This document shows, one piece after another, positions 1 to 64,000 of a stretch of DNA of 64,000 nt (its first letter is position 1; every line of letters begins with the position of its first letter). Position numbers and translations under genes: made by a program. Location: contig NZ_CP023344.1 of the NCBI RefSeq assembly GCF_002310495.1, positions 1,364,001 through 1,428,000 of the forward strand, in the 5' to 3' direction. The notes beneath the pieces were generated by a model that was not told where the DNA came from, ran no database searches, and saw only the letters and a list, made by a program, of their open reading frames with translations. Source of the DNA: Nibricoccus aquaticus. Its GTDB lineage: Bacteria > Verrucomicrobiota > Verrucomicrobiia > Opitutales > Opitutaceae.

Positions 1-9
1 GTCCTTTTC

Positions 10-1149
10 ATGCTCCGCCCGTTCCGCCCATTCCTTCTGCTCATTTTCATGACGACTCTCGCCGCAGCCTCCACGACCGACTCCACCCGCCTTGTCTACT
101 TTGGCACCTACACCAAAAAAGAAAGCAAAGGCCTCTACGCCGCCCGCTTCGACACCGCCACCGGCACCTTCACGCCCGCCACCCTCGTCGCTCCCGCCGG
201 CAATCCCACCTTCATCGCCCTCCATCCGCGCCTCCCGATCCTCTACGCACTCCACGACCTCAAAAACGACCAGGGCGGCAACGACGGCGCCGTCACCGCC
301 TACATGATCGATCCCGCCACCGGCGCCCTCACGGTCCTCAACTCCCGCCCCGCCGGCGGCCCGCCGCTCTGCTACATCCACGCCGACCCTGCCGGCCGCG
401 CTCTCCTCATCTCCAGCTACCACGGCGGCTACGTCGCTTCGTATCCGCTTCTTGCCGACGGCAGCATCGGCGAGCGCGCCTCCTTCATCAAACACACCGG
501 CAAAGGCCCGCAACCCGCTCAGGACGCGCCTCACGCCCATTGCTTCGATTTCGTCCCCGGCACGTCCTTCGCCTTCTCCGCCGATCTCGGTGCCGACAAA
601 ATCGTCCCCTACCGCGTCGACCCCGCCACCGCCGCGCTCACACCCAACGGCACTCCCTACGCCGCCCACCCCGGCTCCGGTCCCCGCCACCTCGCATTTC
701 ATCCCAACAAGCGCTTCGCGTACGCCATCAACGAGCTCACCGCCACCGTCACCGCCTTCACCCTCGACGCGTCCACCGGCTCGCTCGGCGAAATTGAAAC
801 CGTCGATGCCATCCCCGGCGATTTCATCGGCCGGCGCTGGGGCGCCGAGATCGCCATCCACCCCAACGGCCAATTCCTCTACGCCTCCCTCCGCGCCGAC
901 CACGAAAGCATCGCCCTCTTCTCGATCGACGAAAAATCCGGCCGCCTGACCTTCATCGCCCACACCCACGAAGGCATCAAACACCCGCGCCACTTCATCA
1001 TCGACCCCACTGGCCGCTGGCTCCTCTGCGCCAATCACGACACCAACAACGTCAACGTCTTCGCCATCGATCAGAGCACCGGCCTCCTCACACCCAACGG
1101 CCACACCCTCCCAGTCCTCTCCCCCGTCTGCATCCTCTTCGCGCACTAA
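10..1149 (+). CDS. Lactonase-family seven-bladed beta-propeller protein, exported
   Basis: The 379-residue protein has a hydrophobic N-terminus (residues 1-20) that looks like a signal peptide, followed by a beta-propeller of the 6-phosphogluconolactonase/YbhE type (Pfam Lactonase). Typical blade sequences are visible: GPRHLAFHPNKRFAY near residue 220, IHPNGQFLYASLR near 285 and HPRHFIIDPTGRWLL near 325. Members hydrolyse sugar lactones or are uncharacterised; the signal peptide argues for a periplasmic or secreted role and against the cytosolic pentose-phosphate step. A second in-frame ATG lies at 49 and would leave a shorter signal. The gene stands alone on the + strand, with two hairpin elements directly downstream. 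The family is clear; the substrate is unknown. Confidence 0.85.
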   Translation: MLRPFRPFLLLIFMTTLAAASTTDSTRLVYFGTYTKKESKGLYAARFDTATGTFTPATLVAPAGNPTFIALHPRLPILYALHDLKNDQGGNDGAVTAYMIDPATGALTVLNSRPAGGPPLCYIHADPAGRALLISSYHGGYVASYPLLADGSIGERASFIKHTGKGPQPAQDAPHAHCFDFVPGTSFAFSADLGADKIVPYRVDPATAALTPNGTPYAAHPGSGPRHLAFHPNKRFAYAINELTATVTAFTLDASTGSLGEIETVDAIPGDFIGRRWGAEIAIHPNGQFLYASLRADHESIALFSIDEKSGRLTFIAHTHEGIKHPRHFIIDPTGRWLLCANHDTNNVNVFAIDQSTGLLTPNGHTLPVLSPVCILFAH

Positions 1150-1157
1150 TTTCCAAC

Positions 1158-1222
1158 GTAGGGCCTCACCTCGCGTGAGACCGTTGTACTCTCTCCGGTT
1201 GTAGGGGCGGCTTTACGCCGCG
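1158..1222 (+). repeat. Two GTAG hairpin elements after the lactonase gene
   Basis: Two short dyads follow the gene. The first starts GTAGGG at 1158 and has arms CTCAC and GTGAG around CTCGC. The second starts GTAGGGG at 1201 and has arms GCGGC and GCCGC around TTTAC. They belong to the GTAG hairpin family seen after many genes here. No U-run follows, so they are not classical intrinsic terminators. Confidence 0.6.
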
Positions 1223-1249
1223 ATCAACCCCGCGCGCGCCTCACGCGCG

Positions 1250-2137
1250 TCACCCCGCCGCGCCCCGCACCACTAGCTCGATCCCATCCGTAGTCCGTAA
1301 CGTCGCGCCGCTCTTATCCCGTCGCACCACACGCCCCGCCGCCTCCGCCGCCGCGATCACCCGCGCCAGCTCGGCCTTCTCCGCGAAGTTCACCGTGAAC
1401 CGCGCCAGCCCCAACGCACCCGCCACCGCCGGGGAACGACTCCGCCACACATTCGCTCCGAAGTGATGGTGATACCCATCGCGCCCCAGAAACAGCGCCC
1501 CCGGATAACTCCGCTGCCGTACTGGAAAACCCAGCACGCCCGCGAAAAACCCCTCCGCCTCCGCCAGCCCCGCGACGCACAGGTGCAAGTGCCCGATCCG
1601 TACTCCCGCCCCCATCGCACCTTCCCGGGCACCCTCCCGTCCGCCCGCCTCCGCCGCGAGCAACGCCCGCACATCCACCGCCTCCGTGTACATGGTCACC
1701 TGCCCATCCGCTCCCGCCGGCGGCCACTCGCTCACCGCGCGATCCGCATAAAGCTCCACGCCATTCCCCTCCGGATCGTCGAGATAAAGCGCCTCGCTCA
1801 CCCCGTGATCCCCCGTCCCAAACGCCACCTCCCGCTCGATCAACCGCCTCGCCACCCGCCCCAGCGCCGCCCGCCCCGGAAATAAAAACGCCGTGTGAAA
1901 AAGCCCCGCCGTCCCTGGCAGCCTCTCCTTCGCTTCCGCCACGCGCTCCAACACGATCAACGGCGCCTTTCCGTCCACTGCCAGTGCCGCCAGCGCCACC
2001 CGCTCACTCGTTTCACCCACCACACTCAACCCGACCTCCTCCCGGTAAAACCCCGCCACCCGCGCCAGATCGCGCACGCGCAGCGTGACATCACTCAACT
2101 CCACCGACCGGAAAAACGCAGATTGTTCGGACATCAT
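1250..2137 (-). CDS. Two-domain VOC protein, catechol-2,3-dioxygenase (CatE)-like
   Basis: About 295 residues with two vicinal-oxygen-chelate halves. The first begins near VTLRVRDLARVAGFY and contains YLDDPEGNGVELY. The second begins IGHLHLCVAGLAEAEGFF and contains YHHHFGANVW. This layout and length match the CatE/YfiE group of putative extradiol ring-cleavage dioxygenases, in which the second half carries the metal site. The reading frame is open up to 2242, but I chose the Met at 2137 (or the adjacent Met at 2134), which puts the first VOC strand about 17 residues in; the upstream part is Gly/Arg-rich and unlike protein. A second VOC gene follows upstream on the same strand. The substrate cannot be read from the sequence. 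Confidence 0.8.
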   Translation of the reverse strand: MMSEQSAFFRSVELSDVTLRVRDLARVAGFYREEVGLSVVGETSERVALAALAVDGKAPLIVLERVAEAKERLPGTAGLFHTAFLFPGRAALGRVARRLIEREVAFGTGDHGVSEALYLDDPEGNGVELYADRAVSEWPPAGADGQVTMYTEAVDVRALLAAEAGGREGAREGAMGAGVRIGHLHLCVAGLAEAEGFFAGVLGFPVRQRSYPGALFLGRDGYHHHFGANVWRSRSPAVAGALGLARFTVNFAEKAELARVIAAAEAAGRVVRRDKSGATLRTTDGIELVVRGAAG

Positions 2138-2242
2138 TTCAAAAAATTTCCCCGCCACCATACCCAACACCCCCGCCCGCGCCACTCCTCCGCCCTCGAT
2201 CTTCCTCTTTCCCTTTTCTCCCATCCCCGCTCGCGCCTCCAT

Positions 2243-2274
2243 TCTTTGCGCTTTTTTGCGCCTCTTTGCGGCCA
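2243..2274 (+). repeat. Triple-word element (TTTGCGC type)
   Basis: Three imperfect copies of a word built on CTTTTTTGCGC lie between the two VOC genes. Related triple TTGCG elements are at 12786, 18040 and 18893, all with the same polarity on the + strand. Confidence 0.6.
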
Positions 2275-2292
2275 GCTCCCGTCTAAAATATC

Positions 2293-2748
2293 CTACCCCG
2301 CCAGCGGCGCCTCTTCACTCACCCGCGCCGCCCGCCCTTCCCCGCCCGCCCGCGCGCGCTGCGCGATGATCACCAAAATCCCGTTCGGATCGCGCACCGC
2401 GAAACGCCGCCCGCCCCCCTCGATCCTCTCCAACGGCCACGCCATCTCCACCCCCGCCGCCGACAACCGCGCATACTCCGCCCCCGCATCGCTCACATCG
2501 AGCGCCAGCCACAGCCCGCGTCCGCGCGTGGCCGACACCAGCTCCTCCGGCTGCCCGTCCGTCTCCTCCCGGAGCACCGCCAGCTGCACCCCCGAGATAT
2601 GCACCAGCCTCAGCTCCCGGTTGCTCTCATGCACCGTCCCAAACGCCAGATGCGTCGTATAAAAATCCCACGTCTCGAAAAAACGCGCTGTCACGATCCC
2701 GGTGAAAAACGGAGCCAGCGGCGGCAGGAGGTAAGTGTCGTTGTTCAT
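2293..2748 (-). CDS. Single-domain VOC (glyoxalase-fold) protein
   Basis: The 151-residue protein has one VOC domain: an N-terminal strand-helix unit ([17 protein letters not shown]), a central strand with [12 protein letters not shown], and the closing strand [16 protein letters not shown], the usual position of the C-terminal metal ligand or its replacement. Proteins of this size often act as dimers on small-molecule substrates or bind antibiotics without turnover. The C-terminal 20 residues are rich in Ala, Gly and Arg and probably disordered. It is co-directional with the two-domain VOC gene, 155 bases away, and may share its transcript. Function unassigned. Confidence 0.8.
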
Positions 2749-2866
2749 CCCCGCATTCTCTCACGCCCTCCTGACAACGCCGTGTCAGCAGCCCTTCCCC
2801 TTCCACGAAAAAATCCCCACGCCTCCTTTCACCCCCTCCGCATTCCCCGATCGAAAATCAAAAATC

Positions 2867-3832
2867 CTACACCACCGCCTCCTCCATCCGATGCCGCTCC
2901 ACCAGCGCCGCTATCCGCGTCGTCACCTTCTCCCGCAGCTCCGCCGGCTCCAGCGCCTCCGCCTCCCCGCCAAACGACAAAATCCACCCCGCCAGCCAGT
3001 CCAGCGAGTACGTGAACAACGAAAACTCCGCTCCGCCATCCCGCGCGCCTTCGTCCACCAGCGTCCCATAACACTCCCGCCGCGCCCGCTCCTGCGCGCC
3101 CCGCGCGAACCAGATCCGCGCCGGGATTGTGTCCATCTTCTTCATCCCTTCCTCCAGATGTTTGGTGAGCGAAAAATCCTCGCGCACGGGAAACGCCTCC
3201 TCCCGCGCCTCCAGTGTCCGGATACGGTCCAGCCGGAAATGCCGGTAATCGCTCCGGAGCCGACACCACCCCACCAGATACCAGCCACCCCCGTAGAAAA
3301 CCACCCCGAGCGGCTCCACGTCGCGCGCCGTTTCCTCCGCCCGTGCCTTTCCTTGGTAGCCCAGCGTCACCACCCGCCGCTGCATCACCGCCCGCTGCAA
3401 CGGCATCAGCCACGCCTGCTCCTCCTGCGCCGCCCCGCCGCACCCACGCTCCATCACGATCGTGTGCCGCGACAACCGCTCCACATGATCCTGCCGCTCC
3501 CTCGGCAACACCGCCCGCAGCTTGTCCAGCGCCGTCCCCATCGGCTGATGCAGCGACGCGTCCGTGAACCGCTTCACGATCTCCCCGCCGACAAAAAGCG
3601 CCGACGCCTCCTCCGTCGTCAGCATCACCGGCGGCAGATGATAACTCTTCACCAACGTGTACCCCACGCCTGCCTCCCCCGTCACCGGCACACCTGCCTC
3701 CCCCAGCGCCGCGATGTCCCGATAGATCGTCCGCACCGTCACCTCGAAATTCCGCGCCAGCTCCTCCGCGCGCACCACCCGCCGCCCTTGCAAATACATC
3801 ACCATGGCCACCAGCCGGTCTGTCCGATTCAT
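2867..3832 (-). CDS. YafY-type transcriptional regulator (HTH_11 + WYL domain)
   Basis: The 321-residue protein starts with a DeoR-like winged helix ([19 protein letters not shown]), in which [17 protein letters not shown] at about 40-56 is the recognition region. A WYL domain follows near residues 145-225 ([31 protein letters not shown]) and a WCX extension at the C-terminus. WYL regulators bind small ligands or nucleic acids and often control nearby genes. The open frame reaches 3916, but the Met at 3832 fits the family start. It is divergent from the chemoreceptor gene at 4043, with 210 bases between them, and co-directional with the VOC genes, so either is a possible target. Confidence 0.88.
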
Positions 3833-4042
3833 GCCCGCGACTCCAGCCACCCCGCGCCCCCTCGCCAAGTCACTTTCCGCGCTCCCCCCACAAACTACCG
3901 CCGTCCCAGACGGCACAAACCTGTCACAACCCGCATTCGCGCCGTCAATTTGCAGTCTCCGCCCTCAAGTCCCCGTCCCTCCGGGTCGTTGTTAACCCAA
4001 ACCAAACAACATCCTGCCTTCGTTCCCGCTTCTGCTCTCGCT

Positions 4043-5569
4043 ATGAAAATCAAATGGACCATCGGCCGCCGCCTCACCGCCGGCTTTAGCATCGTCATCC
4101 TCATCACCGCCACCCTCGGCGTCCTCGCGTATAACCGCATCCAGACGATCGACCAGGCCACCGGCATCGTCTCTGACCGCGCCATCCCCGGCATCGTCCT
4201 CCTCAGCCAGGTCGAATCCCTGGTCAAAGAAAACTTCATCAACACCACCCAGCACTACCTCGCCGAAAACGCCGAACGGAAACTCGCCATCGAAAAAGAG
4301 ATGGACGCCAAAAGCGCCACCCTCACCGAACTCTACAAACAGTACGAAGCCCTCCTCATCACCGATCAGGAAATCGCCACCTACGAGCTCATCAAAAAAC
4401 GCCGCCCTCCTTACCGCGACAAACGCGTCGCCATCCTCACCTTCTCCCGCGACGGCGACCTCGCCTCTGCCAAGTCCGCCCTGGAAAACGAACTCTACCC
4501 TGTTTACCAGGCCTACATCACCGCCCTCCGCACCGCCGTGGACCAAAGCCGCGAACTCGGCCGCGTCTCCAGCGCCCAGTCCGACGCCTCCGTCGAACAA
4601 ACCCGCCTCGTCATCATCATCGGCGTATCCACCGCGCTGATCGCCGGCCTCCTCATCGCCTGGCTCATCACCCGCTCCACCAACCGCGTCCTCAACGGCG
4701 TCACCTCCGAACTCTCCTCCGGCTCCCAGCAAGTCTCCGCCGCCGCCACCGAGATTTCCTCCGCCAGCCAGACCCTCGCCCAAAACGCCTCCGAGCTCGC
4801 CGCCTCCCTAGAAGAGACCAGCGCCTCCCTCGAAGAAATTTCGAGCATGACCAAGCGCAACGCCGAGTCCGCCGCCTCCGCCAAGACGTCCGCCAATCAA
4901 ACCCGCACCGCCGCTGACACCGGCACCGGCAAGATGAAAGCCATGACCAGCGCGATGGACGCCATCAAAACGTCCTCCGACAACATCGCGAAAATCATCA
5001 AGACCATCGACGAGATCGCCTTTCAAACCAACCTCCTCGCCCTCAACGCCGCCGTCGAAGCCGCCCGCGCCGGTGAAGCCGGTGCCGGATTCGCCGTCGT
5101 CGCCGACGAAGTCCGCGCCCTCGCCCAACGCTCCGCCACCGCCGCCAAAGAGACTGCCGAGAAAATTCAGGACTCCATCTCCAAGAGCGAACACGGCGTC
5201 ACCATCTCCCGCGAGGTCGACGAAAACCTCCGCCAGATCGCCACCAGCGCCCGCCGTGTGGACGACCTCATCGGCGAGATCGCCACCGCTTCCAACGAAC
5301 AATCCCAAGGCATCACCCAGGTCCTCACCGCGATCACGCACATGGATTCTGCCACCCAGACCACCGCCGCCACCGCCGAGGAAGCAGCAGCCGCCGCCCA
5401 GGAACTCAACGCTCAGGCCGTCTCCCTTGACCACGTCGTCGACCAACTCGAAGCCCTCGTCAAAGGCGCCCGCCGCCACGACACGGCCGAGACCAAAGCG
5501 TCATCCCCGCTCGTCGCGTCCCAGGACGAAGAAGAAAAAGCCCGCGAACCCGCCACAAACACACGCTAA
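4043..5569 (+). CDS. Methyl-accepting chemotaxis protein, HAMP-less
   Basis: The 508-residue receptor has TM1 at about 11-30, a four-helix periplasmic sensor (about 31-186), TM2 at about 188-210 and a long coiled signalling domain. The hairpin tip [20 protein letters not shown] lies near 322-342. After TM2 the chain runs straight into the adaptation helices, with no recognisable HAMP domain. The frame is open from 2735, but the first 436 codons lie antisense to the WYL gene; the Met at 4043 begins the typical Lys/Arg-rich leader before TM1. A strong intrinsic terminator follows. A paralogue is encoded at 10780-12384. No CheW-binding partner genes lie nearby. Confidence 0.93.
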
Positions 5570-5576
5570 CTCCGAG

Positions 5577-5604
5577 GTAGGGCGGGTTAGCCCTAACCCG
5601 CCGG
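5577..5604 (+). repeat. GTAG hairpin element after the chemoreceptor gene
   Basis: GTAGG followed by a dyad with arms GCGGGTTAG and CTAACCCGC around CC. It is the same subtype as the elements at 52296 and 53878. Confidence 0.7.
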
Positions 5605-5626
5605 TTAGACATCGCCCGCTTCTCTC

Positions 5627-5658
5627 AAAAAACCACGGAACCCCTCCGTGGTTTTTTT
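5627..5658 (+). terminator. Rho-independent terminator, bidirectional
   Basis: A 13-bp perfect stem (arm AAAAAACCACGGA, its complement TCCGTGGTTTTTT) with loop ACCCC ends in seven Ts. The matching A-run on the other side lets it work on both strands. It lies 57 bases after the chemoreceptor stop and faces the convergent DoxX gene. Confidence 0.93.
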
Positions 5659-5693
5659 GCGCCCGTATTTTCACCTCACGACCAACAACCTCC

Positions 5694-5731
5694 GACCACT
5701 GGTCATTGGTCACTGGTCACTGGTCATTCAG
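5694..5731 (+). repeat. Triple-word element (CACTGGTCA type)
   Basis: Four imperfect tandem copies of the 9-10 bp word CACTGGTCAT/CATTGGTCAC sit between the terminator and the DoxX gene. A single related copy is at 21834. Confidence 0.65.
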
Positions 5732-5753
5732 CGGCGCGCCCCGCGCGCCGCGC

Positions 5754-6209
5754 TCACACCGACTTCGGCATCCCCGCCGTCCGGTTCGCCGCGATCTTGA
5801 TATCCGCCGCATAAAATCCGCCGCCCGCCAGCAGCAAAGTCACGTACGCGCCGAGATACAGGAACGCCAGTTCCCCGTTACCAGCGCCGCTTAACTGGCC
5901 GCCATGCGCGACGAAAAATGCCACCCCCATCGTCACGGCTCCCAGCGCCGCGCCCAGACGGGTGAACAATCCCACGATCAACAACACCGACCCGCCCACT
6001 TCACCCAGCAGCGCCAGCGCGTAGCTCGCCTGCGCCCCGATCCCAAACGGATCGGCAAAGCTCGCCGCCTTCTCCCCCCACGCCACGAGCTTCGGCCAAC
6101 CGTGCAGAAACAGCATCGAGCCGCCCACCCACAGCCTCAGCACCAGCAACGCGAGATCGATGCTCGCCGGAATGAAACGCAGTTGAAGAAACTTCATCAG
6201 GATATTCAT
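5754..6209 (-). CDS. DoxX family membrane protein
   Basis: The 151-residue protein has four hydrophobic segments. The first is LALLVLRLWVGGSMLFLHGW, which carries the DoxX signature R-x(4)-G-x(4)-HG-x(2)-K (the HGWPK part is near residue 34). Later segments include YALALLGEVGGSVLLIVGLF and AVTMGVAFFVAH. DoxX proteins sit in the inner membrane and have been linked to quinone or thiosulfate redox chemistry and to oxidative-stress complexes; the role of this one is unknown. The frame is open to 6263, and I took the Met at 6209 because it begins the hydrophobic core after a short polar leader. It is convergent with the chemoreceptor gene. Confidence 0.85.
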   Translation of the reverse strand: MNILMKFLQLRFIPASIDLALLVLRLWVGGSMLFLHGWPKLVAWGEKAASFADPFGIGAQASYALALLGEVGGSVLLIVGLFTRLGAALGAVTMGVAFFVAHGGQLSGAGNGELAFLYLGAYVTLLLAGGGFYAADIKIAANRTAGMPKSV

Positions 6210-6273
6210 AGACCGCCGAGTCCGCCCCTCTCCCCGTCTCGACGCAAGCCCCGCCTCCACCACCAGCTGCCTA

Positions 6274-6744
6274 TCACTTCTCCTCGATCACCTCGCGCAC
6301 CGCTTTCAGCAGCGCCGTCATCGTAAACGGCTTCTCCAGCGTCTTCGCCACTCCCAGCACCCGCGCGATATCCAGCAACAACTCCCGCTTCGTCGCCCCG
6401 CCACCCGAGATCGCGATGATCTTGAGTTGTGGATACGTCTTCCGGATATGCCGGATCACCTCCACCCCGTCCGAACCCGGCATCACCATGTCCGTGATCA
6501 CCAGATCCACCGCCTGCGCCGCCAGATACTTCATCGCCGCCCGGCCGTCCTCGGCCGCATGGACGTCATAACCAAACCGTCTCAAAAAATCCGACTGCAC
6601 CACGCGCAGCACTTCATCGTCATCCGCCAGCAATATCCGGATGCCCGCCCCCGTCTGCGACGGCACCTCCGCATCCATCGTGAGCGGTGAACGGGTTCCC
6701 CCCGCTGGCTGTTTCCCTCCCGGTTGAAACGAGTGCAGTGTCAT
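6274..6744 (-). CDS. Single-domain response regulator (CheY-like)
   Basis: A receiver domain fills the protein. The acidic pocket ADDDE is near the start, the phospho-acceptor Asp is in [10 protein letters not shown], the switch residue is in IIAISGGG, and the conserved Lys is in LEKPFTM. There is no output domain. It lies directly downstream of the hybrid kinase gene ending at 6796, so it is probably its phosphorelay partner. The start is uncertain: GTG at 6768, ATG at 6744 and ATG at 6678 are all in frame, and none has a clear ribosome binding site. Its closest relative here is the receiver at 10334-10783, with which it shares most of the core. Confidence 0.88.
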   Translation of the reverse strand: MTLHSFQPGGKQPAGGTRSPLTMDAEVPSQTGAGIRILLADDDEVLRVVQSDFLRRFGYDVHAAEDGRAAMKYLAAQAVDLVITDMVMPGSDGVEVIRHIRKTYPQLKIIAISGGGATKRELLLDIARVLGVAKTLEKPFTMTALLKAVREVIEEK

Positions 6745-6795
6745 TGCCCGGATTTTGTGTACCGCCACCTCACGCCCCGCAAGCCCTCACCCCGA

Positions 6796-9700
6796 TTATC
6801 GCCGGATCTCCCCCGCCCGGCGCTCATCCAGCACCCGCCGGATCGCCGCGCTCAGCGCCGCCGCCGTCAGCGGCTTGATCAACAAATCCCGCAGCCCCTG
6901 CTCGCGCACTTTCTCCGCCGTCCACGTCCCGCTGAATCCACTCGCCAGCACCACCGGCAGCTCCGGCCGCAGCGCCAGCATCTCCTTGCCCACATCCACA
7001 CCCGTCATGAACGGCATCGAAAGATCCGTGATCACGATATCGAAATCCCCCGGTGCTTCCCGGAAACGCTCCAGCGCCGCCACCGGCGAACTCAACGCCG
7101 TCGTCCGGTAGCCCAGTTTGTCCAGCAGCTGCCGCGTCGAATCGCACAGCGCCAGCTCATCATCGATGAACATCACCCGCTCGCCCTTGCCGCGCAGCAT
7201 CGGCGATCCGCCAGCCGTCACCGCTTCCTCCACGCCGATCTGCTCCGGGAAATACAACCGGAACGTCGTGCCCTTCCCCAACTCGCTCTCCACCGTCACC
7301 GCCCCCTCGTGATCCTGCATGATCCCGTGGACAACCGACAGCCCCAGCCCCGTCCCTTCACCCGGAGCCTTCGTCGTGAAAAACGGCTCGAACACCCGCT
7401 TCAACACCCCCGGCGCCATCCCGCTCCCCGTGTCGCTCACCGTCAGCCGCGCGTAGCTTCCTTCGCGCAGCTCTGGCTGCGCCCGCACCAGCGCCGCATC
7501 CACGGTCACCCGCTCCAGCACCACGCTCAACCGCCCCGGCCGGTCCCGCATCGCATGCGCCGAGTTCGTGCAAAGATTCATCAGCACCTGGTGGATCTGC
7601 GAAAGATCCGCCAGCACCACCGGCGCATCCGCCGCGATCTTCACCGCGATCTCGATCGCCGCCGGCAGCGTCGAACGCACCAGATTCACCGCCTCCTCGA
7701 TCACCGGCGTCAGCGGCACCGCCTTGCGCTCCTGCTTCCGCTGCCGGCTGAACGTCAGTATCCGCCGCACCAGGTCGCGCGCCCGGTTGCTCGCCTTCTG
7801 CACCTGGTCCAGGTGCTGCCGCACCTCGTCCGGATTATCCAGGTCCATCGCCGCCAGCTCCGCGTACGCCATGATCGCCGTCAGGATGTTATTGAAATCA
7901 TGCGCGATCCCGCCCGCCAGCTGCCCCAGCGCCTCCAGCTTCTGCGCCTGCCTCAGCTGCGACTCCAGCTCCGCCTGCGCCTGCTCCGCCTCGATCCGCG
8001 CCGTCTGGTCCTGCACCACAGTCAGAAAATAATCCACCGCCCCGTCCGGCTTGCGGATGCACCTCACCGCGATGCTCGCATGCACGATCTCCCCGTCCTT
8101 GCGCCGGTACCGCTTGTCCATCGCATACGTCTCCAGCTGCCCTGCGAGCGCTCGCTTCAGGCTGTCCTCATTGGCCGCCAGATCGTCTTCCACGGTCAGC
8201 TCTCCCCACGTCATTCCGCGCAGCTCCTCCTGCGTGTATCCGAGCATCCGGCACAACTGGTCGTTCACCTCCAGCCACCGCTTGTCCGGCGCCGTGATCG
8301 CCATCCCGATCAGCGGTGACTCGAAATAACTCCGGAACCGCGCCTCGCTCTCCCGCAACGCCTGCTCCGCCGCCCTCTGCTCCGTCACATCCCGGATCAC
8401 CAGCACCAGACACATCCGCCCGCCGATCTCCACCGTCTCCGCCGCCAGCACGCACGGCCTCGGCGCGCCCGACTTCGGCCGCGCCATCGCCTCGAAATTC
8501 TTCACCGACCCCTTCGCCTTCAACGCCCCCAGCAACCGCTCCCGGTCCTCCGGCGTCGCCCACAGATTCAACTCCCGCGACGACTTCCCGATCACCTCCG
8601 ACGCCTTGCACGCGAACAACCGCTCAAACCCTTCGTTCACTTCCATGAACACCCCGTTCGCCGCGTCCGACACCGAGATCGCGTCCGGACTCGACCGGAA
8701 CGCCTTGGAAAATTTCTCCTCCGAGGCCTGCACCGCCCGCTCCGCCCGCTGCTGCTCCGTCACATCGCGCGCGAAACCCGCGATCCGGTGGATGCGCCCG
8801 CCCGCATCCCGGATCGGAATCAAAAACGTGCTGTACGTCCCGCTCCCCGCCCCGAAACCCACCGTCTCGATATACTCGATCGGCCGGCCTTCCTCCAGAC
8901 ACCGCCGGTAGTTGGCATTCAACTGCGCCGCCGTCGCCGCCGGCATCACATCCTGCGGCCTCCGCCCGCACGCCTTGATCGACGGCACCCCGCTCGCCGC
9001 CGACGCCGCCGGGTTGAACTCCTCATAAATAAACTCCTTCGCCGGCGTCACCCGCAGCGAGAAAATCGCCTCCGTCGTGTGCGCGAAAATCTCCTGCAAC
9101 CGCTCCGTCGCATCCCGCGCCGACTGCTCCGCCTTCGTGTGCTCCACATGCAGCAGCAGCTGCGTCGCCTGATCCGCCAGGCTCCCCGCGAACGCCTGCT
9201 CATCCGCCGTCCACTCCCTCGCCCCGCCCTTGTGCTCCAGACACAACACCCCCGCCACATACCCCCGGATGCGGATCGGCGCGTCCAGCGTCGCCCCGAT
9301 CCCATGCGGCGCGAAATAATTCGCCACCATCTCCGCCACCCGCGCATCCGCTCCCGCATCCGCGATCGCCACGCTCTTCTCATTCTGGATCGCCGCGAAA
9401 TACGCCGGATAAAAATCCCGGCTCAACGACTGCTCAGCCCCATGCGCCTTCGCCTCGCGCGCATACACATCCGCGCACACCAGCGTCCGCCCGAAATCGT
9501 CCAGCAGCCACACACTCGCCTGGTCCACCCCCACCGCCACCGCCGCCAGCTCCGTCAGCCGCCTCGCCCCCGCCTCGAAATCCCCCACCGCCGACGCCGC
9601 GTCACCCACCAGCTCCATCAACGCCGCCGACTGCGCCCGCGTCCGCTGCTGCCTCGCCGCCTCCTCCCGCTCCGCCTTCCTCCGCGCCCCCAGATCCGTG

Positions 9701-10188
9701 ATCGCCGCCAGCACGAACGCCTGGTCTCCCAGATACAACGGACTGAATCCCATCTCCACCGGCAGCTCCGCCCCATCCCGCCTCACCAGACACAAATCCG
9801 GCGCGCTCCCGAACGGCCTCGCCTTCGGCTCCGTGAAAAACTCCTCCAAGAAAACCGCCAGACGCTCATGCAACCGCCCCGGCATCAGCGACCCCAGCGG
9901 CAGTGTCATCAACTCCTCCCGCGACCAGCCCGATAACCGCTCCGCCTCGGCATTGGCCAGCCGGATACGCGCCCGCCGGTCCACCGCGACCAGAGCCACG
10001 GGCGACGCTTCGAGCACCGCATGCAGCGGCCCCAGCGGTTGCAACAACTCCGGCGAAAACGGGTTCGGTGTGATGGAAGTCAAAACGTGTGGCGCACCTG
10101 CCTCTTCAGCGGCAGATCCCTTGCGCCCGGCCAGCATGTTACCCGTCCGCCATGAGGAAAGCCGATTCTCACCCGCCCGCTCCTTCAT
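6796..10188 (-). CDS. Multi-PAS/GAF hybrid sensor histidine kinase
   Basis: This soluble kinase of about 1130 residues shows, in order: PAS (from about 55; LHAVLEASPVALVAVDRRA), a GAF domain (about 190-350), three more PAS domains, a HisKA dimerisation helix with the phospho-accepting His in GGIAHDFNN, a HATPase with N box LMNLCTNSAHAM and G boxes DTGSGM and GEGTGLGLS, and a C-terminal receiver with Asp in IVITDLSMP. The PAC segments end in the usual DVTEQ/DQTA motifs. No transmembrane segment is present, so it senses inside the cell. In-frame ATGs lie at 10188 and 10137. A TTG at 10083 starts the stretch conserved with the paralogous kinase at 13680-15635 and may be the true start. The receiver gene at 6274 follows within about 50 bases. 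Confidence 0.92.
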   Translation of the reverse strand: MKERAGENRLSSWRTGNMLAGRKGSAAEEAGAPHVLTSITPNPFSPELLQPLGPLHAVLEASPVALVAVDRRARIRLANAEAERLSGWSREELMTLPLGSLMPGRLHERLAVFLEEFFTEPKARPFGSAPDLCLVRRDGAELPVEMGFSPLYLGDQAFVLAAITDLGARRKAEREEAARQQRTRAQSAALMELVGDAASAVGDFEAGARRLTELAAVAVGVDQASVWLLDDFGRTLVCADVYAREAKAHGAEQSLSRDFYPAYFAAIQNEKSVAIADAGADARVAEMVANYFAPHGIGATLDAPIRIRGYVAGVLCLEHKGGAREWTADEQAFAGSLADQATQLLLHVEHTKAEQSARDATERLQEIFAHTTEAIFSLRVTPAKEFIYEEFNPAASAASGVPSIKACGRRPQDVMPAATAAQLNANYRRCLEEGRPIEYIETVGFGAGSGTYSTFLIPIRDAGGRIHRIAGFARDVTEQQRAERAVQASEEKFSKAFRSSPDAISVSDAANGVFMEVNEGFERLFACKASEVIGKSSRELNLWATPEDRERLLGALKAKGSVKNFEAMARPKSGAPRPCVLAAETVEIGGRMCLVLVIRDVTEQRAAEQALRESEARFRSYFESPLIGMAITAPDKRWLEVNDQLCRMLGYTQEELRGMTWGELTVEDDLAANEDSLKRALAGQLETYAMDKRYRRKDGEIVHASIAVRCIRKPDGAVDYFLTVVQDQTARIEAEQAQAELESQLRQAQKLEALGQLAGGIAHDFNNILTAIMAYAELAAMDLDNPDEVRQHLDQVQKASNRARDLVRRILTFSRQRKQERKAVPLTPVIEEAVNLVRSTLPAAIEIAVKIAADAPVVLADLSQIHQVLMNLCTNSAHAMRDRPGRLSVVLERVTVDAALVRAQPELREGSYARLTVSDTGSGMAPGVLKRVFEPFFTTKAPGEGTGLGLSVVHGIMQDHEGAVTVESELGKGTTFRLYFPEQIGVEEAVTAGGSPMLRGKGERVMFIDDELALCDSTRQLLDKLGYRTTALSSPVAALERFREAPGDFDIVITDLSMPFMTGVDVGKEMLALRPELPVVLASGFSGTWTAEKVREQGLRDLLIKPLTAAALSAAIRRVLDERRAGEIRR

Positions 10189-10213
10189 GTAGGCGGGGTG
10201 TTCCCACCCCCGC
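10189..10213 (+). repeat. GTAGG hairpin element at the kinase 5' end
   Basis: GTAGG followed by a dyad with arms CGGGGTG and CACCCCC around TTCC. It directly abuts the ATG of the minus-strand kinase (10188) and could form in that mRNA leader. Confidence 0.5.
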
Positions 10214-10333
10214 ATTTTTCTCACACCCGCGCGCGCGGTGAGGAAAGCACGGGGCGGGCCGCCAGAACATCCCCATGACCTGGTCGGCTCTCTTTCCCCA
10301 TGCGTTCCTCGCCGCGCGCGGAGGCGCTCCCGC

Positions 10334-10783
10334 TCAACCCCCTCTCGGCGGCGCCATCAGCGCCCGCACCGCCTTCAACAGCGCGATCAACGTGAACGGC
10401 TTCATCAACGTCGCGTCGGCTCCCAGCGCCCGCGCGATGTCCGTCATCAGATCCGGCGCCATCGGCCCGCCGCCCGAAATCGCCACGATCTTCACCGCCG
10501 GATGATGCTTTCTCAAATGCTGGATCAGCTGCACCCCATCCGTCCCCGGCATCACCATATCCGTGATCACCAGATCCGCCGGCTGCGCGTTCAGATGTTT
10601 GATCGCGCCCATACCATCCGACGCCGCGTCCACGTGATAACCGAAACGCCGCAGAAAATGCGCCTGCACCATCCGCAACACCTCGTCGTCATCGACCAGC
10701 AGGATGCGCGGCACTTGATGATCCGCATCCACCGCCGCGTCATCCATCCACTCGTCTAAACTCACCGGCGGCTGCTCGCTCAT
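10334..10783 (-). CDS. Single-domain response regulator, coupled to a chemoreceptor
   Basis: The 149-residue receiver protein has a 25-residue polar leader and then [14 protein letters not shown], the acceptor Asp in [14 protein letters not shown], the switch region IVAISGGG and the Lys in LMKPFTL. Its start codon overlaps the stop of the upstream chemoreceptor gene by 4 bases (ATGA), so the two are translationally coupled. That suggests the receptor and this CheY-like protein work as a pair. It resembles the receiver encoded at 6274. A gene for a free receiver coupled to a receptor, with no kinase between them, is uncommon. Confidence 0.92.
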
Positions 10784-12384
10784 ACCCCCGCCTCCTCTTT
10801 CGCCACATCCGCGAAGAACTCATCGCCACCCGCCGCCGCAACTTTCGCCGCAGCCGCCTGCCGGCGCAAAATTGTCTTCACGATCCCCCGCCGCTGCACC
10901 GGAGCCTTCGCCGAAAAACGCGGACGCTCCTCAACCCCTTCCACGTGCTCGCGACGCCCGCGCCCCTCGACCAGCGCCCGCAAATGGCCCACCGCGTCCT
11001 CGAGCGACGCCGCCTGCGCGTTCAACTCCTCACTCGCGCTCGCGCTCTCTTCAGCGCCAGCCGCCGTCTGTTGCGTCACCGTGTCCATCTGCGACACCGC
11101 CGTGTTGATCTGGCTGATACCCGTGCTCTGCTCGCTCGAAGCCGTCGCGATCTGGCCGACAAGATCATCGACCTGCCGCGCCTTCTCCACGATCTCGCGC
11201 AGTCCGCTGGAAACTTTCGCGCTGATCGCCACACCATGCACGCTCTTCGTGATCGCGTCCTGGATCTTCTCCTCGGTCTCCTTCGCCGCCGTCGCCGAAC
11301 GCTGCGCCAGCGAACGCACTTCATCCGCGACCACCGCGAATCCCGCGCCAGCTTCACCCGCCCGCGCCGCTTCAACCGCCGCATTCAGCGCCAGCAGGTT
11401 CGTCTGAAACGCGATCTCGTCGATCGTCTTGATGATCTTCGCGATGTTGTCCGACGACGCCTTGATCGCATCCATCGAGCGCGTCATCTCGCCCATGTCC
11501 GTCGCCCCCGTTTCCGCCGCCTGCCGTGTCTGTGCCGCGAGCGACTTCGCCGAGTTCGCATCATCCGAATTGCGACGCGTCATCCCCGACATCTCCTCGA
11601 GCGACGCACTCGTCTCTTCAAGCGACGCCGCCTGCTCCGTCGCGCCCTCGGCCAGCTGCTGGCTCGTCCCCGCGATCTGCGAAGACGCCGCCGCCACCTC
11701 CGCCGCTCCCGTCGAAAGCGTCGTCGCCACATTTTTGAGACGCGCATTGATCACCGCGATGCTCGTGATCGCGATGATCACACCCGCCAGCAACGCACCA
11801 CCCAGCCCGATCAGAATGCCGCGCTTCGCCTCGTTCACGCCTTCCGTGATCTCGGCACCGCCGGCATCGCCATCCGTCTTGTTAAAATCCACCAGCGCGC
11901 GCAACGCGTGAACGTACACCTCGTAAACCGGACTCAATTCCTTCTCCAGCCGCACCGCGATCTGCTCCCGCGTAGCCCCCGCCGAAGCAGCGATGATCTC
12001 TTGGCGCAGCTGCGTGTTTCTACCACGCGTCGCCTGCACCGTGTCGTAAAGCGCGCGCTCCTCCGGCCCTGTGATGCTCGTCTCGTAGTACTTGAACATC
12101 TCGTTCATCCGCGTGCTGTTCGCCTTCATCTGCGCTTCGATTGCCTCCCGCTCCTCAGGCTTGGCGATCAACAACAACTGCTGCGTCAGCATCCAGTTCG
12201 TCGCATTGATCGTCTCCAGCTGGCCTGTGGAATACAGTCCCGGCAGACACTGCTTCGCGACCCGATCCGCGTCATGGCCGATCTCCACCAACCGCGAAAA
12301 CGCGTAGAGGCCGAAAGAAGCGGCGATGATGAGCAACGTTGCGAAGCCGAAAATAATCCGGCGTGCGATGGTCCAGTTTTTCAT
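10780..12384 (-). CDS. Methyl-accepting chemotaxis protein, HAMP-less
   Basis: The 534-residue receptor begins with [10 protein letters not shown], followed by TM1 (about 9-28), a periplasmic four-helix bundle, TM2 (about 195-215; [20 protein letters not shown]) and the signalling coiled coil, whose tip [20 protein letters not shown] is identical to that of the receptor at 4043. There is no HAMP domain. The C-terminal tail is long, basic and variable. The frame is open to 12579, but that extension covers the leader hairpin, and the Met at 12384 matches the paralogue start. The stop overlaps the response-regulator gene. A terminator-like hairpin lies 68 bases upstream of the ATG and may control the gene. 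Confidence 0.93.
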
Positions 12385-12451
12385 AGGGATGTTGGCTGAA
12401 AGGAAAAAATTTCCGAGGGCGCTGCGGCGCGCTCCGTCGCGTGTGAACGCG

Positions 12452-12507
12452 AAAAAGGCACAGCCTGACCACGCTCTCCTGGAGAGAAATTGGTCTGGCT
12501 GTGCCTT
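12452..12507 (-). promoter_or_regulatory. Leader hairpin with U-run upstream of chemoreceptor: attenuator candidate
   Basis: Read on the minus strand, arms AAGGCACAGCC and GGCTGTGCCTT form an 11-bp stem, extended by one T-T type mismatch and 4 more pairs (GACC/GGTC). An inner hairpin CTCTCC/GGAGAG sits in the loop, and the sequence ends TTTTTC. It has the form of an intrinsic terminator, but it lies 68 bases before the chemoreceptor ATG and 360 bases after the previous stop. Upstream (12508-12668) are further short dyads, such as TGAGAA-CT-TTCTCA at 12603-12616, and no gene. I could not match a known riboswitch class. Confidence 0.6.
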
Positions 12508-12668
12508 CGACTTGCGGGCCCATACGTCCCGCCGGAGAAAGCTGTCCACAACTCGGTTTGCGGACCTGACGCCCCACATGTCGGCACACCCCCCCGCCCG
12601 CTTGAGAACTTTCTCAGCTCATTTTGCGCGATAGGAGCGCGACACCCCCATTCTTCTCCGCCACGTGA

Positions 12669-12851
12669 GCGTTCAGCGTTGAACGTTGAGCGTTAAACGT
12701 TCCCCGCCTCCTCCGCCCCCATCCTGTTCATCCCTCTTTCCTGTCCAAAAATTCCGCCCCCACTCCCGCTCCTCCCGCGCACTTTTTTGCGCCCCTTGCG
12801 CCTTTTTGCGGCCACCCCATCCGTGCCCATCTGCGGAATCCGTGGTTAAAA
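12669..12851 (+). repeat. Block of four triple-word elements
   Basis: Four different triple-word units stand nearly head to tail. 12669-12701 is built on GTTGAACGTTGAGC. 12721-12750 is built on ATCCTGTTCATCC and ends CTGTCCAAA. 12786-12812 is built on TTGCGCC. 12817-12851 is built on CATCCGTGCC and ends CCGTGGTTAAA. The block lies in the gap between the response-regulator gene (stop 12870) and the chemoreceptor leader. No reading frame was recognised in it. Confidence 0.7.
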
Positions 12852-12869
12852 ATCCCCTCCGTCCCGCCT

Positions 12870-13658
12870 TCACTCCACCGGCGTCTTCTTCTCCGCTCCG
12901 CTTCCCGGCCCTCGCTCCAGCAACTTCTCCAACTGGTACCTCAGATCCGCCAGCTCCTTGCTCTTGAAATTCTGCTTCGTCCGCTCGAGCACATCCACCG
13001 TCCGCCGGATCGCCGCCACATGCTCGACCTGCGCCAGCCCGCCCCCGCCCGACCGCTCGCTCACCGCCGTCGCCTGCTCCACATCCGACAGCATCAAAAT
13101 CGTCTGCCGCAACATCACCCGCAGATAACTCTCCGTCCGCCCGCTCTTCCCCTGCGGAGCCCGCCGCGCCACGCGCTCCAGCTCCTCCAGCTCCTCGCCC
13201 CAGGCCTGCAAACGCGCCCGCCCCGACCGCAAAATCCGCAACCCCCGATACTCCGCCACCGCTGTCGCCAGCACGCTCAATAACTCCTCCATCTCCGGCG
13301 GCTTCGTCAGATACGCCGCCACCGCTAGCCGCACCGAACGCGCCGCCGTCTCCACCGTCGGCCGCCCCGTCAGCAACACCACCGGCATCCCCGCCACCAG
13401 CGCCGGCACACTCTCGATCAACTCCAGCCCCACATTCCCCGGCATGTGGATGTCCGACAACAACACATCGTAATCTCCGCCCTCCAGCGCCGCTACCGCC
13501 TCCGCGCCCGACGCCACGCACACACACTCGAACCCATGCCGCCGCAACACCTCCGCCAGCGCGTCGCGCACCGCGACATCGTCATCTGCGAATAAAATCC
13601 TCCCGCCGCCGCCGCCCGCCGCACCCTGATCGCTCTTCTTTTCGTCAACGTTCGTCAT
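12870..13658 (-). CDS. Response regulator with C-terminal helical extension
   Basis: The 262-residue protein has a Gly-rich leader, then a receiver domain (about 20-140) with LFADDDVAV, the acceptor Asp in VLLSDIHMPG, the switch Thr in VVLLTGRP and the Lys in YLTKPPEM. A helical region rich in Arg, Glu and Leu follows (about 145-262), with no recognised DNA-binding or enzymatic domain. The first half of that region could form a coiled coil and serve in dimerisation or partner binding. It lies 21 bases downstream of the hybrid kinase gene ending at 13680, so the two should form one unit. Output unknown. Confidence 0.88.
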   Translation of the reverse strand: MTNVDEKKSDQGAAGGGGGRILFADDDVAVRDALAEVLRRHGFECVCVASGAEAVAALEGGDYDVLLSDIHMPGNVGLELIESVPALVAGMPVVLLTGRPTVETAARSVRLAVAAYLTKPPEMEELLSVLATAVAEYRGLRILRSGRARLQAWGEELEELERVARRAPQGKSGRTESYLRVMLRQTILMLSDVEQATAVSERSGGGGLAQVEHVAAIRRTVDVLERTKQNFKSKELADLRYQLEKLLERGPGSGAEKKTPVE

Positions 13659-13679
13659 GTGGAAAAATTCACCCGCCTC

Positions 13680-15635
13680 TCACCGCTCATCCAGCGCCCG
13701 CCGCACCGCCGCCGCCAGCACCTCGACCGAAACCGGCTTCGCGATCAGATCCCGCAGCCCCAGCGCCTTCACCTTCTCCGCTGTCCACGTCCCGCTAAAT
13801 CCGCTCGCCAGCAGCACCGGCAGCTCCGGCCGCAGCGCCGCAATCTCCATCGCCAGATCCAGCCCCGTCATGTGCGGCATCGTCAGATCCGTGATCACCA
13901 GATCGAAATCCGCCGGATCGTGCCGGAAACGCCGCAACGCCTCCTCCGCATCCGCAAACGTCACCGGCGCATAGCCGAGATACTCCAGCAACCGCCTGCC
14001 CGCATCGCACAGCACCCGCTCGTCATCCACGAACAGGATACGCTCGCCCCTCCCGCGCGGCAGAGCACTTTTCCCATCCTCCTTTTCCGACTGCCGCATA
14101 GTCGCATCCGCATGCTCCGGGAAAAACACCCGGAACGTCGTCCCTTCGTTCACCCGGCTCTCCACCGTGATCGCCCCGTCGTGATCCCGCACGATCCCAT
14201 GCACCACCGGCAACCCCAGCCCCGTTCCCTCCGTCGGCCCTTTCGTCGTGAAAAACGGCTCGAAGATCCTCTTCAACACGTCCGGCCGCATCCCGCACCC
14301 CGTGTCGCTCACCATCAACCGCGCATGACGCCCCGCCCTCAGCTCCGCGTGCATCCCCGCCTCGATCACCGCGCACTCCAGCGCCACCGTCATCCTCCCC
14401 GGCTGCCCGCCCATCGCGTGCGCTGCATTCGTGCAAAGATTCATCATCACCTGGTGGATCTGCGCCGCATCCGCCAGCGTCACCGGCGCCCCCTCGTCGA
14501 TCCGCGTCTCGATCTCGATCGTCGAGGGCAATGTTGACCGCAACAACGTCAACGCCTCCAGCACCACCGCCTGCAACCGCACCGGCTTCCGCTCAGGCTG
14601 CTGCTGACGGCTGAACGCCAGTATCCGCTTCACCAATTCCTTCGCCCGCCCGCCCGCCGCGCGCACTTGCGTGACATGCTTCCGCACTTCCTCCGGCTTC
14701 TCCGCATCCATCCCCGTCAACTCCGCATACGCCAGGATCGCCGTCAGGATGTTGTTGAAATCATGCGCGATCCCGCCCGCCAGCTGCCCCAGCGCCTCCA
14801 GCTTTTGCGCCTGCCTCAGCTGCCCTTCGATCTCCGCCTTCGCCACCTCCGCCGCGCGCCGCGCCGTGATGTCTTCATTCAGCGAAACCAGACACAGCCT
14901 CCCGTCGATCGTCACCGTCTCGGAGTTGTTGCGCACGATCAACTGCCGCCCCGCCTTATCGATAAAGTTCAGCTCGAAATCCCTCACCCGTCCGTCCGCG
15001 ATCAACCGCCGCACCAGCGCGATCCGCTCCTCCGGATTTTTCCACATGCCCATCTCCAGCGACGTGCGCCCCACCGCCTCCGCGCGCGTGTACCCGGTGA
15101 TCCGTTCAAACCCATCGTTCACCTCGATGTACCGCCCCGTCACCATGTCCGATAACGTGATCGCGTGCGGACTCGCCGTGAACGCCCGGTGGAATTTCTC
15201 CTGCGAAACCCGCAACGCCCGCTCCGCCTCCCGCCGCACGCTGATGTCCGTGATCGCCGCCAGCAGATAAACCTTCCCCGCCAGCGCCAGCGGCCTGAGC
15301 GACAACTCCACCGGGATCTCCCCGCCATCCTTCCGCCTCACGTGGATGTCTGTCGCATGACCGATCACCATCGCCCGAGGCTCCCCATAAAACTCCCGCA
15401 CCACCACGCTCGCCCGCTCGTGCGAGGTCTCCGGCAGCAACGCCACGATCGGCAGCGCCAGCAACTCCCCCTGCGTGTACCCAGACATCCGCGACGCCTC
15501 CTCGCTCGCGAAAAGCAACCGCCCCTCCGCATTCACCACCACCAGCACCGCCGGCGACGCACCCAACACTGCCTCCAGCACAGCGGCAGAGGTCGATCCT
15601 TCGTTCGAAAACGGATTGGCGTTAGTTGAACTCAA
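13680..15635 (-). CDS. PAS-PAS hybrid sensor histidine kinase
   Basis: The 651-residue soluble kinase has PAS domains at about 20-140 and 145-265, a HisKA helix with His291 in GGIAHDFNN, a HATPase with LMNLCTNAAHAM, DTGCGM and GTGLGL motifs (about 395-510), and a C-terminal receiver (about 535-650) with LFVDDE and Asp in LVITDLTMPH. It is a paralogue of the kinase at 6796 with fewer sensor domains. The only plausible start is a TTG: the first Met inside the protein comes too late, and the N-terminus (SSTNANPFS) aligns with TSITPNPFS of the paralogue. It heads an operon with the response-regulator gene at 12870. Confidence 0.9.
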   Translation of the reverse strand: MSSTNANPFSNEGSTSAAVLEAVLGASPAVLVVVNAEGRLLFASEEASRMSGYTQGELLALPIVALLPETSHERASVVVREFYGEPRAMVIGHATDIHVRRKDGGEIPVELSLRPLALAGKVYLLAAITDISVRREAERALRVSQEKFHRAFTASPHAITLSDMVTGRYIEVNDGFERITGYTRAEAVGRTSLEMGMWKNPEERIALVRRLIADGRVRDFELNFIDKAGRQLIVRNNSETVTIDGRLCLVSLNEDITARRAAEVAKAEIEGQLRQAQKLEALGQLAGGIAHDFNNILTAILAYAELTGMDAEKPEEVRKHVTQVRAAGGRAKELVKRILAFSRQQQPERKPVRLQAVVLEALTLLRSTLPSTIEIETRIDEGAPVTLADAAQIHQVMMNLCTNAAHAMGGQPGRMTVALECAVIEAGMHAELRAGRHARLMVSDTGCGMRPDVLKRIFEPFFTTKGPTEGTGLGLPVVHGIVRDHDGAITVESRVNEGTTFRVFFPEHADATMRQSEKEDGKSALPRGRGERILFVDDERVLCDAGRRLLEYLGYAPVTFADAEEALRRFRHDPADFDLVITDLTMPHMTGLDLAMEIAALRPELPVLLASGFSGTWTAEKVKALGLRDLIAKPVSVEVLAAAVRRALDER

Positions 15636-15835
15636 AACAAAAAATGAAGCCCGGCGTGCAACGATCCCAAGTCAGAAAATATCGTCGCGCCCCGCATCAT
15701 GCCCGCCCACCCCGACGAGGAAAGCGGAAACCCCTCCGTCATTGTTCTCGTACTCCTGCTTACTCTCATCCGGTTCTGAACGCTCCCCCCGAACTCCGTC
15801 CCCCACTGCGGCCATTGGCCTCAGCCGCATCTTCT

Positions 15836-15858
15836 AAAAACGCCCCATTGGCGTTTTT
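15836..15858 (-). terminator. Rho-independent terminator, bidirectional
   Basis: A perfect 9-bp stem AAAAACGCC/GGCGTTTTT with a 5-base loop sits in the 405-base gap between the ABC-F gene (stop 16042) and the kinase gene (start 15635), both on the minus strand. It most likely ends the ABC-F transcript and works equally on the other strand. Confidence 0.85.
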
Positions 15859-15920
15859 CCATTAGCGGTTTTCTGCCTCCGAAATCCGTCCTCCGTCATC
15901 GTTCTTATTTCCCCTCCGCG

Positions 15921-15998
15921 AATCCTGTCCCTCCTCTTAATCCTGTCCAAAATTCCATCTCCCCCATCCGTGCCCATCCGTGCAATCCGTGGTTAAAA
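15921..15998 (+). repeat. Two triple-word elements
   Basis: 15921-15952 carries the AATCCTGTCC...CTTAATCCTGTCCAAA type; 15964-15998 carries the CATCCGTGCC type and ends ATCCGTGGTTAAA. They fill the rest of the gap downstream of the ABC-F gene. No gene is seen in 15859-16041. Confidence 0.7.
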
Positions 15999-16041
15999 TT
16001 CCGCCTCTGCTCCGCCTCCCTCCCGCCACCGCGAACTCGCT

Positions 16042-17877
16042 TCACCCATTCTTCGCCGCTTCGAGCTCCTCCCAGCGCGCAAACGCCGTCGCATGCTCGC
16101 GCTCGATCTCCGCCAGACGCGCCTCGGCTACACCGACCGCGTGACGATCCTTATGATAGAAACTCGCGTCCGATAACTTCCCCGCCAGCTCCGCCTGCTC
16201 GCGCTCCAGCCGCTCGATCTGCGCGGGCAAACCTTCGAGCTCCTTCAATTCCTTGCTCGTCAACTTCCGCGCCTTCGCCACCGCCGGCGCACCCGCACTC
16301 GCAGCTTTCCCGGCCGATCCCTTGCTCGCACTCACATTCACCGCGCCCGCCCGCAGCTCCGCCGCCTTCGCCTGCTTCGCCTTCTCAGTCACCCAGTCCG
16401 AGTAACCGCCGACATATTCTTCGATGTGTCCGTCGCCCTCGAAAACCATCGAGCTCGTCACCACGTTATCCAGGAAATCGCGGTCATGGCTCACCAGCAG
16501 CAGCGTGCCTTTGTACTCCACGAGCAAATCCTCCAGCAGATCCAGCGTCTCGATATCCAGGTCGTTCGTCGGTTCGTCCATCACGAGCACGTTCGCCGGC
16601 TTCGTGAACAGCCGCGCCAGCAACAACCGGTTCCGCTCCCCGCCCGACAACACCCGCGCCGGTGTCCGCGCGCGTTCAGGCGAAAACAAAAACTCCTGCA
16701 AATAAGTGATCACGTTCCGCGTGTTGCCGTCGATCGTCACCGTCGCGTTCCCATTCGCGATGTTGTCCGCCACCGTCTTGTTGTCGTCGATGAGTTCGCG
16801 CAACTGATCGTAGTAAACCACCTCCAGCTGCGTCCCGAGTTTGAGCGTCCCGCCCGTCGGCGCGAGTTTCCCGAGCAGCAGTTTTATCAGCGTCGTTTTC
16901 CCCGCGCCGTTCGGCCCGATCAGCCCGATCTTGTCCCCACGCGTGATGCTCGTCGAAAAATCCTTCACGATCACGCGCCCATCCGGCCACGAGAACGACA
17001 CGTTCTCCGCGTCGATCACCTTCACGCCCGACTTCTCCGCCTCAGCGAGTTTCATCGTCACGTTGCCGACGCGATCGCGCCGCGCCATCCGCTCCGCGCG
17101 CATCTGCATCAGCGCATGAACCCGCCCTTGCGACCGTCCGCGCTGCGCCTTCACGCCTTTGCGAATCCACACTTCCTCCTGCGCCAGTTTCTTATCGAAC
17201 GCCGCGTTCTGCTTCTCCTCCGCCGCGAGCACGTCTTCTTTGCGCACGATGTACGTGTCGTAATCGCACGCCCAGCTCACCAGCCGCCCGCGATCCAGCT
17301 CCACGATCCGCGTCGCCAGCTTCCGCAAAAACGTCCGGTCGTGCGTCACGAAAAACAGCCCGAGCTTTTCCGAGAGCAAAAATTCCTCCAGCCACAGGAT
17401 CGACTCCAGATCGAGATGGTTCGTCGGCTCATCCAGCAGCAAAAAATCCGGCTGCCCCGCCAGCGCGCGCGCCAGCAACACCCGGCGCTTCAACCCGCCC
17501 GACAACGCCGAAAACTCCGCCTGCGCGTCGAGCTGCAACCGGTCGATCAAGTTATCCACCCGCACATCGCGCTCCCATTCCTCCTCATGCTCGCCCATCG
17601 GCCGTAGCCCCGAAGCCACAATATCGATGACCACGCCCGCCATCTCCTTCGGCACTTCCTGCGTGAGCTGCGTGAACACCGCATTCGGCTGACGCGACAC
17701 CACGCCCGTGTCCGGCTTCATCGCGCCCGTGATCACCTTCATGAGGGTGGATTTCCCCGCGCCGTTACGACCGAGCAGACACACGCGTTCACCCGGATCG
17801 ACCTGGAAATTCACGTCCTTGAGGACATGCGGGCCACCGAAGCTGAGATTCACATCGAGAAGGTTAACAAGAGCCAT
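16042..17877 (-). CDS. ABC-F family ATPase (Uup-like)
   Basis: The 611-residue protein has two ABC ATPase domains and no membrane segment. The first has Walker A GRNGAGKST near residue 37, signature LSGGLKRR and Walker B DFLLLDEPTNHLD. The second has Walker A GPNGAGKTT, signature LSGGERNR and LVMDEPTNDLD. The linker between them is typical of ABC-F, and the C-terminal 80 residues form a charged coiled coil of the Uup type. ABC-F proteins act on the ribosome; Uup has been linked to ribosome and DNA-structure handling. The frame is open to 18015, but the Met at 17877 begins the conserved MALVNLLDVNLSFG. It is divergent from lexA. Confidence 0.92.
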   Translation of the reverse strand: MALVNLLDVNLSFGGPHVLKDVNFQVDPGERVCLLGRNGAGKSTLMKVITGAMKPDTGVVSRQPNAVFTQLTQEVPKEMAGVVIDIVASGLRPMGEHEEEWERDVRVDNLIDRLQLDAQAEFSALSGGLKRRVLLARALAGQPDFLLLDEPTNHLDLESILWLEEFLLSEKLGLFFVTHDRTFLRKLATRIVELDRGRLVSWACDYDTYIVRKEDVLAAEEKQNAAFDKKLAQEEVWIRKGVKAQRGRSQGRVHALMQMRAERMARRDRVGNVTMKLAEAEKSGVKVIDAENVSFSWPDGRVIVKDFSTSITRGDKIGLIGPNGAGKTTLIKLLLGKLAPTGGTLKLGTQLEVVYYDQLRELIDDNKTVADNIANGNATVTIDGNTRNVITYLQEFLFSPERARTPARVLSGGERNRLLLARLFTKPANVLVMDEPTNDLDIETLDLLEDLLVEYKGTLLLVSHDRDFLDNVVTSSMVFEGDGHIEEYVGGYSDWVTEKAKQAKAAELRAGAVNVSASKGSAGKAASAGAPAVAKARKLTSKELKELEGLPAQIERLEREQAELAGKLSDASFYHKDRHAVGVAEARLAEIEREHATAFARWEELEAAKNG

Positions 17878-17965
17878 GATCGCCCGCAAAGTTGGCAACC
17901 GGCGCCCCAGATGCAATGCCCGCGTTTTTCCTCTGACATGGCCCGCTTGTTCGTTTTCCGCCACT

Positions 17966-18066
17966 CCCATCCGTGCCCCATCTGTGCAATCTGTGGTTAA
18001 AACTTCCGTCTCCATCCACGCCCTCCTTCGCGTTCGACCTTAGCGTCTTTGCGTCTTCGCGCTTCA
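17966..18066 (+). repeat. Two triple-word elements between the ABC-F gene and lexA
   Basis: 17966-18002 has the CATCCGTGCC type and ends CTGTGGTTAAA; 18040-18066 has three GCGTCTTTGCGTCTTCGCG-type words. They take up much of the 335-base divergent gap. The rest holds the lexA operator and no visible gene. Confidence 0.65.
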
Positions 18067-18174
18067 ACCAAACCATCGAGCCACTTCCAATCATCTGGCG
18101 CGCATCATCACTGAAAAATTTTCCTCGGTTCATCGCACCCCGACCTTGATTTCCCCGCCGTTCGCCCGAACGTG

Positions 18175-18188
18175 TGTTCAGCCGAACA
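18175..18188. promoter_or_regulatory. LexA operator (SOS box) of lexA
   Basis: TGTTC-AGCC-GAACA is a perfect match to the LexA motif described for Verrucomicrobia (TGTTC-N4-GAACA). The dyad extends outward to about 22 bases with one mismatch. It lies 24 bases before the chosen lexA ATG at 18213, as expected for autoregulation. An overlapping Gram-positive-like site, CGAACGTGTGTTC, begins at 18167. Confidence 0.88.
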
Positions 18189-18212
18189 CGCGAACGCCGA
18201 CACCGCCGCCCC

Positions 18213-18815
18213 ATGCTCACCGAAAAACAAGAAGCCGTCCTCGACTACCTCCGCGACTATCAACACCGCGAAGGTGTCCCGCCCTCCACCCGCCAGATCT
18301 CGAAACACTTCGGCTTCACCAGCCAGACTTCCGCCGTCCAGCACCTCCGCGCCCTCGCCAAACGCGGCCTCGTCGAACAACTCGTCCACGGCTCCTGGGG
18401 CGTGAAAAGCCGCGAGATCCAGACCCACTTCGCCGAAGTCCACGTCTACGGCTCCATCCCCGCCGGCTACGCCGACCTCCGCGAACAACAAACCCTCGAA
18501 ACCGTCTCCATCGACCCCGCCCTCTTTGGCCTGTCCCCGCGCAAAAAATACTGGGCCCTCGTCGTCAGCGGCGACTCCATGATCGACGCCCACATCGTGG
18601 ACGGCGACCTCGCCCTCTTAGAAACCCGCGAGCCCAAACCCGGCGACATCATCGCCGCCCTCATCGACGGCGAGACCACCACGCTCAAGCGATACGTCCT
18701 CGAAAAAGGCCGCGCCATCCTCCGCGCCGCGAATCCCCGTTTTGCCGACATCAAACCAGACCGCCTCGAAAGCCAGGGCGTCCTCGTCGGCCTCATCGGC
18801 CGCGGCAAACGCTAA
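18213..18815 (+). CDS. lexA: LexA repressor, SOS regulator
   Basis: The 200-residue protein has the LexA winged helix (about 1-65; PSTRQISKHFGFTS) and an S24 autoprotease domain. The catalytic Ser122 is in VVSGDSMID and Lys159 in TTLKRYV. The scissile Ala84-Gly85 bond is in SIPAGYAD. RecA filaments would trigger self-cleavage and derepress DNA-repair genes. The open frame starts at 18174, inside the operator; the Met at 18213 gives the canonical MLTEKQEAVLDYL start. No ImuA/ImuB/DnaE2 cassette follows, so lexA stands alone here. Confidence 0.95.
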   Translation: MLTEKQEAVLDYLRDYQHREGVPPSTRQISKHFGFTSQTSAVQHLRALAKRGLVEQLVHGSWGVKSREIQTHFAEVHVYGSIPAGYADLREQQTLETVSIDPALFGLSPRKKYWALVVSGDSMIDAHIVDGDLALLETREPKPGDIIAALIDGETTTLKRYVLEKGRAILRAANPRFADIKPDRLESQGVLVGLIGRGKR

Positions 18816-18892
18816 GCGTTCCCGCATTTACCGGGAGCTCCGACGTCCTCGTTGGCTCCGAATGAAAACGTACCCCGCACCGTACGGTCACG

Positions 18893-18932
18893 CTTCGCGT
18901 TCCTCTTAGCGCCTTCGCGCCTTTGCGATTCA
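18893..18932 (+). repeat. Triple-word element (TTCGCGC/TTTGCG type)
   Basis: Three words, TTCGCGTTCCTCTTAGCG, CCTTCGCG and CCTTTGCG, form a unit of the same kind as 18040-18066. It sits between lexA and the DUF2238 gene. Confidence 0.55.
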
Positions 18933-18993
18933 ATCCGCCCACCGCGTCTCCCCCGCCTCGACACCTGCACGCCCCTCCGCTCCGCTCTCTCGC

Positions 18994-19728
18994 GTGTCCC
19001 CCAATCCCCGCTTCCGCACCCGTTACCTCGCCACCCTCGCCGTCCTCCTCGTCGCCGTCATCGCCCGCTCCGGCATCGGCGCCCACTACCCGCACGACTG
19101 GCTCCTCGAAAACGCCCTCGTCCTAGGCTTCGCCATCCCGCTCCTCGCTTTTACCTACCGCCGCTTCCCCCTCTCGCTGATCAGCTACACGCTCATCTTC
19201 CTGTTCCTCTGCCTCCACGAACTCGGCGCCCATTGGACGTACGCGGAAGTCCCCTACAACGACTGGACCCGCGCCCTCTTCGGCACCTCGCTCAACGAAC
19301 TCCTCGGCCTCGAGCGCAACCACTTCGACCGCGCCGTCCACTTCCTCTACGGCTTCCTCCTCGCCTACCCGATCCGCGAAGTCTTCGTCCGCATCGCCGG
19401 CGTCCGCGGCTTCTGGGGCTACTTCCTCCCGCTCGATCTCACCATGAGCACCTCGATGCTCTTCGAACTCTTCGAATGGGCCGCCGCCGTCCTCTTCGGC
19501 GGCGAACTCGGCCAGGCCTACCTCGGCACCCAAGGCGACATCTGGGACGCCCACGCCGACATGGCTCTCGCCTCCCTCGGCGCGCTGATCGCGATGCTCA
19601 TCGTCGCCTTCATCAACAAACGCCACAACCGCGACTTCGCCCACGACTTCGCCGAAAGCCTCCGCGTCAAACGCACCACCCCACTCGGCGAAGAGGAGCT
19701 GGCTCGCCTCAAAAACTCCGCAAAGTAG
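18994..19728 (+). CDS. DUF2238 (YjdF-like) inner membrane protein
   Basis: The 244-residue protein has about six hydrophobic segments. It carries the family pattern of a membrane-embedded LHELGAHWTYAEVPYNDW (about 70-87), the strongly conserved LERNHFDRAVHFLYGFLLAYP (about 105-125) and EWAAAVLFGG with QGDIWDAHADM (about 160-195). The acidic and His residues in these motifs are conserved, but no activity is known for the family. The start is a GTG at 18994. The TAG stop is the TAG of a GTAG hairpin element. The cytoplasmic C-terminus is polar. Confidence 0.85.
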   Translation: MSPNPRFRTRYLATLAVLLVAVIARSGIGAHYPHDWLLENALVLGFAIPLLAFTYRRFPLSLISYTLIFLFLCLHELGAHWTYAEVPYNDWTRALFGTSLNELLGLERNHFDRAVHFLYGFLLAYPIREVFVRIAGVRGFWGYFLPLDLTMSTSMLFELFEWAAAVLFGGELGQAYLGTQGDIWDAHADMALASLGALIAMLIVAFINKRHNRDFAHDFAESLRVKRTTPLGEEELARLKNSAK

Positions 19729-19752
19729 GGCGCGTCATCTCTAACGCGCCGG
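19725..19752 (+). repeat. GTAG hairpin element supplying the DUF2238 stop codon
   Basis: GTAGGGCGCGT followed by a loop and ACGCGCC. The TAG at 19726-19728 is the stop codon of the DUF2238 gene. Confidence 0.65.
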
Positions 19753-19790
19753 AGCGACATCGCACACGTCTGCCACACATTTCCCAGTCC

Positions 19791-20312
19791 ATGTCCGATC
19801 TCGCAAAACCCCTGACCGAAAAACCCGGGCCGCCCGAACTTTGGGCAGCCATTGCAATAATCGCCGTTATCTTCGCTCTGGCCGCCTCCATCTCAATTCC
19901 CAGCAATACCACCGCATGGAAAAACGCGGAATACGCGTTGGCCCATTGGCAACCCACCCCAGCCCGCGTCGAACACGTTTCGAGGTACTTCAAAAAACGA
20001 TTCTACGCGACCTACTCAGGCAGCTACGTCTTCCAGTCCAAAAAACATCTCTTCCAAACAAAAAAATTTGAGGAGTCCGGCTTGAGCAGAGCTATCGGCA
20101 AAACTCCTTATGAAGGAAGCGACGTAACGGTGCATGTGAACCCCGCAAACCCGTCGGAGTCGTTATTTGAAGCCTCCGCCCAACGAGATCTTTTCCGTGC
20201 CGAAACCATGGACGCCCGCTACCTCGCGACGAGCGGCGGCATTCTCTGTGTCCTCGGAATCGCCATGCACATCCGCGACCGCCGACGCTTCGCTCGCGAG
20301 TCCCGCGCCTGA
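19791..20312 (+). CDS. DUF3592 membrane-anchored protein
   Basis: The 173-residue protein has a TM helix near the N-terminus (about 19-37; LWAAIAIIAVIFALAASIS), a polar extracytoplasmic domain with YSGSYVFQSKKH and VTVHVNPANPSESLF (the DUF3592 beta-sandwich motif, usually YxP or VNPxxP), and a second TM near 145-160. No enzymatic residues are evident. Its GC content is visibly lower than that of the neighbours. It begins 62 bases after the DUF2238 stop and may be co-transcribed with it. Confidence 0.75.
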   Translation: MSDLAKPLTEKPGPPELWAAIAIIAVIFALAASISIPSNTTAWKNAEYALAHWQPTPARVEHVSRYFKKRFYATYSGSYVFQSKKHLFQTKKFEESGLSRAIGKTPYEGSDVTVHVNPANPSESLFEASAQRDLFRAETMDARYLATSGGILCVLGIAMHIRDRRRFARESRA

Positions 20313-20335
20313 CTGCCGCCACTTCCGCCTCCCCT

Positions 20336-20366
20336 TTCGTGCCCTTCGTGCTTTTCGTGGGCCAAC
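20336..20366 (+). repeat. Triple-word element (TTCGTGCC type)
   Basis: Three words, TTTCGTGCCC, TTCGTGCTT and TTCGTGGGCC, in the gap before the aminotransferase gene. Confidence 0.6.
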
Positions 20367-20384
20367 CTTCCGACTCATCCGCCC

Positions 20385-20448
20385 ATGCCGCACACCTCCC
20401 ACTGCCGCAGCTTTCGCAGAGTCTCTCATTCATGAAATGACACGCGTA
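20385..20448 (+). pseudogene. Degenerate duplicate of the aminotransferase 5' end
   Basis: About 64 bases starting ATGCCGCACACCTCCC align with the first codons of the gene at 20532 (ATGCCCGCCACCTCCC). The match continues through the region encoding ESLIREMTRV, which here reads ESLIHEMTRV in a shifted frame. Small insertions and deletions break the frame, and the similarity stops after ACGCGCGT/ACACGCGT. It looks like the remnant of a short tandem duplication about 147 bases upstream of the intact start. Confidence 0.7.
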
Positions 20449-20531
20449 CCCCCGACGAAACCCATCCCCCTGCCGTTTCCAGCCTTCCTGAGTTCCAGAT
20501 TAAATTTCCGTCCCGTCCACTCCTCAGCGTC

Positions 20532-21683
20532 ATGCCCGCCACCTCCCGCCGCACCGCCGTCTTCACCGAATCGCTCATCCGCGAGATGACGCGCGTCGCT
20601 CAACAACACGGCGCGATCAATCTCTCCCAAGGCTTCCCCGACTGCGATCCGCCACCCGCCCTCGTCCAGGCCGCGAAAGACGCGATGGACGCCCACCGTC
20701 ACCAATACGCCATTACGTGGGGCTCCCCCGAACTCCGGGATGCACTCGCCGCCAAGCTCACCCGCTTCACCGGCCTCGCCGTCGATCCGCTCCGCGAACT
20801 CGTCATCACCTGCGGCGCCACCGAGGCCATGATGGTCGCCATGATGACCGTCTGCGACCCCGGCGACCGCGTCGGCCTCTTCTCGCCGTTCTACGAAAAC
20901 TATAACGCCGACGCCATCCTCACAGGCGCCACGCCCATCCACGTTCCGCTCCATCCGCCACACTACCGCTTCGATCCCGCCGAACTCCGCGCCGCCTTCG
21001 AACGCGGATTGAAAGCCTTCATCCTCTGCAATCCCTCCAACCCCTGCGGTCGCGTCTTCACCCGCGAAGAACTTCTTCAGATCGCCGCGCTCGCCGAGGA
21101 ATTCGACACCTTCGTCATCACCGACGAGGTCTACGAACACATCGTCTTCGACGGACGAAAACACATTCACTTCGCCACGCTCCCGGGCATGGCCGCGCGC
21201 ACGCTCTCGTGCTCCTCGCTCTCGAAAACCTTTTCGATCACCGGCTGGCGCCTCGGCTACGTCCACGCCCCCGCCGCGATCATCGCCCAGGCGCGCAAGG
21301 TCCACGATTTCCTCACCGTCGGCGCCGCCGCCCCGCTCCAACACGCCGTCGTCACCGCGCTTAACTTTCCCGCCAGCTACTACGACGAACTCGCCGCCGA
21401 ATACTCCGCGCAACGCGACATCCTCTGCAGTTACCTCGACAAAACCGGCCTCAGCTACACTCGGCCCGAAGGCGCCTACTTCGTCATGCTCGACGTCTCC
21501 CCGCTCGGTTTCGCCAGCGACGTCGAATGCGCCCACTGGATGACCAAAGACATCGGCGTCGCCCCCGTTCCCGGATCGAGCTTCTTCCCGACTCCGGAAA
21601 ACCGATACGTCCGCCTCAACTTCGCCAAAAAACCCGCCACCCTCCACGCCGCCGGCGAAAAACTCCTCCGCCTCCGCAAGTAG
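20532..21683 (+). CDS. PLP-dependent aminotransferase, class I/II
   Basis: The 383-residue fold-type I enzyme has INLSQGFPDCDPP near residue 29, YAITWGSPELRDAL near 58, NPSNPCGRVF near 165, ITDEVYEHIVFDG near 197 and the Schiff-base Lys in SSLSKTFSITGWRLGY near 231. The C-terminal Arg that binds the substrate carboxylate is in NRYVRLNFA. The sequence type is that of the aspartate/kynurenine/methionine aminotransferase subgroup; the exact amino donor cannot be read. The gene stands alone on the + strand. Its TAG stop is part of a GTAG hairpin element, and a decayed copy of its 5' end lies upstream. Confidence 0.92.
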   Translation: MPATSRRTAVFTESLIREMTRVAQQHGAINLSQGFPDCDPPPALVQAAKDAMDAHRHQYAITWGSPELRDALAAKLTRFTGLAVDPLRELVITCGATEAMMVAMMTVCDPGDRVGLFSPFYENYNADAILTGATPIHVPLHPPHYRFDPAELRAAFERGLKAFILCNPSNPCGRVFTREELLQIAALAEEFDTFVITDEVYEHIVFDGRKHIHFATLPGMAARTLSCSSLSKTFSITGWRLGYVHAPAAIIAQARKVHDFLTVGAAAPLQHAVVTALNFPASYYDELAAEYSAQRDILCSYLDKTGLSYTRPEGAYFVMLDVSPLGFASDVECAHWMTKDIGVAPVPGSSFFPTPENRYVRLNFAKKPATLHAAGEKLLRLRK

Positions 21684-21704
21684 GGCTCGCGCTCGCGCGA
21701 CGCC
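21680..21704 (+). repeat. GTAG hairpin element supplying the aminotransferase stop codon
   Basis: GTAGGGCTCGCGCTCGCGCGACGCC. Nested GCGC-rich dyads follow the TAG that ends the aminotransferase reading frame. Confidence 0.55.
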
Positions 21705-21779
21705 GCTCCGCCTCCGCCTCCGACGCGGACCGGCACTTATCAAGTGCCGCCCCCGCTGCGCCCTCCAACTCCGCCCCTT

Positions 21780-21872
21780 CAGTCTTTCGACCTTCGGCCT
21801 CAGTCGTTCGGCCTTCCGATTTCGGCCTTCCGCCCACTGGTCATTCCGACGGTCGCCTCGACCGTCGGCTAC
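21780..21872. repeat. Word-repeat block plus reverse-oriented GTAG hairpin
   Basis: 21780-21833 carries four words of the CTTTCGACCTTCGGCC/GTTCGGCCTTCCG type, followed by a single CCACTGGTCATTC. At 21846-21872, read on the minus strand, GTAG is followed by arms CCGACGGTC and GACCGTCGG. Its TAG is the stop codon of the minus-strand TonB receptor (21869-21871). Confidence 0.6.
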
Positions 21873-24292
21873 TCCCCTCCCATCCCCTCATCGAACTGCA
21901 TCTCCTCGCCCCGCCGCTTCGCGTCGCCGCCAAACTGATGCACCACGCCGAAGTACACCACACTCGCCCCGCGCCGCATCGTCGTGTCGCTTGAGAGCGA
22001 CGCCGTATCGAGCACCGTGCGTCCCTTGAACGTCCCGAACACATCCGACACCGTCAGCACAAACGCCGTCCGGTTCGTCGCCGCGTAACGCGCCCCCAGA
22101 TTCGAAATCGCCATCGGCCGCCGCTCGCCCTGCGGCGTCAACCGCGCCGCGCGATAACCCGACGTCAGCTGCAACGACAGCTTCTTGTTCACTTCCCACG
22201 CCGTGTTCAGTTTCGCATCCCACGCGATCTCCGCCCGCGTCCCGGCAAAACCCAGATTCGCCGCATCGATCTCCTCCCGATAAATATTCCCTCCGAAATT
22301 CAGCGATAATCCCGGTAGCGGCTTCGCCGTCGCACCCAACTCCACCCCTGTAAACCGGCTCGTCGCCAGATTATCGCTCGTCGTCAGCAGCACACCGTTC
22401 CCCAGATCGCGCGTCACTTCCGTGATCCCGTCGTAACGATACCGCTGATAAACCGACGCCAGATACGTCGCCCCATCGCCCCGATACTGCCACCCCGCCT
22501 CGATCGAGTGAATATCCTCCGGCTCCAGATCCGGATTACCTGCGCGCAGATTCTGCGGATCGCTGTACTGCGGATACGGATTCAAATCCCGCTGATCCGG
22601 CCGCCGCACGCGATGACTGTAGCTCAGCTTCAACTGCTGTGCCGCAGTCAGATCGTAGCTCGCATGAACGCTCGGATAAACCCGCGCATAATCCTTCTCC
22701 CGCACGATCCCCGCCGTCCGCTGGTCCGCATCCGTCAACGCCTGCTCGAACCGCAGCCCGCCCTGCAACCCCACCGGCCCCACCGCCGCCGCATACGTCG
22801 CGTAAGCCGCATGCACCTGCGATTCGTACACGAACCGGTTCGTCGTCTGCACATCCACGACCCACTGCTGCGTCGCATTGTCCAAAAAACTCCCGCGAAA
22901 ATCCACGTCGCTAGCCTCCGCCAGCAACGCGTACCCGGTTTCCAACTTCGTCCCGTTCGCGAACGGATGCACATAGTCCGCTTTCAACTCCGTCTCCCGG
23001 CTCGTCTCCTTCACCACCGTCCGCTCGTGCTCCTCCGCCCCGCCCGGCGTCCGGAACCGGTTCGCATAAAAATCGCCGCCTTCCTCCGTCTCGCTCTCGT
23101 GCCCCAGCTCCACCACTAGCTTCCGCCCACCGCCGTCAAAGCCGTGGCTCAGCGCCAGCTCCGCCTCGTACTCCGTCTCCTCCTCGTCGCCCGTGCGCAG
23201 CCGGTCGTAATCCTCTGTCACTGCGCCCGCCCCGTCGCGATTCACCGTCGTCTGCGTCGAAGCCCACGCACGATCCCGCGTCCCGTAATTCACCGCCGCC
23301 GTCAGCTCCGTCTCCTTCCCAAACCGATACGCCCCGCCCGTCTCCAGCGTCGTCGAATCGAAACTCCGCTCCTCGTCCGTCCGCGACACCGAACTCCCCG
23401 TCGTCTGCCCGTTCGCATCGCGTTGCGTCCGCGACCGCTCCACCTCGAACGGCCGCTCCTCATGCCGCTGCGAGACCGACGCAAACACATCGAACGGTCC
23501 CGGATTGTACGTCGCGTACAAACTTCCGTTGTACCGACCTTCGTTCCCCACATTCGCCCGCGCCGTCGCCGACCAGCCCGGCTTCCCGCCGTCCTTTAAG
23601 ATGATATTGATGATCCCGCCCGTCCCGTCCGGCCGGTATTTGGACGACGGATTCGTGATTACATCCACGCGCTCGATCCGGTCGGCCGACAACTGCTCCA
23701 ACGCCTCTGCCTGATTGCTGTTCATCTGCGCCGAGCTGCGTCCGTTGATGAGAATCGTCACATTCTGGTCCCCGCGCAGACTCACCTCGCCTTCGACATC
23801 CACCTGGATCGACGGGATGTTCTGCAACAGATCGCCCGCCGTGCCCGTCGTGCTCGCGACGTCCTTGCCCACATCGTACGTCTTCCGGTCGATGGAATTA
23901 TAAAACGCCTCCCGCTCCGCCGACACCTGCAACTTCTGCAGCATGATCGTCTCATCCTCCGCCAACATCAGCCGCCCCGCATCCGCCACCGGCTTCTCCG
24001 CCGTCAACTCCACCGCCGCCGTGTCGCCCGCGTAACCATAAGCGAGCACGTACGCTCCGGGTTTCAACTCTCCCGCCGCAAACTCCCCGCGCGCATCCGT
24101 CGACACCGTCTTCACCAGAGCCCCCGTCGCCCGCTCCTGCACCGTCACCACCGTGCCCGCCACCGGCTCACCCGCCGCATTAAAAATCCTCCCGCCGATC
24201 CTGCCCGCCGCGCCCGTCTGCGCCTCCACAGTCAGGCCGGCAACGGCAAATAGCAGGGAAGACAGGAGCGTGATTCTGGTCCGCAATAACAT
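21869..24292 (-). CDS. TonB-dependent receptor with carboxypeptidase-like N-terminal domain
   Basis: The 807-residue outer-membrane protein has a signal peptide (about 1-24; LLSSLLFAVAGLTVEAQ), a carboxypeptidase-regulatory-like domain (about 28-105; GGRIFNAAGEPVAGTVV, a CarboxypepD_reg fold), a plug domain (about 110-225; DLLQNIPSIQVDVEGEVSLR, ILINGRSSAQ) and a long barrel of the outer-membrane beta-barrel 3 type. The closing strands include VYFGVVHQFGG. There is no aromatic terminal residue; the chain ends in a short acidic tail. It would import an unknown ligand. No transporter or enzyme lies beside it. The Met at 24292 was chosen over an upstream alternative because the signal peptide begins there. 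Confidence 0.9.
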   Translation of the reverse strand: MLLRTRITLLSSLLFAVAGLTVEAQTGAAGRIGGRIFNAAGEPVAGTVVTVQERATGALVKTVSTDARGEFAAGELKPGAYVLAYGYAGDTAAVELTAEKPVADAGRLMLAEDETIMLQKLQVSAEREAFYNSIDRKTYDVGKDVASTTGTAGDLLQNIPSIQVDVEGEVSLRGDQNVTILINGRSSAQMNSNQAEALEQLSADRIERVDVITNPSSKYRPDGTGGIINIILKDGGKPGWSATARANVGNEGRYNGSLYATYNPGPFDVFASVSQRHEERPFEVERSRTQRDANGQTTGSSVSRTDEERSFDSTTLETGGAYRFGKETELTAAVNYGTRDRAWASTQTTVNRDGAGAVTEDYDRLRTGDEEETEYEAELALSHGFDGGGRKLVVELGHESETEEGGDFYANRFRTPGGAEEHERTVVKETSRETELKADYVHPFANGTKLETGYALLAEASDVDFRGSFLDNATQQWVVDVQTTNRFVYESQVHAAYATYAAAVGPVGLQGGLRFEQALTDADQRTAGIVREKDYARVYPSVHASYDLTAAQQLKLSYSHRVRRPDQRDLNPYPQYSDPQNLRAGNPDLEPEDIHSIEAGWQYRGDGATYLASVYQRYRYDGITEVTRDLGNGVLLTTSDNLATSRFTGVELGATAKPLPGLSLNFGGNIYREEIDAANLGFAGTRAEIAWDAKLNTAWEVNKKLSLQLTSGYRAARLTPQGERRPMAISNLGARYAATNRTAFVLTVSDVFGTFKGRTVLDTASLSSDTTMRRGASVVYFGVVHQFGGDAKRRGEEMQFDEGMGGE

Positions 24293-24372
24293 GCCCAGTA
24301 CGACGCACCTCCTCTGCAAAAGTGGCGCGGTCCCAACACAAAATCCTTCCCACCCCCTCCGTCACCCGTTCG

Positions 24373-26526
24373 TCACTTCGCCCCCACCACACCTTCCGCT
24401 TCCCTCAACAAGATCCGGGCAAACGCATAATCGAACCAAAACCCCTGCACCGGCGTCCCCCGCCCGCGATCCATCCCGCTCTTCAACCGGTTCTCCAACA
24501 ACTCCCGCGCCGTCAGCAAATCGCCCCGCGCCTCTTCCCGCTGCCCCAGCCGCTCCCGCGCCATCGCCAGGATCGCCCCCGCCGCCAGCGCCCGCGACGC
24601 ATTCTGATCCGGTGCCGCCATGCTACGCCGCGCCCACTCCACCGCCGCCGCGTCGTTGCCTTTTCGATACTCCAGCAAAGCCAGCGCCATCGCCCGCCAC
24701 GCCGCTTGAAAAACATCCCCCGCTTTCACCGACTCCTCGTACGCACGCGTCGTGTCCTCCGCCATCGGCCTCAGCGCCGCGAGCGCCGCGCCATCCACCG
24801 GCCCCAGCAGGCTGATCTTCACAATCCGGTCCGAAAATGGCGACGCCACCCGCGCGAACCGCGCCACCGCCTCGTCACGAAAACGCCGATACCCGTCCTG
24901 GTCCCCCGCTTCTAGTAACGCCGGCCCGCACCGCAGATAATCCAGCGTGATCACGTCCACGCCCTCCAGCGCGTCCACCTCCAGAAGCTGCGAAAACCGC
25001 CCCGCCGCCTCGCTCCACCGGTTCTCCAGCGCATGCCACTCGCCCACCGCGCGGATCACCGCCGCGCCCTCCAGCGAGGGCTGCTTCAAAGAAATCTCCT
25101 TCAACATCGCATCCGCCTCCGCAAACCGCTCCTGGCTCACCAGCAACGCCGCCTGCGTGATGCGTTCCCGCGTCTCCGCCTCCAGCCTCAACCGCGCCTG
25201 CTGCTGCTCCGCCTTGAGCGCGCGTTGATGCGCCGCCCGTTCCTTCAAAAACAACCACGTCGAAGCACTCATCCCAAACACCAGCGCCAGCGCCACCGCG
25301 CCACCCGCGATGAACACCACGCGATTCCGCCTCACCAGTTTTTGCAACCGGTACGCCCAGCTCGGCGGACTCGCCACCACCGGTTCGTTGTGCAGATGCC
25401 GCTGCACATCCAGCGCCAGCCCGTTCGCCGTTTCGTACCGCCGCGCCCGGTCCTTCTCCAGCGCCCGCATCGAGATCCAGTCCAGATCCCCGCGCACCGA
25501 CGACAACAGCCGCGCCGGATCGGTCAGCCGTGTATTCGCAACACGGATCAATTCCGGCAGCGCCAGCGCGTTCAACCGCGCCGACGGCCGCGCCGGCTCG
25601 CGCTCGCGCAGCGTCTTCCGCATTTCATCCAGCCCCGACGCCGCCAGCTCCTGCGGATCGAACGGTGTGCGCCCCGTCAGCAACTCGTACAGCAACACGC
25701 CCAGACTATAAATATCCGTCCGCGTATCGATATCCACGCCGCCCATCTGCGCCTGCTCCGGGCTCATGTACGCCGGCGTCCCGATCAGCTGCGCGTACGT
25801 CGTGAACAACTTGTCCGTCAGCCGCGCTTCCGTCGCCTTCGAGATCCCGAAATCGATCACCTTCGGCACCGCCTCGCCGTCATGCTCTTCGACGAGCACG
25901 TTCGATGGTTTGATGTCTCCGTGGATGATTCCCTTCTGATGCGCGTGCTGGATCGCGTGACAGATCTGGATGAACAAATCCAACCGCTCGCTCACCCCCA
26001 GCCGGTTCCGGTCGCAGTAGTCCGTGATCTTCACCCCGCGCACCAGCTCCATCACGAAATACGGCGGCCCCCGGTCCGTCGCGCCCGCATCGAACACCCG
26101 CGCGATATTGGGATGATCCATCATCGCCAGCGCCTGCCGCTCCGCTTCGAACCTCGCGATCACGCTCTTCGTCTCCATCCCGAGCTTGATGATCTTCAAC
26201 GCCACGCTCCGCCGCACCGGCTCCTCCTGCTCGGCCAGATAAACGACACCGCAACCGCCCTCGCCGATTTTCTGCACCAGCTTGTACCGCCCGATCTTCG
26301 CCCCGATCGCCTCCTCGCCCGGCAGCTTCGAGCGGATCAACGCCCCGCCCTCTTCAAAAAACGCCTCCCCTTCCTCGCCCGCCGCCAGCAGCCCGTCCAG
26401 CCGCGCGCGTAACTCCGGCTCGTTCACGCACGCTCTATCTAAAAACGCCTTCCGCTCCGCCGCCGTCCGCCGCTCGCGCGCCGCCTCGAACAAATCTTCC
26501 TCACGCTGGGCGGCGGCATTCTTCAT
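24373..26526 (-). CDS. Ser/Thr protein kinase with TM segment and TPR-like C-terminus
   Basis: The 717-residue protein has a PknB-type kinase domain (about 80-350): a glycine loop in GEGGCGVVYLAE, the ATP Lys in VALKIIKLG, the catalytic loop IIHGDIKPSNVLV, DFGISKA as the metal motif and TPAYMSPEQA as the P+1 loop. The usual HRD is HGD here, so it is a non-RD kinase. One TM helix lies near 402-420 (VFIAGGAVALALVFGM). The extracytoplasmic part is helical and TPR-like. It is the downstream partner of the ECF sigma gene at 26555, 28 bases away, an arrangement common in Planctomycetota and Verrucomicrobiota. Confidence 0.92.
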   Translation of the reverse strand: MKNAAAQREEDLFEAARERRTAAERKAFLDRACVNEPELRARLDGLLAAGEEGEAFFEEGGALIRSKLPGEEAIGAKIGRYKLVQKIGEGGCGVVYLAEQEEPVRRSVALKIIKLGMETKSVIARFEAERQALAMMDHPNIARVFDAGATDRGPPYFVMELVRGVKITDYCDRNRLGVSERLDLFIQICHAIQHAHQKGIIHGDIKPSNVLVEEHDGEAVPKVIDFGISKATEARLTDKLFTTYAQLIGTPAYMSPEQAQMGGVDIDTRTDIYSLGVLLYELLTGRTPFDPQELAASGLDEMRKTLREREPARPSARLNALALPELIRVANTRLTDPARLLSSVRGDLDWISMRALEKDRARRYETANGLALDVQRHLHNEPVVASPPSWAYRLQKLVRRNRVVFIAGGAVALALVFGMSASTWLFLKERAAHQRALKAEQQQARLRLEAETRERITQAALLVSQERFAEADAMLKEISLKQPSLEGAAVIRAVGEWHALENRWSEAAGRFSQLLEVDALEGVDVITLDYLRCGPALLEAGDQDGYRRFRDEAVARFARVASPFSDRIVKISLLGPVDGAALAALRPMAEDTTRAYEESVKAGDVFQAAWRAMALALLEYRKGNDAAAVEWARRSMAAPDQNASRALAAGAILAMARERLGQREEARGDLLTARELLENRLKSGMDRGRGTPVQGFWFDYAFARILLREAEGVVGAK

Positions 26527-26554
26527 GCGAACATCTCGGTCTCTTTCGCGCGCC

Positions 26555-27133
26555 TCACTTCTGCGCGCGGATCGTCTGGAAAAGCCACGCCTTCGCGTAC
26601 GCCCAGTGCCGCTCCACCGTCCGCTCCGTCACACCCAGCGTCTCTGCCACTTCCTGATTCGTCAGCCCGCCGAAAAATTTCAACACCACCACCCGCGACT
26701 TCTCCGGATCTTGCGCCTGCAGCTGCTGCACCGCGTCGTCGATGAGCAACACCTTTTCCTCCGGCGTCGTCTCCGCGATCTCCAGCTCATCCACATCGAG
26801 CAACCGCTGGTTGCCCCCGCGTTTCAGCCGCGACTTCTTCCGCGCATTCTCGATCAGGATACGCCGCATCGCCTCCGCCGCCGCGCCAAAAAAATGCGCC
26901 CGGTTCTCCCACCGGCTCTCCCCGCCATCGAAAATCCGCAGCCACGCCTCATGCACCAGCGCCGTCGGCTGCAACGTCTGCCCCGCCTGCTCGTGCGCCA
27001 TCCGCACACTCGCGTGCCGCCTGAGCTCGTTATAAACCAGCGGCAGCAACTCCTCCGACGCGCACTCTCCGCGGCCCACGGCATGAAGAATCTGGGTGAT
27101 CTCGGAAAACGAGGCGGCAGCAACGGGGTTCAT
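26555..27133 (-). CDS. ECF-type sigma factor (TIGR02999-like), partner of Ser/Thr kinase
   Basis: The 192-residue protein has a region 2 with LVYNELRRHASVRMAHE and the helix ending in ALVHEAWLRI, and a region 4 with FGGLTNQEVAETLGVTERTVERHW as the helix-turn-helix. The sequence type, with ENRAHFFGAAAEAMRRIL between the regions, is that of the planctomycete/verrucomicrobial ECF group linked to protein kinases. No anti-sigma gene is present; control by the adjacent kinase through phosphorylation is plausible by analogy. The Met at 27133 was chosen because the upstream extension (to 27292) has no family similarity. Confidence 0.92.
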   Translation of the reverse strand: MNPVAAASFSEITQILHAVGRGECASEELLPLVYNELRRHASVRMAHEQAGQTLQPTALVHEAWLRIFDGGESRWENRAHFFGAAAEAMRRILIENARKKSRLKRGGNQRLLDVDELEIAETTPEEKVLLIDDAVQQLQAQDPEKSRVVVLKFFGGLTNQEVAETLGVTERTVERHWAYAKAWLFQTIRAQK

Positions 27134-27329
27134 AGCGGGGGGCGTGGGGTGACGACGCGAGGCGGGGATCTCTACAGGAACCTGTCGCGGGGTAATCGGC
27201 GACGGCCCGAGCCTGCTCCGCGACGAACCCCAGTCAAGCAACCGGAGCCTTTCCGTACGCTCCCTTCGCTTGACGCTAACGTAATCCCGCAACGCTCCGC
27301 GGCCGCGTGCCTACAACTCCATTCGCCTT

Positions 27330-27361
27330 CTCCGCGCTCTCCGCGTCTCCGCGGTAAACCA
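27330..27361 (+). repeat. Triple-word element (CTCCGCG type)
   Basis: Words TTCTCCGCG, CTCTCCGCG and TCTCCGCGG, ending GTAAACCATCC, between the ECF sigma gene and the small L7/L12-like gene. Confidence 0.6.
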
Positions 27362-27377
27362 TCCTCCCCACCCCCGC

Positions 27378-27557
27378 TCAACGCGGCAACCGCGTCGGCT
27401 TCGCCTTCCCATAACCCAGCGAATCCACCGCCGCCTTCGCCTGCTCGCGCGTCAGCTCCGGATTCATCCGCTCGATGAGTTTGATCGCGAAAATGAACTT
27501 TCCGCTCCGGGCGAGATCGGCCGCTGAATCCATTCCTTTTAATTTCGCGTAGTCCAT
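27378..27557 (-). CDS. Small protein resembling the L7/L12 C-terminal domain
   Basis: The 59-residue reading frame on the minus strand starts MDYAKLKGMDSAADLARSG. Its second half, KFIFAIKLIERMNPELTREQ followed by AKAAVDSLGYGK, has the pattern of the ribosomal L7/L12 C-terminal motif (IEAIKxxRExTGxxLxEAKxxV), which occurs in many small stand-alone bacterial proteins of unknown role. The codon bias (GC-rich third positions) fits the neighbours. It ends in a basic tail, KAKPTRLPR. No ribosome binding site is seen. It lies 244 bases upstream of the ECF sigma gene on the same strand. Confidence 0.6.
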   Translation of the reverse strand: MDYAKLKGMDSAADLARSGKFIFAIKLIERMNPELTREQAKAAVDSLGYGKAKPTRLPR

Positions 27558-27741
27558 GCCGTTAACGTGAGCAGGAAATCCGCTAACGTCACGGTCGAAG
27601 ATTGCTCGCCTCCCATCCGAACAAATCCCGCCCGCCGCTTACCCATCAGCCGCGCCTCCCGCCGGCTGGTTTCCCGATTAAATCCCGCTCTGCCCGCTTG
27701 CGCGCACCCCCGCCCTCCACAGTTTCCCACCAGCCCACGCC

Positions 27742-28638
27742 ATGAACGGATACGAAATCTACGACGAACAACAGCCAGTAGCCTGGTTCCGCGGTCAGCC
27801 CATCTACGCCGCCTACCTGATCGTCATCGTCTTCGTCATATCGATGATCGCCACCGCAGCGTTTCTGTTTGCCAACGCCCACGGCACGCTGGGATTGCTC
27901 GTCTTCGACAGCACGCACGTCCTCCAGGGACAAATCTGGCGATTGGTTACCTATGGATTGGTCAACGATCCAAGATCCTGGCTGAGCTTTCTTGTCTCGA
28001 TGCTCGTCATTGCGACGCTAGGCCGTGAGCTGGAAAAATTCCTCGGCTGCAAAAAATTCCTCTGGTTCTTCGGCGCAGCCTATCTCCTCAAGCCAGTGCT
28101 ATTCACACTTGGCGGATTCTGGATTCCTTCTGGCTTCAACGGTCAACCTGGCGGCTTCGCCGTCCTGATCGCGTTCGCAACGCTATATCCGAACGCCATG
28201 TTCATGTTCAATCTCCTCGCCAAGTGGGTCGCGGTCATTGCCATCGGGATCAGTGCTCTCATCGCCCTCAGTAACCGCGACACCGTCAGCCTCATCTCCC
28301 TGCTCGCCACTTCCGGCTACGCCTTCGCCTTCGTCCGCTATCAACAAGGTCACTTCACACTCCCCAGCCTGCGCTTCCCCAAACGCCAGCCCAAGTTTCA
28401 AGTCCTCCCCGGCGGTCGCGACACTCCACCCTCCCGCACCTCCTCATCCTCGTCATCCTCTTCGGGAAAAACCTCCGCCCCTTCCGCGCCACGCTCCGCT
28501 CGCGACACCACGACCGCCGAGATGGATGCCCTCCTCGACAAGATCGCCCGCTCCGGCATGGCCAGCCTCACCCCCGACGAACGCGCCCGCCTAGCCGCCG
28601 CCGCCAAAGTCCACACCCAACGCAAACTCGGCCGCTGA
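27742..28638 (+). CDS. Rhomboid-fold membrane protein, apparently non-catalytic
   Basis: The 298-residue protein has about six TM segments in the first 210 residues. The first loop carries GQIWRLVTYGLVNDP (about 63-77), the rhomboid-type WR motif. Helix 2 has ATLGRELEKFLGCKKFLWFF. Where active rhomboids have GxSG, this one reads GQPGGFAVLIAFATLYPN, so the serine is missing. After a Ser-rich linker, the last 45 residues (MDALLDKIARSGMASLTPDE) match the small C-terminal domain found in rhomboid relatives of this type (DUF6576). It probably acts as a pseudoprotease scaffold, but this is inferred. A GTAG element follows the stop. Confidence 0.82.
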   Translation: MNGYEIYDEQQPVAWFRGQPIYAAYLIVIVFVISMIATAAFLFANAHGTLGLLVFDSTHVLQGQIWRLVTYGLVNDPRSWLSFLVSMLVIATLGRELEKFLGCKKFLWFFGAAYLLKPVLFTLGGFWIPSGFNGQPGGFAVLIAFATLYPNAMFMFNLLAKWVAVIAIGISALIALSNRDTVSLISLLATSGYAFAFVRYQQGHFTLPSLRFPKRQPKFQVLPGGRDTPPSRTSSSSSSSSGKTSAPSAPRSARDTTTAEMDALLDKIARSGMASLTPDERARLAAAAKVHTQRKLGR

Positions 28639-28652
28639 CCCGCGCGTCCCCT

Positions 28653-28715
28653 GTAGGGCCGGACTTCACGTCCGCTTCGCCGCGCGCCCTTGGAGGGATG
28701 ACCTCCGTGTCGTCC
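28653..28715 (+). repeat. GTAG hairpin and TGGAGG element after the rhomboid-like gene
   Basis: 28653-28675 is GTAGGGC followed by arms CGGAC and GTCCG around TTCAC. 28691-28715 is a TGGAGGGATGACCTCC unit followed by GTGTCGTCC, nearly repeated at 50207-50231 and, more distantly, at 55189-55213. Confidence 0.65.
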
Positions 28716-28734
28716 ACTTAACCTCCTATCTGCG

Positions 28735-29541
28735 CTACCGCCCCGTCCCCTTCAACTGCGCCGCATACCGCTCCACCGCCGCTTCCGGCACCACCAACCG
28801 CCACCCCGCCCCCGTCTTCCGCAGATCAAGATGCACCTGTCGCACCGATCCCGCCGCATTGCGCAACTGCACCACAGCCCGCCGCATGTCTCCCGCCTCT
28901 TCCTTCACCGGAAAAATCCGCGTCCCCTCCAGCGGCACATCCTTCGCCGCCATGAAAGCCACCAGTTCCTCCGCGCTCGCATAACGCGTCCGCGTCTCCA
29001 CCGGCAAACCCGCCAGCAACTCCGCCGCCTTCCGCTGCGCCGCATCATCCAGGACGATGCTCCCCATCAGCACATCCGTGTCCCCGCCCGCCGCCGCCCA
29101 CAACGCCGTCTCCACCGCAGCCACCGGCGTCGCGTATCCGACATTCCGCCACGTCTCGGACGGCACGATTTCCTTCTCGATGTCTAGCGGCACCGCCGGA
29201 TCCGCCTTCGGTTTTTTCGCCACCTTCGGCCTGCTTTCATCCACCGATTTTTTCAACTCCGCCACTTCGGCGCGCAACCGGGGCAGCGCCTCGCGATCCG
29301 CGCGCAGTCGCTCCGACTCGGCTTCGTTCGCCGCCGCCAAGAGCTTCTCCCGCTCGCTCGGAAGCGACAGCCCCTTCTCATAAATTAGTCCTCCCTTTTG
29401 CGCCGCGACATCATCGCGCAACCGCGCTGTCTCCCGCCACCGAACCACCGTGCCCGCAGTCACCGCCACCGCCGCGACAACGAGGACACCCCAAACCAGC
29501 CACCGCACGACGCAGCCCAGATCAAAACCAGTTGTTCGCAT
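28735..29541 (-). CDS. Membrane-anchored coiled-coil protein of unknown function
   Basis: The 268-residue protein has one TM helix (about 11-30; VVRWLVWGVLVVAAVAVTAG) and a coiled coil (about 38-100; AREALPRLRAEVAELKKSV region). A C-terminal mixed domain (about 130-268) contains TPVAAVETALWAAAGGD, RYASAEELVAFMAA and a beta-rich end, VRQVHLDLRKTGAGWRLVVPE. The last part has the form of a small NTF2-like or periplasmic sensor domain, but I do not recognise the family. Its start overlaps the stop of the sigma-TonB fusion gene by 20 bases, so it is translated from the same transcript and probably works with that protein at the inner membrane. Confidence 0.8.
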   Translation of the reverse strand: MRTTGFDLGCVVRWLVWGVLVVAAVAVTAGTVVRWRETARLRDDVAAQKGGLIYEKGLSLPSEREKLLAAANEAESERLRADREALPRLRAEVAELKKSVDESRPKVAKKPKADPAVPLDIEKEIVPSETWRNVGYATPVAAVETALWAAAGGDTDVLMGSIVLDDAAQRKAAELLAGLPVETRTRYASAEELVAFMAAKDVPLEGTRIFPVKEEAGDMRRAVVQLRNAAGSVRQVHLDLRKTGAGWRLVVPEAAVERYAAQLKGTGR

Positions 29542-30853
29542 CGCCGTCCTCCCTGTTGAGCGTGTAGACGATCGGCACCGTCATCTGCACATTAACCGGC
29601 ACGCTGGCCTTCTTGCCCGGCTCGAAAACCCAGCTTTGCACCGCCGCCACGGCCGAATCAGCGAACAACTCATGCGAAGCCTTCACCGCTTCCGCACTTT
29701 TAACCTTTCCATCGTCACCGACCAAAAATCTCACGGTGACGACGCCCTCCAACCCAGAATTCCGCATCTCACTCGGAAATTTAGGCGCAGTTCGGCTGAC
29801 CGCTTTCGGCACCACATCCAGCTCCGCCAGTTTGAACACTCGTTTGCCCTCCGCAGCATCGGGCAACGGCGCCTGCAACCGCGCCCGCGCTGCCACATTC
29901 GCCGCCAGCTCTCGCTTCAACACGTCAGCCTCCGTCTCCAGCCGCGCAAACTCCACATCATCCTTGCGCAGCTCCCGCACCGCCGCAGCCACACGCACGC
30001 GCTCGCGTTTGTCCTCCTGCAGTTTCTTCAACTCCAGCTGACGCACCGCCAGCTCCTCCCGCTCCCGGCGCAACGCCGCCTCCGCATTTTTCTGCACGAA
30101 CAATCCCGCCGTTCCTCCCGCGAGAATCACGCCCGCCAGCCCGATCTGTAATTTTGTCATCCCCATAAAAGTAACCCAGCTCACCGCTCCCGCACTCGCC
30201 GCAGCACCCCCGGTCAGCACCGCCCCCGTCACGCTCACCGCCAGCCCCGCCGGAGCTGCGGCAAACGCCTGCCCGCTCAGCGCCACCGCCAGTGCCGCCG
30301 ACGTCGAAGTCACCCCGCGTCGCACCAGCAGCCCGCGCAGTTTCTCCACCGCCCGCTCCACCCGCATCCGCGCCGCATCCTCACTCACTGCCAGCGTCCG
30401 CCCGATCTCGCCAAACGCGCGTCCTTCGAAAAACCGCAGCAACACCGCCTCGCGTTCGCGTTCCCCCAGCGCGTGCAACGCATCGTCGATCACCGGCCAC
30501 AACCGCTCCCATTCCGCCTCTCCGCCCTCCGTCGGCGCCTGTTCGTTCAGTTGCATGACCGCGTCCTCCCGCTTCCGCCGCCGCTGCTCGCTCCGCACGA
30601 CCTGAACCGCCGCATAACGCGCGCTCGTGTAGAGCCATCCCGCGAGCACAGGCCGCCCCCGAAGCGATCCCGCTTTCCGTGCCAGATCGGCGAATACACT
30701 TTGCGCCACATCCTGCGCCAGATGCGCGTCGCCGCCGACCTGCCGCAGCGCCGCGTTGTACACCAGCCCGAGATGCCTCCGCACGAGTTCGGCAAAAGCC
30801 TCCCCCGATCCGTTCTCAGCGTACTCACGAAGCAGTTCGGCATCATCACGCAT
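29522..30853 (-). CDS. ECF sigma factor fused to membrane segments, coiled coil and TonB C-terminal domain
   Basis: A 443-residue single reading frame. Residues 1-175 are an ECF sigma factor: region 2 is FAELVRRHLGLVYNAALRQV with WLYTSARYAAVQVV, and region 4 is LGEREREAVLLRFFEGRAFG with SEDAARMRVERAVEKLR. Two hydrophobic stretches follow at about 183-225 and 232-252 (IGLAGVILAGGTAGLFV), then a coiled coil at about 255-325. A TonB C-terminal domain spans about 345-440: APKFPSEMRNSGLEGVVTVR, VGDDGKVKSAEAV, AVQSWVFEPGKK. So a sigma factor is tied to the inner membrane with a TonB-like domain predicted in the periplasm. It could signal between the outer membrane and transcription. No anti-sigma or TonB receptor gene is adjacent. 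Confidence 0.88.
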   Translation of the reverse strand: MRDDAELLREYAENGSGEAFAELVRRHLGLVYNAALRQVGGDAHLAQDVAQSVFADLARKAGSLRGRPVLAGWLYTSARYAAVQVVRSEQRRRKREDAVMQLNEQAPTEGGEAEWERLWPVIDDALHALGEREREAVLLRFFEGRAFGEIGRTLAVSEDAARMRVERAVEKLRGLLVRRGVTSTSAALAVALSGQAFAAAPAGLAVSVTGAVLTGGAAASAGAVSWVTFMGMTKLQIGLAGVILAGGTAGLFVQKNAEAALRREREELAVRQLELKKLQEDKRERVRVAAAVRELRKDDVEFARLETEADVLKRELAANVAARARLQAPLPDAAEGKRVFKLAELDVVPKAVSRTAPKFPSEMRNSGLEGVVTVRFLVGDDGKVKSAEAVKASHELFADSAVAAVQSWVFEPGKKASVPVNVQMTVPIVYTLNREDGDANNWF

Positions 30854-30974
30854 GGTGGTTTCTGACCACTAGCAGCCACCATTTTCAAAACCGAACAAAG
30901 AATCTTTCAGCCAGTCTCCTCCCACTGCCCCGCATTCTTCACCGATCTCACAACAGCTCCGCCTGAACTGCCCG

Positions 30975-31931
30975 TCATCCGCGTTCCCCGCGCTTCTTCG
31001 TCACGATCCCGCCGGTAACAGGCCCGTTCTTTTTTACCTCTTCCACGATCTGCCGCGTCACCCGCACCGCCTTGCTCTTCGGCTGCACGTTGAGCCCGCT
31101 ATTCTCGCGCGCCGCTCGCGTCACCTCCGCGCCGAAGAACAGAATAGCGCACGAATAATAAATCCAGATCAGCAGCGCCACCAGCGAGCCTGCGGCTCCA
31201 TACGTCGACGCCACTGTCGAGTGCGAAAGATAAAACGAAATACCCAGCCGCCCGACGCTGAAGAGCAGCGCCGTCACAAACGCCCCCTGCCACACATCGC
31301 GCCACCGCAGATGCACGTCAGGAAGAAACTTAAACACCAGTGCGAATAACACCGTGATCACGCCCAACGCCACCACGAGATCCACCCCTTGCAGCACGAT
31401 CGGCGACACCGCCATGTAAGAGTCCGCAAATTTCACCAGCGACGAAATCGCCGTCGTCAACACGAGCGACACCAGCAGCAGAAAGCCCACGGTCAGCACC
31501 ATCGCGAACGAGATCAGCCGCCGCACCAGCAGCACCACGAATCCGTTCCGATTCGGCTTCGTCATCACGCCCCAAATCTCGTTGAGCGATTCCTGCAACT
31601 GCCCGAACACCGTCGTCGCGCCGATCAGCAGCACCACGAATCCCGCCGCCATCGAAAACCAGCTCGTGTTCTCCGGCCTGCTCGCCGCCACCGCATCCTC
31701 GATTACTTTCGATCCCTCCTTGCCGACCAGCTGGCTGATCTGATCTGACAACTGTCCCGACGCCGCCTCCTGCCCAAAGAAAAATCCCGCCACCCACACC
31801 GCAATGATCGTGATCGGTGCGAGCGAGAACAACGTGTAGAAACTCACCGCCGCCGAGTGCTTGAACACATCGTCGTCGAACCAGCTCTTACCGGCGCGAA
31901 ACAAAATTCTGTCCCAGCGTTGCATAGGCAT
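30975..31931 (-). CDS. YihY/BrkB family inner membrane protein
   Basis: The 318-residue protein has six predicted TM helices and the YihY pattern: DDVFKHSAAVSFYTLFSLAP near the first helix, the conserved GATTVFGQLQESLNEIWGV in the middle, and SHSTVASTYGAAGSLVALLIW near the last helices. Family members were once called ribonuclease BN; that activity is not supported, and they may be lipid or solute transporters. Met starts at 31931 and 31925 are equivalent. It is divergent from the beta-propeller gene at 32108. The C-terminal 60 residues are basic and cytoplasmic. Confidence 0.88.
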   Translation of the reverse strand: MPMQRWDRILFRAGKSWFDDDVFKHSAAVSFYTLFSLAPITIIAVWVAGFFFGQEAASGQLSDQISQLVGKEGSKVIEDAVAASRPENTSWFSMAAGFVVLLIGATTVFGQLQESLNEIWGVMTKPNRNGFVVLLVRRLISFAMVLTVGFLLLVSLVLTTAISSLVKFADSYMAVSPIVLQGVDLVVALGVITVLFALVFKFLPDVHLRWRDVWQGAFVTALLFSVGRLGISFYLSHSTVASTYGAAGSLVALLIWIYYSCAILFFGAEVTRAARENSGLNVQPKSKAVRVTRQIVEEVKKNGPVTGGIVTKKRGERG

Positions 31932-32107
31932 GATGCTGCGACTCGTCCGGCTCCACGCCCCGGAGTTCCCGGCCATCCCCGACTTTCGGGAAAACTCCGG
32001 GTAACGCATTCCGTTTTTCCCTCGCTGGAAAATGCCGCCCCGCCCGGTACTCCCTCGCTCTTGCTCCGCACCGCCTCACACGACTTCATCCCCTCCACCC
32101 AACGCCC

Positions 32108-32947
32108 ATGAAAAACCCTCTCATCGCCGCTCTCGCACTCGCCACCGCCACTGCGCTCACCGCCGCCGATCCCGCGTCCTCGCTCAAGCTCGTCAAACTC
32201 TGGGAAACCGAGCCTCTCCTCAAAACCCCCGAGTCCGTCCTCTTCGATTCCGCCAGCACCCAGCTCTACGTCTCCAACATCGACGGCAAAACCCCGTGGA
32301 CCTCTGACGCCCGCGGCTCCATCGGCAAAGTCGCCCTCGATGGAAAAATCCTCTCCGCCGAATGGGTCACCGGCCTCGACAACCCCAAAGGCCTCGGCCT
32401 GCACGCGGGCAAACTCTACGTCGCCGACATGACCCACGTCGTCGTCATCGACGTCGCCAAAGCCGCCATCCTCGAAAAAATCGCCATCGCCGGAGCCGAG
32501 CGCCTCAACGACATCACCATCGACTCCGCCGGCATCGTGTACGTCTCAGACTCCAAAACCGGCAAGGTCCACACGCTCACCGACGGCAAACCCGCCACAC
32601 TCCTCGAAAACCTCAAAGACGTGAACGGCCTCCTCGCCCAGGACGGCATCCTCTACGTCCTCGCCGACAGCTCCCTCTTCGAGCGCTCGAAAGACGGCCG
32701 CCTCTCCAAAATCGCCGACGGCATGGAAGGTGGCGTCGATGGCGTCGTGAAACTCACCGACGGCAGCTTCGTCGTCTCCGGCTGGCAGGGCGTCATCTAC
32801 CACGTCGCCGCCAGCGGAGACAAAACCCAGCTCCTCGATTCCCGCCCCGCCATCCAGACGGCCGACATCGGCGGCGATCCCGCCACCCGCACGATCTACG
32901 TCCCCACCTTCTTCGCCAACACCGTGGCCGCCTACCGTATCGAGTAA
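32108..32947 (+). CDS. Secreted SMP-30/NHL-like beta-propeller protein
   Basis: The 279-residue protein has a clear signal peptide ending near residue 20 (ALATATALTAAD). The remainder is a six-bladed propeller of the SMP-30/gluconolactonase-like type, with repeats such as LKTPESVLFDSASTQLYVSN, GLDNPKGLGLHAGKLYVAD and ERLNDITIDSAGIVYVSD. The acidic metal site expected of a lactonase is partly present (Glu43 and Asn/Asp positions in the repeats), but activity cannot be judged. It is followed 45 bases later by the PrsW-like gene on the same strand, and the two may form a small operon. Confidence 0.82.
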   Translation: MKNPLIAALALATATALTAADPASSLKLVKLWETEPLLKTPESVLFDSASTQLYVSNIDGKTPWTSDARGSIGKVALDGKILSAEWVTGLDNPKGLGLHAGKLYVADMTHVVVIDVAKAAILEKIAIAGAERLNDITIDSAGIVYVSDSKTGKVHTLTDGKPATLLENLKDVNGLLAQDGILYVLADSSLFERSKDGRLSKIADGMEGGVDGVVKLTDGSFVVSGWQGVIYHVAASGDKTQLLDSRPAIQTADIGGDPATRTIYVPTFFANTVAAYRIE

Positions 32948-32992
32948 CCGGGCACACTCCGCCCGCGCCCCGATCATCTGCCGCCACCGCCC

Positions 32993-34621
32993 ATGCCATC
33001 GCCCGCCCGCTGGAAACAGACGCTCTCCCACGCCTCCCGCAGCCGCAGCTTCCTTTGGAAACTCGCCATCGGGATCATCCTCGCGGGCGCAGCCATCGGC
33101 ACCGCCCTCCATCGCGTGGCCCCGCCCGCGCCCGGCACCTTCGATCAACGCGTCCTCACCACTCTTCCGTTTCTCTCCGACACGAGCCCCGCCGCACTCG
33201 CCGCGCTATCCGAGAATCTCTTCCGCTCCTTTGAGCGTGAACTCGCCGACCCCGCCCTCGCCCCCGAGGACTTCCTCGACGCGCTCCCCCGCCTGCGCCC
33301 GCTCCTGACCGGCGAAACCGTCCGCGTCTCCGCGCTCGTCGCGAAGCGCTTCACGCCCGCGACCGGCGCGCTCGTCGCCGATTTCCTCCTCCTCGATTCG
33401 CCTCACACCACCGCGGCCTCCACCGCCCGCGAACGCCTCGAAATTTCCGCGACCCGCGAGCCACCCGTTCCCTTCGCCAACTACCTCCTCGGCCTCCACG
33501 CCCGCGAAAAAAACGACCTCCCCGCCGCCGCCCGCTACTTCATCGCCGAGGGCAGATCCCCCGAGGCCCACGCCGCCCGCGACCACGCCATCCAGTCACT
33601 CCTCGACTCGAACCAATTCACCGCGCTCGAAGCACTCGTTCGCGAACCCGCCTACGCCGGACTGCTCACGCCCTACGATCACCTCGATCTCGCGGTCGCC
33701 CGGCACGACTGGCCCGCCATCCTCCGGACACTCCCCGCCGCCCAGTTCGCCACTCACCTCGACGGCGCGCTCGCGCTCACCCTCGTCACCGGCATCGCCT
33801 GGGCCTTCTTCCTCTTTCACCTCGGCGAAAACCGTCGCGCCCTCTCCGCCACCACCGCGCTCTGCTTAACTGCGCTCGTCCTCGGCGCGCTCAGCACCTT
33901 CCCCACGATCTGCGCCGCCATCTGGCAGGAAGACATGCTCGGCCTCGGCGCTAACACCGAGTCACTGCCTTACCTCGCGTATCAAGTCGGTGGAGTCGGC
34001 CTGCGCGAGGAACTCTCCAAACTCCTCCTCCTACTTCCGCTGGTCCCCTTCCTCGTCAGCCGCGGCGACGAACGCGAAGCCCTGCTCGTCGCCAGCTTCA
34101 TCGGCCTTGGTTTCGCCATCGAGGAAAACGGCGGCTACTTCCTCAACTCCCACGGCATCGACGCCCCCGGCCGCTTCCTCAGCGCCAACTTCCTCCACAT
34201 CGCCCTCACCGGCCTCAACGGCCTCGCCTTCGTCCGCATCTTCACGCGCGGCACCGCCGGCCTGAATCAATTCCTCGCGATCTTCCCGCTCACCATCCTT
34301 GTCCACGGCCTCTACAACGGCCTCCCCGCCGTGGTCGAACTCCAGGAACTCGGCCCCTTCCTCGCGATGACGATCTTCGTCCTCTTCAGCGTCAGCTATT
34401 TCAACCGCACCCACGAGCTGCGCGAAAACGAACGCATGACGCTCAGCCTCACCGGCGCCTTCGTCTTCAGCATTTCCCTCGTGGCCGCCGCCGTGCTCAT
34501 CGAGCAAATCTCCGCCATCGGCCTGGGCGCAGGGCTCACCGCCCTCTTCCCCGAATTCCTCGCCACCGGCATCCTCATCCTGATGTTCACCCGCGTCTTC
34601 AACGAAGGCCTCTCCGAGTAA
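32993..34621 (+). CDS. PrsW-type intramembrane metalloprotease (M82) with N-terminal soluble domain
   Basis: The 542-residue protein has an N-terminal TM (about 23-40), a helical, TPR-like extracytoplasmic region (about 55-245) and then at least seven TM helices. Three PrsW motifs are visible: LREELSKLL (EExxK type, near 338), GFAIEENGGYF (near 378) and FLHIALTGLNG (His, near 401). PrsW proteases cleave anti-sigma factors or membrane proteins. The large N-terminal domain is an addition compared with the roughly 220-residue B. subtilis protein. Given the two ECF sigma systems nearby, an anti-sigma substrate is a reasonable but untested idea. Confidence 0.85.
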   Translation: MPSPARWKQTLSHASRSRSFLWKLAIGIILAGAAIGTALHRVAPPAPGTFDQRVLTTLPFLSDTSPAALAALSENLFRSFERELADPALAPEDFLDALPRLRPLLTGETVRVSALVAKRFTPATGALVADFLLLDSPHTTAASTARERLEISATREPPVPFANYLLGLHAREKNDLPAAARYFIAEGRSPEAHAARDHAIQSLLDSNQFTALEALVREPAYAGLLTPYDHLDLAVARHDWPAILRTLPAAQFATHLDGALALTLVTGIAWAFFLFHLGENRRALSATTALCLTALVLGALSTFPTICAAIWQEDMLGLGANTESLPYLAYQVGGVGLREELSKLLLLLPLVPFLVSRGDEREALLVASFIGLGFAIEENGGYFLNSHGIDAPGRFLSANFLHIALTGLNGLAFVRIFTRGTAGLNQFLAIFPLTILVHGLYNGLPAVVELQELGPFLAMTIFVLFSVSYFNRTHELRENERMTLSLTGAFVFSISLVAAAVLIEQISAIGLGAGLTALFPEFLATGILILMFTRVFNEGLSE

Positions 34622-34628
34622 GCACGCC

Positions 34629-35564
34629 TCACCCCTCCGACGGCTTCCCGAAAACCAGCATCCCGCTCGCGTCCCACTTCAGCGCCTTCACGTACGTGTG
34701 CCGGTTCGGATCCCAGAGCGGATCGCCTACAATCTCGGTGTACATGCGCGCGTGATAAACCAGCAGATCCGTCACGCCGTCTTCAGCGACCGTGAAGCTG
34801 TTGTGCCCCGGCCCGTAGATCTTCTTCCCATAGTCAGTCTGGAAAACCGGCTCTGGCGACTTCGTCCACGAACGCGGATCAAGCAGGTCCGCATCGTCCG
34901 ACGCGTGCAGCAGCCCCATGCAGTAATTCTCATCCGTCGCGCTCGCCGAATAACTCACGAACACACGCCCCTTCCGGATCAGCACCGACGGTCCTTCGTT
35001 CACCCAAAAACCTTTCGTCTCCCACGCGAACTCCGGCACCGACAACCGCACCGGTTTAGTCGCGAGCGTGGTCGGCGTCGCCATCTCCGCGATGTACAGA
35101 TTCGAGTTCCCCCGGATCGCCGGCTCCTTCTGCGCCCAGACATAGTAGAGCTTCCCGCGATGCGTGAACGTCGTCGCATCGAGACAAAAACTATCCAGCC
35201 CATTCTCAATCTGCCCAACAAGTTTCCACTCGCCCGCAAACGGATCGGCCGACGCGCACGTGATCGCGTACATCCGGTGCTGAAAAAGCCCGTCCTTGAT
35301 CTCCCGCGTCGGTGCCGCCGCGAAATAAACGTACCACGCACCACCGTGATGATGAATCTCCGGCGCCCAGATGAGTTCGCTGTACGGCCCGCTTGCCGGT
35401 TTGCGCCACACATCGTGCGGCTTTGCCGTCGCCAGCTCCGCGATGGTACGCGCGCGGCGCAGCTCGATGCGATCGTACTCCGGCACCGATGCCGTGAAAT
35501 AATACCACCCATCCGTGTGCCGGCGGATGCACGGATCGGCGCGTTGGAGAATCAGCGGTAGCAT
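34629..35564 (-). CDS. Glycoside hydrolase family 43, cytoplasmic (arabinofuranosidase-type)
   Basis: The 311-residue five-bladed propeller enzyme has RADPCIRRHTDGWYYFTAS with the general base Asp, IWAPEIHHHGG, SFCLDATTFTHRGKLYYVWA with the pKa-modulating Asp, and VNEGPSVLIRKG with the acid Glu. It lacks a signal peptide, so it would act on imported oligosaccharides in the cytoplasm. It is a close paralogue of the secreted enzyme at 36976 and ends the minus-strand operon with the symporter gene. A TTG at 35573 is in frame; I preferred ATG at 35564. Likely substrate: short arabino-oligosaccharides. Confidence 0.9.
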   Translation of the reverse strand: MLPLILQRADPCIRRHTDGWYYFTASVPEYDRIELRRARTIAELATAKPHDVWRKPASGPYSELIWAPEIHHHGGAWYVYFAAAPTREIKDGLFQHRMYAITCASADPFAGEWKLVGQIENGLDSFCLDATTFTHRGKLYYVWAQKEPAIRGNSNLYIAEMATPTTLATKPVRLSVPEFAWETKGFWVNEGPSVLIRKGRVFVSYSASATDENYCMGLLHASDDADLLDPRSWTKSPEPVFQTDYGKKIYGPGHNSFTVAEDGVTDLLVYHARMYTEIVGDPLWDPNRHTYVKALKWDASGMLVFGKPSEG

Positions 35565-35575
35565 GAGAGACAAGT

Positions 35576-36949
35576 TCAGGAAGCAGTCACACCCGTCGGC
35601 GCCGCCTGCGTGTCAGCTGTGTTTTTCACCGCCATCATCTGGTGATAAAATTTATCCGTCACCCGGTAGCGAAACATCAGCACTCCGACCAGAATATGAA
35701 ATGCCCCCGGAATCACCGTGAGCATGAGCGCGAGCCCGTTCATCGAGGTCTCAGTCTGCACCTGATTCGCCACATACCCGAAATAATGCAGAAGCCCGTT
35801 CGTCCCGGAACCTGCGATCGCCAGGCCCATGCTTTGGAAAAACGCGATGAGCCCGATCGCCAGCCCCGACACGCGCACGCCCGTCTTGTGCGCGCCGTAG
35901 TCCACCGCTTCGGGAATGATCGACCAGAAAACCGGCGCGTGCAGATCCACCGTGAAACACAGCACCGCATAAAAACATAGCGCGACGCTCACATCGCCCG
36001 GCTTCACGAAAAACAACATCGCCGCGCTGATCACGCCCGTGCCGATCTGCGTCCAACGGAAGAGCTGGATCTTGCAGACGCTCTTCGTGATCCACGTCGA
36101 GGCGACCATCGCGACGATAGCCGAGCCCACGCCGACGCCCATGAACGTAGAGATCAGTTCCTCGCCTCCGCCGAGATAGTATTTCGCGTAGTACGCGGCC
36201 GTTCCGCCGCGAATCACGTAGCCGACCATCCCCGTGATGCAGACCGCACAAAGAATCCACCACTGGTCATTACGCACGAGATGCTTCAACTGCACCGCCG
36301 TCGGCACTTTTTCTTCCTCGTGAACGACACGCTCAGTCGTCGTGAAAAAACAAAACCAGAACATCACCACGCCCGCCGCCGCCATCGCGGCCATCGCGAT
36401 CTGATAACCGCGCGCCAGATTTCCTCCGCCGAGCTTCACCGCCATCAACGGCACGATGATCGCCACGCAAAAGCCCGCGACCTTCGCGAAGAACAGGCGG
36501 TAGCCATTCGCCGAAAGCCGCTCCTGCGTGTTGTCGGTCAACACGCCGATCAGCGAGATGTACGGCACCGTCACCAGGCTGAACAACACCGTGTTCGCGA
36601 GGTATGTCGCGTAAGCCCAGATCAGTTTCCCCTGATAACTCAGATCCGGCGTCGTGAACATGAGCACGGTCGAAACCGCCAGCGGGATGGAGAAGATGAT
36701 GAAGTACGGCCGATAGCGCCCCCACCGCGTTGTGTAGCGGTCGTTGAACCAGCCGATCAGCGGATCGATCAACCCGTCGATCAATCGTACCACGAAAAAC
36801 AACACGACCAGGTCCGCCGGCTTCAGTCCGAAGACATCGGTATAAAAATAACCGATGATCAACATCATCGCCGAGATGACGACGTTCACGGCCGCGTCGC
36901 CCGCGCCGAAACCGATCTTTTCCAACACCGAAAGTCTGTGAGTCTTCAT
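35576..36949 (-). CDS. GPH-family sugar:cation symporter (MFS)
   Basis: The 457-residue transporter has twelve hydrophobic helices and the hallmarks of the glycoside-pentoside-hexuronide family: a start of LSVLEKIGFGAGDAAVNVV, the loop RLIDGLIDPLIGWFNDRYTT with WGRYRP after helix 2, and IPEAVDYGAHKTGVR in the second half. It would carry arabino-oligosaccharides or arabinosides across the inner membrane with Na+ or H+. The frame is open to 37060; the Met at 36949 begins the conserved N-terminus. It lies between two GH43 genes, with 11 bases to the downstream one and 26 to the upstream one. Confidence 0.93.
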   Translation of the reverse strand: MKTHRLSVLEKIGFGAGDAAVNVVISAMMLIIGYFYTDVFGLKPADLVVLFFVVRLIDGLIDPLIGWFNDRYTTRWGRYRPYFIIFSIPLAVSTVLMFTTPDLSYQGKLIWAYATYLANTVLFSLVTVPYISLIGVLTDNTQERLSANGYRLFFAKVAGFCVAIIVPLMAVKLGGGNLARGYQIAMAAMAAAGVVMFWFCFFTTTERVVHEEEKVPTAVQLKHLVRNDQWWILCAVCITGMVGYVIRGGTAAYYAKYYLGGGEELISTFMGVGVGSAIVAMVASTWITKSVCKIQLFRWTQIGTGVISAAMLFFVKPGDVSVALCFYAVLCFTVDLHAPVFWSIIPEAVDYGAHKTGVRVSGLAIGLIAFFQSMGLAIAGSGTNGLLHYFGYVANQVQTETSMNGLALMLTVIPGAFHILVGVLMFRYRVTDKFYHQMMAVKNTADTQAAPTGVTAS

Positions 36950-36975
36950 GGGTAAGCTGAAAATCCCGGGCGAAC

Positions 36976-38031
36976 TTACTTCGCAGATGTCGTCGCCGCA
37001 GCGGAACTCGCCGTCTCGCGTTCCGGCACACCGAAGTCCGGCGATCCGTCCGCCTTCCACCGCAGCGCCTGCACGCGCGTGTGGCGGTTCGGGTCGTGCA
37101 ACGGATCGCCCGGGATGTCGCGGTAGTTGCGCGCGTGATAAACAATCAGGTCCGTCACGCCGTCCGCCGCCTTCGTGAACTGGTTATGCCCGGGGCCATA
37201 GATACCGTTCGCCTCGCTCGTGCCGAAAACCGGCACCGGCGATTTCGTCCACGCCTTCGCATCCAGTAAATCCGCGTCCGCAGAGGCGCTGAGCAGCCCA
37301 AGACAGTACTCCGCACCCGTTCCACTCGCCGAGTAACTGAGGAACACGCACTCACCGCTCACTAGAAACGCCGGCCCTTCATTCACACGAAACCTCACGA
37401 CTTCCCACGGCAGCTCCGGCTTCGTCAGCATCACCGCCTTACCAGTGATCGACGTCGGGCTGTCCATTTTGGCGATGTAGATATTCGTGTTCCCTCCGAT
37501 CGCCGGATCGTGCTGCGCCCAGCTCAGGTAACGCGTGCCGCGATTCACAAACGTCGTCGCATCCAGCGCGAAAGACTCCCAGCCCGTGTTGAGCTGCCCG
37601 CGTTCGATCCACTCGCCTTCGAGCGGATTGGCCGAGGCGTTTTCCAAAACATAGATGCGGATGTCCCAGATCTTCTCCGCCTCGCCCGCCGCGAAATAGA
37701 TGAACCACTTCCCGTCTATGAAGTGCAGCTCCGGCGCCCAGATGTGCGCACCCATCGGCCCCTTAGCGTGCTTTCGCCAGATGGTTTTCTCCTCGGCCGC
37801 CGCCAGACCTTCGAGCGTGCGCGACCGACGCAGCGCCAGCCGGTCATACTCCGGCACCGTCGCCGTGAAATAATACCACCCATCGCCAGCGCGTACGATG
37901 TGAGGATCGGCGCGGTGGGCGATGAGAGGATTGGGGTAAGCCGGTGAAAGTGGCGTCGCCATAAGCGGGGCCGACTCAGCGAAGAGAATCCACACAAGCG
38001 CGAACAACAGACCGGGAAGACGGCACTTCAT
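36976..38031 (-). CDS. Glycoside hydrolase family 43, exported
   Basis: The 351-residue enzyme has a signal peptide (about 1-25; LLFALVWILFAESAPLMA) and a GH43 five-bladed propeller: HRADPHIVRAGDGWYYFTAT with the base Asp, IWAPELHFIDGKW, SFALDATTFVNRGTRYLSWA and VNEGPAFLVSGE with the acid Glu. It is a paralogue of the cytoplasmic enzyme at 34629, so the same activity seems to be used on both sides of the inner membrane. The tail is Ala/Ser/Thr-rich and short. It heads the operon with the symporter and the cytoplasmic GH43. Confidence 0.92.
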   Translation of the reverse strand: MKCRLPGLLFALVWILFAESAPLMATPLSPAYPNPLIAHRADPHIVRAGDGWYYFTATVPEYDRLALRRSRTLEGLAAAEEKTIWRKHAKGPMGAHIWAPELHFIDGKWFIYFAAGEAEKIWDIRIYVLENASANPLEGEWIERGQLNTGWESFALDATTFVNRGTRYLSWAQHDPAIGGNTNIYIAKMDSPTSITGKAVMLTKPELPWEVVRFRVNEGPAFLVSGECVFLSYSASGTGAEYCLGLLSASADADLLDAKAWTKSPVPVFGTSEANGIYGPGHNQFTKAADGVTDLIVYHARNYRDIPGDPLHDPNRHTRVQALRWKADGSPDFGVPERETASSAAATTSAK

Positions 38032-38171
38032 GAAGAAAGGGAGCGGACGAAAGGTTAAACATGGGATGAGCCGGTGAAGGCTTCGCGCATGACCGGAGGC
38101 GATGCGTCACTTTTCCCATGCGCTTTCCCCCCATGAAACCCGACATTCACACCGCCGCTTTTGAAACGAAA

Positions 38172-38199
38172 TGCGGCGGGTCCGGACAGACCCGCCGCA
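38172..38199 (-). terminator. Intrinsic terminator after the endo-arabinanase gene
   Basis: A perfect 11-bp stem TGCGGCGGGTC/GACCCGCCGCA with a 6-base loop lies 49 bases downstream of the stop at 38248. On the minus strand it is followed by ATTTCGTTTC, a weak U-tract. It separates the endo-arabinanase gene from the GH43-symporter operon. Confidence 0.75.
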
Positions 38200-38247
38200 A
38201 ACTCCCGAACGAGATCATCCACCAGACAGCACCGCCCGGTGCCCGCC

Positions 38248-39207
38248 TCAATACGACGGCCAGCCTCCGCTCCAGTTCAGATCGCTGATGAGCAGCTTTG
38301 GCGCGCCGTTGGCGTTCGCATCGTACGCGTGCCGCGCGATCACGCCGGTGCCGTGGATCGACTGGCCGCCCGGCCCTTTCCACTGCGCGTTACCCGCATC
38401 GAGGACGGTGCCGCCGCTGCTGAGCATGTTCACGCCGTTCTTGTCGAGGTATGGCCCGGTGACCGAAGCCGAGCGCCCATAGGCGATCTTGTACGTGCTG
38501 TTCACGCCCTGGCAGCAGACACCGATCGAAACGAAGAGGTAATAATAACCGCTCCGATAAACGATGTGCGGCGCCTCGATCCCGCCCGAACGCTTCGCGA
38601 TATTGGTGAGGCTGCCCGTCGGCTTCATCGTCGCTGAGTCGAGCCGCGTGAGGTAGATGCCGTTCCACCACGAGCCAAACACGAGCCACGGCTGGTTCGC
38701 TGCGTCGATCACCAGGTTCGGATCGATGGCGTTGTAGCTGTTGGAACTCGTGGAGCGGATCACGAGGCCATTATCCGTCCAGCCGCTGTTGCTGAGCGAA
38801 CCGGTCTTCGACGCGAGCCCGATGCACGAGGTATTACTCCCAAACGTGGAGATGGAATAATAGAGCCACCACTTGCCGTTGTAGTAACGCACATCGGGCG
38901 CCCAGACATCGTTGCCGGAATTGCCGGGCACGTAGGTTTTCCACCACGCGAGTCCGGAGCCGAAGACCTGGCCATTATCAGCCCAGGCAAGACCGTTGCT
39001 GGAGCGTTTCACGTGGATGCCCTGGCCCGTCGCGAAAACCCAGTACGGACCCGATCCGTCGCGCGTGATCGACGGATCGTGAACACCGACCGAGCCCGTG
39101 AGCGCCCAGTGACCGGCGTGAAGCGAGGAGACGCAGAGTCCGAGAAACAGCGCCGCAGTGCAGCGCGCGAGGCCGGAGAGACTCCGGCGGGCGTGGGGTA
39201 TTTTCAT
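38248..39207 (-). CDS. Secreted arabinan endo-1,5-alpha-L-arabinosidase (GH43)
   Basis: The 319-residue enzyme has a signal peptide (about 1-31; CTAALFLGLCVSSLHAG) and a GH43 domain of the endo-arabinanase type. The base Asp is in VGVHDPSITRDGSG, then come NDVWAPDVRYYNGKWWLYYS, the modulating Asp in NAIDPNLVIDA and the acid Glu in GGIEAPHIVYRSGYYYLF. The VCCQGVNSTYKI cysteine-pair region is typical of this subfamily. It should cut alpha-1,5-arabinan outside the cell or in the periplasm. The Met at 39207 was chosen over the open frame to 39315 because the signal peptide starts there. Confidence 0.93.
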   Translation of the reverse strand: MKIPHARRSLSGLARCTAALFLGLCVSSLHAGHWALTGSVGVHDPSITRDGSGPYWVFATGQGIHVKRSSNGLAWADNGQVFGSGLAWWKTYVPGNSGNDVWAPDVRYYNGKWWLYYSISTFGSNTSCIGLASKTGSLSNSGWTDNGLVIRSTSSNSYNAIDPNLVIDAANQPWLVFGSWWNGIYLTRLDSATMKPTGSLTNIAKRSGGIEAPHIVYRSGYYYLFVSIGVCCQGVNSTYKIAYGRSASVTGPYLDKNGVNMLSSGGTVLDAGNAQWKGPGGQSIHGTGVIARHAYDANANGAPKLLISDLNWSGGWPSY

Positions 39208-39293
39208 GTTTTTGGGGTGGGGTTGACCGGCAAAAAACTCCGGCGCCGGCAAACACGCCGGCTCCGGAAATAGTGAGAGCGCTGGCGCGCGGC

Positions 39294-40670
39294 TCACGGT
39301 GCCACGAACTGCCACTGCTGATTCGTGCTGGTGCCGCTGCTCCAGAACTCCATCACCGCGCCGTCAGCCGTTGCACCGCCAGTGTCCAGTGCTTTGCCGT
39401 TAGCCCGGTTGACGAGCTGATAGTATCCGGAGCCTACCGACACGAATGTCCACTGCTGGTTCGTGCTGCCTCCCCCGGTCCACTGGCCGACCGGCGTGTC
39501 GTTCGCGGTGTTGTTGACGCTGTCGAGATACTTGCCGCCAGTGACGCAGCTCAGCCGATAATAACCGCCGCTATACGTGACGACCCACTTCTGGTTGTTG
39601 CTCGTGCCGTCAGCCCACTGGGCGACCGTCGCGCCGTCCGCCGTCGCACCGAGATTATCGAGCATCTTTCCGCTCGAGCGATTGCGCAGGCTGTACGTGC
39701 CGTTGGCGACCGGCTGCGCCGCTGGCAGATTCACACCAGCGGCCACCGGCCAGCCATTGCTCCAGCTGAGCGTAGTGATGCGCAGCTTGGCCGCACCGTT
39801 GTCGTTCCCATCGTAGAAGTGAAACGTGAGTTTCCCCTCGCCGAGACCCACGTGGCCCGGCCCGATGTAACGGCCATCGCGATTGGGCAGGAACGTCGTG
39901 CCACCGCCGTTGAGCACGCTCACGCCGTTTTTGTCGAGGTACGGACCCGTGATCGAAGTCGAGCGCGCCACCTGCGTGTAGTAGGAGCTGTTCACGCCGT
40001 TGCAGCAGAGCCCGCGCTGGAAAAACAGGTAGAAATAACTGCCATTCTTGATCAGGTACGGCGCTTCCACTTCGCCGGGCACAAGATCCCAGCGGCTGGT
40101 TCCCTGACGCAGCCCCGTCGTGGCATTGAGCTGGATCAGATCGATGCCGCTCTGCCAGTTGCCATAAGTCATATACATATTGCTACCGTCGCGAATGATC
40201 GCCGGATCGATCGCGTTGTTGCCCGCGACGATGAGCCCGCGATCCGTCCAAGGCCCGGAGAGATTTGTCGCCGTCGCAAGACCGATGGCCGCCGGTGCGC
40301 CGTTACCCGCGCACGAGTAGTAACAGTAGTAGGTGCTGCCTATCTTGATCACATCGGGCGCCCAGAAACCGCCCGTGAAGCCACTCACGTAGTTATTGAT
40401 CCAGCTCGGCCACGTCCCTGCGGGAAACACCGTGTTCTCCGCCCGCCAGTCGGTGAAGTTGGCATTGCTCGACGACATCGTCCACACGCCGTTGCCCGTC
40501 GTGAAGATCCAGTAACGGCCGTCCGTGTTGCGGATCATCGTCGAGGGATCGTGGCTCGGCGCGACCTGCGCGCGCAGCGCGCCGAAGCCGAAGGTGAAAA
40601 ATACGAGTGCGATAAATAGCGACAGGCACGTCGCGCGGCGGCCGGTCGGGGTAGGAGCGGATGCGTTCAT
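39294..40670 (-). CDS. Secreted GH43 endo-arabinanase with C-terminal ricin-type lectin domain
   Basis: The 458-residue protein has a signal peptide (about 1-34; FIALVFFTFGFGALRAQ) and a GH43 endo-arabinanase module (about 38-310): PSHDPSTMIRNTDGRYW, GGFWAPDVIKIGSTYYCYYS, NAIDPAIIRDGS and GEVEAPYLIKNGSYFYLFFQ, with a CCNGVNSSYY loop. A three-lobed ricin B/CBM13-like domain follows (about 325-458; QPVANGTYSLRNRSSGKMLD, then repeats of WxxGxxxNQxW). The lectin domain should anchor the enzyme to the polysaccharide. It lies immediately upstream of the simpler endo-arabinanase on the same strand and is divergent from the TonB receptor. Confidence 0.93.
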   Translation of the reverse strand: MNASAPTPTGRRATCLSLFIALVFFTFGFGALRAQVAPSHDPSTMIRNTDGRYWIFTTGNGVWTMSSSNANFTDWRAENTVFPAGTWPSWINNYVSGFTGGFWAPDVIKIGSTYYCYYSCAGNGAPAAIGLATATNLSGPWTDRGLIVAGNNAIDPAIIRDGSNMYMTYGNWQSGIDLIQLNATTGLRQGTSRWDLVPGEVEAPYLIKNGSYFYLFFQRGLCCNGVNSSYYTQVARSTSITGPYLDKNGVSVLNGGGTTFLPNRDGRYIGPGHVGLGEGKLTFHFYDGNDNGAAKLRITTLSWSNGWPVAAGVNLPAAQPVANGTYSLRNRSSGKMLDNLGATADGATVAQWADGTSNNQKWVVTYSGGYYRLSCVTGGKYLDSVNNTANDTPVGQWTGGGSTNQQWTFVSVGSGYYQLVNRANGKALDTGGATADGAVMEFWSSGTSTNQQWQFVAP

Positions 40671-41006
40671 TTTTTTGGGGGTGTTGCGGCGAGAAGAAAT
40701 TACCCGGCGGGGTACGAGCGCTCGCCGACGCTCATGGCCGGGATTCACTCAGTACATGCGCCGTCTGCGCGCGAAACCCGACGCAATCAGATCAGCCGCA
40801 GCTCCCCACTCCCACGCGCACGACGATCCTCTCGCATCTGTCCGCGCCTTTCTTCCAACAAAAAATAACCGCCACTCGCGCGTGTCGGGTTTGCGCCCCC
40901 TTTGGCGCATTTATGTCCGAAGAGCACCTCCGGCCACATCTGCCGCGTTCACCAAACACGGACATCCGGAGCAGTGCCCACGCCAGTACCCAAACACCCT
41001 GTTCCT
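40671..41006. promoter_or_regulatory. Divergent promoter region of the arabinan locus
   Basis: The 336 bases between the CBM13 endo-arabinanase (minus) and the TonB receptor (plus) hold no gene. The 9-mers AAACCCGAC (40774-40782) and GTCGGGTTT (40884-40892) form a perfect inverted pair 101 bases apart, flanked by GCGCG on the outer left side, as might bind a looping regulator. No convincing -35/-10 pair stands out. No regulator gene is present in the locus. Confidence 0.4.
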
Positions 41007-43886
41007 ATGACCCCCACCCCGCAAAGCCCGTCAATCGGCTCCCCTGCCTCCGGCAGAAAAGCCACCGGCCTGTCCCTCACGCTTCTCCTCGCGCTCACCT
41101 CCGGCGCGAACACCGGCCTCGCCCAGTCCGGGCCCGCCGCCCCCGTCACGACCGTCCCTTCCGAAGAGACCGTCCTGCTCGAAACTTTCCAGGTCACCGG
41201 CCTGCGCAGCAGCGCCATGAAAGCCATCGAGGTGAAACGCGAAAACCCGCAGTTCACCGACTCCATCGTCGCCGAAGACATCGGCAAATTTCCCGACAAC
41301 AACGTCATCGAGTCCCTCCAGCGCATGTCCGGCATCCAGGTCACCGATTACGGTCGCGGTAACATCACCGGCGTCACCGTCCGCGGCCTGCCCGACATCA
41401 CCACCACGCTCAACGGTCGCAACATCTTCACCGCCTCCGGTCTCTCGCTCTCTCTCCAGGACATGCCCGCCACACTCATCAAGCAGGTGGACGTGATGAA
41501 AACCCGCGCCGCCTCCCACATCGAAACCGGCATGGCCGGCGTCCTCGATATCCAGACGTTCCGCCCCTTCGATTTCTCCGGCAGCAAGATCTCCCTCTCC
41601 GCCAAAGGCACGTATCAGGAACAACGCGACCGCTTCGACCCCAACCTCAGCGCGCTCGTCAGCAACCGCTGGAAAGTCGGCTCCGAAGGCAAACTCGGCG
41701 CTCTGCTCAACATCTCCTACCTCACCACCACCTATAAGGATCAGTCCGCCAATCCCGGCGCCCAGGTCCTCTTCGCCAAAGGCGCCCAGCCCGCCCCCGC
41801 CTGGCCCGAGCCTTACGCGCGCATTTTCCCCGACGTCGTCCCCTGGTCCACCGGCCTCGTCAACGGCATGCCCACCGCTCCCGGTTCCACCATCCCCGGC
41901 ACCAACGTCGAGTACGTCCTCTCCCGCGACGCCATCTTCTTCAACGAATCCAAGGGCCAGACCTCCCGCCCCGGCGCCAACTTCTCCCTCCAGTACGCCC
42001 CCAACAAAGACTCCGAGTACACCTTCGAGGCCTTCTACCTCGGGTACCGGAATCACAACTACAGCAACCTCCTCTTCTCCTTCGTGGACTGGTGGGGCGC
42101 GCCCTCGCCCGCCACGCTCGATGTCACCCTCTACCCCGGCACCAACATCGTCCAGCGCCGCGGCTACATCGGCGACGTCTTCAGCTTCACCAGCGGCGAC
42201 CACACCGACCAGCGTACCGACAGCTTCCAATACTCGCTCGGCGGCAAGTGGACCCTCACGCCCGACTTCAAGCTCACCACCGAAGCCGTCTTCCAGGACA
42301 GCGAGTACACCGCGAATAACTTCTTCATCCGCGCCAACCGCAACGTCCGCAACGACGTCTCCGTCAACTTCAACGCTGACGCCGGCCTCCCCGCCTTCCG
42401 CTACCTCGACGTGACCGGCACCGCCGTTGACGAAAGCCGCGTCGATAATCCCTCCACCTGGAGCCTCGCCCACATGTGGGACCAAGGCTTCCGAAACACC
42501 GGCAGCGCCGCCACCCTCACCTCCGAAGGTCTCCTCAACGTCGATTGGGGCATCATCAAAAAACTCCGCTTCGGCATCCGCATCGATCAACGCGAAGCCG
42601 CCGAGTCCGCCCGCTTCGCCGAAGGCGACCCCACCGTCGGCACCGACCTCGCCACCTTCAACACCCGCCTCCCCGGCGTCGTCAGCGTCAACAACGGCTT
42701 CTACGACGGCCGCGCCGCCATCCCCACCACCTGGGCCTCCATCAACGGCGACTACTCGGGCGATAACTCCGACGCCATCCGCAAGCTCTACAGCTTCACC
42801 AACACCAGCTACTGGAGACTCAAGGAATCCTTCGCCATCGAGGAACTCACCTCCGCCGCCTATCTCCAGGTCGATCAGCTCAAAACCGAGATCGCCGGCC
42901 GCAAACTCAGCGGCCAGTTCGGCCTCCGCCTCGTGGACATCAAGACCGAGATGGAATTCACCAACCCCGCCTTCAACCGCTTCGACCGCACCACCGGCGA
43001 TGCCGGCGTCACCAAACTCCTCCCCAGCGCCGCCCTCAGCTACGAGATCACCCGCCAGTTCGTCGCCCGCGTCGGCTACGGCGAAACCATCCGGCGCCCC
43101 GGGTTCAACGACCTGAATCCACTGATCACCTACACCCGCGACGTCACCAACCTCGGCCTCGGCACCGCCGGCGGCGGCAACCCCGACCTCAAGCCCACCA
43201 CCTCGAAGAACTACGACCTCGCCCTGGAATACTACTTCGACGAATCCAGCATGATTCACGCGAATTACTTCCGGAAGAAAATCGACGGCCTCGTGGTCGG
43301 CTCCTACCGCCGCGTCACCTACACCGATTCGATCGGTCCATATAACTACGTCCTCTCGCAGCCCACCAACGCCTCCAACGGCAAACTCGAGGGCTTCGAG
43401 ATCGGCGGGAAATATTACCCGAAGGATCTCCCCTTCGGCCTCAGCGGCCTCGGCGTCGAAGGCAGCTACACCCACCTGAAATCCTCGCAAGACGTGCCCC
43501 TCTACAACCCCGCCACCGGCCTCGTCATCGGCACCCAGAACACCCCGTTCTACGCCGTCTCGCCCGACTCCTTCAGCACGACCCTCGCCTACGAACGCAG
43601 CAAATTCAGCGCACGCGCCTCCTACACCTGGCGCTCCGCTTTCCACCACCACAACGAAGCCGCCCTCTTCGCCAACCCGCTCTACGTTTATAACAGCGCC
43701 GAGCGCAGCCTCACCGCTCAGCTCTCGTACAAGGTCACCAAAAACCTCTCGATCGACCTCGAAGGCACCAACCTGACCGATGACGTCCAGCACAGCTACT
43801 ACGGCAAAAACGGAGCCACCGTGCATAACTTCAACAACTGGATCGTCGGCCGCACCTTCTCCCTCGGTGCCCGTTATTCGTTCTAA
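41007..43886 (+). CDS. TonB-dependent receptor (Caulobacter type), arabinan locus
   Basis: The 959-residue outer-membrane protein has a signal peptide (about 1-40; LSLTLLLALTSGANTGLAQ) and a TonB-box-like segment (ETVLLETFQVTG). The plug begins DSIVAEDIGKFPDNNVIESL, the hallmark of the carbohydrate-linked TIGR01782-type receptors, and contains TVRGLPDITTTLNGR. The barrel ends in an aromatic residue (SLGARYSF). It should import arabino-oligosaccharides made by the secreted GH43 enzymes, with TonB energy. The frame is open from 40902, but the Met at 41007 precedes the signal peptide. A strong terminator follows. Confidence 0.94.
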   Translation: MTPTPQSPSIGSPASGRKATGLSLTLLLALTSGANTGLAQSGPAAPVTTVPSEETVLLETFQVTGLRSSAMKAIEVKRENPQFTDSIVAEDIGKFPDNNVIESLQRMSGIQVTDYGRGNITGVTVRGLPDITTTLNGRNIFTASGLSLSLQDMPATLIKQVDVMKTRAASHIETGMAGVLDIQTFRPFDFSGSKISLSAKGTYQEQRDRFDPNLSALVSNRWKVGSEGKLGALLNISYLTTTYKDQSANPGAQVLFAKGAQPAPAWPEPYARIFPDVVPWSTGLVNGMPTAPGSTIPGTNVEYVLSRDAIFFNESKGQTSRPGANFSLQYAPNKDSEYTFEAFYLGYRNHNYSNLLFSFVDWWGAPSPATLDVTLYPGTNIVQRRGYIGDVFSFTSGDHTDQRTDSFQYSLGGKWTLTPDFKLTTEAVFQDSEYTANNFFIRANRNVRNDVSVNFNADAGLPAFRYLDVTGTAVDESRVDNPSTWSLAHMWDQGFRNTGSAATLTSEGLLNVDWGIIKKLRFGIRIDQREAAESARFAEGDPTVGTDLATFNTRLPGVVSVNNGFYDGRAAIPTTWASINGDYSGDNSDAIRKLYSFTNTSYWRLKESFAIEELTSAAYLQVDQLKTEIAGRKLSGQFGLRLVDIKTEMEFTNPAFNRFDRTTGDAGVTKLLPSAALSYEITRQFVARVGYGETIRRPGFNDLNPLITYTRDVTNLGLGTAGGGNPDLKPTTSKNYDLALEYYFDESSMIHANYFRKKIDGLVVGSYRRVTYTDSIGPYNYVLSQPTNASNGKLEGFEIGGKYYPKDLPFGLSGLGVEGSYTHLKSSQDVPLYNPATGLVIGTQNTPFYAVSPDSFSTTLAYERSKFSARASYTWRSAFHHHNEAALFANPLYVYNSAERSLTAQLSYKVTKNLSIDLEGTNLTDDVQHSYYGKNGATVHNFNNWIVGRTFSLGARYSF

Positions 43887-43935
43887 GCGAAACCGACTGC
43901 CGCACGCACACGCGGCCACCAGTCACTCAGCCTCC

Positions 43936-43965
43936 AAGGGCAACCCATCCGGGTTGCCCTTTTTT
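43936..43965 (+). terminator. Rho-independent terminator after the TonB receptor gene
   Basis: A perfect 11-bp stem AAGGGCAACCC/GGGTTGCCCTT with loop ATCC runs directly into a T-run (43960-43965). It lies 50 bases after the receptor stop and 22 bases before the zinc-ribbon gene. Confidence 0.95.
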
Positions 43966-43987
43966 ATTTCCCTCAAAAAGTCCGCGC

Positions 43988-44290
43988 ATGGCCGCCGCGA
44001 AAAAAACGAATCGAGCCCCCACCGAATGCCCCGTCTGCGGCGCCAGCGTCCCGCCGCACTCCCTCGCCTGCCCCGGCTGCGGCGCCGACGAACGCACCGG
44101 CTGGAACGACGAATCCACCCGCTACGACGGCCTCGACCTCCCCGACTCCGCCTTCGACGACGACTCCTCTCCGACCACACGAACACCGCCCCGCCAGCAG
44201 CGCCCTCAACGTGTCGCCCTCCACTGGTGGCTCACCGCCTTCGCCCTCCTCGCCGTCTTTGTCGCTGCCGCCCTCCATCGCCTCCTCTGA
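43988..44290 (+). CDS. Zinc-ribbon protein with C-terminal membrane anchor
   Basis: The 100-residue protein has an N-terminal zinc ribbon with two CxxC knuckles (CPVCGASVPP at about 14-17, CPGCGADERTGW at about 28-31), an acidic, proline-rich linker and one TM helix at the C-terminus (about 80-98; WWLTAFALLAVFVAAALHRLL region). Small zinc-ribbon/TM proteins of this form are common in Verrucomicrobiota; no function is known. It is convergent with the polyphosphate kinase gene. Confidence 0.8.
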   Translation: MAAAKKTNRAPTECPVCGASVPPHSLACPGCGADERTGWNDESTRYDGLDLPDSAFDDDSSPTTRTPPRQQRPQRVALHWWLTAFALLAVFVAAALHRLL

Positions 44291-44345
44291 TCGCAACTCC
44301 GCTTGTCGCGAGCCCACATCGTCACGCCCTGCGCGCGGAAAACCT

Positions 44346-46526
44346 TCACCCGTTGTTCCGCACCCGCTGCGCCGCCGATGCGATGAAGTAACTCTGCGCC
44401 GCAAACGACGGCATCCCGTTCTTCGGCTCGACCGGCAGATAACTCCCGTTCGCGTGCAGCTCGCGCGCGTTCTCCGTATCCTGAAATTCGATTGGGAAAA
44501 GCTCGCTCACGATCCAGCGGCGCAACTCCGGATCAAGCACCGGAAACACCACCTCGATCCGCCGGAAAAAATTACGCGGCATCCAGTCGGCGCTGCCCGC
44601 GTAAACCAGCGGCTCTCCGCCACTGTCGTTCTGAAAATAAAACGCCCGCGCGTGCTCCAGATAACGCCCCACGATGCTGCGCACGCGGATGTTTTCGCTC
44701 AGCCCTTTTACGCCCGGCACCAGACAGCACACACCGCGCACGATCAGATCGATCTGCACGCCCGCCTGCGACGCCACGTAGAGGTTGTCGATCGTCGCCT
44801 TGTCCACGAGCGAGTTCATCTTCGCCATGATCTTCGCCGGCCGCCCTGCCGCCGCATTGTCCGTCTCGCGCTGGATGAGCTCCTGGATGCGACGGTGCAG
44901 ATTAAACGGCGCCACCAACAGATGCTGGAAATCCGGCGAACGGCTGAACCCCGTGAGTGAGTTAAACAAATTCGCCACATCCTCCGTCAGCTCCTCGCGC
45001 GACGTGAAATAACTCAGATCCGTGTACAGCTTCGCCGTCCTCGGATTGTAATTTCCCGTGCCCAGATGCGCATAGCGCCGCAGCCCGCGTCCTTCGCGAC
45101 GGACCACCAGGCTGCACTTGCAGTGGGTCTTGTGCCCGATAAGTCCATACACGACGTGAACGCCCGCATCCTCCAGCTGGCGCGCCCACTGGATGTTGTT
45201 CGCCTCGTCGAAACGCGCCTTGAGCTCCACCAACGCCGTGACCTGTTTTCCGTTCCGCGACGCCTCGATCAGCGCCCGCACGATCGGTGAATCACCACTC
45301 GTGCGATACAGCGTCTGCTTGATCGCGAACACCTGCGGATCACGCGCCGCCTGCTCGACAAAATCCACCACCGGCGTGAACGCGTCGTACGGGTGATGCA
45401 GCATCACATCCTGCGCGCGCAACGTGTCGAAAATCTGCTCCACGTTATGCAGCGCGGAAACCGCCACCGGCGTGAACGGCGGGAACTTCAAATCTGGCCG
45501 GTCGATGTCCGCCAGCGCCATCAGACGCAGTAGATTCAGCGGCCCGTTCAGACGAAAAACGTACTCGTGCGAAAGCCCGAGATGCTCGCACAGCGTGTTG
45601 AAGATCTTCTCGTCCACGCCGTCCTCGATCTCCAGGCGCACCGCCGCGCCGCGCTTCTGATTGCGCAGCTCGTCCTCGATCTTCTTGAGCAGGTTTTCCG
45701 CTTCTTCCTCGTCGATATAGAGGTCGCTGTTGCGCGTGACGCGAAACGCATGCGCCTGATGCACCCGATAACCTTGAAAAAATTCCCCCGCGCACAGCTT
45801 GATCACTTCGCTCAGGAAAATGAACCGCTGGGTGCCACTGCCCGGCGCAATCGCGACCAGCCTCGGCAGGATGCGCGGCACCGGGAGAATCGCGACCAGC
45901 CCCTCGACCTCCGGCGTCTCCGGATTGTCCAGCGAGACCACGACATTGAGAGTCTTGTTGCCGAGTTGGGGAAACGGATGCGACTGGTCCAGCGCCAGCG
46001 GCGTCAGCACCGGATGCACCTGCTCAAAGAAATAGTTCCGCACCCAGTCCAGATCCTCCGCCGTCAGCTCCTTCGCCGACTCGAAGATGATTCCCTCCTC
46101 CGCCAGCTGCGGGCGCAGCTGATCGTGCCAGCAGCGATATTGATCCTCCACCAAGGATGCCACCACCGAGTGAATACGACGCAGCTGCTCGCGCGGCGGC
46201 AGCCCGTCCACGCTCGACTCGGTCACACCCGACTCCACCTGCTGGATGATGCCCGCCACCCGGATCTCGAAAAACTCGTCCAGATTCGAGCACACGATCG
46301 CCAGAAACTTCACGCGCTCCAGCAGCGGCACCCGCTCGTTTTGCGCCTGCTCCAGCACCCGCCGGTTAAACGCCAGCCAGCTCAACTCGCGGTTAAAATA
46401 CGCCGCCTTCGTCTGCTTGCCATCGATCGGGATTGGCGACGCCGTTCCGCCAGGCACCACCGCCCGTTCGACGGGCTGCTTGCGGATGCGGGACGTAGGT
46501 TTGCGAGTCGTTATGCGCTTGGCCAT
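44346..46526 (-). CDS. ppk1: Polyphosphate kinase 1
   Basis: The 726-residue enzyme forms polyphosphate from ATP. The N-terminal domain starts at [20 protein letters not shown] with [15 protein letters not shown] (about 45-100). The PHP-like head and the two catalytic C-terminal domains follow. The phospho-histidine is in [20 protein letters not shown] and the second His in [17 protein letters not shown]; further on come [16 protein letters not shown] and [15 protein letters not shown]. The length is normal for PPK1. A basic 30-residue leader precedes the family start. No exopolyphosphatase or PhoU gene is next to it. Confidence 0.96.
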
Positions 46527-46649
46527 GTAATCAAAATTAAGTGCGGCAGCCTAGGATGCACCGGAGGCAAAACCATGCAAATCCACCACGTCACCGCGAT
46601 GTAACAAAACCGCTTCCCAATCCACCCGGTGTGTCGCCCGCCACACGAC

Positions 46650-47639
46650 TCACACAATCTTCAACTTCGGCAGATCCTGCCCGTCCACCAACCCCACCGG
46701 CCGCCCCTTCGCGTCCACAACGATCAGGTCGTCGATCTTGTGCGCCTCGAACATCCGCAACGCATCCACCCCCAGCGCATCCTCCACGATCACCTTCGGT
46801 GCCCGCGTCATGAATACCGACACCGGCTTCTCCAAAAATCCCGCTCCGGTCAGCGCGCTCCGCCGGAAATCCCCATCCGTCAAAATCCCCGCCAGCTTCT
46901 TCGTCCGCGGATGGATCAGCGCGATGCTCCCCGACTTCGCCTTCGTCATCGCCAGGATCGCCTCCTGCAACGATCCCGTCTCCGCCATCACCGGCAGCCG
47001 CTCACCCGTGCGCATGATGTCTTTCACCTTCAGCAACAGCAGCCGCCCGATGTTCCCCGCCGGATGATAACGCGCGAAATCCTCCCGCGTCACTCCGCGC
47101 CCTTCGAGCAGCACCATCGCCAGCGCATCTCCCAGCGCCAGCGCCGCCGTCGTGCTCGCGGTCGGCGCCAGCTCCAGCGGACACGCCTCACGCGGCACAC
47201 GATAAACCAGCTTGTGATCCGCATGACGCGCCAGATCCGAATCGCCAAACGCCGTCAGCGCCACCACCCGCACGCCGAAACGCTTCAACACCGGCACCAG
47301 CCGCACGATCTCCTCCGACTGCCCGCTGTTGCTCAGTAAAATCGCCAGATCGCCCTCCGCGCAAAGCCCCAGATCCCCGTGCAACGCCTGCGTCGCATCC
47401 AGGAAACACGAAGAAACCCCCGTGCTGTTAAACGTCCCCGTCAGCTTCTGCGCGATATGCGCCGACTTCCCGATGCCCGAAAAAATCAACTTCCCGCCCG
47501 CCGCCCGCGTCGCCTCCACCGCCAGCGCCGCCGCCACGAAATCCGCCCCCAGCTCCTTCGCCGTCGCCTCCAACGCCTCCATCTCGATGCGTATGCAAGC
47601 CCTCGCCCGTGCAATCACTGTTTTGGTTTCGAGAGCCAT
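46650..47639 (-). CDS. kdsD: Arabinose-5-phosphate isomerase (KpsF/GutQ family)
   Basis: The 329-residue protein has a SIS domain (about 35-180; KLIFSGIGKSAHIAQKLTGT, SNSGQSEEIVRLVPVL) followed by two CBS domains (about 205-329; DIMRTGERLPVMAETG, ILTDGDFRRSAL, VFMTRAPKVIVEDA). This is the standard KdsD layout, which interconverts ribulose-5-phosphate and arabinose-5-phosphate for Kdo synthesis in lipopolysaccharide, in keeping with a Gram-negative envelope. No kdsA, kdsB or kdsC is adjacent. It is divergent from the LysM lipoprotein gene. Confidence 0.95.
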   Translation of the reverse strand: MALETKTVIARARACIRIEMEALEATAKELGADFVAAALAVEATRAAGGKLIFSGIGKSAHIAQKLTGTFNSTGVSSCFLDATQALHGDLGLCAEGDLAILLSNSGQSEEIVRLVPVLKRFGVRVVALTAFGDSDLARHADHKLVYRVPREACPLELAPTASTTAALALGDALAMVLLEGRGVTREDFARYHPAGNIGRLLLLKVKDIMRTGERLPVMAETGSLQEAILAMTKAKSGSIALIHPRTKKLAGILTDGDFRRSALTGAGFLEKPVSVFMTRAPKVIVEDALGVDALRMFEAHKIDDLIVVDAKGRPVGLVDGQDLPKLKIV

Positions 47640-47713
47640 TTATAGTTTGAGTCGGAAATGAGCTTGCCGAAGTTAGGGGCAACTTTTCTCCGTTCAAATC
47701 CTTTCCATCCTTG

Positions 47714-48655
47714 ATGAGGCCCCGCTTCCTTTCCCTCGCTCTGTTCGCGCTCGCGGCGCTTTTTTTCGCCGCCGGTTGTGACCGCGTGGACTCGATGCCC
47801 TTCACCGCCGAAGTGGACGAACCCGGCTACCGCCGCGGCAAAGAACTCATCCGCCAGGGCCGCAATCAGGAAGCCCTGATGGAGTTTCAAAAGGTCATCG
47901 AAAAACGCGGCCTCAACAACGCCCCCGAAGCCCACCTCGAAATCGGCCTCCTCTACCAAAGCCACATCCGCGACCCCATCTCCGCGATCTACCACTTCAA
48001 GAAATTCCGCGAGCTCAAGCCCAGCACCCAGCAAGCACAGCTCGTCGGCGCCCGTATCGACGCCGCCATGCGCGAATTCGCCAGCACCCTCCCCGGCAAG
48101 CCTCTCGATAATCCCCTCACGCCCGCCGACAACCCCGAGGTCGTCCAACGCCTCGAACGCGAAAACGAGCAGCTCCGCGCCGCCCTCGCCCGCATGAGAG
48201 TTTCCGCCGGCCTTCCCGCCCGTGTCCCGGTCGACGCTTCGGGCAACCTCGCCCAACTCCCCGCCGAAGAAACTCCCGCCATCGAAGCCAGCCCGATCTC
48301 CGCCTCTTCGACCGACGAATTTGTCGTCACTCATTCCCCCTTCGGCCCCGAGACCCCCGCCTTCGAACCCGTCACCACCCCGTCTTTCACGCCCACGCGC
48401 CCCGCACCCCAACAGGCCGCCGTCATCAACACGCCCGCCCCGCGTCCCGCGCAAACCCCACCGCCCCAGACACCCCCCGCCACCACCACCGGCCGCCGCC
48501 ACGTCGTCCGCCAGGGTGAAGGCCTCTGGACCATCGCCCGCCGCTACTACGGCACTCCGACCGCCGCCCAGGTGGACGGCATCTACACCGCTAACCGCGA
48601 CCGCATGAGCTCCAAGTCCGACCTCAAAGTCGGCATGGAACTCCGGATACCGTAA
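47714..48655 (+). CDS. Lipoprotein with TPR-like and LysM domains
   Basis: The 313-residue protein has a signal with lipobox FFAAGC near residue 21, so it should be a lipoprotein. A tetratricopeptide-like region follows (about 40-110; RRGKELIRQGRNQEALMEFQ), then a short coiled coil (about 143-165) and a long Pro/Thr/Ala-rich linker. A C-terminal LysM domain (about 260-310) reads RHVVRQGEGLWTIARRYYG with DRMSSKSDLKVGMELRIP. It probably sits in the cell envelope and binds peptidoglycan. A TTG three bases before the ATG at 47714 also reads in frame. Confidence 0.88.
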   Translation: MRPRFLSLALFALAALFFAAGCDRVDSMPFTAEVDEPGYRRGKELIRQGRNQEALMEFQKVIEKRGLNNAPEAHLEIGLLYQSHIRDPISAIYHFKKFRELKPSTQQAQLVGARIDAAMREFASTLPGKPLDNPLTPADNPEVVQRLERENEQLRAALARMRVSAGLPARVPVDASGNLAQLPAEETPAIEASPISASSTDEFVVTHSPFGPETPAFEPVTTPSFTPTRPAPQQAAVINTPAPRPAQTPPPQTPPATTTGRRHVVRQGEGLWTIARRYYGTPTAAQVDGIYTANRDRMSSKSDLKVGMELRIP

Positions 48656-48670
48656 CCGCATCCGCTCTGT

Positions 48671-48832
48671 GTAAGGCCGGAGCTTGCTCCACGCCGTCAT
48701 GCCCCATCGCGCGCCTGCGATTCCGAGGTAGCGCCCGTTCGATTCGCGATCACCCCACGCTAAGAAAGTCGCCCATACGCCACATTCACGGCTCCACCCA
48801 TCCGTGCCCATCCGCGAAATCTGTGGTTAAAA
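48671..48832 (+). repeat. Intergenic block: GTAAGG hairpin, truncated GTAG element and CATCCGTGCC triple word
   Basis: 48671-48695 is GTAAGGCCGGAGC followed by a GCTCC arm. 48721-48755 shares both ends with the element at 52289-52343 (TTCCGAGGTAG and CGCCCGTTCGATTCGCGATC) but lacks its hairpin centre. 48797-48832 is the CATCCGTGCC triple-word unit ending CTGTGGTTAAA. These fill most of the 360 bases between the LysM and LpxR genes; no reading frame is seen there. Confidence 0.65.
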
Positions 48833-49015
48833 ACTCCACGCCGATCACACCCCTTTCCAAATCCCGCGTAATCCCGCCTCCCACTGCACTTCGCACCCCA
48901 ACCTACGTCGCAGCCAAAACATTTTGCAGTGTTTCAGCCCGCTATCGCGCACGTCACCGTCGTTTTCCCTCTGAGCCCTGCACTTGGCCCGAAATTGGCG
49001 AACTTCGCGCTCGTC

Positions 49016-50137
49016 ATGAAAACACCCGCGTCTCGTTCACGCCTTCTTTTCGCACTCCTAATTACCGGTCTTCCGGCCTCGCTGCTTTTCGGGCAAGACC
49101 CTGCGTCTACCGCCCCCGAGTCCGCACCGGTGCCTGTTGCTGTTTCCACCGCCACGTCCGGTCCGGAAAGCACCCAGACACGCGCCCGCTCCGCACCCGT
49201 TTTCAGCATTTACTTTGAGAACGACTACTTCGGTGGCACCGATCGCCACTACACCAACGGTGCCAAATTCTCCTGGTTATCCGCTGATCTCACAACTTGG
49301 GGCCAGGAAGGCTGGCGTCGCAGCTTCGTCGAGGCGCTTCCCTTCGTGAACCGCGAGGGCGCCCAAAAAAACTTCGGCATCGGTCTCGGCCAGAACATCT
49401 ACACGCCGCAGGACACCGACGCCTTCGTCCCCGACCCCACCGACCGCCCTTACGCCGGCTGGACGTATCTTGAACTCAACTTCGTGAGCAAAACCGCGAG
49501 CGTCATGGACACGCTCTCCTTCCAGATCGGCATGGTCGGCCCGCACTCCTACGCCGACACCACCCAGCGCCACGTCCACGAGTGGATCAACGACTCCCGC
49601 CCCAACGGCTGGGAATACCAGCTCGAAGACGAACTCGGCGTGAACGTCATCTTCGAGCGCAACTGGCGCCTCTACGCCCGCGCTTTCAGCAACTCTCTCG
49701 GCATTGATTTCATCCCGCATCTCGGCCTCAGCCTCGGCAACGTCCAGACCCACCTCAACACCGGCGGCACCGTCCGGCTCGGCATCAATCTCCCCAGCGA
49801 CTTCGGCGTGAAACTCATCCGCCCAGGCGGCACCGTCAGCGCCCCGATCGACGACCTCGATCCCCGCGTTTCTCCCAACCGCAGCTGGAGCTTCTACCTC
49901 TTCGCCACCGCCGATGGCCGCGCCGTCGCCCGCGACCTCGTCCTCGATGGCAACACCTGGGAAGACAGCCCCAGCGTGGACAAAGAACCCCTCGTCGCCG
50001 ACCTCAGCTACGGCTTCGGCCTCATCGCCGGCAAATGGCAGCTCACCTTCGCCCAGACCTACCGCACTCGCGAATTCGAAGCCCAGAAGGAAGAGTTCAA
50101 CGAATTCGGTTCCGTCACCCTCTCTCGCACCTTCTGA
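49016..50137 (+). CDS. LpxR-like lipid A deacylase family outer-membrane protein
   Basis: The 373-residue protein has a signal peptide (about 1-24; LLFALLITGLPASLLFGQ) and the LpxR (DUF2219) barrel. Its first strand, FSIYFENDYFGGTDRHYTNG, carries the Asn-Asp and Thr residues of the LpxR active site. Later come DRPYAGWTYLELNF and the catalytic His in GMVGPHSYADTT. It ends in Phe, as outer-membrane barrels do. LpxR removes the 3'-acyloxyacyl chain of lipid A. The frame is open from 48929, but the Met at 49016 starts the signal peptide. Function by family only. Confidence 0.88.
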   Translation: MKTPASRSRLLFALLITGLPASLLFGQDPASTAPESAPVPVAVSTATSGPESTQTRARSAPVFSIYFENDYFGGTDRHYTNGAKFSWLSADLTTWGQEGWRRSFVEALPFVNREGAQKNFGIGLGQNIYTPQDTDAFVPDPTDRPYAGWTYLELNFVSKTASVMDTLSFQIGMVGPHSYADTTQRHVHEWINDSRPNGWEYQLEDELGVNVIFERNWRLYARAFSNSLGIDFIPHLGLSLGNVQTHLNTGGTVRLGINLPSDFGVKLIRPGGTVSAPIDDLDPRVSPNRSWSFYLFATADGRAVARDLVLDGNTWEDSPSVDKEPLVADLSYGFGLIAGKWQLTFAQTYRTREFEAQKEEFNEFGSVTLSRTF

Positions 50138-50149
50138 CTTGGGAGCGCC

Positions 50150-50231
50150 GTAGGGCGCGAGCTCGCTCTCTGCCGCCGCGCGCCCTCGCTCTCTGCTCCG
50201 ATTCCCTGGAAGGACGACCTCCGTGTCGTCC
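50150..50231 (+). repeat. GTAG element and TGGAAGG element after the LpxR-like gene
   Basis: 50150-50199 is GTAGGGCGCGAGCTCGCTCTC, with an internal repeat of CTCGCTCTCTGC. 50207-50231 is TGGAAGGACGACCTCC followed by GTGTCGTCC, nearly identical to 28691-28715. Confidence 0.6.
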
Positions 50232-50290
50232 GCCTCCCCCAGATATCGTCATCCATTAGATGACAAACCACTCCCATCTCCCGCGCCCCC

Positions 50291-50419
50291 AATCCTCTTC
50301 ATCCTCTTAATCCCGTCCAAACGTCCGCCCTTCTCCCTTCCGACATCAGTGCCGCTCAGTGACCATCAGTGGTTAAATACCTCCGCCTCCTCCGACATTG
50401 GCGTCCATTCGCGGTTAAC
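50291..50419 (+). repeat. Three triple-word elements upstream of sufU
   Basis: 50291-50321 is the AATCCTCTTCATCCTCTTAA type; 50342-50378 is an ATCAGTG type ending CAGTGGTTAAA; 50395-50419 is a GGCGTCCATTCGCGGTTAA type. No gene lies in 50138-50521 apart from these and the terminator at 50438. Confidence 0.7.
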
Positions 50420-50437
50420 GCCCTCTCATCAGCCCCC

Positions 50438-50469
50438 GCCGCGCTCCGCATGAGCGCGGCTTTTCTTTT
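50438..50469 (+). terminator. Rho-independent terminator or attenuator upstream of sufU
   Basis: A perfect 9-bp stem GCCGCGCTC/GAGCGCGGC with loop CGCAT is followed by TTTTCTTTT. It is 300 bases after the LpxR-like stop and 52 bases before the sufU ATG. It may end readthrough from upstream or act as a leader attenuator of the suf genes. Confidence 0.85.
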
Positions 50470-50521
50470 GAAACCCGGCTTTGCGTCCCGCCCCGTTTCC
50501 CGTACGGTCCGCGCTCCTCTC

Positions 50522-50965
50522 ATGAGCGATCTCAGCGATCTCTATCAATCCGTCATCCTCGACCACAATAAGCGCCCTCGCAATCGCGGCAAACTGCCCA
50601 CCGCCACGCGCTACGCCACCGGCGACAATCCGACCTGCGGTGACAACTGCACCGTGTACATTCACACCGACGCCGCCGACCGCATCGACGGCATCAGCTT
50701 CGAGGGCTCTGGCTGCGCCATCTCCCAGGCTTCCGCCTCGCTCATGACCACCCAGCTCAAAGGCAAAAACCTCCCCGAAGCCGAGGCCGCCTACAAGGAG
50801 TTCGCCGAAATCGTGAAGACCGGTAACGCCCCCGAAGAGTTCAACGAACTCGCCGCCTTCGCCGGCGTCCACGCCTACCCGGCCCGCATCAAATGCGCCA
50901 CCCTCTCCTGGCACGCCGCCATCGACGCGCTCAAGCAACCCGCGCCCAATGTGGAGCCCAAATAA
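50522..50965 (+). CDS. sufU: SufU-type Fe-S assembly/sulfur-transfer protein
   Basis: The 147-residue IscU-fold protein has the three Cys ligands and the Asp typical of SufU: Cys39 and Asp41 in PTCGDNC, Cys65 in GSGCAIS and Cys126 in RIKCATLSW. It has the roughly 20-residue insertion between the second and third ligands that separates SufU from IscU. SufU takes sulfur from SufS through its zinc site. The open frame begins at 50369, but the Met at 50522 matches the family start MSDLSDLYQSVILDH. sufS follows 28 bases downstream. Confidence 0.93.
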   Translation: MSDLSDLYQSVILDHNKRPRNRGKLPTATRYATGDNPTCGDNCTVYIHTDAADRIDGISFEGSGCAISQASASLMTTQLKGKNLPEAEAAYKEFAEIVKTGNAPEEFNELAAFAGVHAYPARIKCATLSWHAAIDALKQPAPNVEPK

Positions 50966-50993
50966 CGAATACGCCCGCACCGCATCACGCACC

Positions 50994-52271
50994 ATGAGCG
51001 CTATTGCCATCCTCCCCGTTCTCAAACTCCCACCCCGCGTCGAAACGCTCGGCTGGAAAGACGTCCGCGCCGACTTCCCCGTGCTCCACCAGCACGTCGG
51101 CACCAAGCCGCTCGTCTACCTCGACAACGCCGCCACCACGCACAAACCGCGCTCCGTCATCGACGTCCTCTCGCGCTTCTACGAAGCCGACAACTCCAAC
51201 GTCCACCGCGGCCTCCACGCGCTCTCCATGCGTGCGACCGACGGCTACGAAGCCGCCCGCGCTCGCGCCGCCAAATTCATCAACGCCGCCGCCCCTGAGG
51301 AAATCGTCTTCACCCGCGGCACCACCGAATCGATCAACCTCGTCGCCCAAAGCTGGGGCGTCGCGAATCTCAAAGCCGGCGACGTCATCCTCCTCACCGA
51401 GATGGAGCACCACTCCAATCTCGTCCCGTGGCAGCTCGTCGCCCAGCGCACCGGCGCCACCATCCGCTACGTCCCCGTCGTCGGTGAAAACGCCGAGCTC
51501 GGTCTCGACCTCGACGCACTCGACAAACTCCTCACGCCCGAGGTGAAGCTCTTCGCGTTCACCCACATTTCGAATACACTCGGCGTCATCAATCCCGTCG
51601 CCGACCTCTGCGCCCGCGCGAAGAAAGTCGGTGCCATCACCGTCATCGACGCCGCCCAATCCTCCGGCCACGAGCCGCTCGACGTCCAGGCCATCGGCTG
51701 CGACTTCCTCGCGTTCTCCGGCCACAAGATGGCCGCGCCCACCGGCATCGGCGTCCTCTGGGGCCGCCGCGAACTCCTCGACGCCATGCCTCCCTGGCAA
51801 GGCGGCGGCGGCATGATCTCCGTCGTCGAATTTTCAGGCAGCAAATGGAAGCCCTCGCCCGAACGCTTCGAAGCCGGCACGCCCAACGTCGCCGACGCCA
51901 TCGGCCTCCACGCCGCCATGGATTACCTCGATAATCTCGGCCGCGAAAAAATCGCCGCCCACGACGACGGCCTCGCCGAAAAAGCCTACGCCGCCCTCAG
52001 CGAACTCCCCGGCATCCGCATCCTCGGCCCCAAGGGGAAACGCGGCGGCCTCGTCAGCTTCGCGCTCAAAGACGCACACGCCCACGACGTCGTCACCTTC
52101 GCCGATCAAGACGGCATCGCGCTTCGTGGCGGTCACCACTGCAACCAGCCGCTCATGAAAAAACTCGGCCTCCCGAGCACCGTCCGCGCGAGCTTCTACG
52201 TGTACAACACGCCGTCTGACATCGACGCCCTCGTCACCTCGATGCGGCGCATCGTCAAATTCTTCAGCTGA
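50994..52271 (+). CDS. sufS: SufS-type cysteine desulfurase
   Basis: The 425-residue PLP enzyme has PLVYLDNAATTHKPRSVID near residue 38, SNVHRGLHALSMRATDGYE near 68, EMEHHSNLVPWQ near 138, the PLP Lys in FSGHKMAAPTGIGVL and the active-site Cys in LRGGHHCNQPLMKK near 382. It releases sulfur from cysteine as a persulfide for SufU. The Met at 50994 was chosen over 50949, which overlaps sufU. sufB, sufC and sufD are not next to it. The gene ends before a GTAG element and two word-repeat units, then faces the Crp/Fnr gene. Confidence 0.95.
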   Translation: MSAIAILPVLKLPPRVETLGWKDVRADFPVLHQHVGTKPLVYLDNAATTHKPRSVIDVLSRFYEADNSNVHRGLHALSMRATDGYEAARARAAKFINAAAPEEIVFTRGTTESINLVAQSWGVANLKAGDVILLTEMEHHSNLVPWQLVAQRTGATIRYVPVVGENAELGLDLDALDKLLTPEVKLFAFTHISNTLGVINPVADLCARAKKVGAITVIDAAQSSGHEPLDVQAIGCDFLAFSGHKMAAPTGIGVLWGRRELLDAMPPWQGGGGMISVVEFSGSKWKPSPERFEAGTPNVADAIGLHAAMDYLDNLGREKIAAHDDGLAEKAYAALSELPGIRILGPKGKRGGLVSFALKDAHAHDVVTFADQDGIALRGGHHCNQPLMKKLGLPSTVRASFYVYNTPSDIDALVTSMRRIVKFFS

Positions 52272-52288
52272 CCGGTGCGCGGCTCCGC

Positions 52289-52343
52289 TTCCGAGGTAGG
52301 GCGGGTTAGCCTTAACCCCGCCCGTTCGATTCGCGATCACCCC
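52289..52343 (+). repeat. GTAG hairpin element after sufS
   Basis: TTCCGAG, then GTAGGG with arms GCGGGTTAG and TTAACCCCGC, then CGTTCGATTCGCGATC. The flanks recur at 48721-48755 without the central hairpin, and the core recurs at 5577 and 53878. Confidence 0.65.
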
Positions 52344-52375
52344 TCACCCAGGAAATCTCCCACGCGTCCATCCGC

Positions 52376-52470
52376 TGTCCGCATTCGCGTCCATTGGCGT
52401 CCATTCGCGGTTAAAAAAACACCCCTTACACCGTTCCCAATCCTGTTAATCCTCTTAATCCTGTCCAAAT
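52376..52470 (+). repeat. Two triple-word elements between sufS and the Crp/Fnr gene
   Basis: 52376-52416 carries four words of the GCATTCGCGTCCATTGGCGTCC type and ends GCGGTTAAA; 52438-52470 carries AATCCTGTTAATCCTCTTAA and ends CTGTCCAAA. Both genes flanking this convergent gap end near it. Confidence 0.7.
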
Positions 52471-52487
52471 TCCGCCTCCGCCCGCGC

Positions 52488-53264
52488 TCACCCCTCCCCC
52501 AGATTCCGCTTCAACAACGCCACGAGTTCGTTCGGCTTCTTCACCACCACCGCCGCCCCGCTCACCTCGATTAAGCCCGCTTCGCGAAACCGCCCGAGCG
52601 TCCGCGACAACGTCTCCGCCGTCGTGCTCAGCTCCGCCGCCAGCACCCGCTTCGTACCGCCGAGTTTCACCGTCACCGTTTTCCCGATACCGCCCGCGCT
52701 CGATGCCGCCGACAGCCGCTTCACCAGCCAGTTGGCCAGCCGCGTCTCCACATCCTTGAGCGTCAGATCGTCCAGCAACCCGACGAGCACCCGCAAATGC
52801 TGGCTCATCGAGCCCAGCATCCGCATCGCCAGATCCGGCCGCTTCGCCACCAGCGCGAGAAACTCCGTCTTCGGAATTAAGAGCACCGAGCTCGTCTCCA
52901 CCGCGCGCGCATTCGCCGGATAACCCGTCGGCGACGCCAGCGCCGCCTCCGCCAGCGACTCCCCCGCGCGAAAAACATAAATCACCTGCTCCTTCCCCGT
53001 CGCGCTCACACGGTGAACGTTGATCGCCCCGCGCTGCACCACATAAAACCCCTCCGCCGCTTCGCCCTCGTGGAAAAGATACGCGTCTTTCTCCAGCGAC
53101 TTCACCCGCACCAGCCCCGCGATCGCCGCCACATCCGCCTCCGGCAATCCGCTGAACAACTGGCTCCCGCGCAACGTCAGCGCCAGCCCCGCCCCGCGCA
53201 ACGCCGCCATCGGCTCTCCCGCTTTTTTCTCGGTCGCATCCTTCGCTCGCGTGGTCGGCATCAT
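52488..53264 (-). CDS. Crp/Fnr-family transcriptional regulator (DNR-like, no Fe-S cysteines)
   Basis: The 258-residue protein has a cyclic-nucleotide-binding-like sensor domain (about 35-150; LFSGLPEADVAAIAGLVRV, YLFHEGEAAEGFYVVQRG, FRAGESLAEAAL), a dimer helix (RMLGSMSQHLRVLVGLLDD) and a winged helix (about 175-255; VLAAELSTTAETLSRTLGRF with recognition residues E-T-x-S-R). The E..SR pattern is that of FNR/DNR-type proteins, which read TTGAT-N4-ATCAA. There are no cysteines, so it does not hold an oxygen-sensing Fe-S cluster; heme/NO sensing is more likely. It is the last gene of the minus-strand run. Met 53264 and 53261 are equivalent starts. Confidence 0.9.
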   Translation of the reverse strand: MMPTTRAKDATEKKAGEPMAALRGAGLALTLRGSQLFSGLPEADVAAIAGLVRVKSLEKDAYLFHEGEAAEGFYVVQRGAINVHRVSATGKEQVIYVFRAGESLAEAALASPTGYPANARAVETSSVLLIPKTEFLALVAKRPDLAMRMLGSMSQHLRVLVGLLDDLTLKDVETRLANWLVKRLSAASSAGGIGKTVTVKLGGTKRVLAAELSTTAETLSRTLGRFREAGLIEVSGAAVVVKKPNELVALLKRNLGEG

Positions 53265-53293
53265 CCGTATCTCTCCGGCTTCACCGGCAAAAC

Positions 53294-53542
53294 TCAACGC
53301 CCCATTTCCCCCGGCGCGAAACGCACCTCCCACGCCCCATCGCCCCGCCGCGTCACCTCCGCCGAAAACCCGTCCGCCTTCAACCGCTCGATCAACGGCG
53401 ACGGCAAAAACGGCGCGATCACGACCAGCGCCTGCCCCGCCGCGAGCCCCTTCACCGCCGCGAACAGCTGCGGCCTCGGCTCGATCCCTTCCGCGATCAA
53501 CGGCCGCACATCCATCACCCGATCCTTCGGCGCGCCGCTCAT
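53294..53542 (-). CDS. Small DUF2249 protein
   Basis: The 82-residue protein has one DUF2249 domain: VMDVRPLIAEGIEPRPQLFA, then VKGLAAGQALVVIAPFLPSP, and WEVRFAP at the end. This is the TusA-like beta-alpha-beta fold found next to nitric-oxide and denitrification genes. Its ATG overlaps the stop of the DUF59 gene by 4 bases, so the two are coupled. The biochemical role of DUF2249 is not known. It lies 29 bases upstream of the Crp/Fnr gene. Confidence 0.85.
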   Translation of the reverse strand: MSGAPKDRVMDVRPLIAEGIEPRPQLFAAVKGLAAGQALVVIAPFLPSPLIERLKADGFSAEVTRRGDGAWEVRFAPGEMGR

Positions 53543-53871
53543 AACTCGTCCATCTCCTTCCACCCAAGTTCCTCGCACGCCGCCCGCGTCATCATCGCCG
53601 GTGTCCACTGCGGCTCCCACGTCAGCTGCACCTTCACCGTCCGCCCGCCGCCGATCCGCTCCAGCACGCTCTGCACGCCTCCCATGATCACGTCACCCGC
53701 CGGACAATACGGCGACGTCAGCGTCATCACCGCCGTCACCTGCGCGTCGGAAATCTGCACATCGTAGATCAAACCGAGCGCCACAATGCTCAACCCAAAC
53801 TCCGGGTCGAGGATCGTCCCCAGTTCTGCCATCGCGCTCTCGTGCGTCAAAATCTCCGTTGGTTTTTTCAT
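53539..53871 (-). CDS. DUF59 (MIP18/SufT-like) metal-sulfur cluster assembly factor
   Basis: The 110-residue protein has AMAELGTILDPEFGLSIVALGL, TAVMTLTSPYCPAGDVI with the single conserved Cys56, and VKVQLTWEPQWTPAMMT. This is the MIP18-family pattern, whose members help to mature Fe-S proteins. In denitrification clusters such a gene often stands with DUF2249 proteins. The start lies inside or beside a GTAG element (53878-53920), and its ATG overlaps the stop of the upstream membrane-protein gene by 4 bases. Confidence 0.9.
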   Translation of the reverse strand: MKKPTEILTHESAMAELGTILDPEFGLSIVALGLIYDVQISDAQVTAVMTLTSPYCPAGDVIMGGVQSVLERIGGGRTVKVQLTWEPQWTPAMMTRAACEELGWKEMDEL

Positions 53872-55175
53872 AAAAAGGTAGGGCGGGTTAGCCTTAACCC
53901 CGCCGCGTTCGACACGCGCAAATGCCCCAGCACCCGCGCCGCATTCATCGCGAAAAAACTTACCCCGCCCGCCAGCATCCACGCGCCCGCGCTCACCACC
54001 ACCACCGACTCCATCATCGCCCCCACACCGAGCGCCATCACGCCCGCGACATGCAGCCCCAGCCACGCGCGCTCCCACCCCGCATTCCCCAACGTGTGCG
54101 CCGCCGGCACCGCCACGCGCCCCACCTTCGGCCCATACGCCCGCATCCACACGAGAAACGGCACAATCTTGCACAGCATCCCCATCACCATCAGCGCCAT
54201 CGCCCCGCCAATAATCGCCACGCCATAACCCATCGCCCCCCGCAGCGCCGCCACCCCCGGCTCCGCCCACACCAACACCCCGCCCACGATCACACTCACG
54301 CCCACCGCCCCCGCCCCCGCCACAAACGCCTTCAACCCCGGCTCCAGCCTCCGCTTCCGACGCGCGCCGAGCGTCGCCACGAGCTCGATACCGCTCAGCG
54401 CCACGCCCACCGCGATCCCCGCTGCGCCCGCCCACACCAACTCACTCCGCTCCATCACCAACCCACCCGCCAGCCCGACCAGCCCCGCCTGCGTACCCAC
54501 TAGCCCTGCCGCCACCCGCCACGGCCTCCGCACTTCTCCGAGCGTGAACATCGGCACCAGCTGAAACGCCACGCCCTGCACCAAGGTCAGAAAAAATCCC
54601 GCCAGCCCCGCGTGTGCATGCGCCCGCAACAATCCCAGCGGCGACACCGGCACACTCAGCCCGAGTTTCATCGCCGCCAGCAACAACCCGCCCAACACCG
54701 TCAACACCAGCCACCCGCCAGCCAGCGGCAGACTCCACCCGATCGCATCCCGCCGCTTCGCCCGCGCAAACGTCACCCACACGTTCGCCGAAAACAAAAT
54801 CACCCCCATCGCCACCGCCGCACCTCCCGCCGCCGCCACGTCCATTCTTCCCGTCAAAAATCCCGCCACCATCGCCGGCACTCCGGCCGCATGCAGCCCG
54901 AGATGCCCCCACGTCACCCGCTCCCACGCCAACGGCTCGCCCAGCACCACCGGCGTCAGTTGATACGTCGCGCCAAAACACACGCTCAACAAAAACCCCG
55001 GCAGCCACAGATGCGCCAGCGCCACCACCCGCGGATGCAGATGCGGCTGCAACACGAGCGACGGCTCCCACGCCAGCCACGCGCACGCCGTCACCAGCGC
55101 CACCAGCCCGAAGCCGATAAACCCCAGCGGCAGCCGCGCCCCTCCCACCAACGGCATCGGCCCATTCGTCTTCAT
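53868..55175 (-). CDS. Multi-TM protein related to NnrS/heme-copper oxidase subunit I
   Basis: The 435-residue protein has about twelve TM helices. Histidines sit in helices in the manner of heme-copper oxidase relatives: LHPRVVALAHLWLPGFLLSV near 45, LLRAHAHAGLAGFFLTLVQG near 185 and AAHTLGNAGWERAWLGLHVAG near 365. Proteins of this type, including NnrS, are widespread in NO-responsive operons and may bind heme. The last residues (SNAAGLRLTRPTFL) are encoded by a GTAG repeat element, so the C-terminus has been extended or replaced. The stop overlaps the DUF59 start codon. Confidence 0.75.
   Translation of the reverse strand: MKTNGPMPLVGGARLPLGFIGFGLVALVTACAWLAWEPSLVLQPHLHPRVVALAHLWLPGFLLSVCFGATYQLTPVVLGEPLAWERVTWGHLGLHAAGVPAMVAGFLTGRMDVAAAGGAAVAMGVILFSANVWVTFARAKRRDAIGWSLPLAGGWLVLTVLGGLLLAAMKLGLSVPVSPLGLLRAHAHAGLAGFFLTLVQGVAFQLVPMFTLGEVRRPWRVAAGLVGTQAGLVGLAGGLVMERSELVWAGAAGIAVGVALSGIELVATLGARRKRRLEPGLKAFVAGAGAVGVSVIVGGVLVWAEPGVAALRGAMGYGVAIIGGAMALMVMGMLCKIVPFLVWMRAYGPKVGRVAVPAAHTLGNAGWERAWLGLHVAGVMALGVGAMMESVVVVSAGAWMLAGGVSFFAMNAARVLGHLRVSNAAGLRLTRPTFL
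53878..53920 (+). repeat. GTAG hairpin element within the 3' end of the heme-type membrane protein gene
   Basis: GTAGGG with arms GCGGGTTAG and TTAACCCCGC, then CGTTCGACACGCGCAAATG. It is the same subtype as 5577 and 52289 but lies inside coding DNA, in reverse orientation to the gene, and it encodes that gene's last residues. Confidence 0.7.
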
Positions 55176-55188
55176 AATTTTATTCCGA

Positions 55189-55213
55189 TGGAGGCGCGAC
55201 GCCCTCGTCGCGC
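55189..55213 (+). repeat. TGGAGG hairpin element between two operon genes
   Basis: TGGAGGCGCGACGCCCTCG followed by TCGCGC. The arms GCGCGAC and GTCGCGC are perfect. It lies in the 80-base gap upstream of the heme-type membrane protein gene and is related to the elements at 28691 and 50207. Confidence 0.5.
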
Positions 55214-55255
55214 ATTCGCATCACCGCACATGTGTCATCATCCGCGTTCAACGCT

Positions 55256-55825
55256 TCACCCGCGCCGCAGCGTCGTCACCCAGCTCCCATCGCTCTGCTG
55301 CTCGCTCTGATAACGCACACCGCGCGTCTCCAGCTCCGGATACAGATGCAACGGCTTCCGGTCCGTCCGCGCTTTCAGCGTCCCCCCGCACTTCAACTCC
55401 TCCACCGCCGTCAAAATCACCAGCATCGGGTGCGGCGGCTCCAACCCACGTGCATCGATTTCGCCATTCACCACCGTTGTATCGACAGCCGCATGTGCGC
55501 TCCGCGCCAAGTCCTGTGCGTGATTCCCACACCCACCGCTCACCGGCGGCGGCGTCACCGCGCCCTGCTTGCCAGCCGCCACCCGCGAGATCTTCACCTG
55601 AAACACCTCCGGCCCCGCCACCAGATGCTCCCACGTGAACTCCCCCGGAAAGATCGTCGCAAACTGATAGTACAGCGGCACCGGATCATGGTCATTCACG
55701 AGCACGAAGTGCGCGCCCACCGGCAGCTCCTTCCAGCGCTGGATGATCTGCGCGTGCTTCACACGGCAGGGGATGGAACGCACATCGAAGTGCGTGAGAT
55801 CGATTTCGTTGGTCGTCGTATTCAT
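55256..55825 (-). CDS. Protein with two DUF2249 domains
   Basis: The 189-residue protein has an N-terminal DUF2249 (about 9-85) with LTHFDVRSIPCRVKHAQIIQ, LPVGAHFVLVNDHDPVPLYY and TWEHLVAGPEVFQVKI. After a Gly/His-containing linker comes a second, weaker TusA-like half (about 122-189; EIDARGLEPPHPMLVILTAV, VRYQSEQQSDGSWV). The DHDPxPL motif is the family hallmark. The two-domain form is often encoded in NO-linked operons. The ATG at 55825 overlaps the cupin stop by 4 bases; an open frame to 55981 is the shadow of the cupin gene. Confidence 0.88.
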   Translation of the reverse strand: MNTTTNEIDLTHFDVRSIPCRVKHAQIIQRWKELPVGAHFVLVNDHDPVPLYYQFATIFPGEFTWEHLVAGPEVFQVKISRVAAGKQGAVTPPPVSGGCGNHAQDLARSAHAAVDTTVVNGEIDARGLEPPHPMLVILTAVEELKCGGTLKARTDRKPLHLYPELETRGVRYQSEQQSDGSWVTTLRRG

Positions 55826-56187
55826 GAGGAAGAAATTTTCGCCGCCTGCTCCGCGCCTAGCGTCAGCAACATCGTGAACGGCCCATGGCTCGCCCGCACC
55901 GCGTGCGGATGATCCGGCGGCATGTGCAGCAACGCGCCCGCCTCCAGACGCGTCCACTGACCGTTGAAAAAGAAATCGCACGCCCCGCTCAACACCTGCA
56001 CCAGCGCCCTCCGCTTGCTCGAATGCCCTGTCAGCTCCTGCCCTTGGTCAAAACTAAACAACACCACCCGCAGCTCCGCACTCTGCACCAGCGTCCGGCT
56101 CACGATTCCCGCCGCCGAAATCTCAGCCGCCCCCGCCAGGGTGATCGCGGCCGCATCAGTCGTCGGTAGCAAAGTCGTGTGGCTCAT
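55822..56187 (-). CDS. Small cupin protein
   Basis: The 121-residue single-domain cupin has the core FSFDQGQELTGHSSKRRALVQ as motif 1 and AGALLHMPPDHPHAV as motif 2. The His/Glu metal set is partly kept (His and Lys in motif 1, two His in motif 2). Cupins of this size follow NO-responsive promoters in several denitrifiers. It is the first gene behind the FNR/DNR-type promoter at 56197-56238, and its ATG would lie only three bases after the predicted transcription start. Confidence 0.87.
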   Translation of the reverse strand: MSHTTLLPTTDAAAITLAGAAEISAAGIVSRTLVQSAELRVVLFSFDQGQELTGHSSKRRALVQVLSGACDFFFNGQWTRLEAGALLHMPPDHPHAVRASHGPFTMLLTLGAEQAAKISSS

Positions 56188-56196
56188 GTCGCCGCC

Positions 56197-56238
56197 ACTC
56201 TAGTCCGCACGCCACGCTCACGCCTTGATCCGCATCAA
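56197..56238 (-). promoter_or_regulatory. FNR/DNR-dependent class II promoter of the cupin-DUF2249 operon
   Basis: The palindrome TTGAT-GCGG-ATCAA (56225-56238, read on the minus strand) is a perfect FNR/DNR box. It lies inside the last codons of the methyltransferase gene. The hexamer TAGAGT (56202-56197) begins 22 bases further on, which is exactly the spacing of a class II site centred at -41.5. The predicted start is near 56190, only 3 bases before the cupin ATG at 56187. The transcript would be nearly leaderless. Confidence 0.8.
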
Positions 56239-56922
56239 GCCCCGCGCGCTTTCCATCCGCCTCCACAGATCGCTATGCACAAGCCCCGCGTTAAAAAGAT
56301 CCCGCCCTTCCAGCTCAAAACCCGCCGCCACCAGCGCCTCGTCCGGCGGCGTCAACCGCGACGCCTCCAACTTCACCGCCGCTCGAAAAAACGAATACAT
56401 CAGCCGGTGGACCAGCCTCCCTCGCAATCGCCGCAACCCGCTTGGCGGCAGACAAAAATCCGTCAGCAGCCAGCATCCGCCGTCCGAAACCTGGCCCGCG
56501 ATTCCCGCCACCACGCCCGCCAGCTCCGCCGCCCCGAAACAATCCAGCACGAACGGCGTGATCACCGCATCAAACTCCGCCCCGCCCTCCACCGTCCTCT
56601 CGCGCTCTCCCAGCCAGCTCCTCACATCCGCGTGAACCCACTCGATCCCCTCGCTTGAAAGTCCCTGCCGCGCCAGCCGCCTCTGCGCCGCCGCGATCAT
56701 GCCCGCACTCGCCTCGACCACCGTCACGCGCTGCCGCGACCAGCGACGCCGCATCACTTCCAGCGTCCGCCCAGGCCCTTCGCCCACGATCAACACCCGC
56801 CGCCGCTCACGCAGCGCATCCAGCCACCGCGTCCGCGCCTGCTGCAACACCCGCCCCGCGAGCACCGCCTCCATCCACCGATAATGCGGCGCGAGCCGGT
56901 CGAAACTCATTCCGCGCGACAT
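56218..56922 (-). CDS. Class I SAM-dependent methyltransferase
   Basis: The 234-residue protein has motif I in RVLIVGEGPGRTLEVM (about 43-58), the acidic motif II in VTVVEASAGMIAAAQ, motif III around GIEWVHADVRSW and a hydrophobic strand in FDAVITPFVLDCFGAAEL. It belongs to the UbiE/methyltransferase-11 group; the substrate is unknown. Its ATG at 56922 overlaps the stop of the upstream membrane-protein gene by one base (TGATG), so the two are coupled. The FNR/DNR box of the next operon lies within its last codons. A second Met is at 56910. Confidence 0.88.
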   Translation of the reverse strand: MSRGMSFDRLAPHYRWMEAVLAGRVLQQARTRWLDALRERRRVLIVGEGPGRTLEVMRRRWSRQRVTVVEASAGMIAAAQRRLARQGLSSEGIEWVHADVRSWLGERERTVEGGAEFDAVITPFVLDCFGAAELAGVVAGIAGQVSDGGCWLLTDFCLPPSGLRRLRGRLVHRLMYSFFRAAVKLEASRLTPPDEALVAAGFELEGRDLFNAGLVHSDLWRRMESARGLMRIKA

Positions 56923-57299
56923 CACTCCACCGCCCTTCCGCCTCGATTCCAAATCACCCACGCCACCGCCGCGCCCACCGCATACGCCACCACATCCCAC
57001 CCGTCAGCGACTCCATACTGCGGCATCATCCACGGCCCGGCTCCTTCGCAAATCACCGCCCAGATCACTGTGTGCGCGCCCACTTCCCTCCACGTCGGCG
57101 CACGATCATCCGCCCGCCAGCCAAACAGCCGGTAACTCCACAACAACCACGGCAGCGCCGCCGGGATCACCAGCACGTCATTGAAATGACTGTGGAAAAA
57201 TCCCGGCCCCACCTGCGGCTTGATCACAAAACGATTCAGCGCGTACAGCGCCCACGCGCTCACGCACACCGGATCGAATCCATAGCGAAAACGTTTCAC
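56922..57299 (-). CDS. Small multi-TM membrane protein
   Basis: The 125-residue protein has about four hydrophobic segments. Polar and aromatic residues sit at the membrane edges: ALYALNRFVIKP near 18, PGFFHSHFNDVLVIPAALPW near 32, and HTVIWAVICEGAGPWMMPQY near 77. The FHSHFND and ICEGAGPWMMP parts resemble a family of uncharacterised membrane proteins found across Bacteroidota and Verrucomicrobiota. No catalytic signature is seen. It sits between a 31-residue membrane peptide (one base upstream) and the methyltransferase gene (one-base overlap). Confidence 0.8.
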   Translation of the reverse strand: MKRFRYGFDPVCVSAWALYALNRFVIKPQVGPGFFHSHFNDVLVIPAALPWLLWSYRLFGWRADDRAPTWREVGAHTVIWAVICEGAGPWMMPQYGVADGWDVVAYAVGAAVAWVIWNRGGRAVE

Positions 57300-57300
57300 G

Positions 57301-57396
57301 TCACAGCAGCGCGAACATCAAAAAACCCGCGCCGATGGCCAGGCCCAGCTGCCCGATGATCGGGACGAAACGAAGAAATGTCTGTGGTGTGTTCAT
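57301..57396 (-). CDS. 31-residue single-TM peptide
   Basis: The short frame encodes MNTPQTFLRFVPIIGQLGLA followed by IGAGFLMFALL: one hydrophobic helix after a short polar start. The stop (57301-57303) is one base before the ATG of the 125-residue membrane protein (57299), the same tight packing as the genes further down, and the codon choice fits the neighbours. Such peptides often stabilise membrane complexes. It could be a small subunit or assembly factor for the adjacent membrane protein. No homology can be claimed. Confidence 0.6.
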   Translation of the reverse strand: MNTPQTFLRFVPIIGQLGLAIGAGFLMFALL

Positions 57397-57452
57397 AGGA
57401 AAATAGTCGAAATCAAAAATGCCCGCATCGCTCGTGCGCGCTCGTTCGCTCG

Positions 57453-59237
57453 TCATGTTGCATCCTGCTTCCGCGCCAGCCAGCCCGGCTCGCGTTGATG
57501 CTCATCCTCCCAGCGCAGCCGCCGCGCCGACAGGATCGCCGCACGCCCCAAATAGCCCACGATCTTCCGCTCCTCGCCGCGCGCCACCACCGGCAGCCGC
57601 CCGATGTCATGCTGGTGCATCCGCGTCACCGCATCATGCAGATCCTCATCCGGAAACGCCGTCACGAGCTCCGTGCTCGCCACCTCATCCAGCCGCCGCG
57701 CGCCGTTTCCTCGCGCCAGCGCATGGAGAAGATCTTTCCGCGTGATGATTCCCACCAGCCCCCGCTCCTCATCCGCCACCAGCAGCGCCTGATGATGGCT
57801 CGTCTCCGGATCGTGGTTACCGATCCGGTCCGCCAGCGCGTTCACCGTCATCGCCGACGACACCGTTTGCGGCACCGGCTCCATCACCGCCGACACCCGC
57901 ACATGCGCGAACACATCCACATCGAACTCCGCCGGCACGCTTACGCCTCGCTGCGTCACCGGTGCCGTCATGATCGAATGCTGCGACAACAACCGCGCCG
58001 TGAACAACGCCCCCGTCGCCGCCGTCGCCACCGGCCACAGCACCCCGCTCTGCTGCGTGATCTCCACCCCCAGCACGATCGACGCGAAAAACGCCCGCGA
58101 TCCCCCCGCGAAAAACGCCACCATCCCCGCCAATGCCGCCAGCCCCGGCGACACACCAACTCCTCCCACGCGCTCCACCAGCGCCCCCGTCATCACGCCC
58201 ACGCCGCCGCCCACCATCAGCATCGGCGCCAGCGTCCCGCCCGAGCTTCCACTCCCGAGCGAGATCACCCACGCCGCCAGCTTGCACCCGCAGATCACCG
58301 CCACCGCCATCAACGAAAAATGCCCGCCCAGCAGCCCCGCGATCTCCTCATACCCCGCCCCGAAAATCCGCGGCTGCCACCACCCGATCACGCCGACGAT
58401 CAACCCGCCGACCACCGGCCGCCACATCCACGACCCGCCCAGCTTCGCAAAAATCGCCTCCGCCCCATGCACCGCAGCCGTCGCCGCGACGGCCAGCGCT
58501 CCCGCCACCACTCCGATCGCCACCAGCGGCAGCCAGTCGTGAAACGCCACCGCCCCGACCTCCCCCATAGGAAACACCGCGCCCGCTTCGCCCCAGGCCA
58601 CCCGCAACGCCTGCGCAAACGTCGCCGCCAGCATCACCGGCACCAGCGACCGCGCCTTGAACTCGAATAACAACAACTCCACCGCCAGCAACGTAGCCGC
58701 CAGCGGACTACCAAACACCGCCGTCATCGCCGCCGCCCCGCCCGCACAAAGCAAAATCTTCCGCTCCACCGCCGTCAGCGTCAGCGCCTGCCCGAGCAAC
58801 GATCCGATCGCCCCGCCCATCGCGATCACCGGCCCCTCCGCCCCATACGGCCCGCCCGTCCCGATCGAGATCGCCGAGCCCACCGGCTTCAGCAACGCCA
58901 CCCGCGGCGCGATCCGGCTCCTGTTCGTCAGCACCTGCTCCATCACCTCCGGAATCCCATGCCCCAAAATCCCCCGCGTTCCCCACCGCGCCAGCGCCAC
59001 AATCAACACCGCCCCCACCACCGGCACCGCGATCACCCACGCGCCCCATCCATGCCCCGCCGGTGAAACCAACTCCATCTCCACTCTGCCATAAAACGCC
59101 GCGTTCGTGATCAGCCCGATCAGCGCCAGCAATCCATGCGCCGCCACCGTCGCCGCTCCCGCGATCGCCAGCGCCAGCACGCACAACAGCACCGGCCGCT
59201 GCGCGCTCGCCTGAGCCACCGGCATCGCCCGCGACAT
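57453..59237 (-). CDS. ClC-family chloride channel/antiporter with CBS pair
   Basis: The 594-residue protein has a ClC core of about 430 residues with three selectivity-filter motifs: GHGIPEVMEQ, TGGPYGAEGPVIAMGG (gating Glu in AEGP) and GSGSSGGTLAPMLMVG. A cytoplasmic CBS pair follows (about 465-580; ADEERGLVGIITRKDLLHA, HDIGRLPVVARGEERKIVG). Bacterial ClC proteins exchange chloride or fluoride for protons, or act as channels. The frame is open to 59732, but the ATG at 59237 overlaps the MarR stop by one base (TGATG), so the gene is coupled to the regulator. Confidence 0.93.
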   Translation of the reverse strand: MSRAMPVAQASAQRPVLLCVLALAIAGAATVAAHGLLALIGLITNAAFYGRVEMELVSPAGHGWGAWVIAVPVVGAVLIVALARWGTRGILGHGIPEVMEQVLTNRSRIAPRVALLKPVGSAISIGTGGPYGAEGPVIAMGGAIGSLLGQALTLTAVERKILLCAGGAAAMTAVFGSPLAATLLAVELLLFEFKARSLVPVMLAATFAQALRVAWGEAGAVFPMGEVGAVAFHDWLPLVAIGVVAGALAVAATAAVHGAEAIFAKLGGSWMWRPVVGGLIVGVIGWWQPRIFGAGYEEIAGLLGGHFSLMAVAVICGCKLAAWVISLGSGSSGGTLAPMLMVGGGVGVMTGALVERVGGVGVSPGLAALAGMVAFFAGGSRAFFASIVLGVEITQQSGVLWPVATAATGALFTARLLSQHSIMTAPVTQRGVSVPAEFDVDVFAHVRVSAVMEPVPQTVSSAMTVNALADRIGNHDPETSHHQALLVADEERGLVGIITRKDLLHALARGNGARRLDEVASTELVTAFPDEDLHDAVTRMHQHDIGRLPVVARGEERKIVGYLGRAAILSARRLRWEDEHQREPGWLARKQDAT

Positions 59238-59695
59238 CACGCGCCTTCCTCCTGCGCCGCCGTCACCACAGCCGACAACACCGCCGCCAGCTCCGGTCCC
59301 ACCCGCTTCAACTCCGCGCGATGCACCGCCGTCAGCTTCTCCAAAAGCCTCAGCCCCTTCGCCGTCACCGTCAGCAACACCTGCCGCCCATCCTCGGCCG
59401 ACACCGCCCGCTTCATGAGCCCCGCCGTCTCCAGCCGGTCCACCAGCTCCACCGTGCTGTGATGCCGCAGCTGCAACCGCTCCGCCAGCTCGCCCACCGT
59501 CAGCTCCTCGCGCCCCGGCATTCCCTGCACCGCCAGCAACGCCTGATGCTGCTGCGGCGTCACTCCCGCTTCCGATGTCGCTTCTTCGCTGAACCGCAAA
59601 AACCGCCTCAACGAATAACGCCATGCCGCCAGCTTCTCGTAATCCGCTTTGCTGAACGCTCTCACACTCGAAGTCTGCACGGCTGCTTTGGGCAT
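59237..59695 (-). CDS. MarR-family transcriptional regulator
   Basis: The 152-residue protein has a winged helix typical of MarR: GVTPQQHQALLAVQGMP, then LTVGELAERLQLRHHSTVEL as the helix-turn-helix, and LMKRAVSAEDGRQVLLTVT as the wing with the D-x-R pattern. A helical C-terminus gives the dimer. It is co-translated with the ClC gene and lies 62 bases after the chrA stop, so it probably controls the ClC gene and perhaps chrA. A 15-base dyad lies 8 bases before its ATG. Confidence 0.93.
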   Translation of the reverse strand: MPKAAVQTSSVRAFSKADYEKLAAWRYSLRRFLRFSEEATSEAGVTPQQHQALLAVQGMPGREELTVGELAERLQLRHHSTVELVDRLETAGLMKRAVSAEDGRQVLLTVTAKGLRLLEKLTAVHRAELKRVGPELAAVLSAVVTAAQEEGA

Positions 59696-59702
59696 AAAGA
59701 TA

Positions 59703-59717
59703 TATCGCTATGCGATA
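59703..59717. promoter_or_regulatory. MarR operator candidate
   Basis: TATCGC-TAT-GCGATA is a perfect 6-bp dyad with a 3-base centre in an AT-richer patch (59695-59725) directly upstream of the MarR ATG. On the minus strand TTGAAG precedes it and TATATC follows, a possible overlapping promoter. A dyad of this size and place is typical of a self-regulating MarR. Confidence 0.6.
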
Positions 59718-59756
59718 CTTCAAGAAAGCCAAGCCGCTTTTCTTTTCCTCGCTGCC

Positions 59757-61043
59757 TCACGTTCCCAATAGCTTCCACCCCCACCCGCACACCCCGCACG
59801 CCGCCAGCACCGCGATCATCCCGCCCTTCCACCGCTGGAGCGCCGCGAACGCCACCGCCGCCAGCCCCACCGCAAACCAGTCGATCACCCCTTCGCGCGG
59901 GTGAAAAACCTGCCACCCAAACCACACCGCCAGGTTCAGCACCACGCCCACCACCGCTGCTGTCACCGCCGCCAGCGCTCCGCTCAATGCCGCATTCCCC
60001 CGCACCCGCTCCAGATACGGCGCCCCGAGAAAAATCCACAGGAAACACGGCACGAACGTCGTCCACGTCGTGATCGCCGCGCCCAGCGTCGCCGCCATCA
60101 GCGGACTCATCTCCCCCGGCTGATTCCACCCGCCGAGAAATCCCACAAACTGCACCACCATGATCAGCGGCCCCGGCGTCGTCTCCGCCAGCCCCAGCCC
60201 ATCCAGCATCTGCGCCGCCGTCAGCCAGCCCTGCACCTCCACCGCCTGCTGCCCCACGTAAGGGAGCACCGCATACGCCCCGCCAAACGTCACCATCGCC
60301 GTCTGGCTGAAGAAGACCCCTTCCTTCGCCAGCGTCCCGTCCCACCCCTGCCACAGCCCCGCCACCATCACCGGCGTCCACCACAACACCAGCGACACAC
60401 CGAGCACCTTCACCGCCCGACCGACCGATGCCCGCGCATGATCCGGCACCGCCTCCATCAGCTCCCCATCCGCCCCCGCGCCGCCAAACCCCTTCAACCC
60501 CGCCCGCGCCGAGACAAATCCGATCGCCAGCGCCCCGACCACCACCGCAGGAAACGGCACGCGCAGGAAAAAAATCGCAACAAACGCCCCCGCCGCCAGC
60601 GCCCAGTGCCCCGGCGTCTTCAAAGCCCGTTTCCCGATCCTCAGCACCGCCGCCGCGACCACCGCCGTCACCGCCGGCTTCAATCCATAAAACGCCCCCG
60701 CCAGCCACCCCGTGTGCCCAAAACTCACATACACCCAGCTCAGCGCCCACAACAGCAACGCCGCCGGCAGCACGAACAACACCCCCGCCACGATCCCACC
60801 CCACGTCCGGTGCAGCAGCCATCCGCAATAAACCGCCAGCTGCGTCGCCTCCGGTCCCGGCAGCAGCATGCAAAAATTCAACGCATGCAAAAACCGCTTC
60901 TCCCCGATCCACCCCTTCCGCTCCACCAGCTCCTCATGCATGATCGCGATCTGCCCCGCCGGCCCGCCAAAGCTGATGAACCCCAGCTTCAGCCAGAACT
61001 TCAGCGCTTCACGAAAAGAGGGACGTGCAACTGCCTGTGACAT
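59757..61043 (-). CDS. chrA: Chromate transporter ChrA (two CHR domains)
   Basis: The 428-residue protein has about ten TM helices in two CHR halves. The N-terminal half has FWLKLGFISFGGPAGQIAIM and the loop LNFCMLLPGPEATQLA. The C-terminal half has FFSQTAMVTFGGAYAVLPYV and LGLAETTPGPLIMVVQFVG. The FGGP and PGP motifs are the family signature. ChrA exports chromate or imports related oxyanions such as sulfate. The gene heads the minus-strand run and is divergent from the hybrid kinase at 61204. A cysteine-containing last helix closes the protein. Confidence 0.95.
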   Translation of the reverse strand: MSQAVARPSFREALKFWLKLGFISFGGPAGQIAIMHEELVERKGWIGEKRFLHALNFCMLLPGPEATQLAVYCGWLLHRTWGGIVAGVLFVLPAALLLWALSWVYVSFGHTGWLAGAFYGLKPAVTAVVAAAVLRIGKRALKTPGHWALAAGAFVAIFFLRVPFPAVVVGALAIGFVSARAGLKGFGGAGADGELMEAVPDHARASVGRAVKVLGVSLVLWWTPVMVAGLWQGWDGTLAKEGVFFSQTAMVTFGGAYAVLPYVGQQAVEVQGWLTAAQMLDGLGLAETTPGPLIMVVQFVGFLGGWNQPGEMSPLMAATLGAAITTWTTFVPCFLWIFLGAPYLERVRGNAALSGALAAVTAAVVGVVLNLAVWFGWQVFHPREGVIDWFAVGLAAVAFAALQRWKGGMIAVLAACGVCGWGWKLLGT

Positions 61044-61203
61044 GCCGCCCGCGAGCGTCCGCAGATGCCGCTCTCACGCAAGCCCCGGCCTCCCACGTGT
61101 CGCCGATGTCACCCATCCGCAACTTTCCCCCCTGCCGCGCTTGTGCCCGGCACCGACTGCGCCGATATAACAGCAGTCCCGATCCCCCAACGGCCCCCGC
61201 CCC

Positions 61204-64000
61204 ATGCGGCCCTTCCCAGCTTACCGCCTATCCGTCCGGCTTCTCACCCTCTGTGCGTTTCTGTGCCTCGCTCCCGGCGCTTTCGCACAGCCCGACCGCG
61301 ATCGCTTCGCGCGCCCCCTCGTCATCCCCACCCACACGGATAACTACCCGTACTCCTTCGTCGGTGCCTCCGGCCAGCCCGAGGGCTTCACCGTCGAACT
61401 CCTCGACGCCGTCGCCCGCACGATGAGCCTCAAAATCGAGCGCCCCCTCCTCCCGTCGCAAAATTTCAAGGACGGCCTCGTCTCCGGCCGCTACGACATC
61501 CTCCAGGTTTACTCCTTCGATCCCAGCCGCGAATCCTTTGCCGCCTTCTCCACGTCCTACCTCACCCTCCAGGGCTCCCTCTTCGTCAACCGCCACGCAG
61601 GCCTCCGCTCGCACGACGACCTCCCCGGCCGCGAGATCGTCATCGTCGGCCCCGGCAGCCCCGGCGACCAGTACATGCGCGAGTACGCCCCCGCGTCCCG
61701 CATCACCTACCTCGGCGGCGCGCAAGAAGCTCTTCACCACCTCGAAGCAGGCACCCGCCAGGTCGTCTTCCTCACCCGGCTCACCGCCCTCTCCGTCATC
61801 GAGCACTACGGCCTCAAAAATGTCGTCCCCCTCGATCCCCCACTCCACGGCGCCGACGTCCGCTTCTGCTTCGCCGTCCGCCGCGACGACACCGAACTCC
61901 TCACCCGCCTCAACGAGGGCCTCGCCATCCTCCATCGCACCGGCGAATTCAACCGCCTCTACGAAAAGTGGTTCAACCGCGTCGAACCCCGCAAAATCTC
62001 CCGCCAGCAGGCCGCCTTCATCGCCTTCCCTCTCCTCCTGATCGCCCTCGCCGTCGCCCTCTACGCCTGGTGGCACCAGCGCCAGCTCCGCACCCGTCTC
62101 GCCCGCCAGTCCGCCGAACTCGCCGAAAGCCGCGCCCTCCTCGCCGAGGCCCAGGCCTTCGCCCACCTCGGCCACTGGCGCCGCACTTTCGGCCCTCCCG
62201 ACACCGTCATGTGGTCCGATGAAACGTTCCGTATTCACGAACTCGATCCCGCCTCCGGCCCGCCAAAAACCTTCGACGAGCTCGCCGCCACCGCCCTCCC
62301 CGCCGACTCCGCCCGCTGGCGCGCCTCCGTCGAACGCGCCATGCGCGAAAAATTCTCTTACCAGCTCGACCTCGCCATCGAGCCCCGCCCCGGCCTCCGC
62401 AAATTCATCCATATCCGCGGCCGTTCCCAGACCGACTCCTCCGGCCGCGTCACCGCCGTCTTCGGCACCGTCCAGGATATCACCGCCCGCCGCGCCGCCG
62501 AGCTCGCCCGCCAGGAATCCGAACAACTCCTTCGCGCCCTATACGACAACCTCCCCAACGCCCTCGGCGTCCTCGACCGCACGGCCACCGGCTGGGAACT
62601 CGTCTCCCTCAACCCCGAAGCCGTCCGCCTCACCGGCCTCGCCGACCTGTCCACCATCGGCGAACCCGAAACCGCTTCCCTCTCCAAAGAAGCCTGGTGG
62701 CGCGACCTCCTCGCCCGCGCCGACTCCGCCACCTCCCCCGTCCGCTTCCAGTTCCAACGCGACGACCTCCGCCGCGAATTCGCCGCCACCCTCGTTCCCC
62801 TCCGCGCCCCCGACGGCCACCCCCGCTGCTGCTTCCTCATCGAGGACATCACCGACCGCAACATCCGCGACGCTGAGATCGCCCAGGGCCGCCGCCTCCG
62901 CGCCATCGGCGAAATGGTCGGCGGCATCGCCCACGAATTTAACAACCTCCTCACCCCCATCCTCATCACCGCCGACGCCCTCGCCAGCGATCCCCGCTCC
63001 GATCCCGCCCACCAGGCTGAACACAAACTCATCGCCGACACCGCCCGCCGCGCCTCCGGCCTCACCCGCCGCCTCCTCACCTTCGAGCGTAAAGCCGACC
63101 GTAAGGCCGAACTCGTCAACCTTCACACCGTCGTCGAGGCCAACCTCGATCTCCTCCGCCACACCGCCGACCGCCGTATCCGCCTCTCCAACACTCTCGG
63201 CGCCGACCTCCCCGCCCTCCACCTCGACACCGGCGATCTCAACCAGATCGTCCTCAACCTCCTTCTCAACGCCCGCGACACCCTCGACGAGAAACTCACC
63301 CTCCCGTCCGCCCCCGGCTGGCAGCCCTCCATCACCCTCGACGCCGCCACCCTCCCCGCCTCCGCCACCACTCCCCAAGACGCCACTCACTCCACACCCG
63401 ACCACTGGCTCCGCCTCGCCGTCACCGACAACGGCCTCGGCATGTCCCCCGCCATCATCGAGCGCATCTTCGAGCCCTTCTACAGCACCAAACAAGTCGG
63501 CCGCGGCACAGGCCTCGGCCTCGCCACCGTCTGGCACCTCGTATCCGATCTGGGCGGACGCATCGAGGTCCAGTCCACCGAAGGCACCGGCACCACCTTC
63601 TTCGTCTACCTCCCGGTCCGCCCCGTCGCCCTCGCGCCCGCGGCCACGCCCCCCGAATCGCCCCGCCCCGACTCCGGCCTGCGCCTCCTCGTCGCCGAAG
63701 ACGAAGAACTCATCGCCAGCGTCCTCGGCACGCTCCTCAGGCGCGAACGCCACGAGGTCACCCTCGCCCCCAACGGCCGCCAGGCCTGGGAGATCTTTGA
63801 GCACAACCCCGCCGCCTTCGACGCCCTCCTCTTCGATCTCAACATGCCCGAGATGACCGGCCTCGAACTCACCCGCCGCGTCCGTGCCTCCGGCTACCGC
63901 GGCCCGCTCCTCATCATGAGCGGCCGCATCACCGAAGAAACCCGCCGCGAACTCACCACCCTCCAGGTCGATGCCATCGTGAACAAACCATTCACCCTCG
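61204..64000 (+). CDS. Hybrid histidine kinase with periplasmic solute-binding sensor (cut off by window end)
   Basis: The frame is open from ATG 61204 to the end of the window (over 930 residues), with no stop seen. In order it has a signal peptide (1-27; LLTLCAFLCLAPGAFAQ), a periplasmic SBP_bac_3-like domain (about 35-262; GRYDILQVYSFDPSRESFA) and a TM helix (about 271-291). Two PAS domains (about 305-425 and 435-550) are followed by a HisKA helix with His577 in GGIAHEFNN, a HATPase with LNLLLNARDTL and GTGLGLATVWH, and a receiver from about 825 with LLVAEDEE and Asp878 in LLFDLNMPEM. It would sense an amino acid or similar solute outside the inner membrane. It is divergent from chrA, 160 bases away. 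Confidence 0.93.
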   Translation, partial: MRPFPAYRLSVRLLTLCAFLCLAPGAFAQPDRDRFARPLVIPTHTDNYPYSFVGASGQPEGFTVELLDAVARTMSLKIERPLLPSQNFKDGLVSGRYDILQVYSFDPSRESFAAFSTSYLTLQGSLFVNRHAGLRSHDDLPGREIVIVGPGSPGDQYMREYAPASRITYLGGAQEALHHLEAGTRQVVFLTRLTALSVIEHYGLKNVVPLDPPLHGADVRFCFAVRRDDTELLTRLNEGLAILHRTGEFNRLYEKWFNRVEPRKISRQQAAFIAFPLLLIALAVALYAWWHQRQLRTRLARQSAELAESRALLAEAQAFAHLGHWRRTFGPPDTVMWSDETFRIHELDPASGPPKTFDELAATALPADSARWRASVERAMREKFSYQLDLAIEPRPGLRKFIHIRGRSQTDSSGRVTAVFGTVQDITARRAAELARQESEQLLRALYDNLPNALGVLDRTATGWELVSLNPEAVRLTGLADLSTIGEPETASLSKEAWWRDLLARADSATSPVRFQFQRDDLRREFAATLVPLRAPDGHPRCCFLIEDITDRNIRDAEIAQGRRLRAIGEMVGGIAHEFNNLLTPILITADALASDPRSDPAHQAEHKLIADTARRASGLTRRLLTFERKADRKAELVNLHTVVEANLDLLRHTADRRIRLSNTLGADLPALHLDTGDLNQIVLNLLLNARDTLDEKLTLPSAPGWQPSITLDAATLPASATTPQDATHSTPDHWLRLAVTDNGLGMSPAIIERIFEPFYSTKQVGRGTGLGLATVWHLVSDLGGRIEVQSTEGTGTTFFVYLPVRPVALAPAATPPESPRPDSGLRLLVAEDEELIASVLGTLLRRERHEVTLAPNGRQAWEIFEHNPAAFDALLFDLNMPEMTGLELTRRVRASGYRGPLLIMSGRITEETRRELTTLQVDAIVNKPFTL

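Follow-up and report, generated by a model that had tools for sequence, protein, structure and literature searches.

A candidate membrane-tethered ECF sigma factor with a TonB-type C-terminal domain is paired with a conserved partner gene in the Opitutaceae

The window, the whole 64,000-nucleotide stretch of Nibricoccus aquaticus DNA that was analysed, carries on its minus strand an open reading frame with an ATG start, 443 codons and no internal stops, followed by a co-oriented partner gene (Table 1). The predicted protein, designated the fusion, opens with regions 2 and 4 of an ECF sigma factor, continues through an uncharged Ala-rich stretch into a marginal membrane helix and then a coiled coil, and closes with a TonB C-terminal domain (TonB_C). 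The first-pass annotation had read one uninterrupted frame from a sigma factor into a TonB domain, and a search of domain databases confirmed both in a single chain. Sigma70_r2, Sigma70_r4 (residues 125-173, E 4e-11) and TonB_C (residues 356-432, E 1.1e-18) each scored above the Pfam cut-offs. Regions 2 and 4 occur with no further sigma domain, as in ECF sigma factors, and the NCBIfam model TIGR02937 was also above its cut-off.

Table 1. Predicted features of the fusion gene, its partner and the upstream region (positions in the window).
Feature	Positions	Strand	Basis or remark
Partner gene, 268 aa, 20-nt overlap with the fusion gene	28735..29541	minus	N-terminal membrane helix, coiled coil, NTF2-like domain
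NTF2-like domain of partner, residues 131-263	28753..29151	minus	AlphaFold, weak Foldseek matches, group-specific conservation
Sigma-TM-coiled coil-TonB_C fusion gene	29522..30853	minus	443 aa + stop, Pfam, AlphaFold
C-terminal Trp-Phe (WF) of fusion	29525..29530	minus	WF exactly at the C-terminus in 32/52 fusions
TonB C-terminal domain, residues 338-432	29558..29842	minus	Pfam, AlphaFold, Foldseek match to receptor-bound TonB
Coiled-coil-like helix, residues 255-327	29873..30091	minus	AlphaFold helix 240-327
Second hydrophobic stretch, likely membrane helix, residues 235-254	30092..30151	minus	Low model confidence up to 251
Uncharged Ala-rich stretch, residues 181-233	30155..30313	minus	Alignment of 28 fusions
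Sigma region 4, residues 122-173	30335..30490	minus	Pfam PF04545 / PF08281
Sigma region 2, residues 23-92	30578..30787	minus	Pfam PF04542, Sigma70_r2, E 7.6e-10
Promoter-like motif, ends 14 nt before ATG	30868..30901	minus	35.1 bits

The AlphaFold model of the fusion, computed from a 28-row alignment, gave the TonB_C fold with a pLDDT of 91-97 in the ten-residue blocks from 341 to 430. In Foldseek comparisons, the modelled domain matched TonB in complex with FoxA (6i97_D; TM-score 0.87 by target, rmsd 1.4 Å) and with BtuB (2gsk_B; 0.86, rmsd 3.4 Å). Touching outer-membrane receptors is the normal use of a TonB-type C-terminal domain. The long helix at residues 240-327 comprises the predicted membrane helix, where the confidence stays under 50 as far as residue 251, and a likely coiled coil, as read off the model.

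In all, 52 distinct fusion ORFs were collected, and among 252 genomes of the Opitutaceae, the family of the source organism, at least 46 have the fusion. Outside this family, in samples of 273 genomes from the order and 387 from the phylum, none of the matches listed extends into the TonB part. Identity to the window's protein ranged from 36 to 52% across 28 aligned fusions, with TonB_C and sigma region 4 found by Pfam in all 28 and region 2 in 27. This first alignment was made without L050 (contig shared with L033), L037 (frame interrupted close to its end) and L054 (lacking the TonB part); the set of 52 includes two ORFs that run off their loci (L139 and L095) and the frame-broken L037.

The fusion does not seem to act alone: in all 48 loci that extend more than 900 nt past the fusion gene, a partner gene, in full or short form, lies directly behind it. 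The C-terminal domain of the partner was modelled with a pLDDT of at least 91 in every ten-residue block from 131 to 260, and its designation as NTF2-like is a weak call, the single Foldseek hit below E 0.001 being a lipid-bound toluene-tolerance protein. A sequence search of the PDB with the partner gave a best E of 0.022 and weak matches to FtsB (0.086-0.11). The partner also shows homology to other membrane sigma factors, here called sister sigma factors, over their C-terminal half (for example L058, E 2e-54, model positions 1-256), which points to one shared membrane module.

The C-terminal Trp-Phe is peculiar to the fusions: among the 2067 ORFs of at least 200 residues in the fetched loci, 32 have this ending, and every one of them is a fusion. 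The tail is also associated with the type of partner. A full partner follows all 31 WF fusions with enough downstream sequence, while the 17 fusions lacking WF are followed by a full partner in 6 cases and by one without the NTF2-like domain in 11 (Fisher p 5.5e-7, uncorrected for kinship). These counts cover the 48 of 52 fusions whose gene is followed by more than 900 nt; the other four are L140_62 (short partner), L021 (WF, at a contig end), L139 and L095. On a tree of 49 rows, the same 48 plus L140_62, five independent pairs gave a mean of 3.4 concordant and 0 opposite (sign test p 0.125-0.5), and the reverse test gave 3.3 concordant of 6 pairs (p 0.125-1), so that on the tree the association rests on few independent events. 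Trp131 of the partner is conserved in 29 of the 31 partners that go with WF fusions, in 3 of the 6 full partners behind fusions lacking the tail and in 2 of 13 NTF2-like domains fused in cis, which makes it a candidate contact for the tail. The possibility that WF is a by-product of gene overlap was dropped because in 15 of 24 loci, including 14 whose fusion ends in WF, the partner starts 1-6 nt past the fusion stop, a count that depends on the partner start codon we chose. One of the 11 partners without the NTF2-like domain (L149, 199 aa) has a different C-terminal part that looked ExbD-like by eye and matched nothing above the Pfam cut-off.

A promoter-like motif precedes most fusions and many sister sigma genes. 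The site at the fusion was the only strong one in the window, the next best scoring 17.8. The matrix was trained on 31 of the 52 fusion upstream regions, so that high scores for fusions arise by construction: 37/52 reached 24 bits and 15/52 fell below, 5 of them under 7. Among the sister genes, which lay outside the training set, 23 of 55 reached 24 bits, compared with a maximum of 15.0 in shuffled loci. Altogether, 49 of the 52 sites at or above 24 bits precede a sigma gene of this superfamily, a count that includes training sites and comes from loci chosen around such genes. A pattern search of the source genome for a regulon added little beyond the exact site of the fusion itself: with up to two mismatches there were 2 matches (the fusion and the sister gene L002) against 3 in the reversed control, and with up to three, 4 against 3. 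An Rfam search of 28500-31200 gave no match up to E 1. The sister proteins carry domains of extracytoplasmic type, SLBB in L047 and, below the cut-off, DUF4878 in L058.

The partner gene, the WF/partner association, the promoter-like motif and the TonB-box-like segments described below are new. Our preferred explanation, in which we have roughly even confidence, is that the fusion is a self-activating ECF sigma factor, tethered to the membrane, that works with its partner in sensing across the envelope by means of a periplasmic TonB-type docking domain. The sigma part would be cytoplasmic, held at the inner membrane via the helix at 235-254, with the coiled coil and TonB_C in the periplasm. 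TonB_C would dock a TonB-box-type peptide, supplied by an outer-membrane receptor or some other protein of the envelope, without energising transport. Fusion and partner may assemble via their common membrane-helix/coiled-coil module, with the terminal Trp-Phe docking on the NTF2-like domain. A change in docking would then free or expose the sigma part, the likeliest route being stepwise proteolysis of the IutY kind, and the sigma part would transcribe its own operon from the promoter-like motif. The sequences themselves show the order of the domains and its conservation, the pairing of the two genes, the link between WF and the NTF2-like domain and the common promoter-like motif, whereas topology, binding partners, proteolysis and autoregulation are inferred. 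The analogy with IutY makes proteolytic release plausible; the source genome has two M50 and two S41 protease genes, whose presence says nothing on their substrates.

The strongest competitor, which we consider unlikely yet worth serious attention, is that the periplasmic TonB_C of the tethered sigma factor serves for protein-protein contacts in general, its ligand being the fusion's own partner, a TonB_C-like lipoprotein encoded nearby or some other protein of the envelope, and that outer-membrane receptors are uninvolved. Several observations favor this possibility, 1) a search with a profile built from 30 receptor plugs of the source genome found a receptor-like ORF in only 9 of 40 fetched regions, at variable distance and strand, the nearest in the window (21869-24319) being about 4.4 kb from the partner gene, 2) the source genome contains 24 above-cut-off matches to TonB_C, compared with 8 matches to ExbD, and several of the TonB_C ORFs look, by eye, secreted and without a TonB-type helix, so that many of its TonB_C domains may have another function, and 3) a TonB_C-like protein was seen by eye near the fusion/partner pair in 9/40 regions, preceded by a strong promoter-like site in L140 and L145, by a weaker one in L166 (20.8) and by one of only 13.9, under the shuffled maximum, in L150. 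However, only one of four such lipoproteins examined passed the Pfam TonB_C cut-off, and the receptor-bound TonB conformation of the model, together with TonB-box-like segments in 5 of the 52 fusions, points to ligands of the TonB-box type. With a matrix from 17 of the 30 receptors, picked by eye, these segments scored above all 176 control proteins and 1040 shuffles; all five fusions lack the WF tail, and no such segment occurs in the window's protein or in most of the 52. A second sigma/regulator pair was seen by eye in 8/40 regions; apart from the partner, the neighbour clusters were mostly antisense or spurious ORFs.

The two hydrophobic stretches noted in the first-pass annotation are present at 181-233 and 235-254, both only marginally hydrophobic (best 19-residue Kyte-Doolittle means of 1.63 and 1.82). 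If both span the membrane, TonB_C and the coiled coil would be cytoplasmic and could regulate the sigma part directly, a topology that we regard as improbable. The first stretch has 53 residues without charge, a modelled helix at 204-231 and a hydrophobicity near that of the second, and the charges after the second do not favor an outside C-terminus. However, TonB_C is not known to occur outside the periplasm; a partner that shares this module and has a single N-terminal helix would have to be oriented likewise; and a hairpin plus a third helix, which again places the domain outside, is equally possible. The partner helix has positive charges on both sides, more at its C-side. It is the biology of the domain that favors a periplasmic TonB_C, while hydrophobicity and charge do not settle the topology. 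The first stretch contains the motif TSTxAALxxxLxxQAxxAAPAGLA, which is common to the sister sigma factors. Its AxxAAPAG linker resembles a signal peptide, and cleavage there by signal peptidase was considered. Type I signal peptidase is not known to accept proline at +1, and this reading was dropped because Pro201, invariant in all 28 aligned fusions, occupies +1 of the best AxA site and the motif extends across the superfamily.

A real TonB energy transducer that carries a sigma factor and powers receptors via ExbB/ExbD is very unlikely and mostly refuted. While the domain and its fold are those of TonB, 51 of the 52 fusions have no S-x3-H, the motif of the TonB membrane helix, near the second hydrophobic stretch, the sole occurrence being at the edge of the region, and the fusion consequently does not resemble a TonB that energises transport. 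Three TonB proteins of the source genome have the motif and are encoded close to ExbD genes, two at about 0.5 kb and the third at about 2 kb, whereas no ExbD gene lies beside the fusion, the nearest of the 8 matches being about 90 kb away. The first-pass proposal that one protein combines the TonB, anti-sigma and sigma roles is partly supported: sigma, membrane and receptor-facing parts in one chain fit the predicted anatomy, while the energising role is not supported, nor is the anti-sigma role, as no FecR-type or other anti-sigma domain was matched in the 28 aligned fusions (Pfam, E up to 0.01). Finally, an assembly or sequencing error joining two genes is excluded by the conservation of the one-chain arrangement across a bacterial family, and with 52 distinct ORFs, the divergence of the aligned fusions and the conserved domains, partner, tail and upstream motif, there is next to no chance that either such an error or a recent, accidental and functionless fusion accounts for the gene.

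A wider and more doubtful extension of the preferred explanation is that the fusion belongs to a superfamily of tethered self-activating sigma factors in Verrucomicrobia, with one membrane module and promoter type and a swapped outside domain. In the fusion, the outside domain might read TonB boxes directly, without FecR, while Trp-Phe clips to the NTF2-like partner, the clip being replaced in some lineages by a built-in TonB-box decoy. If the preferred explanation is true, a TonB-type domain is used for sensing and not for powering, and the path from receptor to gene would consist of the receptor, the sigma factor and one partner, with FecR dropped from the three-protein scheme. The superfamily, with its sigma part, AAPAGLA linker, helix, variable outside domain and promoter-like motif, would then be a modular class of envelope sensors whose read-out is already at hand. 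The conserved motif offers testable promoters, and the WF tail and Trp131 offer single-residue tests.

The fusion shares the C-terminal domain family and fold with TonB. It differs in its N-terminal sigma factor, in the missing S-x3-H helix motif and in a predicted long helix that takes the place of the Pro-rich TonB linker. Literature searches, mostly confined to papers open without subscription, found none joining sigma factor, Opitutaceae and TonB, none using the term membrane-anchored sigma factor, and none that brings together Verrucomicrobia, ECF sigma factors and TonB-dependent systems. Two papers from a search for ECF sigma/TonB C-terminal fusions, in the parts available, are not on such a fusion (PMC2729926, PMC11658791). 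According to the accessible text, the Fox system, of the FecI/FecR type, likewise transmits a signal from a receptor across both membranes to a sigma factor, but it uses three separate proteins, and the anti-sigma factor, which has no TonB_C, is contacted by the signalling domain of the receptor (PMC11637429). VreA/VreI/VreR (PUMA3) of Pseudomonas aeruginosa, as described in the sections available, is a cell-surface-signalling system that combines a TolA/TonB-type C-terminal domain, identified by homology modelling, with an ECF sigma factor, but the domain is on a separate periplasmic protein that carries a signalling domain of the STN type, and the sigma factor and membrane regulator are also separate (PMC2729926). 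ECF48, ECF52 and ECF53 resemble the fusion in having C-terminal membrane helices on the sigma factor; ECF52 has an outside domain, and release by proteolysis is expected for all three, whereas these groups are actinobacterial and have a zinc-finger part, and the portions available do not mention TonB_C (PMC8999054). The closest likeness in the excerpts available is to IutY of Pseudomonas putida (ECF243), in which a cytoplasmic ECF sigma factor, a single membrane segment and a periplasmic domain form one polypeptide whose sigma part is freed by Prc and RseP (PMC5411451, PMC8999054). As in IutY, the fusion has the sigma, membrane and putatively periplasmic parts in one chain and may link the state of an outer-membrane receptor to the sigma factor. 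However, the periplasmic part of IutY is an anti-sigma domain and its gene adjoins the receptor gene iutA, whereas the fusion has TonB_C and a separate partner protein, with a receptor-like ORF in the minority of regions given above.

An ECF sigma factor with regions 2 and 4 and a TonB C-terminal domain (TonB_C) were found by Pfam in a single frame of 443 residues, as the first-pass annotation had claimed, and the taxa carrying this fusion were then counted as it had suggested. A search of 252 Opitutaceae genomes with a 28-row alignment gave a match at E ≤1e-125 in 47 genomes. TonB_C was reached by 51 matches in at least 46 of the 252 genomes and 21 genera (rows counted by hand; a lower bound, with six candidates scored per genome), while the six remaining rows ended short of it. 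A separate family search gave long matches in two further genomes, G088 (residues 3-443) and G140 (1-392), and a second match in genome G125. With all loci pooled, 52 distinct ORFs carried both parts, and this recurrence ruled out a sequencing error joining two genes, the objection anticipated at the outset. The fusion is a real, conserved variant. Outside the family, no match in samples of 273 order genomes (threshold 1e-60) and 387 phylum genomes (1e-70) extended beyond model position 349, at the very start of the TonB_C fold; these strict searches, with four to six candidates scored per genome, see relatives of this sigma factor only, and fusions with unrelated sigma factors would escape them. 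In locus L095, a 1018-residue open frame has a different domain order: after the sigma part and TonB_C it continues for over 100 additional residues.

Features of the fusion operon and its surroundings (nucleotide positions in the window, or residues of the fusion)
Feature	Position	Strand	Remarks
TonB-dependent receptor, Ser/Thr protein kinase, PF07638-type ECF sigma factor	21869-27292	minus	in a row
Rhomboid-like protein with DUF6576 end	27742-28638		below Pfam cut-off; convergent to fusion operon
Partner gene	28735-29541		directly behind fusion; 20-nt overlap
Sigma-TonB_C fusion ORF	29522-30853	minus	uninterrupted, 443 aa
Promoter-like motif	30868-30901		before fusion; 35.1 bits, runner-up in 64 kb 17.8
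Sigma region 2	residues 23-92		Pfam
Sigma region 4	residues 125-173		Pfam
Uncharged stretch, 53 residues	residues 181-233		between region 4 and TonB_C
Marginal membrane helix	residues 235-254
TonB_C	residues 356-432		Pfam, E 1.1e-18

The AlphaFold model of the fusion had a mean pLDDT of 79.8, with values below 50 for residues 220-251 and of 91-97 in ten-residue blocks over residues 341-430. Behind the membrane helix, a long helix runs on to residue 327. Foldseek matched the model to ECF sigma factors and to TonB in complex with FoxA (TM-score 0.87 by target, 1.4 Å) or BtuB (0.86, 3.4 Å).

The fusion belongs to a superfamily of sigma factors whose outside parts differ, and which across relatives have in common a linker, TSTxAALxxxLxxQAxxAAPAGLA, together with a Lys that precedes the helix. 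At least five such sister sigma factors are present in the same genome; a long open frame follows the sigma part of each, and none has an in-line TonB_C match. Pfam analysis of 57 sister proteins gave SLBB, TPR and DUF4878 in one protein each; single checks placed SLBB in L047 and DUF4878, below the Pfam cut-off, in L058.

A bipartite promoter-like motif, TTTTTGTKCGRTTT, about 7 nt, then GGCGGSTGCTAT, closely precedes the ATG in most fusions. Trained on 31 of the 52 fusions, it scored at least 24 bits in 37 of the 52 and in 23 of 55 sister genes outside the training set; the maximum in shuffled loci (one shuffle per locus) was 15.0. In 46 loci, selected around superfamily sigma genes, 49 of the 52 sites of at least 24 bits preceded such a gene. 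Of the three others, one lay about 200 nt before the fusion L157, whose start codon is unclear; the remaining two were upstream of TonB_C-like lipoproteins, immediately so in L145 and at a distance of about 190 nt in L140. The sister genes of the same genome scored 18.5-20.0 (L002, L003, L004), 6.2 (L006) and far lower (L005). As is naturally inferred for ECF sigma factors, the fusion sigma would autoregulate through this motif. In most of the 31 training sites, about 10-18 nt separate the -10-like part from the ATG, which may leave the mRNAs nearly leaderless.

The partner, of about 260 residues, has a chosen start codon 1-6 nt behind the fusion stop in 15 of 24 loci. A single helix at its N-terminus is followed by a coiled coil and by a C-terminal domain for which the AlphaFold model has high confidence. 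Foldseek gave the partner weak matches, most of them NTF2-like; the top hit, and the sole one below E 0.001, was a lipid-bound toluene-tolerance protein. Sequence comparison aligns roughly the first 100 residues of the partner with the fusions' helix and coiled coil, and shows the partner to be a homologue of the C-terminal half of several sister sigma factors (L058, E 2e-54; L030, 1.6e-45; L062, 3.8e-40); sigma factor and partner thus appear to share one membrane module.

An exact C-terminal Trp-Phe (WF), preceded by a tail of variable length, ends 32 of the 52 fusions; among 2067 ORFs of at least 200 residues in the loci retrieved, a set that includes many spurious frames, all 32 with this ending were fusions. 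Where more than 900 nt followed the gene, the partner had the NTF2-like domain in all 31 systems with WF; of the 17 without it, six had a full partner and 11 a partner with no detectable NTF2-like domain (Fisher p 5.5e-7, weakened by kinship among fusions). Ten of these 11 partners stop shortly after the coiled coil. The other, L149 (199 residues), has a helix, a coiled coil and a different, unnamed C-terminal part of about 90 residues, ExbD-like by eye with no Pfam support. The tree required nine changes of WF and seven of partner state; five independent pairs differing in partner gave on average 3.4 in the same direction and 0 opposite (p 0.125-0.5), and six differing in WF gave 3.3 and 0 (p 0.125-1). 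Partner residue Trp131 was conserved in 29 of 31 WF systems, three of six full partners of fusions lacking WF, and two of 13 NTF2-like domains fused in cis. From the association of WF with the full partner and the conservation of Trp131, we infer that the tail may dock on the NTF2-like domain.

A TonB-box weight matrix, built from the segments that precede the plug in 17 receptors of the same genome (chosen by eye among 30; 47 plug matches in total), was applied to the region C-terminal to the sigma domain. TonB-box-like segments (13.4-22.9) were present in five fusions, some spotted by eye before the matrix was made; control maxima were 11.8 in 176 proteins and 12.8 in 1040 shuffles. All five were among the 20 fusions without WF, versus none of 32 with it (Fisher p 0.006), and the matrix found none in the fusion of the window. 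A receptor of the same genome, L185, has an STN signalling domain (Pfam 1.9e-7), so a receptor of the classical cell-surface-signalling type exists there.

Hydrophobicity and flanking charge of the fusion helices are compatible with either side for TonB_C, which would lie outside with a single helix or with a hairpin and a further helix, and inside with two helices. The outside location is favoured because 1) TonB_C domains work outside the inner membrane, 2) a sister protein carries SLBB and 3) the TonB-box-like segments resemble periplasmic receptor segments. A role as TonB energiser is opposed by the rarity of the S-x3-H motif, which occurred in just one of 52 fusions, at the region edge, while this genome encodes three TonB proteins, 0.5-2 kb from ExbD genes, that have it.

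Several TonB_C domains occur in two ORFs 3-5 kb before the window (G000:C1:1358900-1361017), with a receptor plug at 1355199. The GxSG serine of the rhomboid-like protein seemed by eye to be absent, so it is perhaps no protease. Small TonB_C-like proteins were found near the fusion operon in nine of 40 regions; those at L140:4310-4891, L145:14612-15163, L150:8254-8892 and L166:7856-8422 begin with a lipobox-like sequence and have a divergent TonB_C-like domain.

No description of such a variant was found in the open-licence literature searched, and the signalling mechanism proposed for the fusion is testable. VreA, which has a TolA/TonB-type domain by homology model (PMC2729926), provides a precedent for such a domain in cell-surface signalling, and IutY, whose sigma factor is released by Prc and RseP (PMC8999054, PMC5411451), is given by a 2022 review (PMC8999054) as the sole ECF sigma factor in which experiments have characterised how proteolysis of its fused extension leads to activation. 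The fusion may work like IutY, yet falls outside the IutY family, because Pfam found no FecR-like domain in the aligned fusions and a receptor-like ORF was present in just nine of 40 regions.
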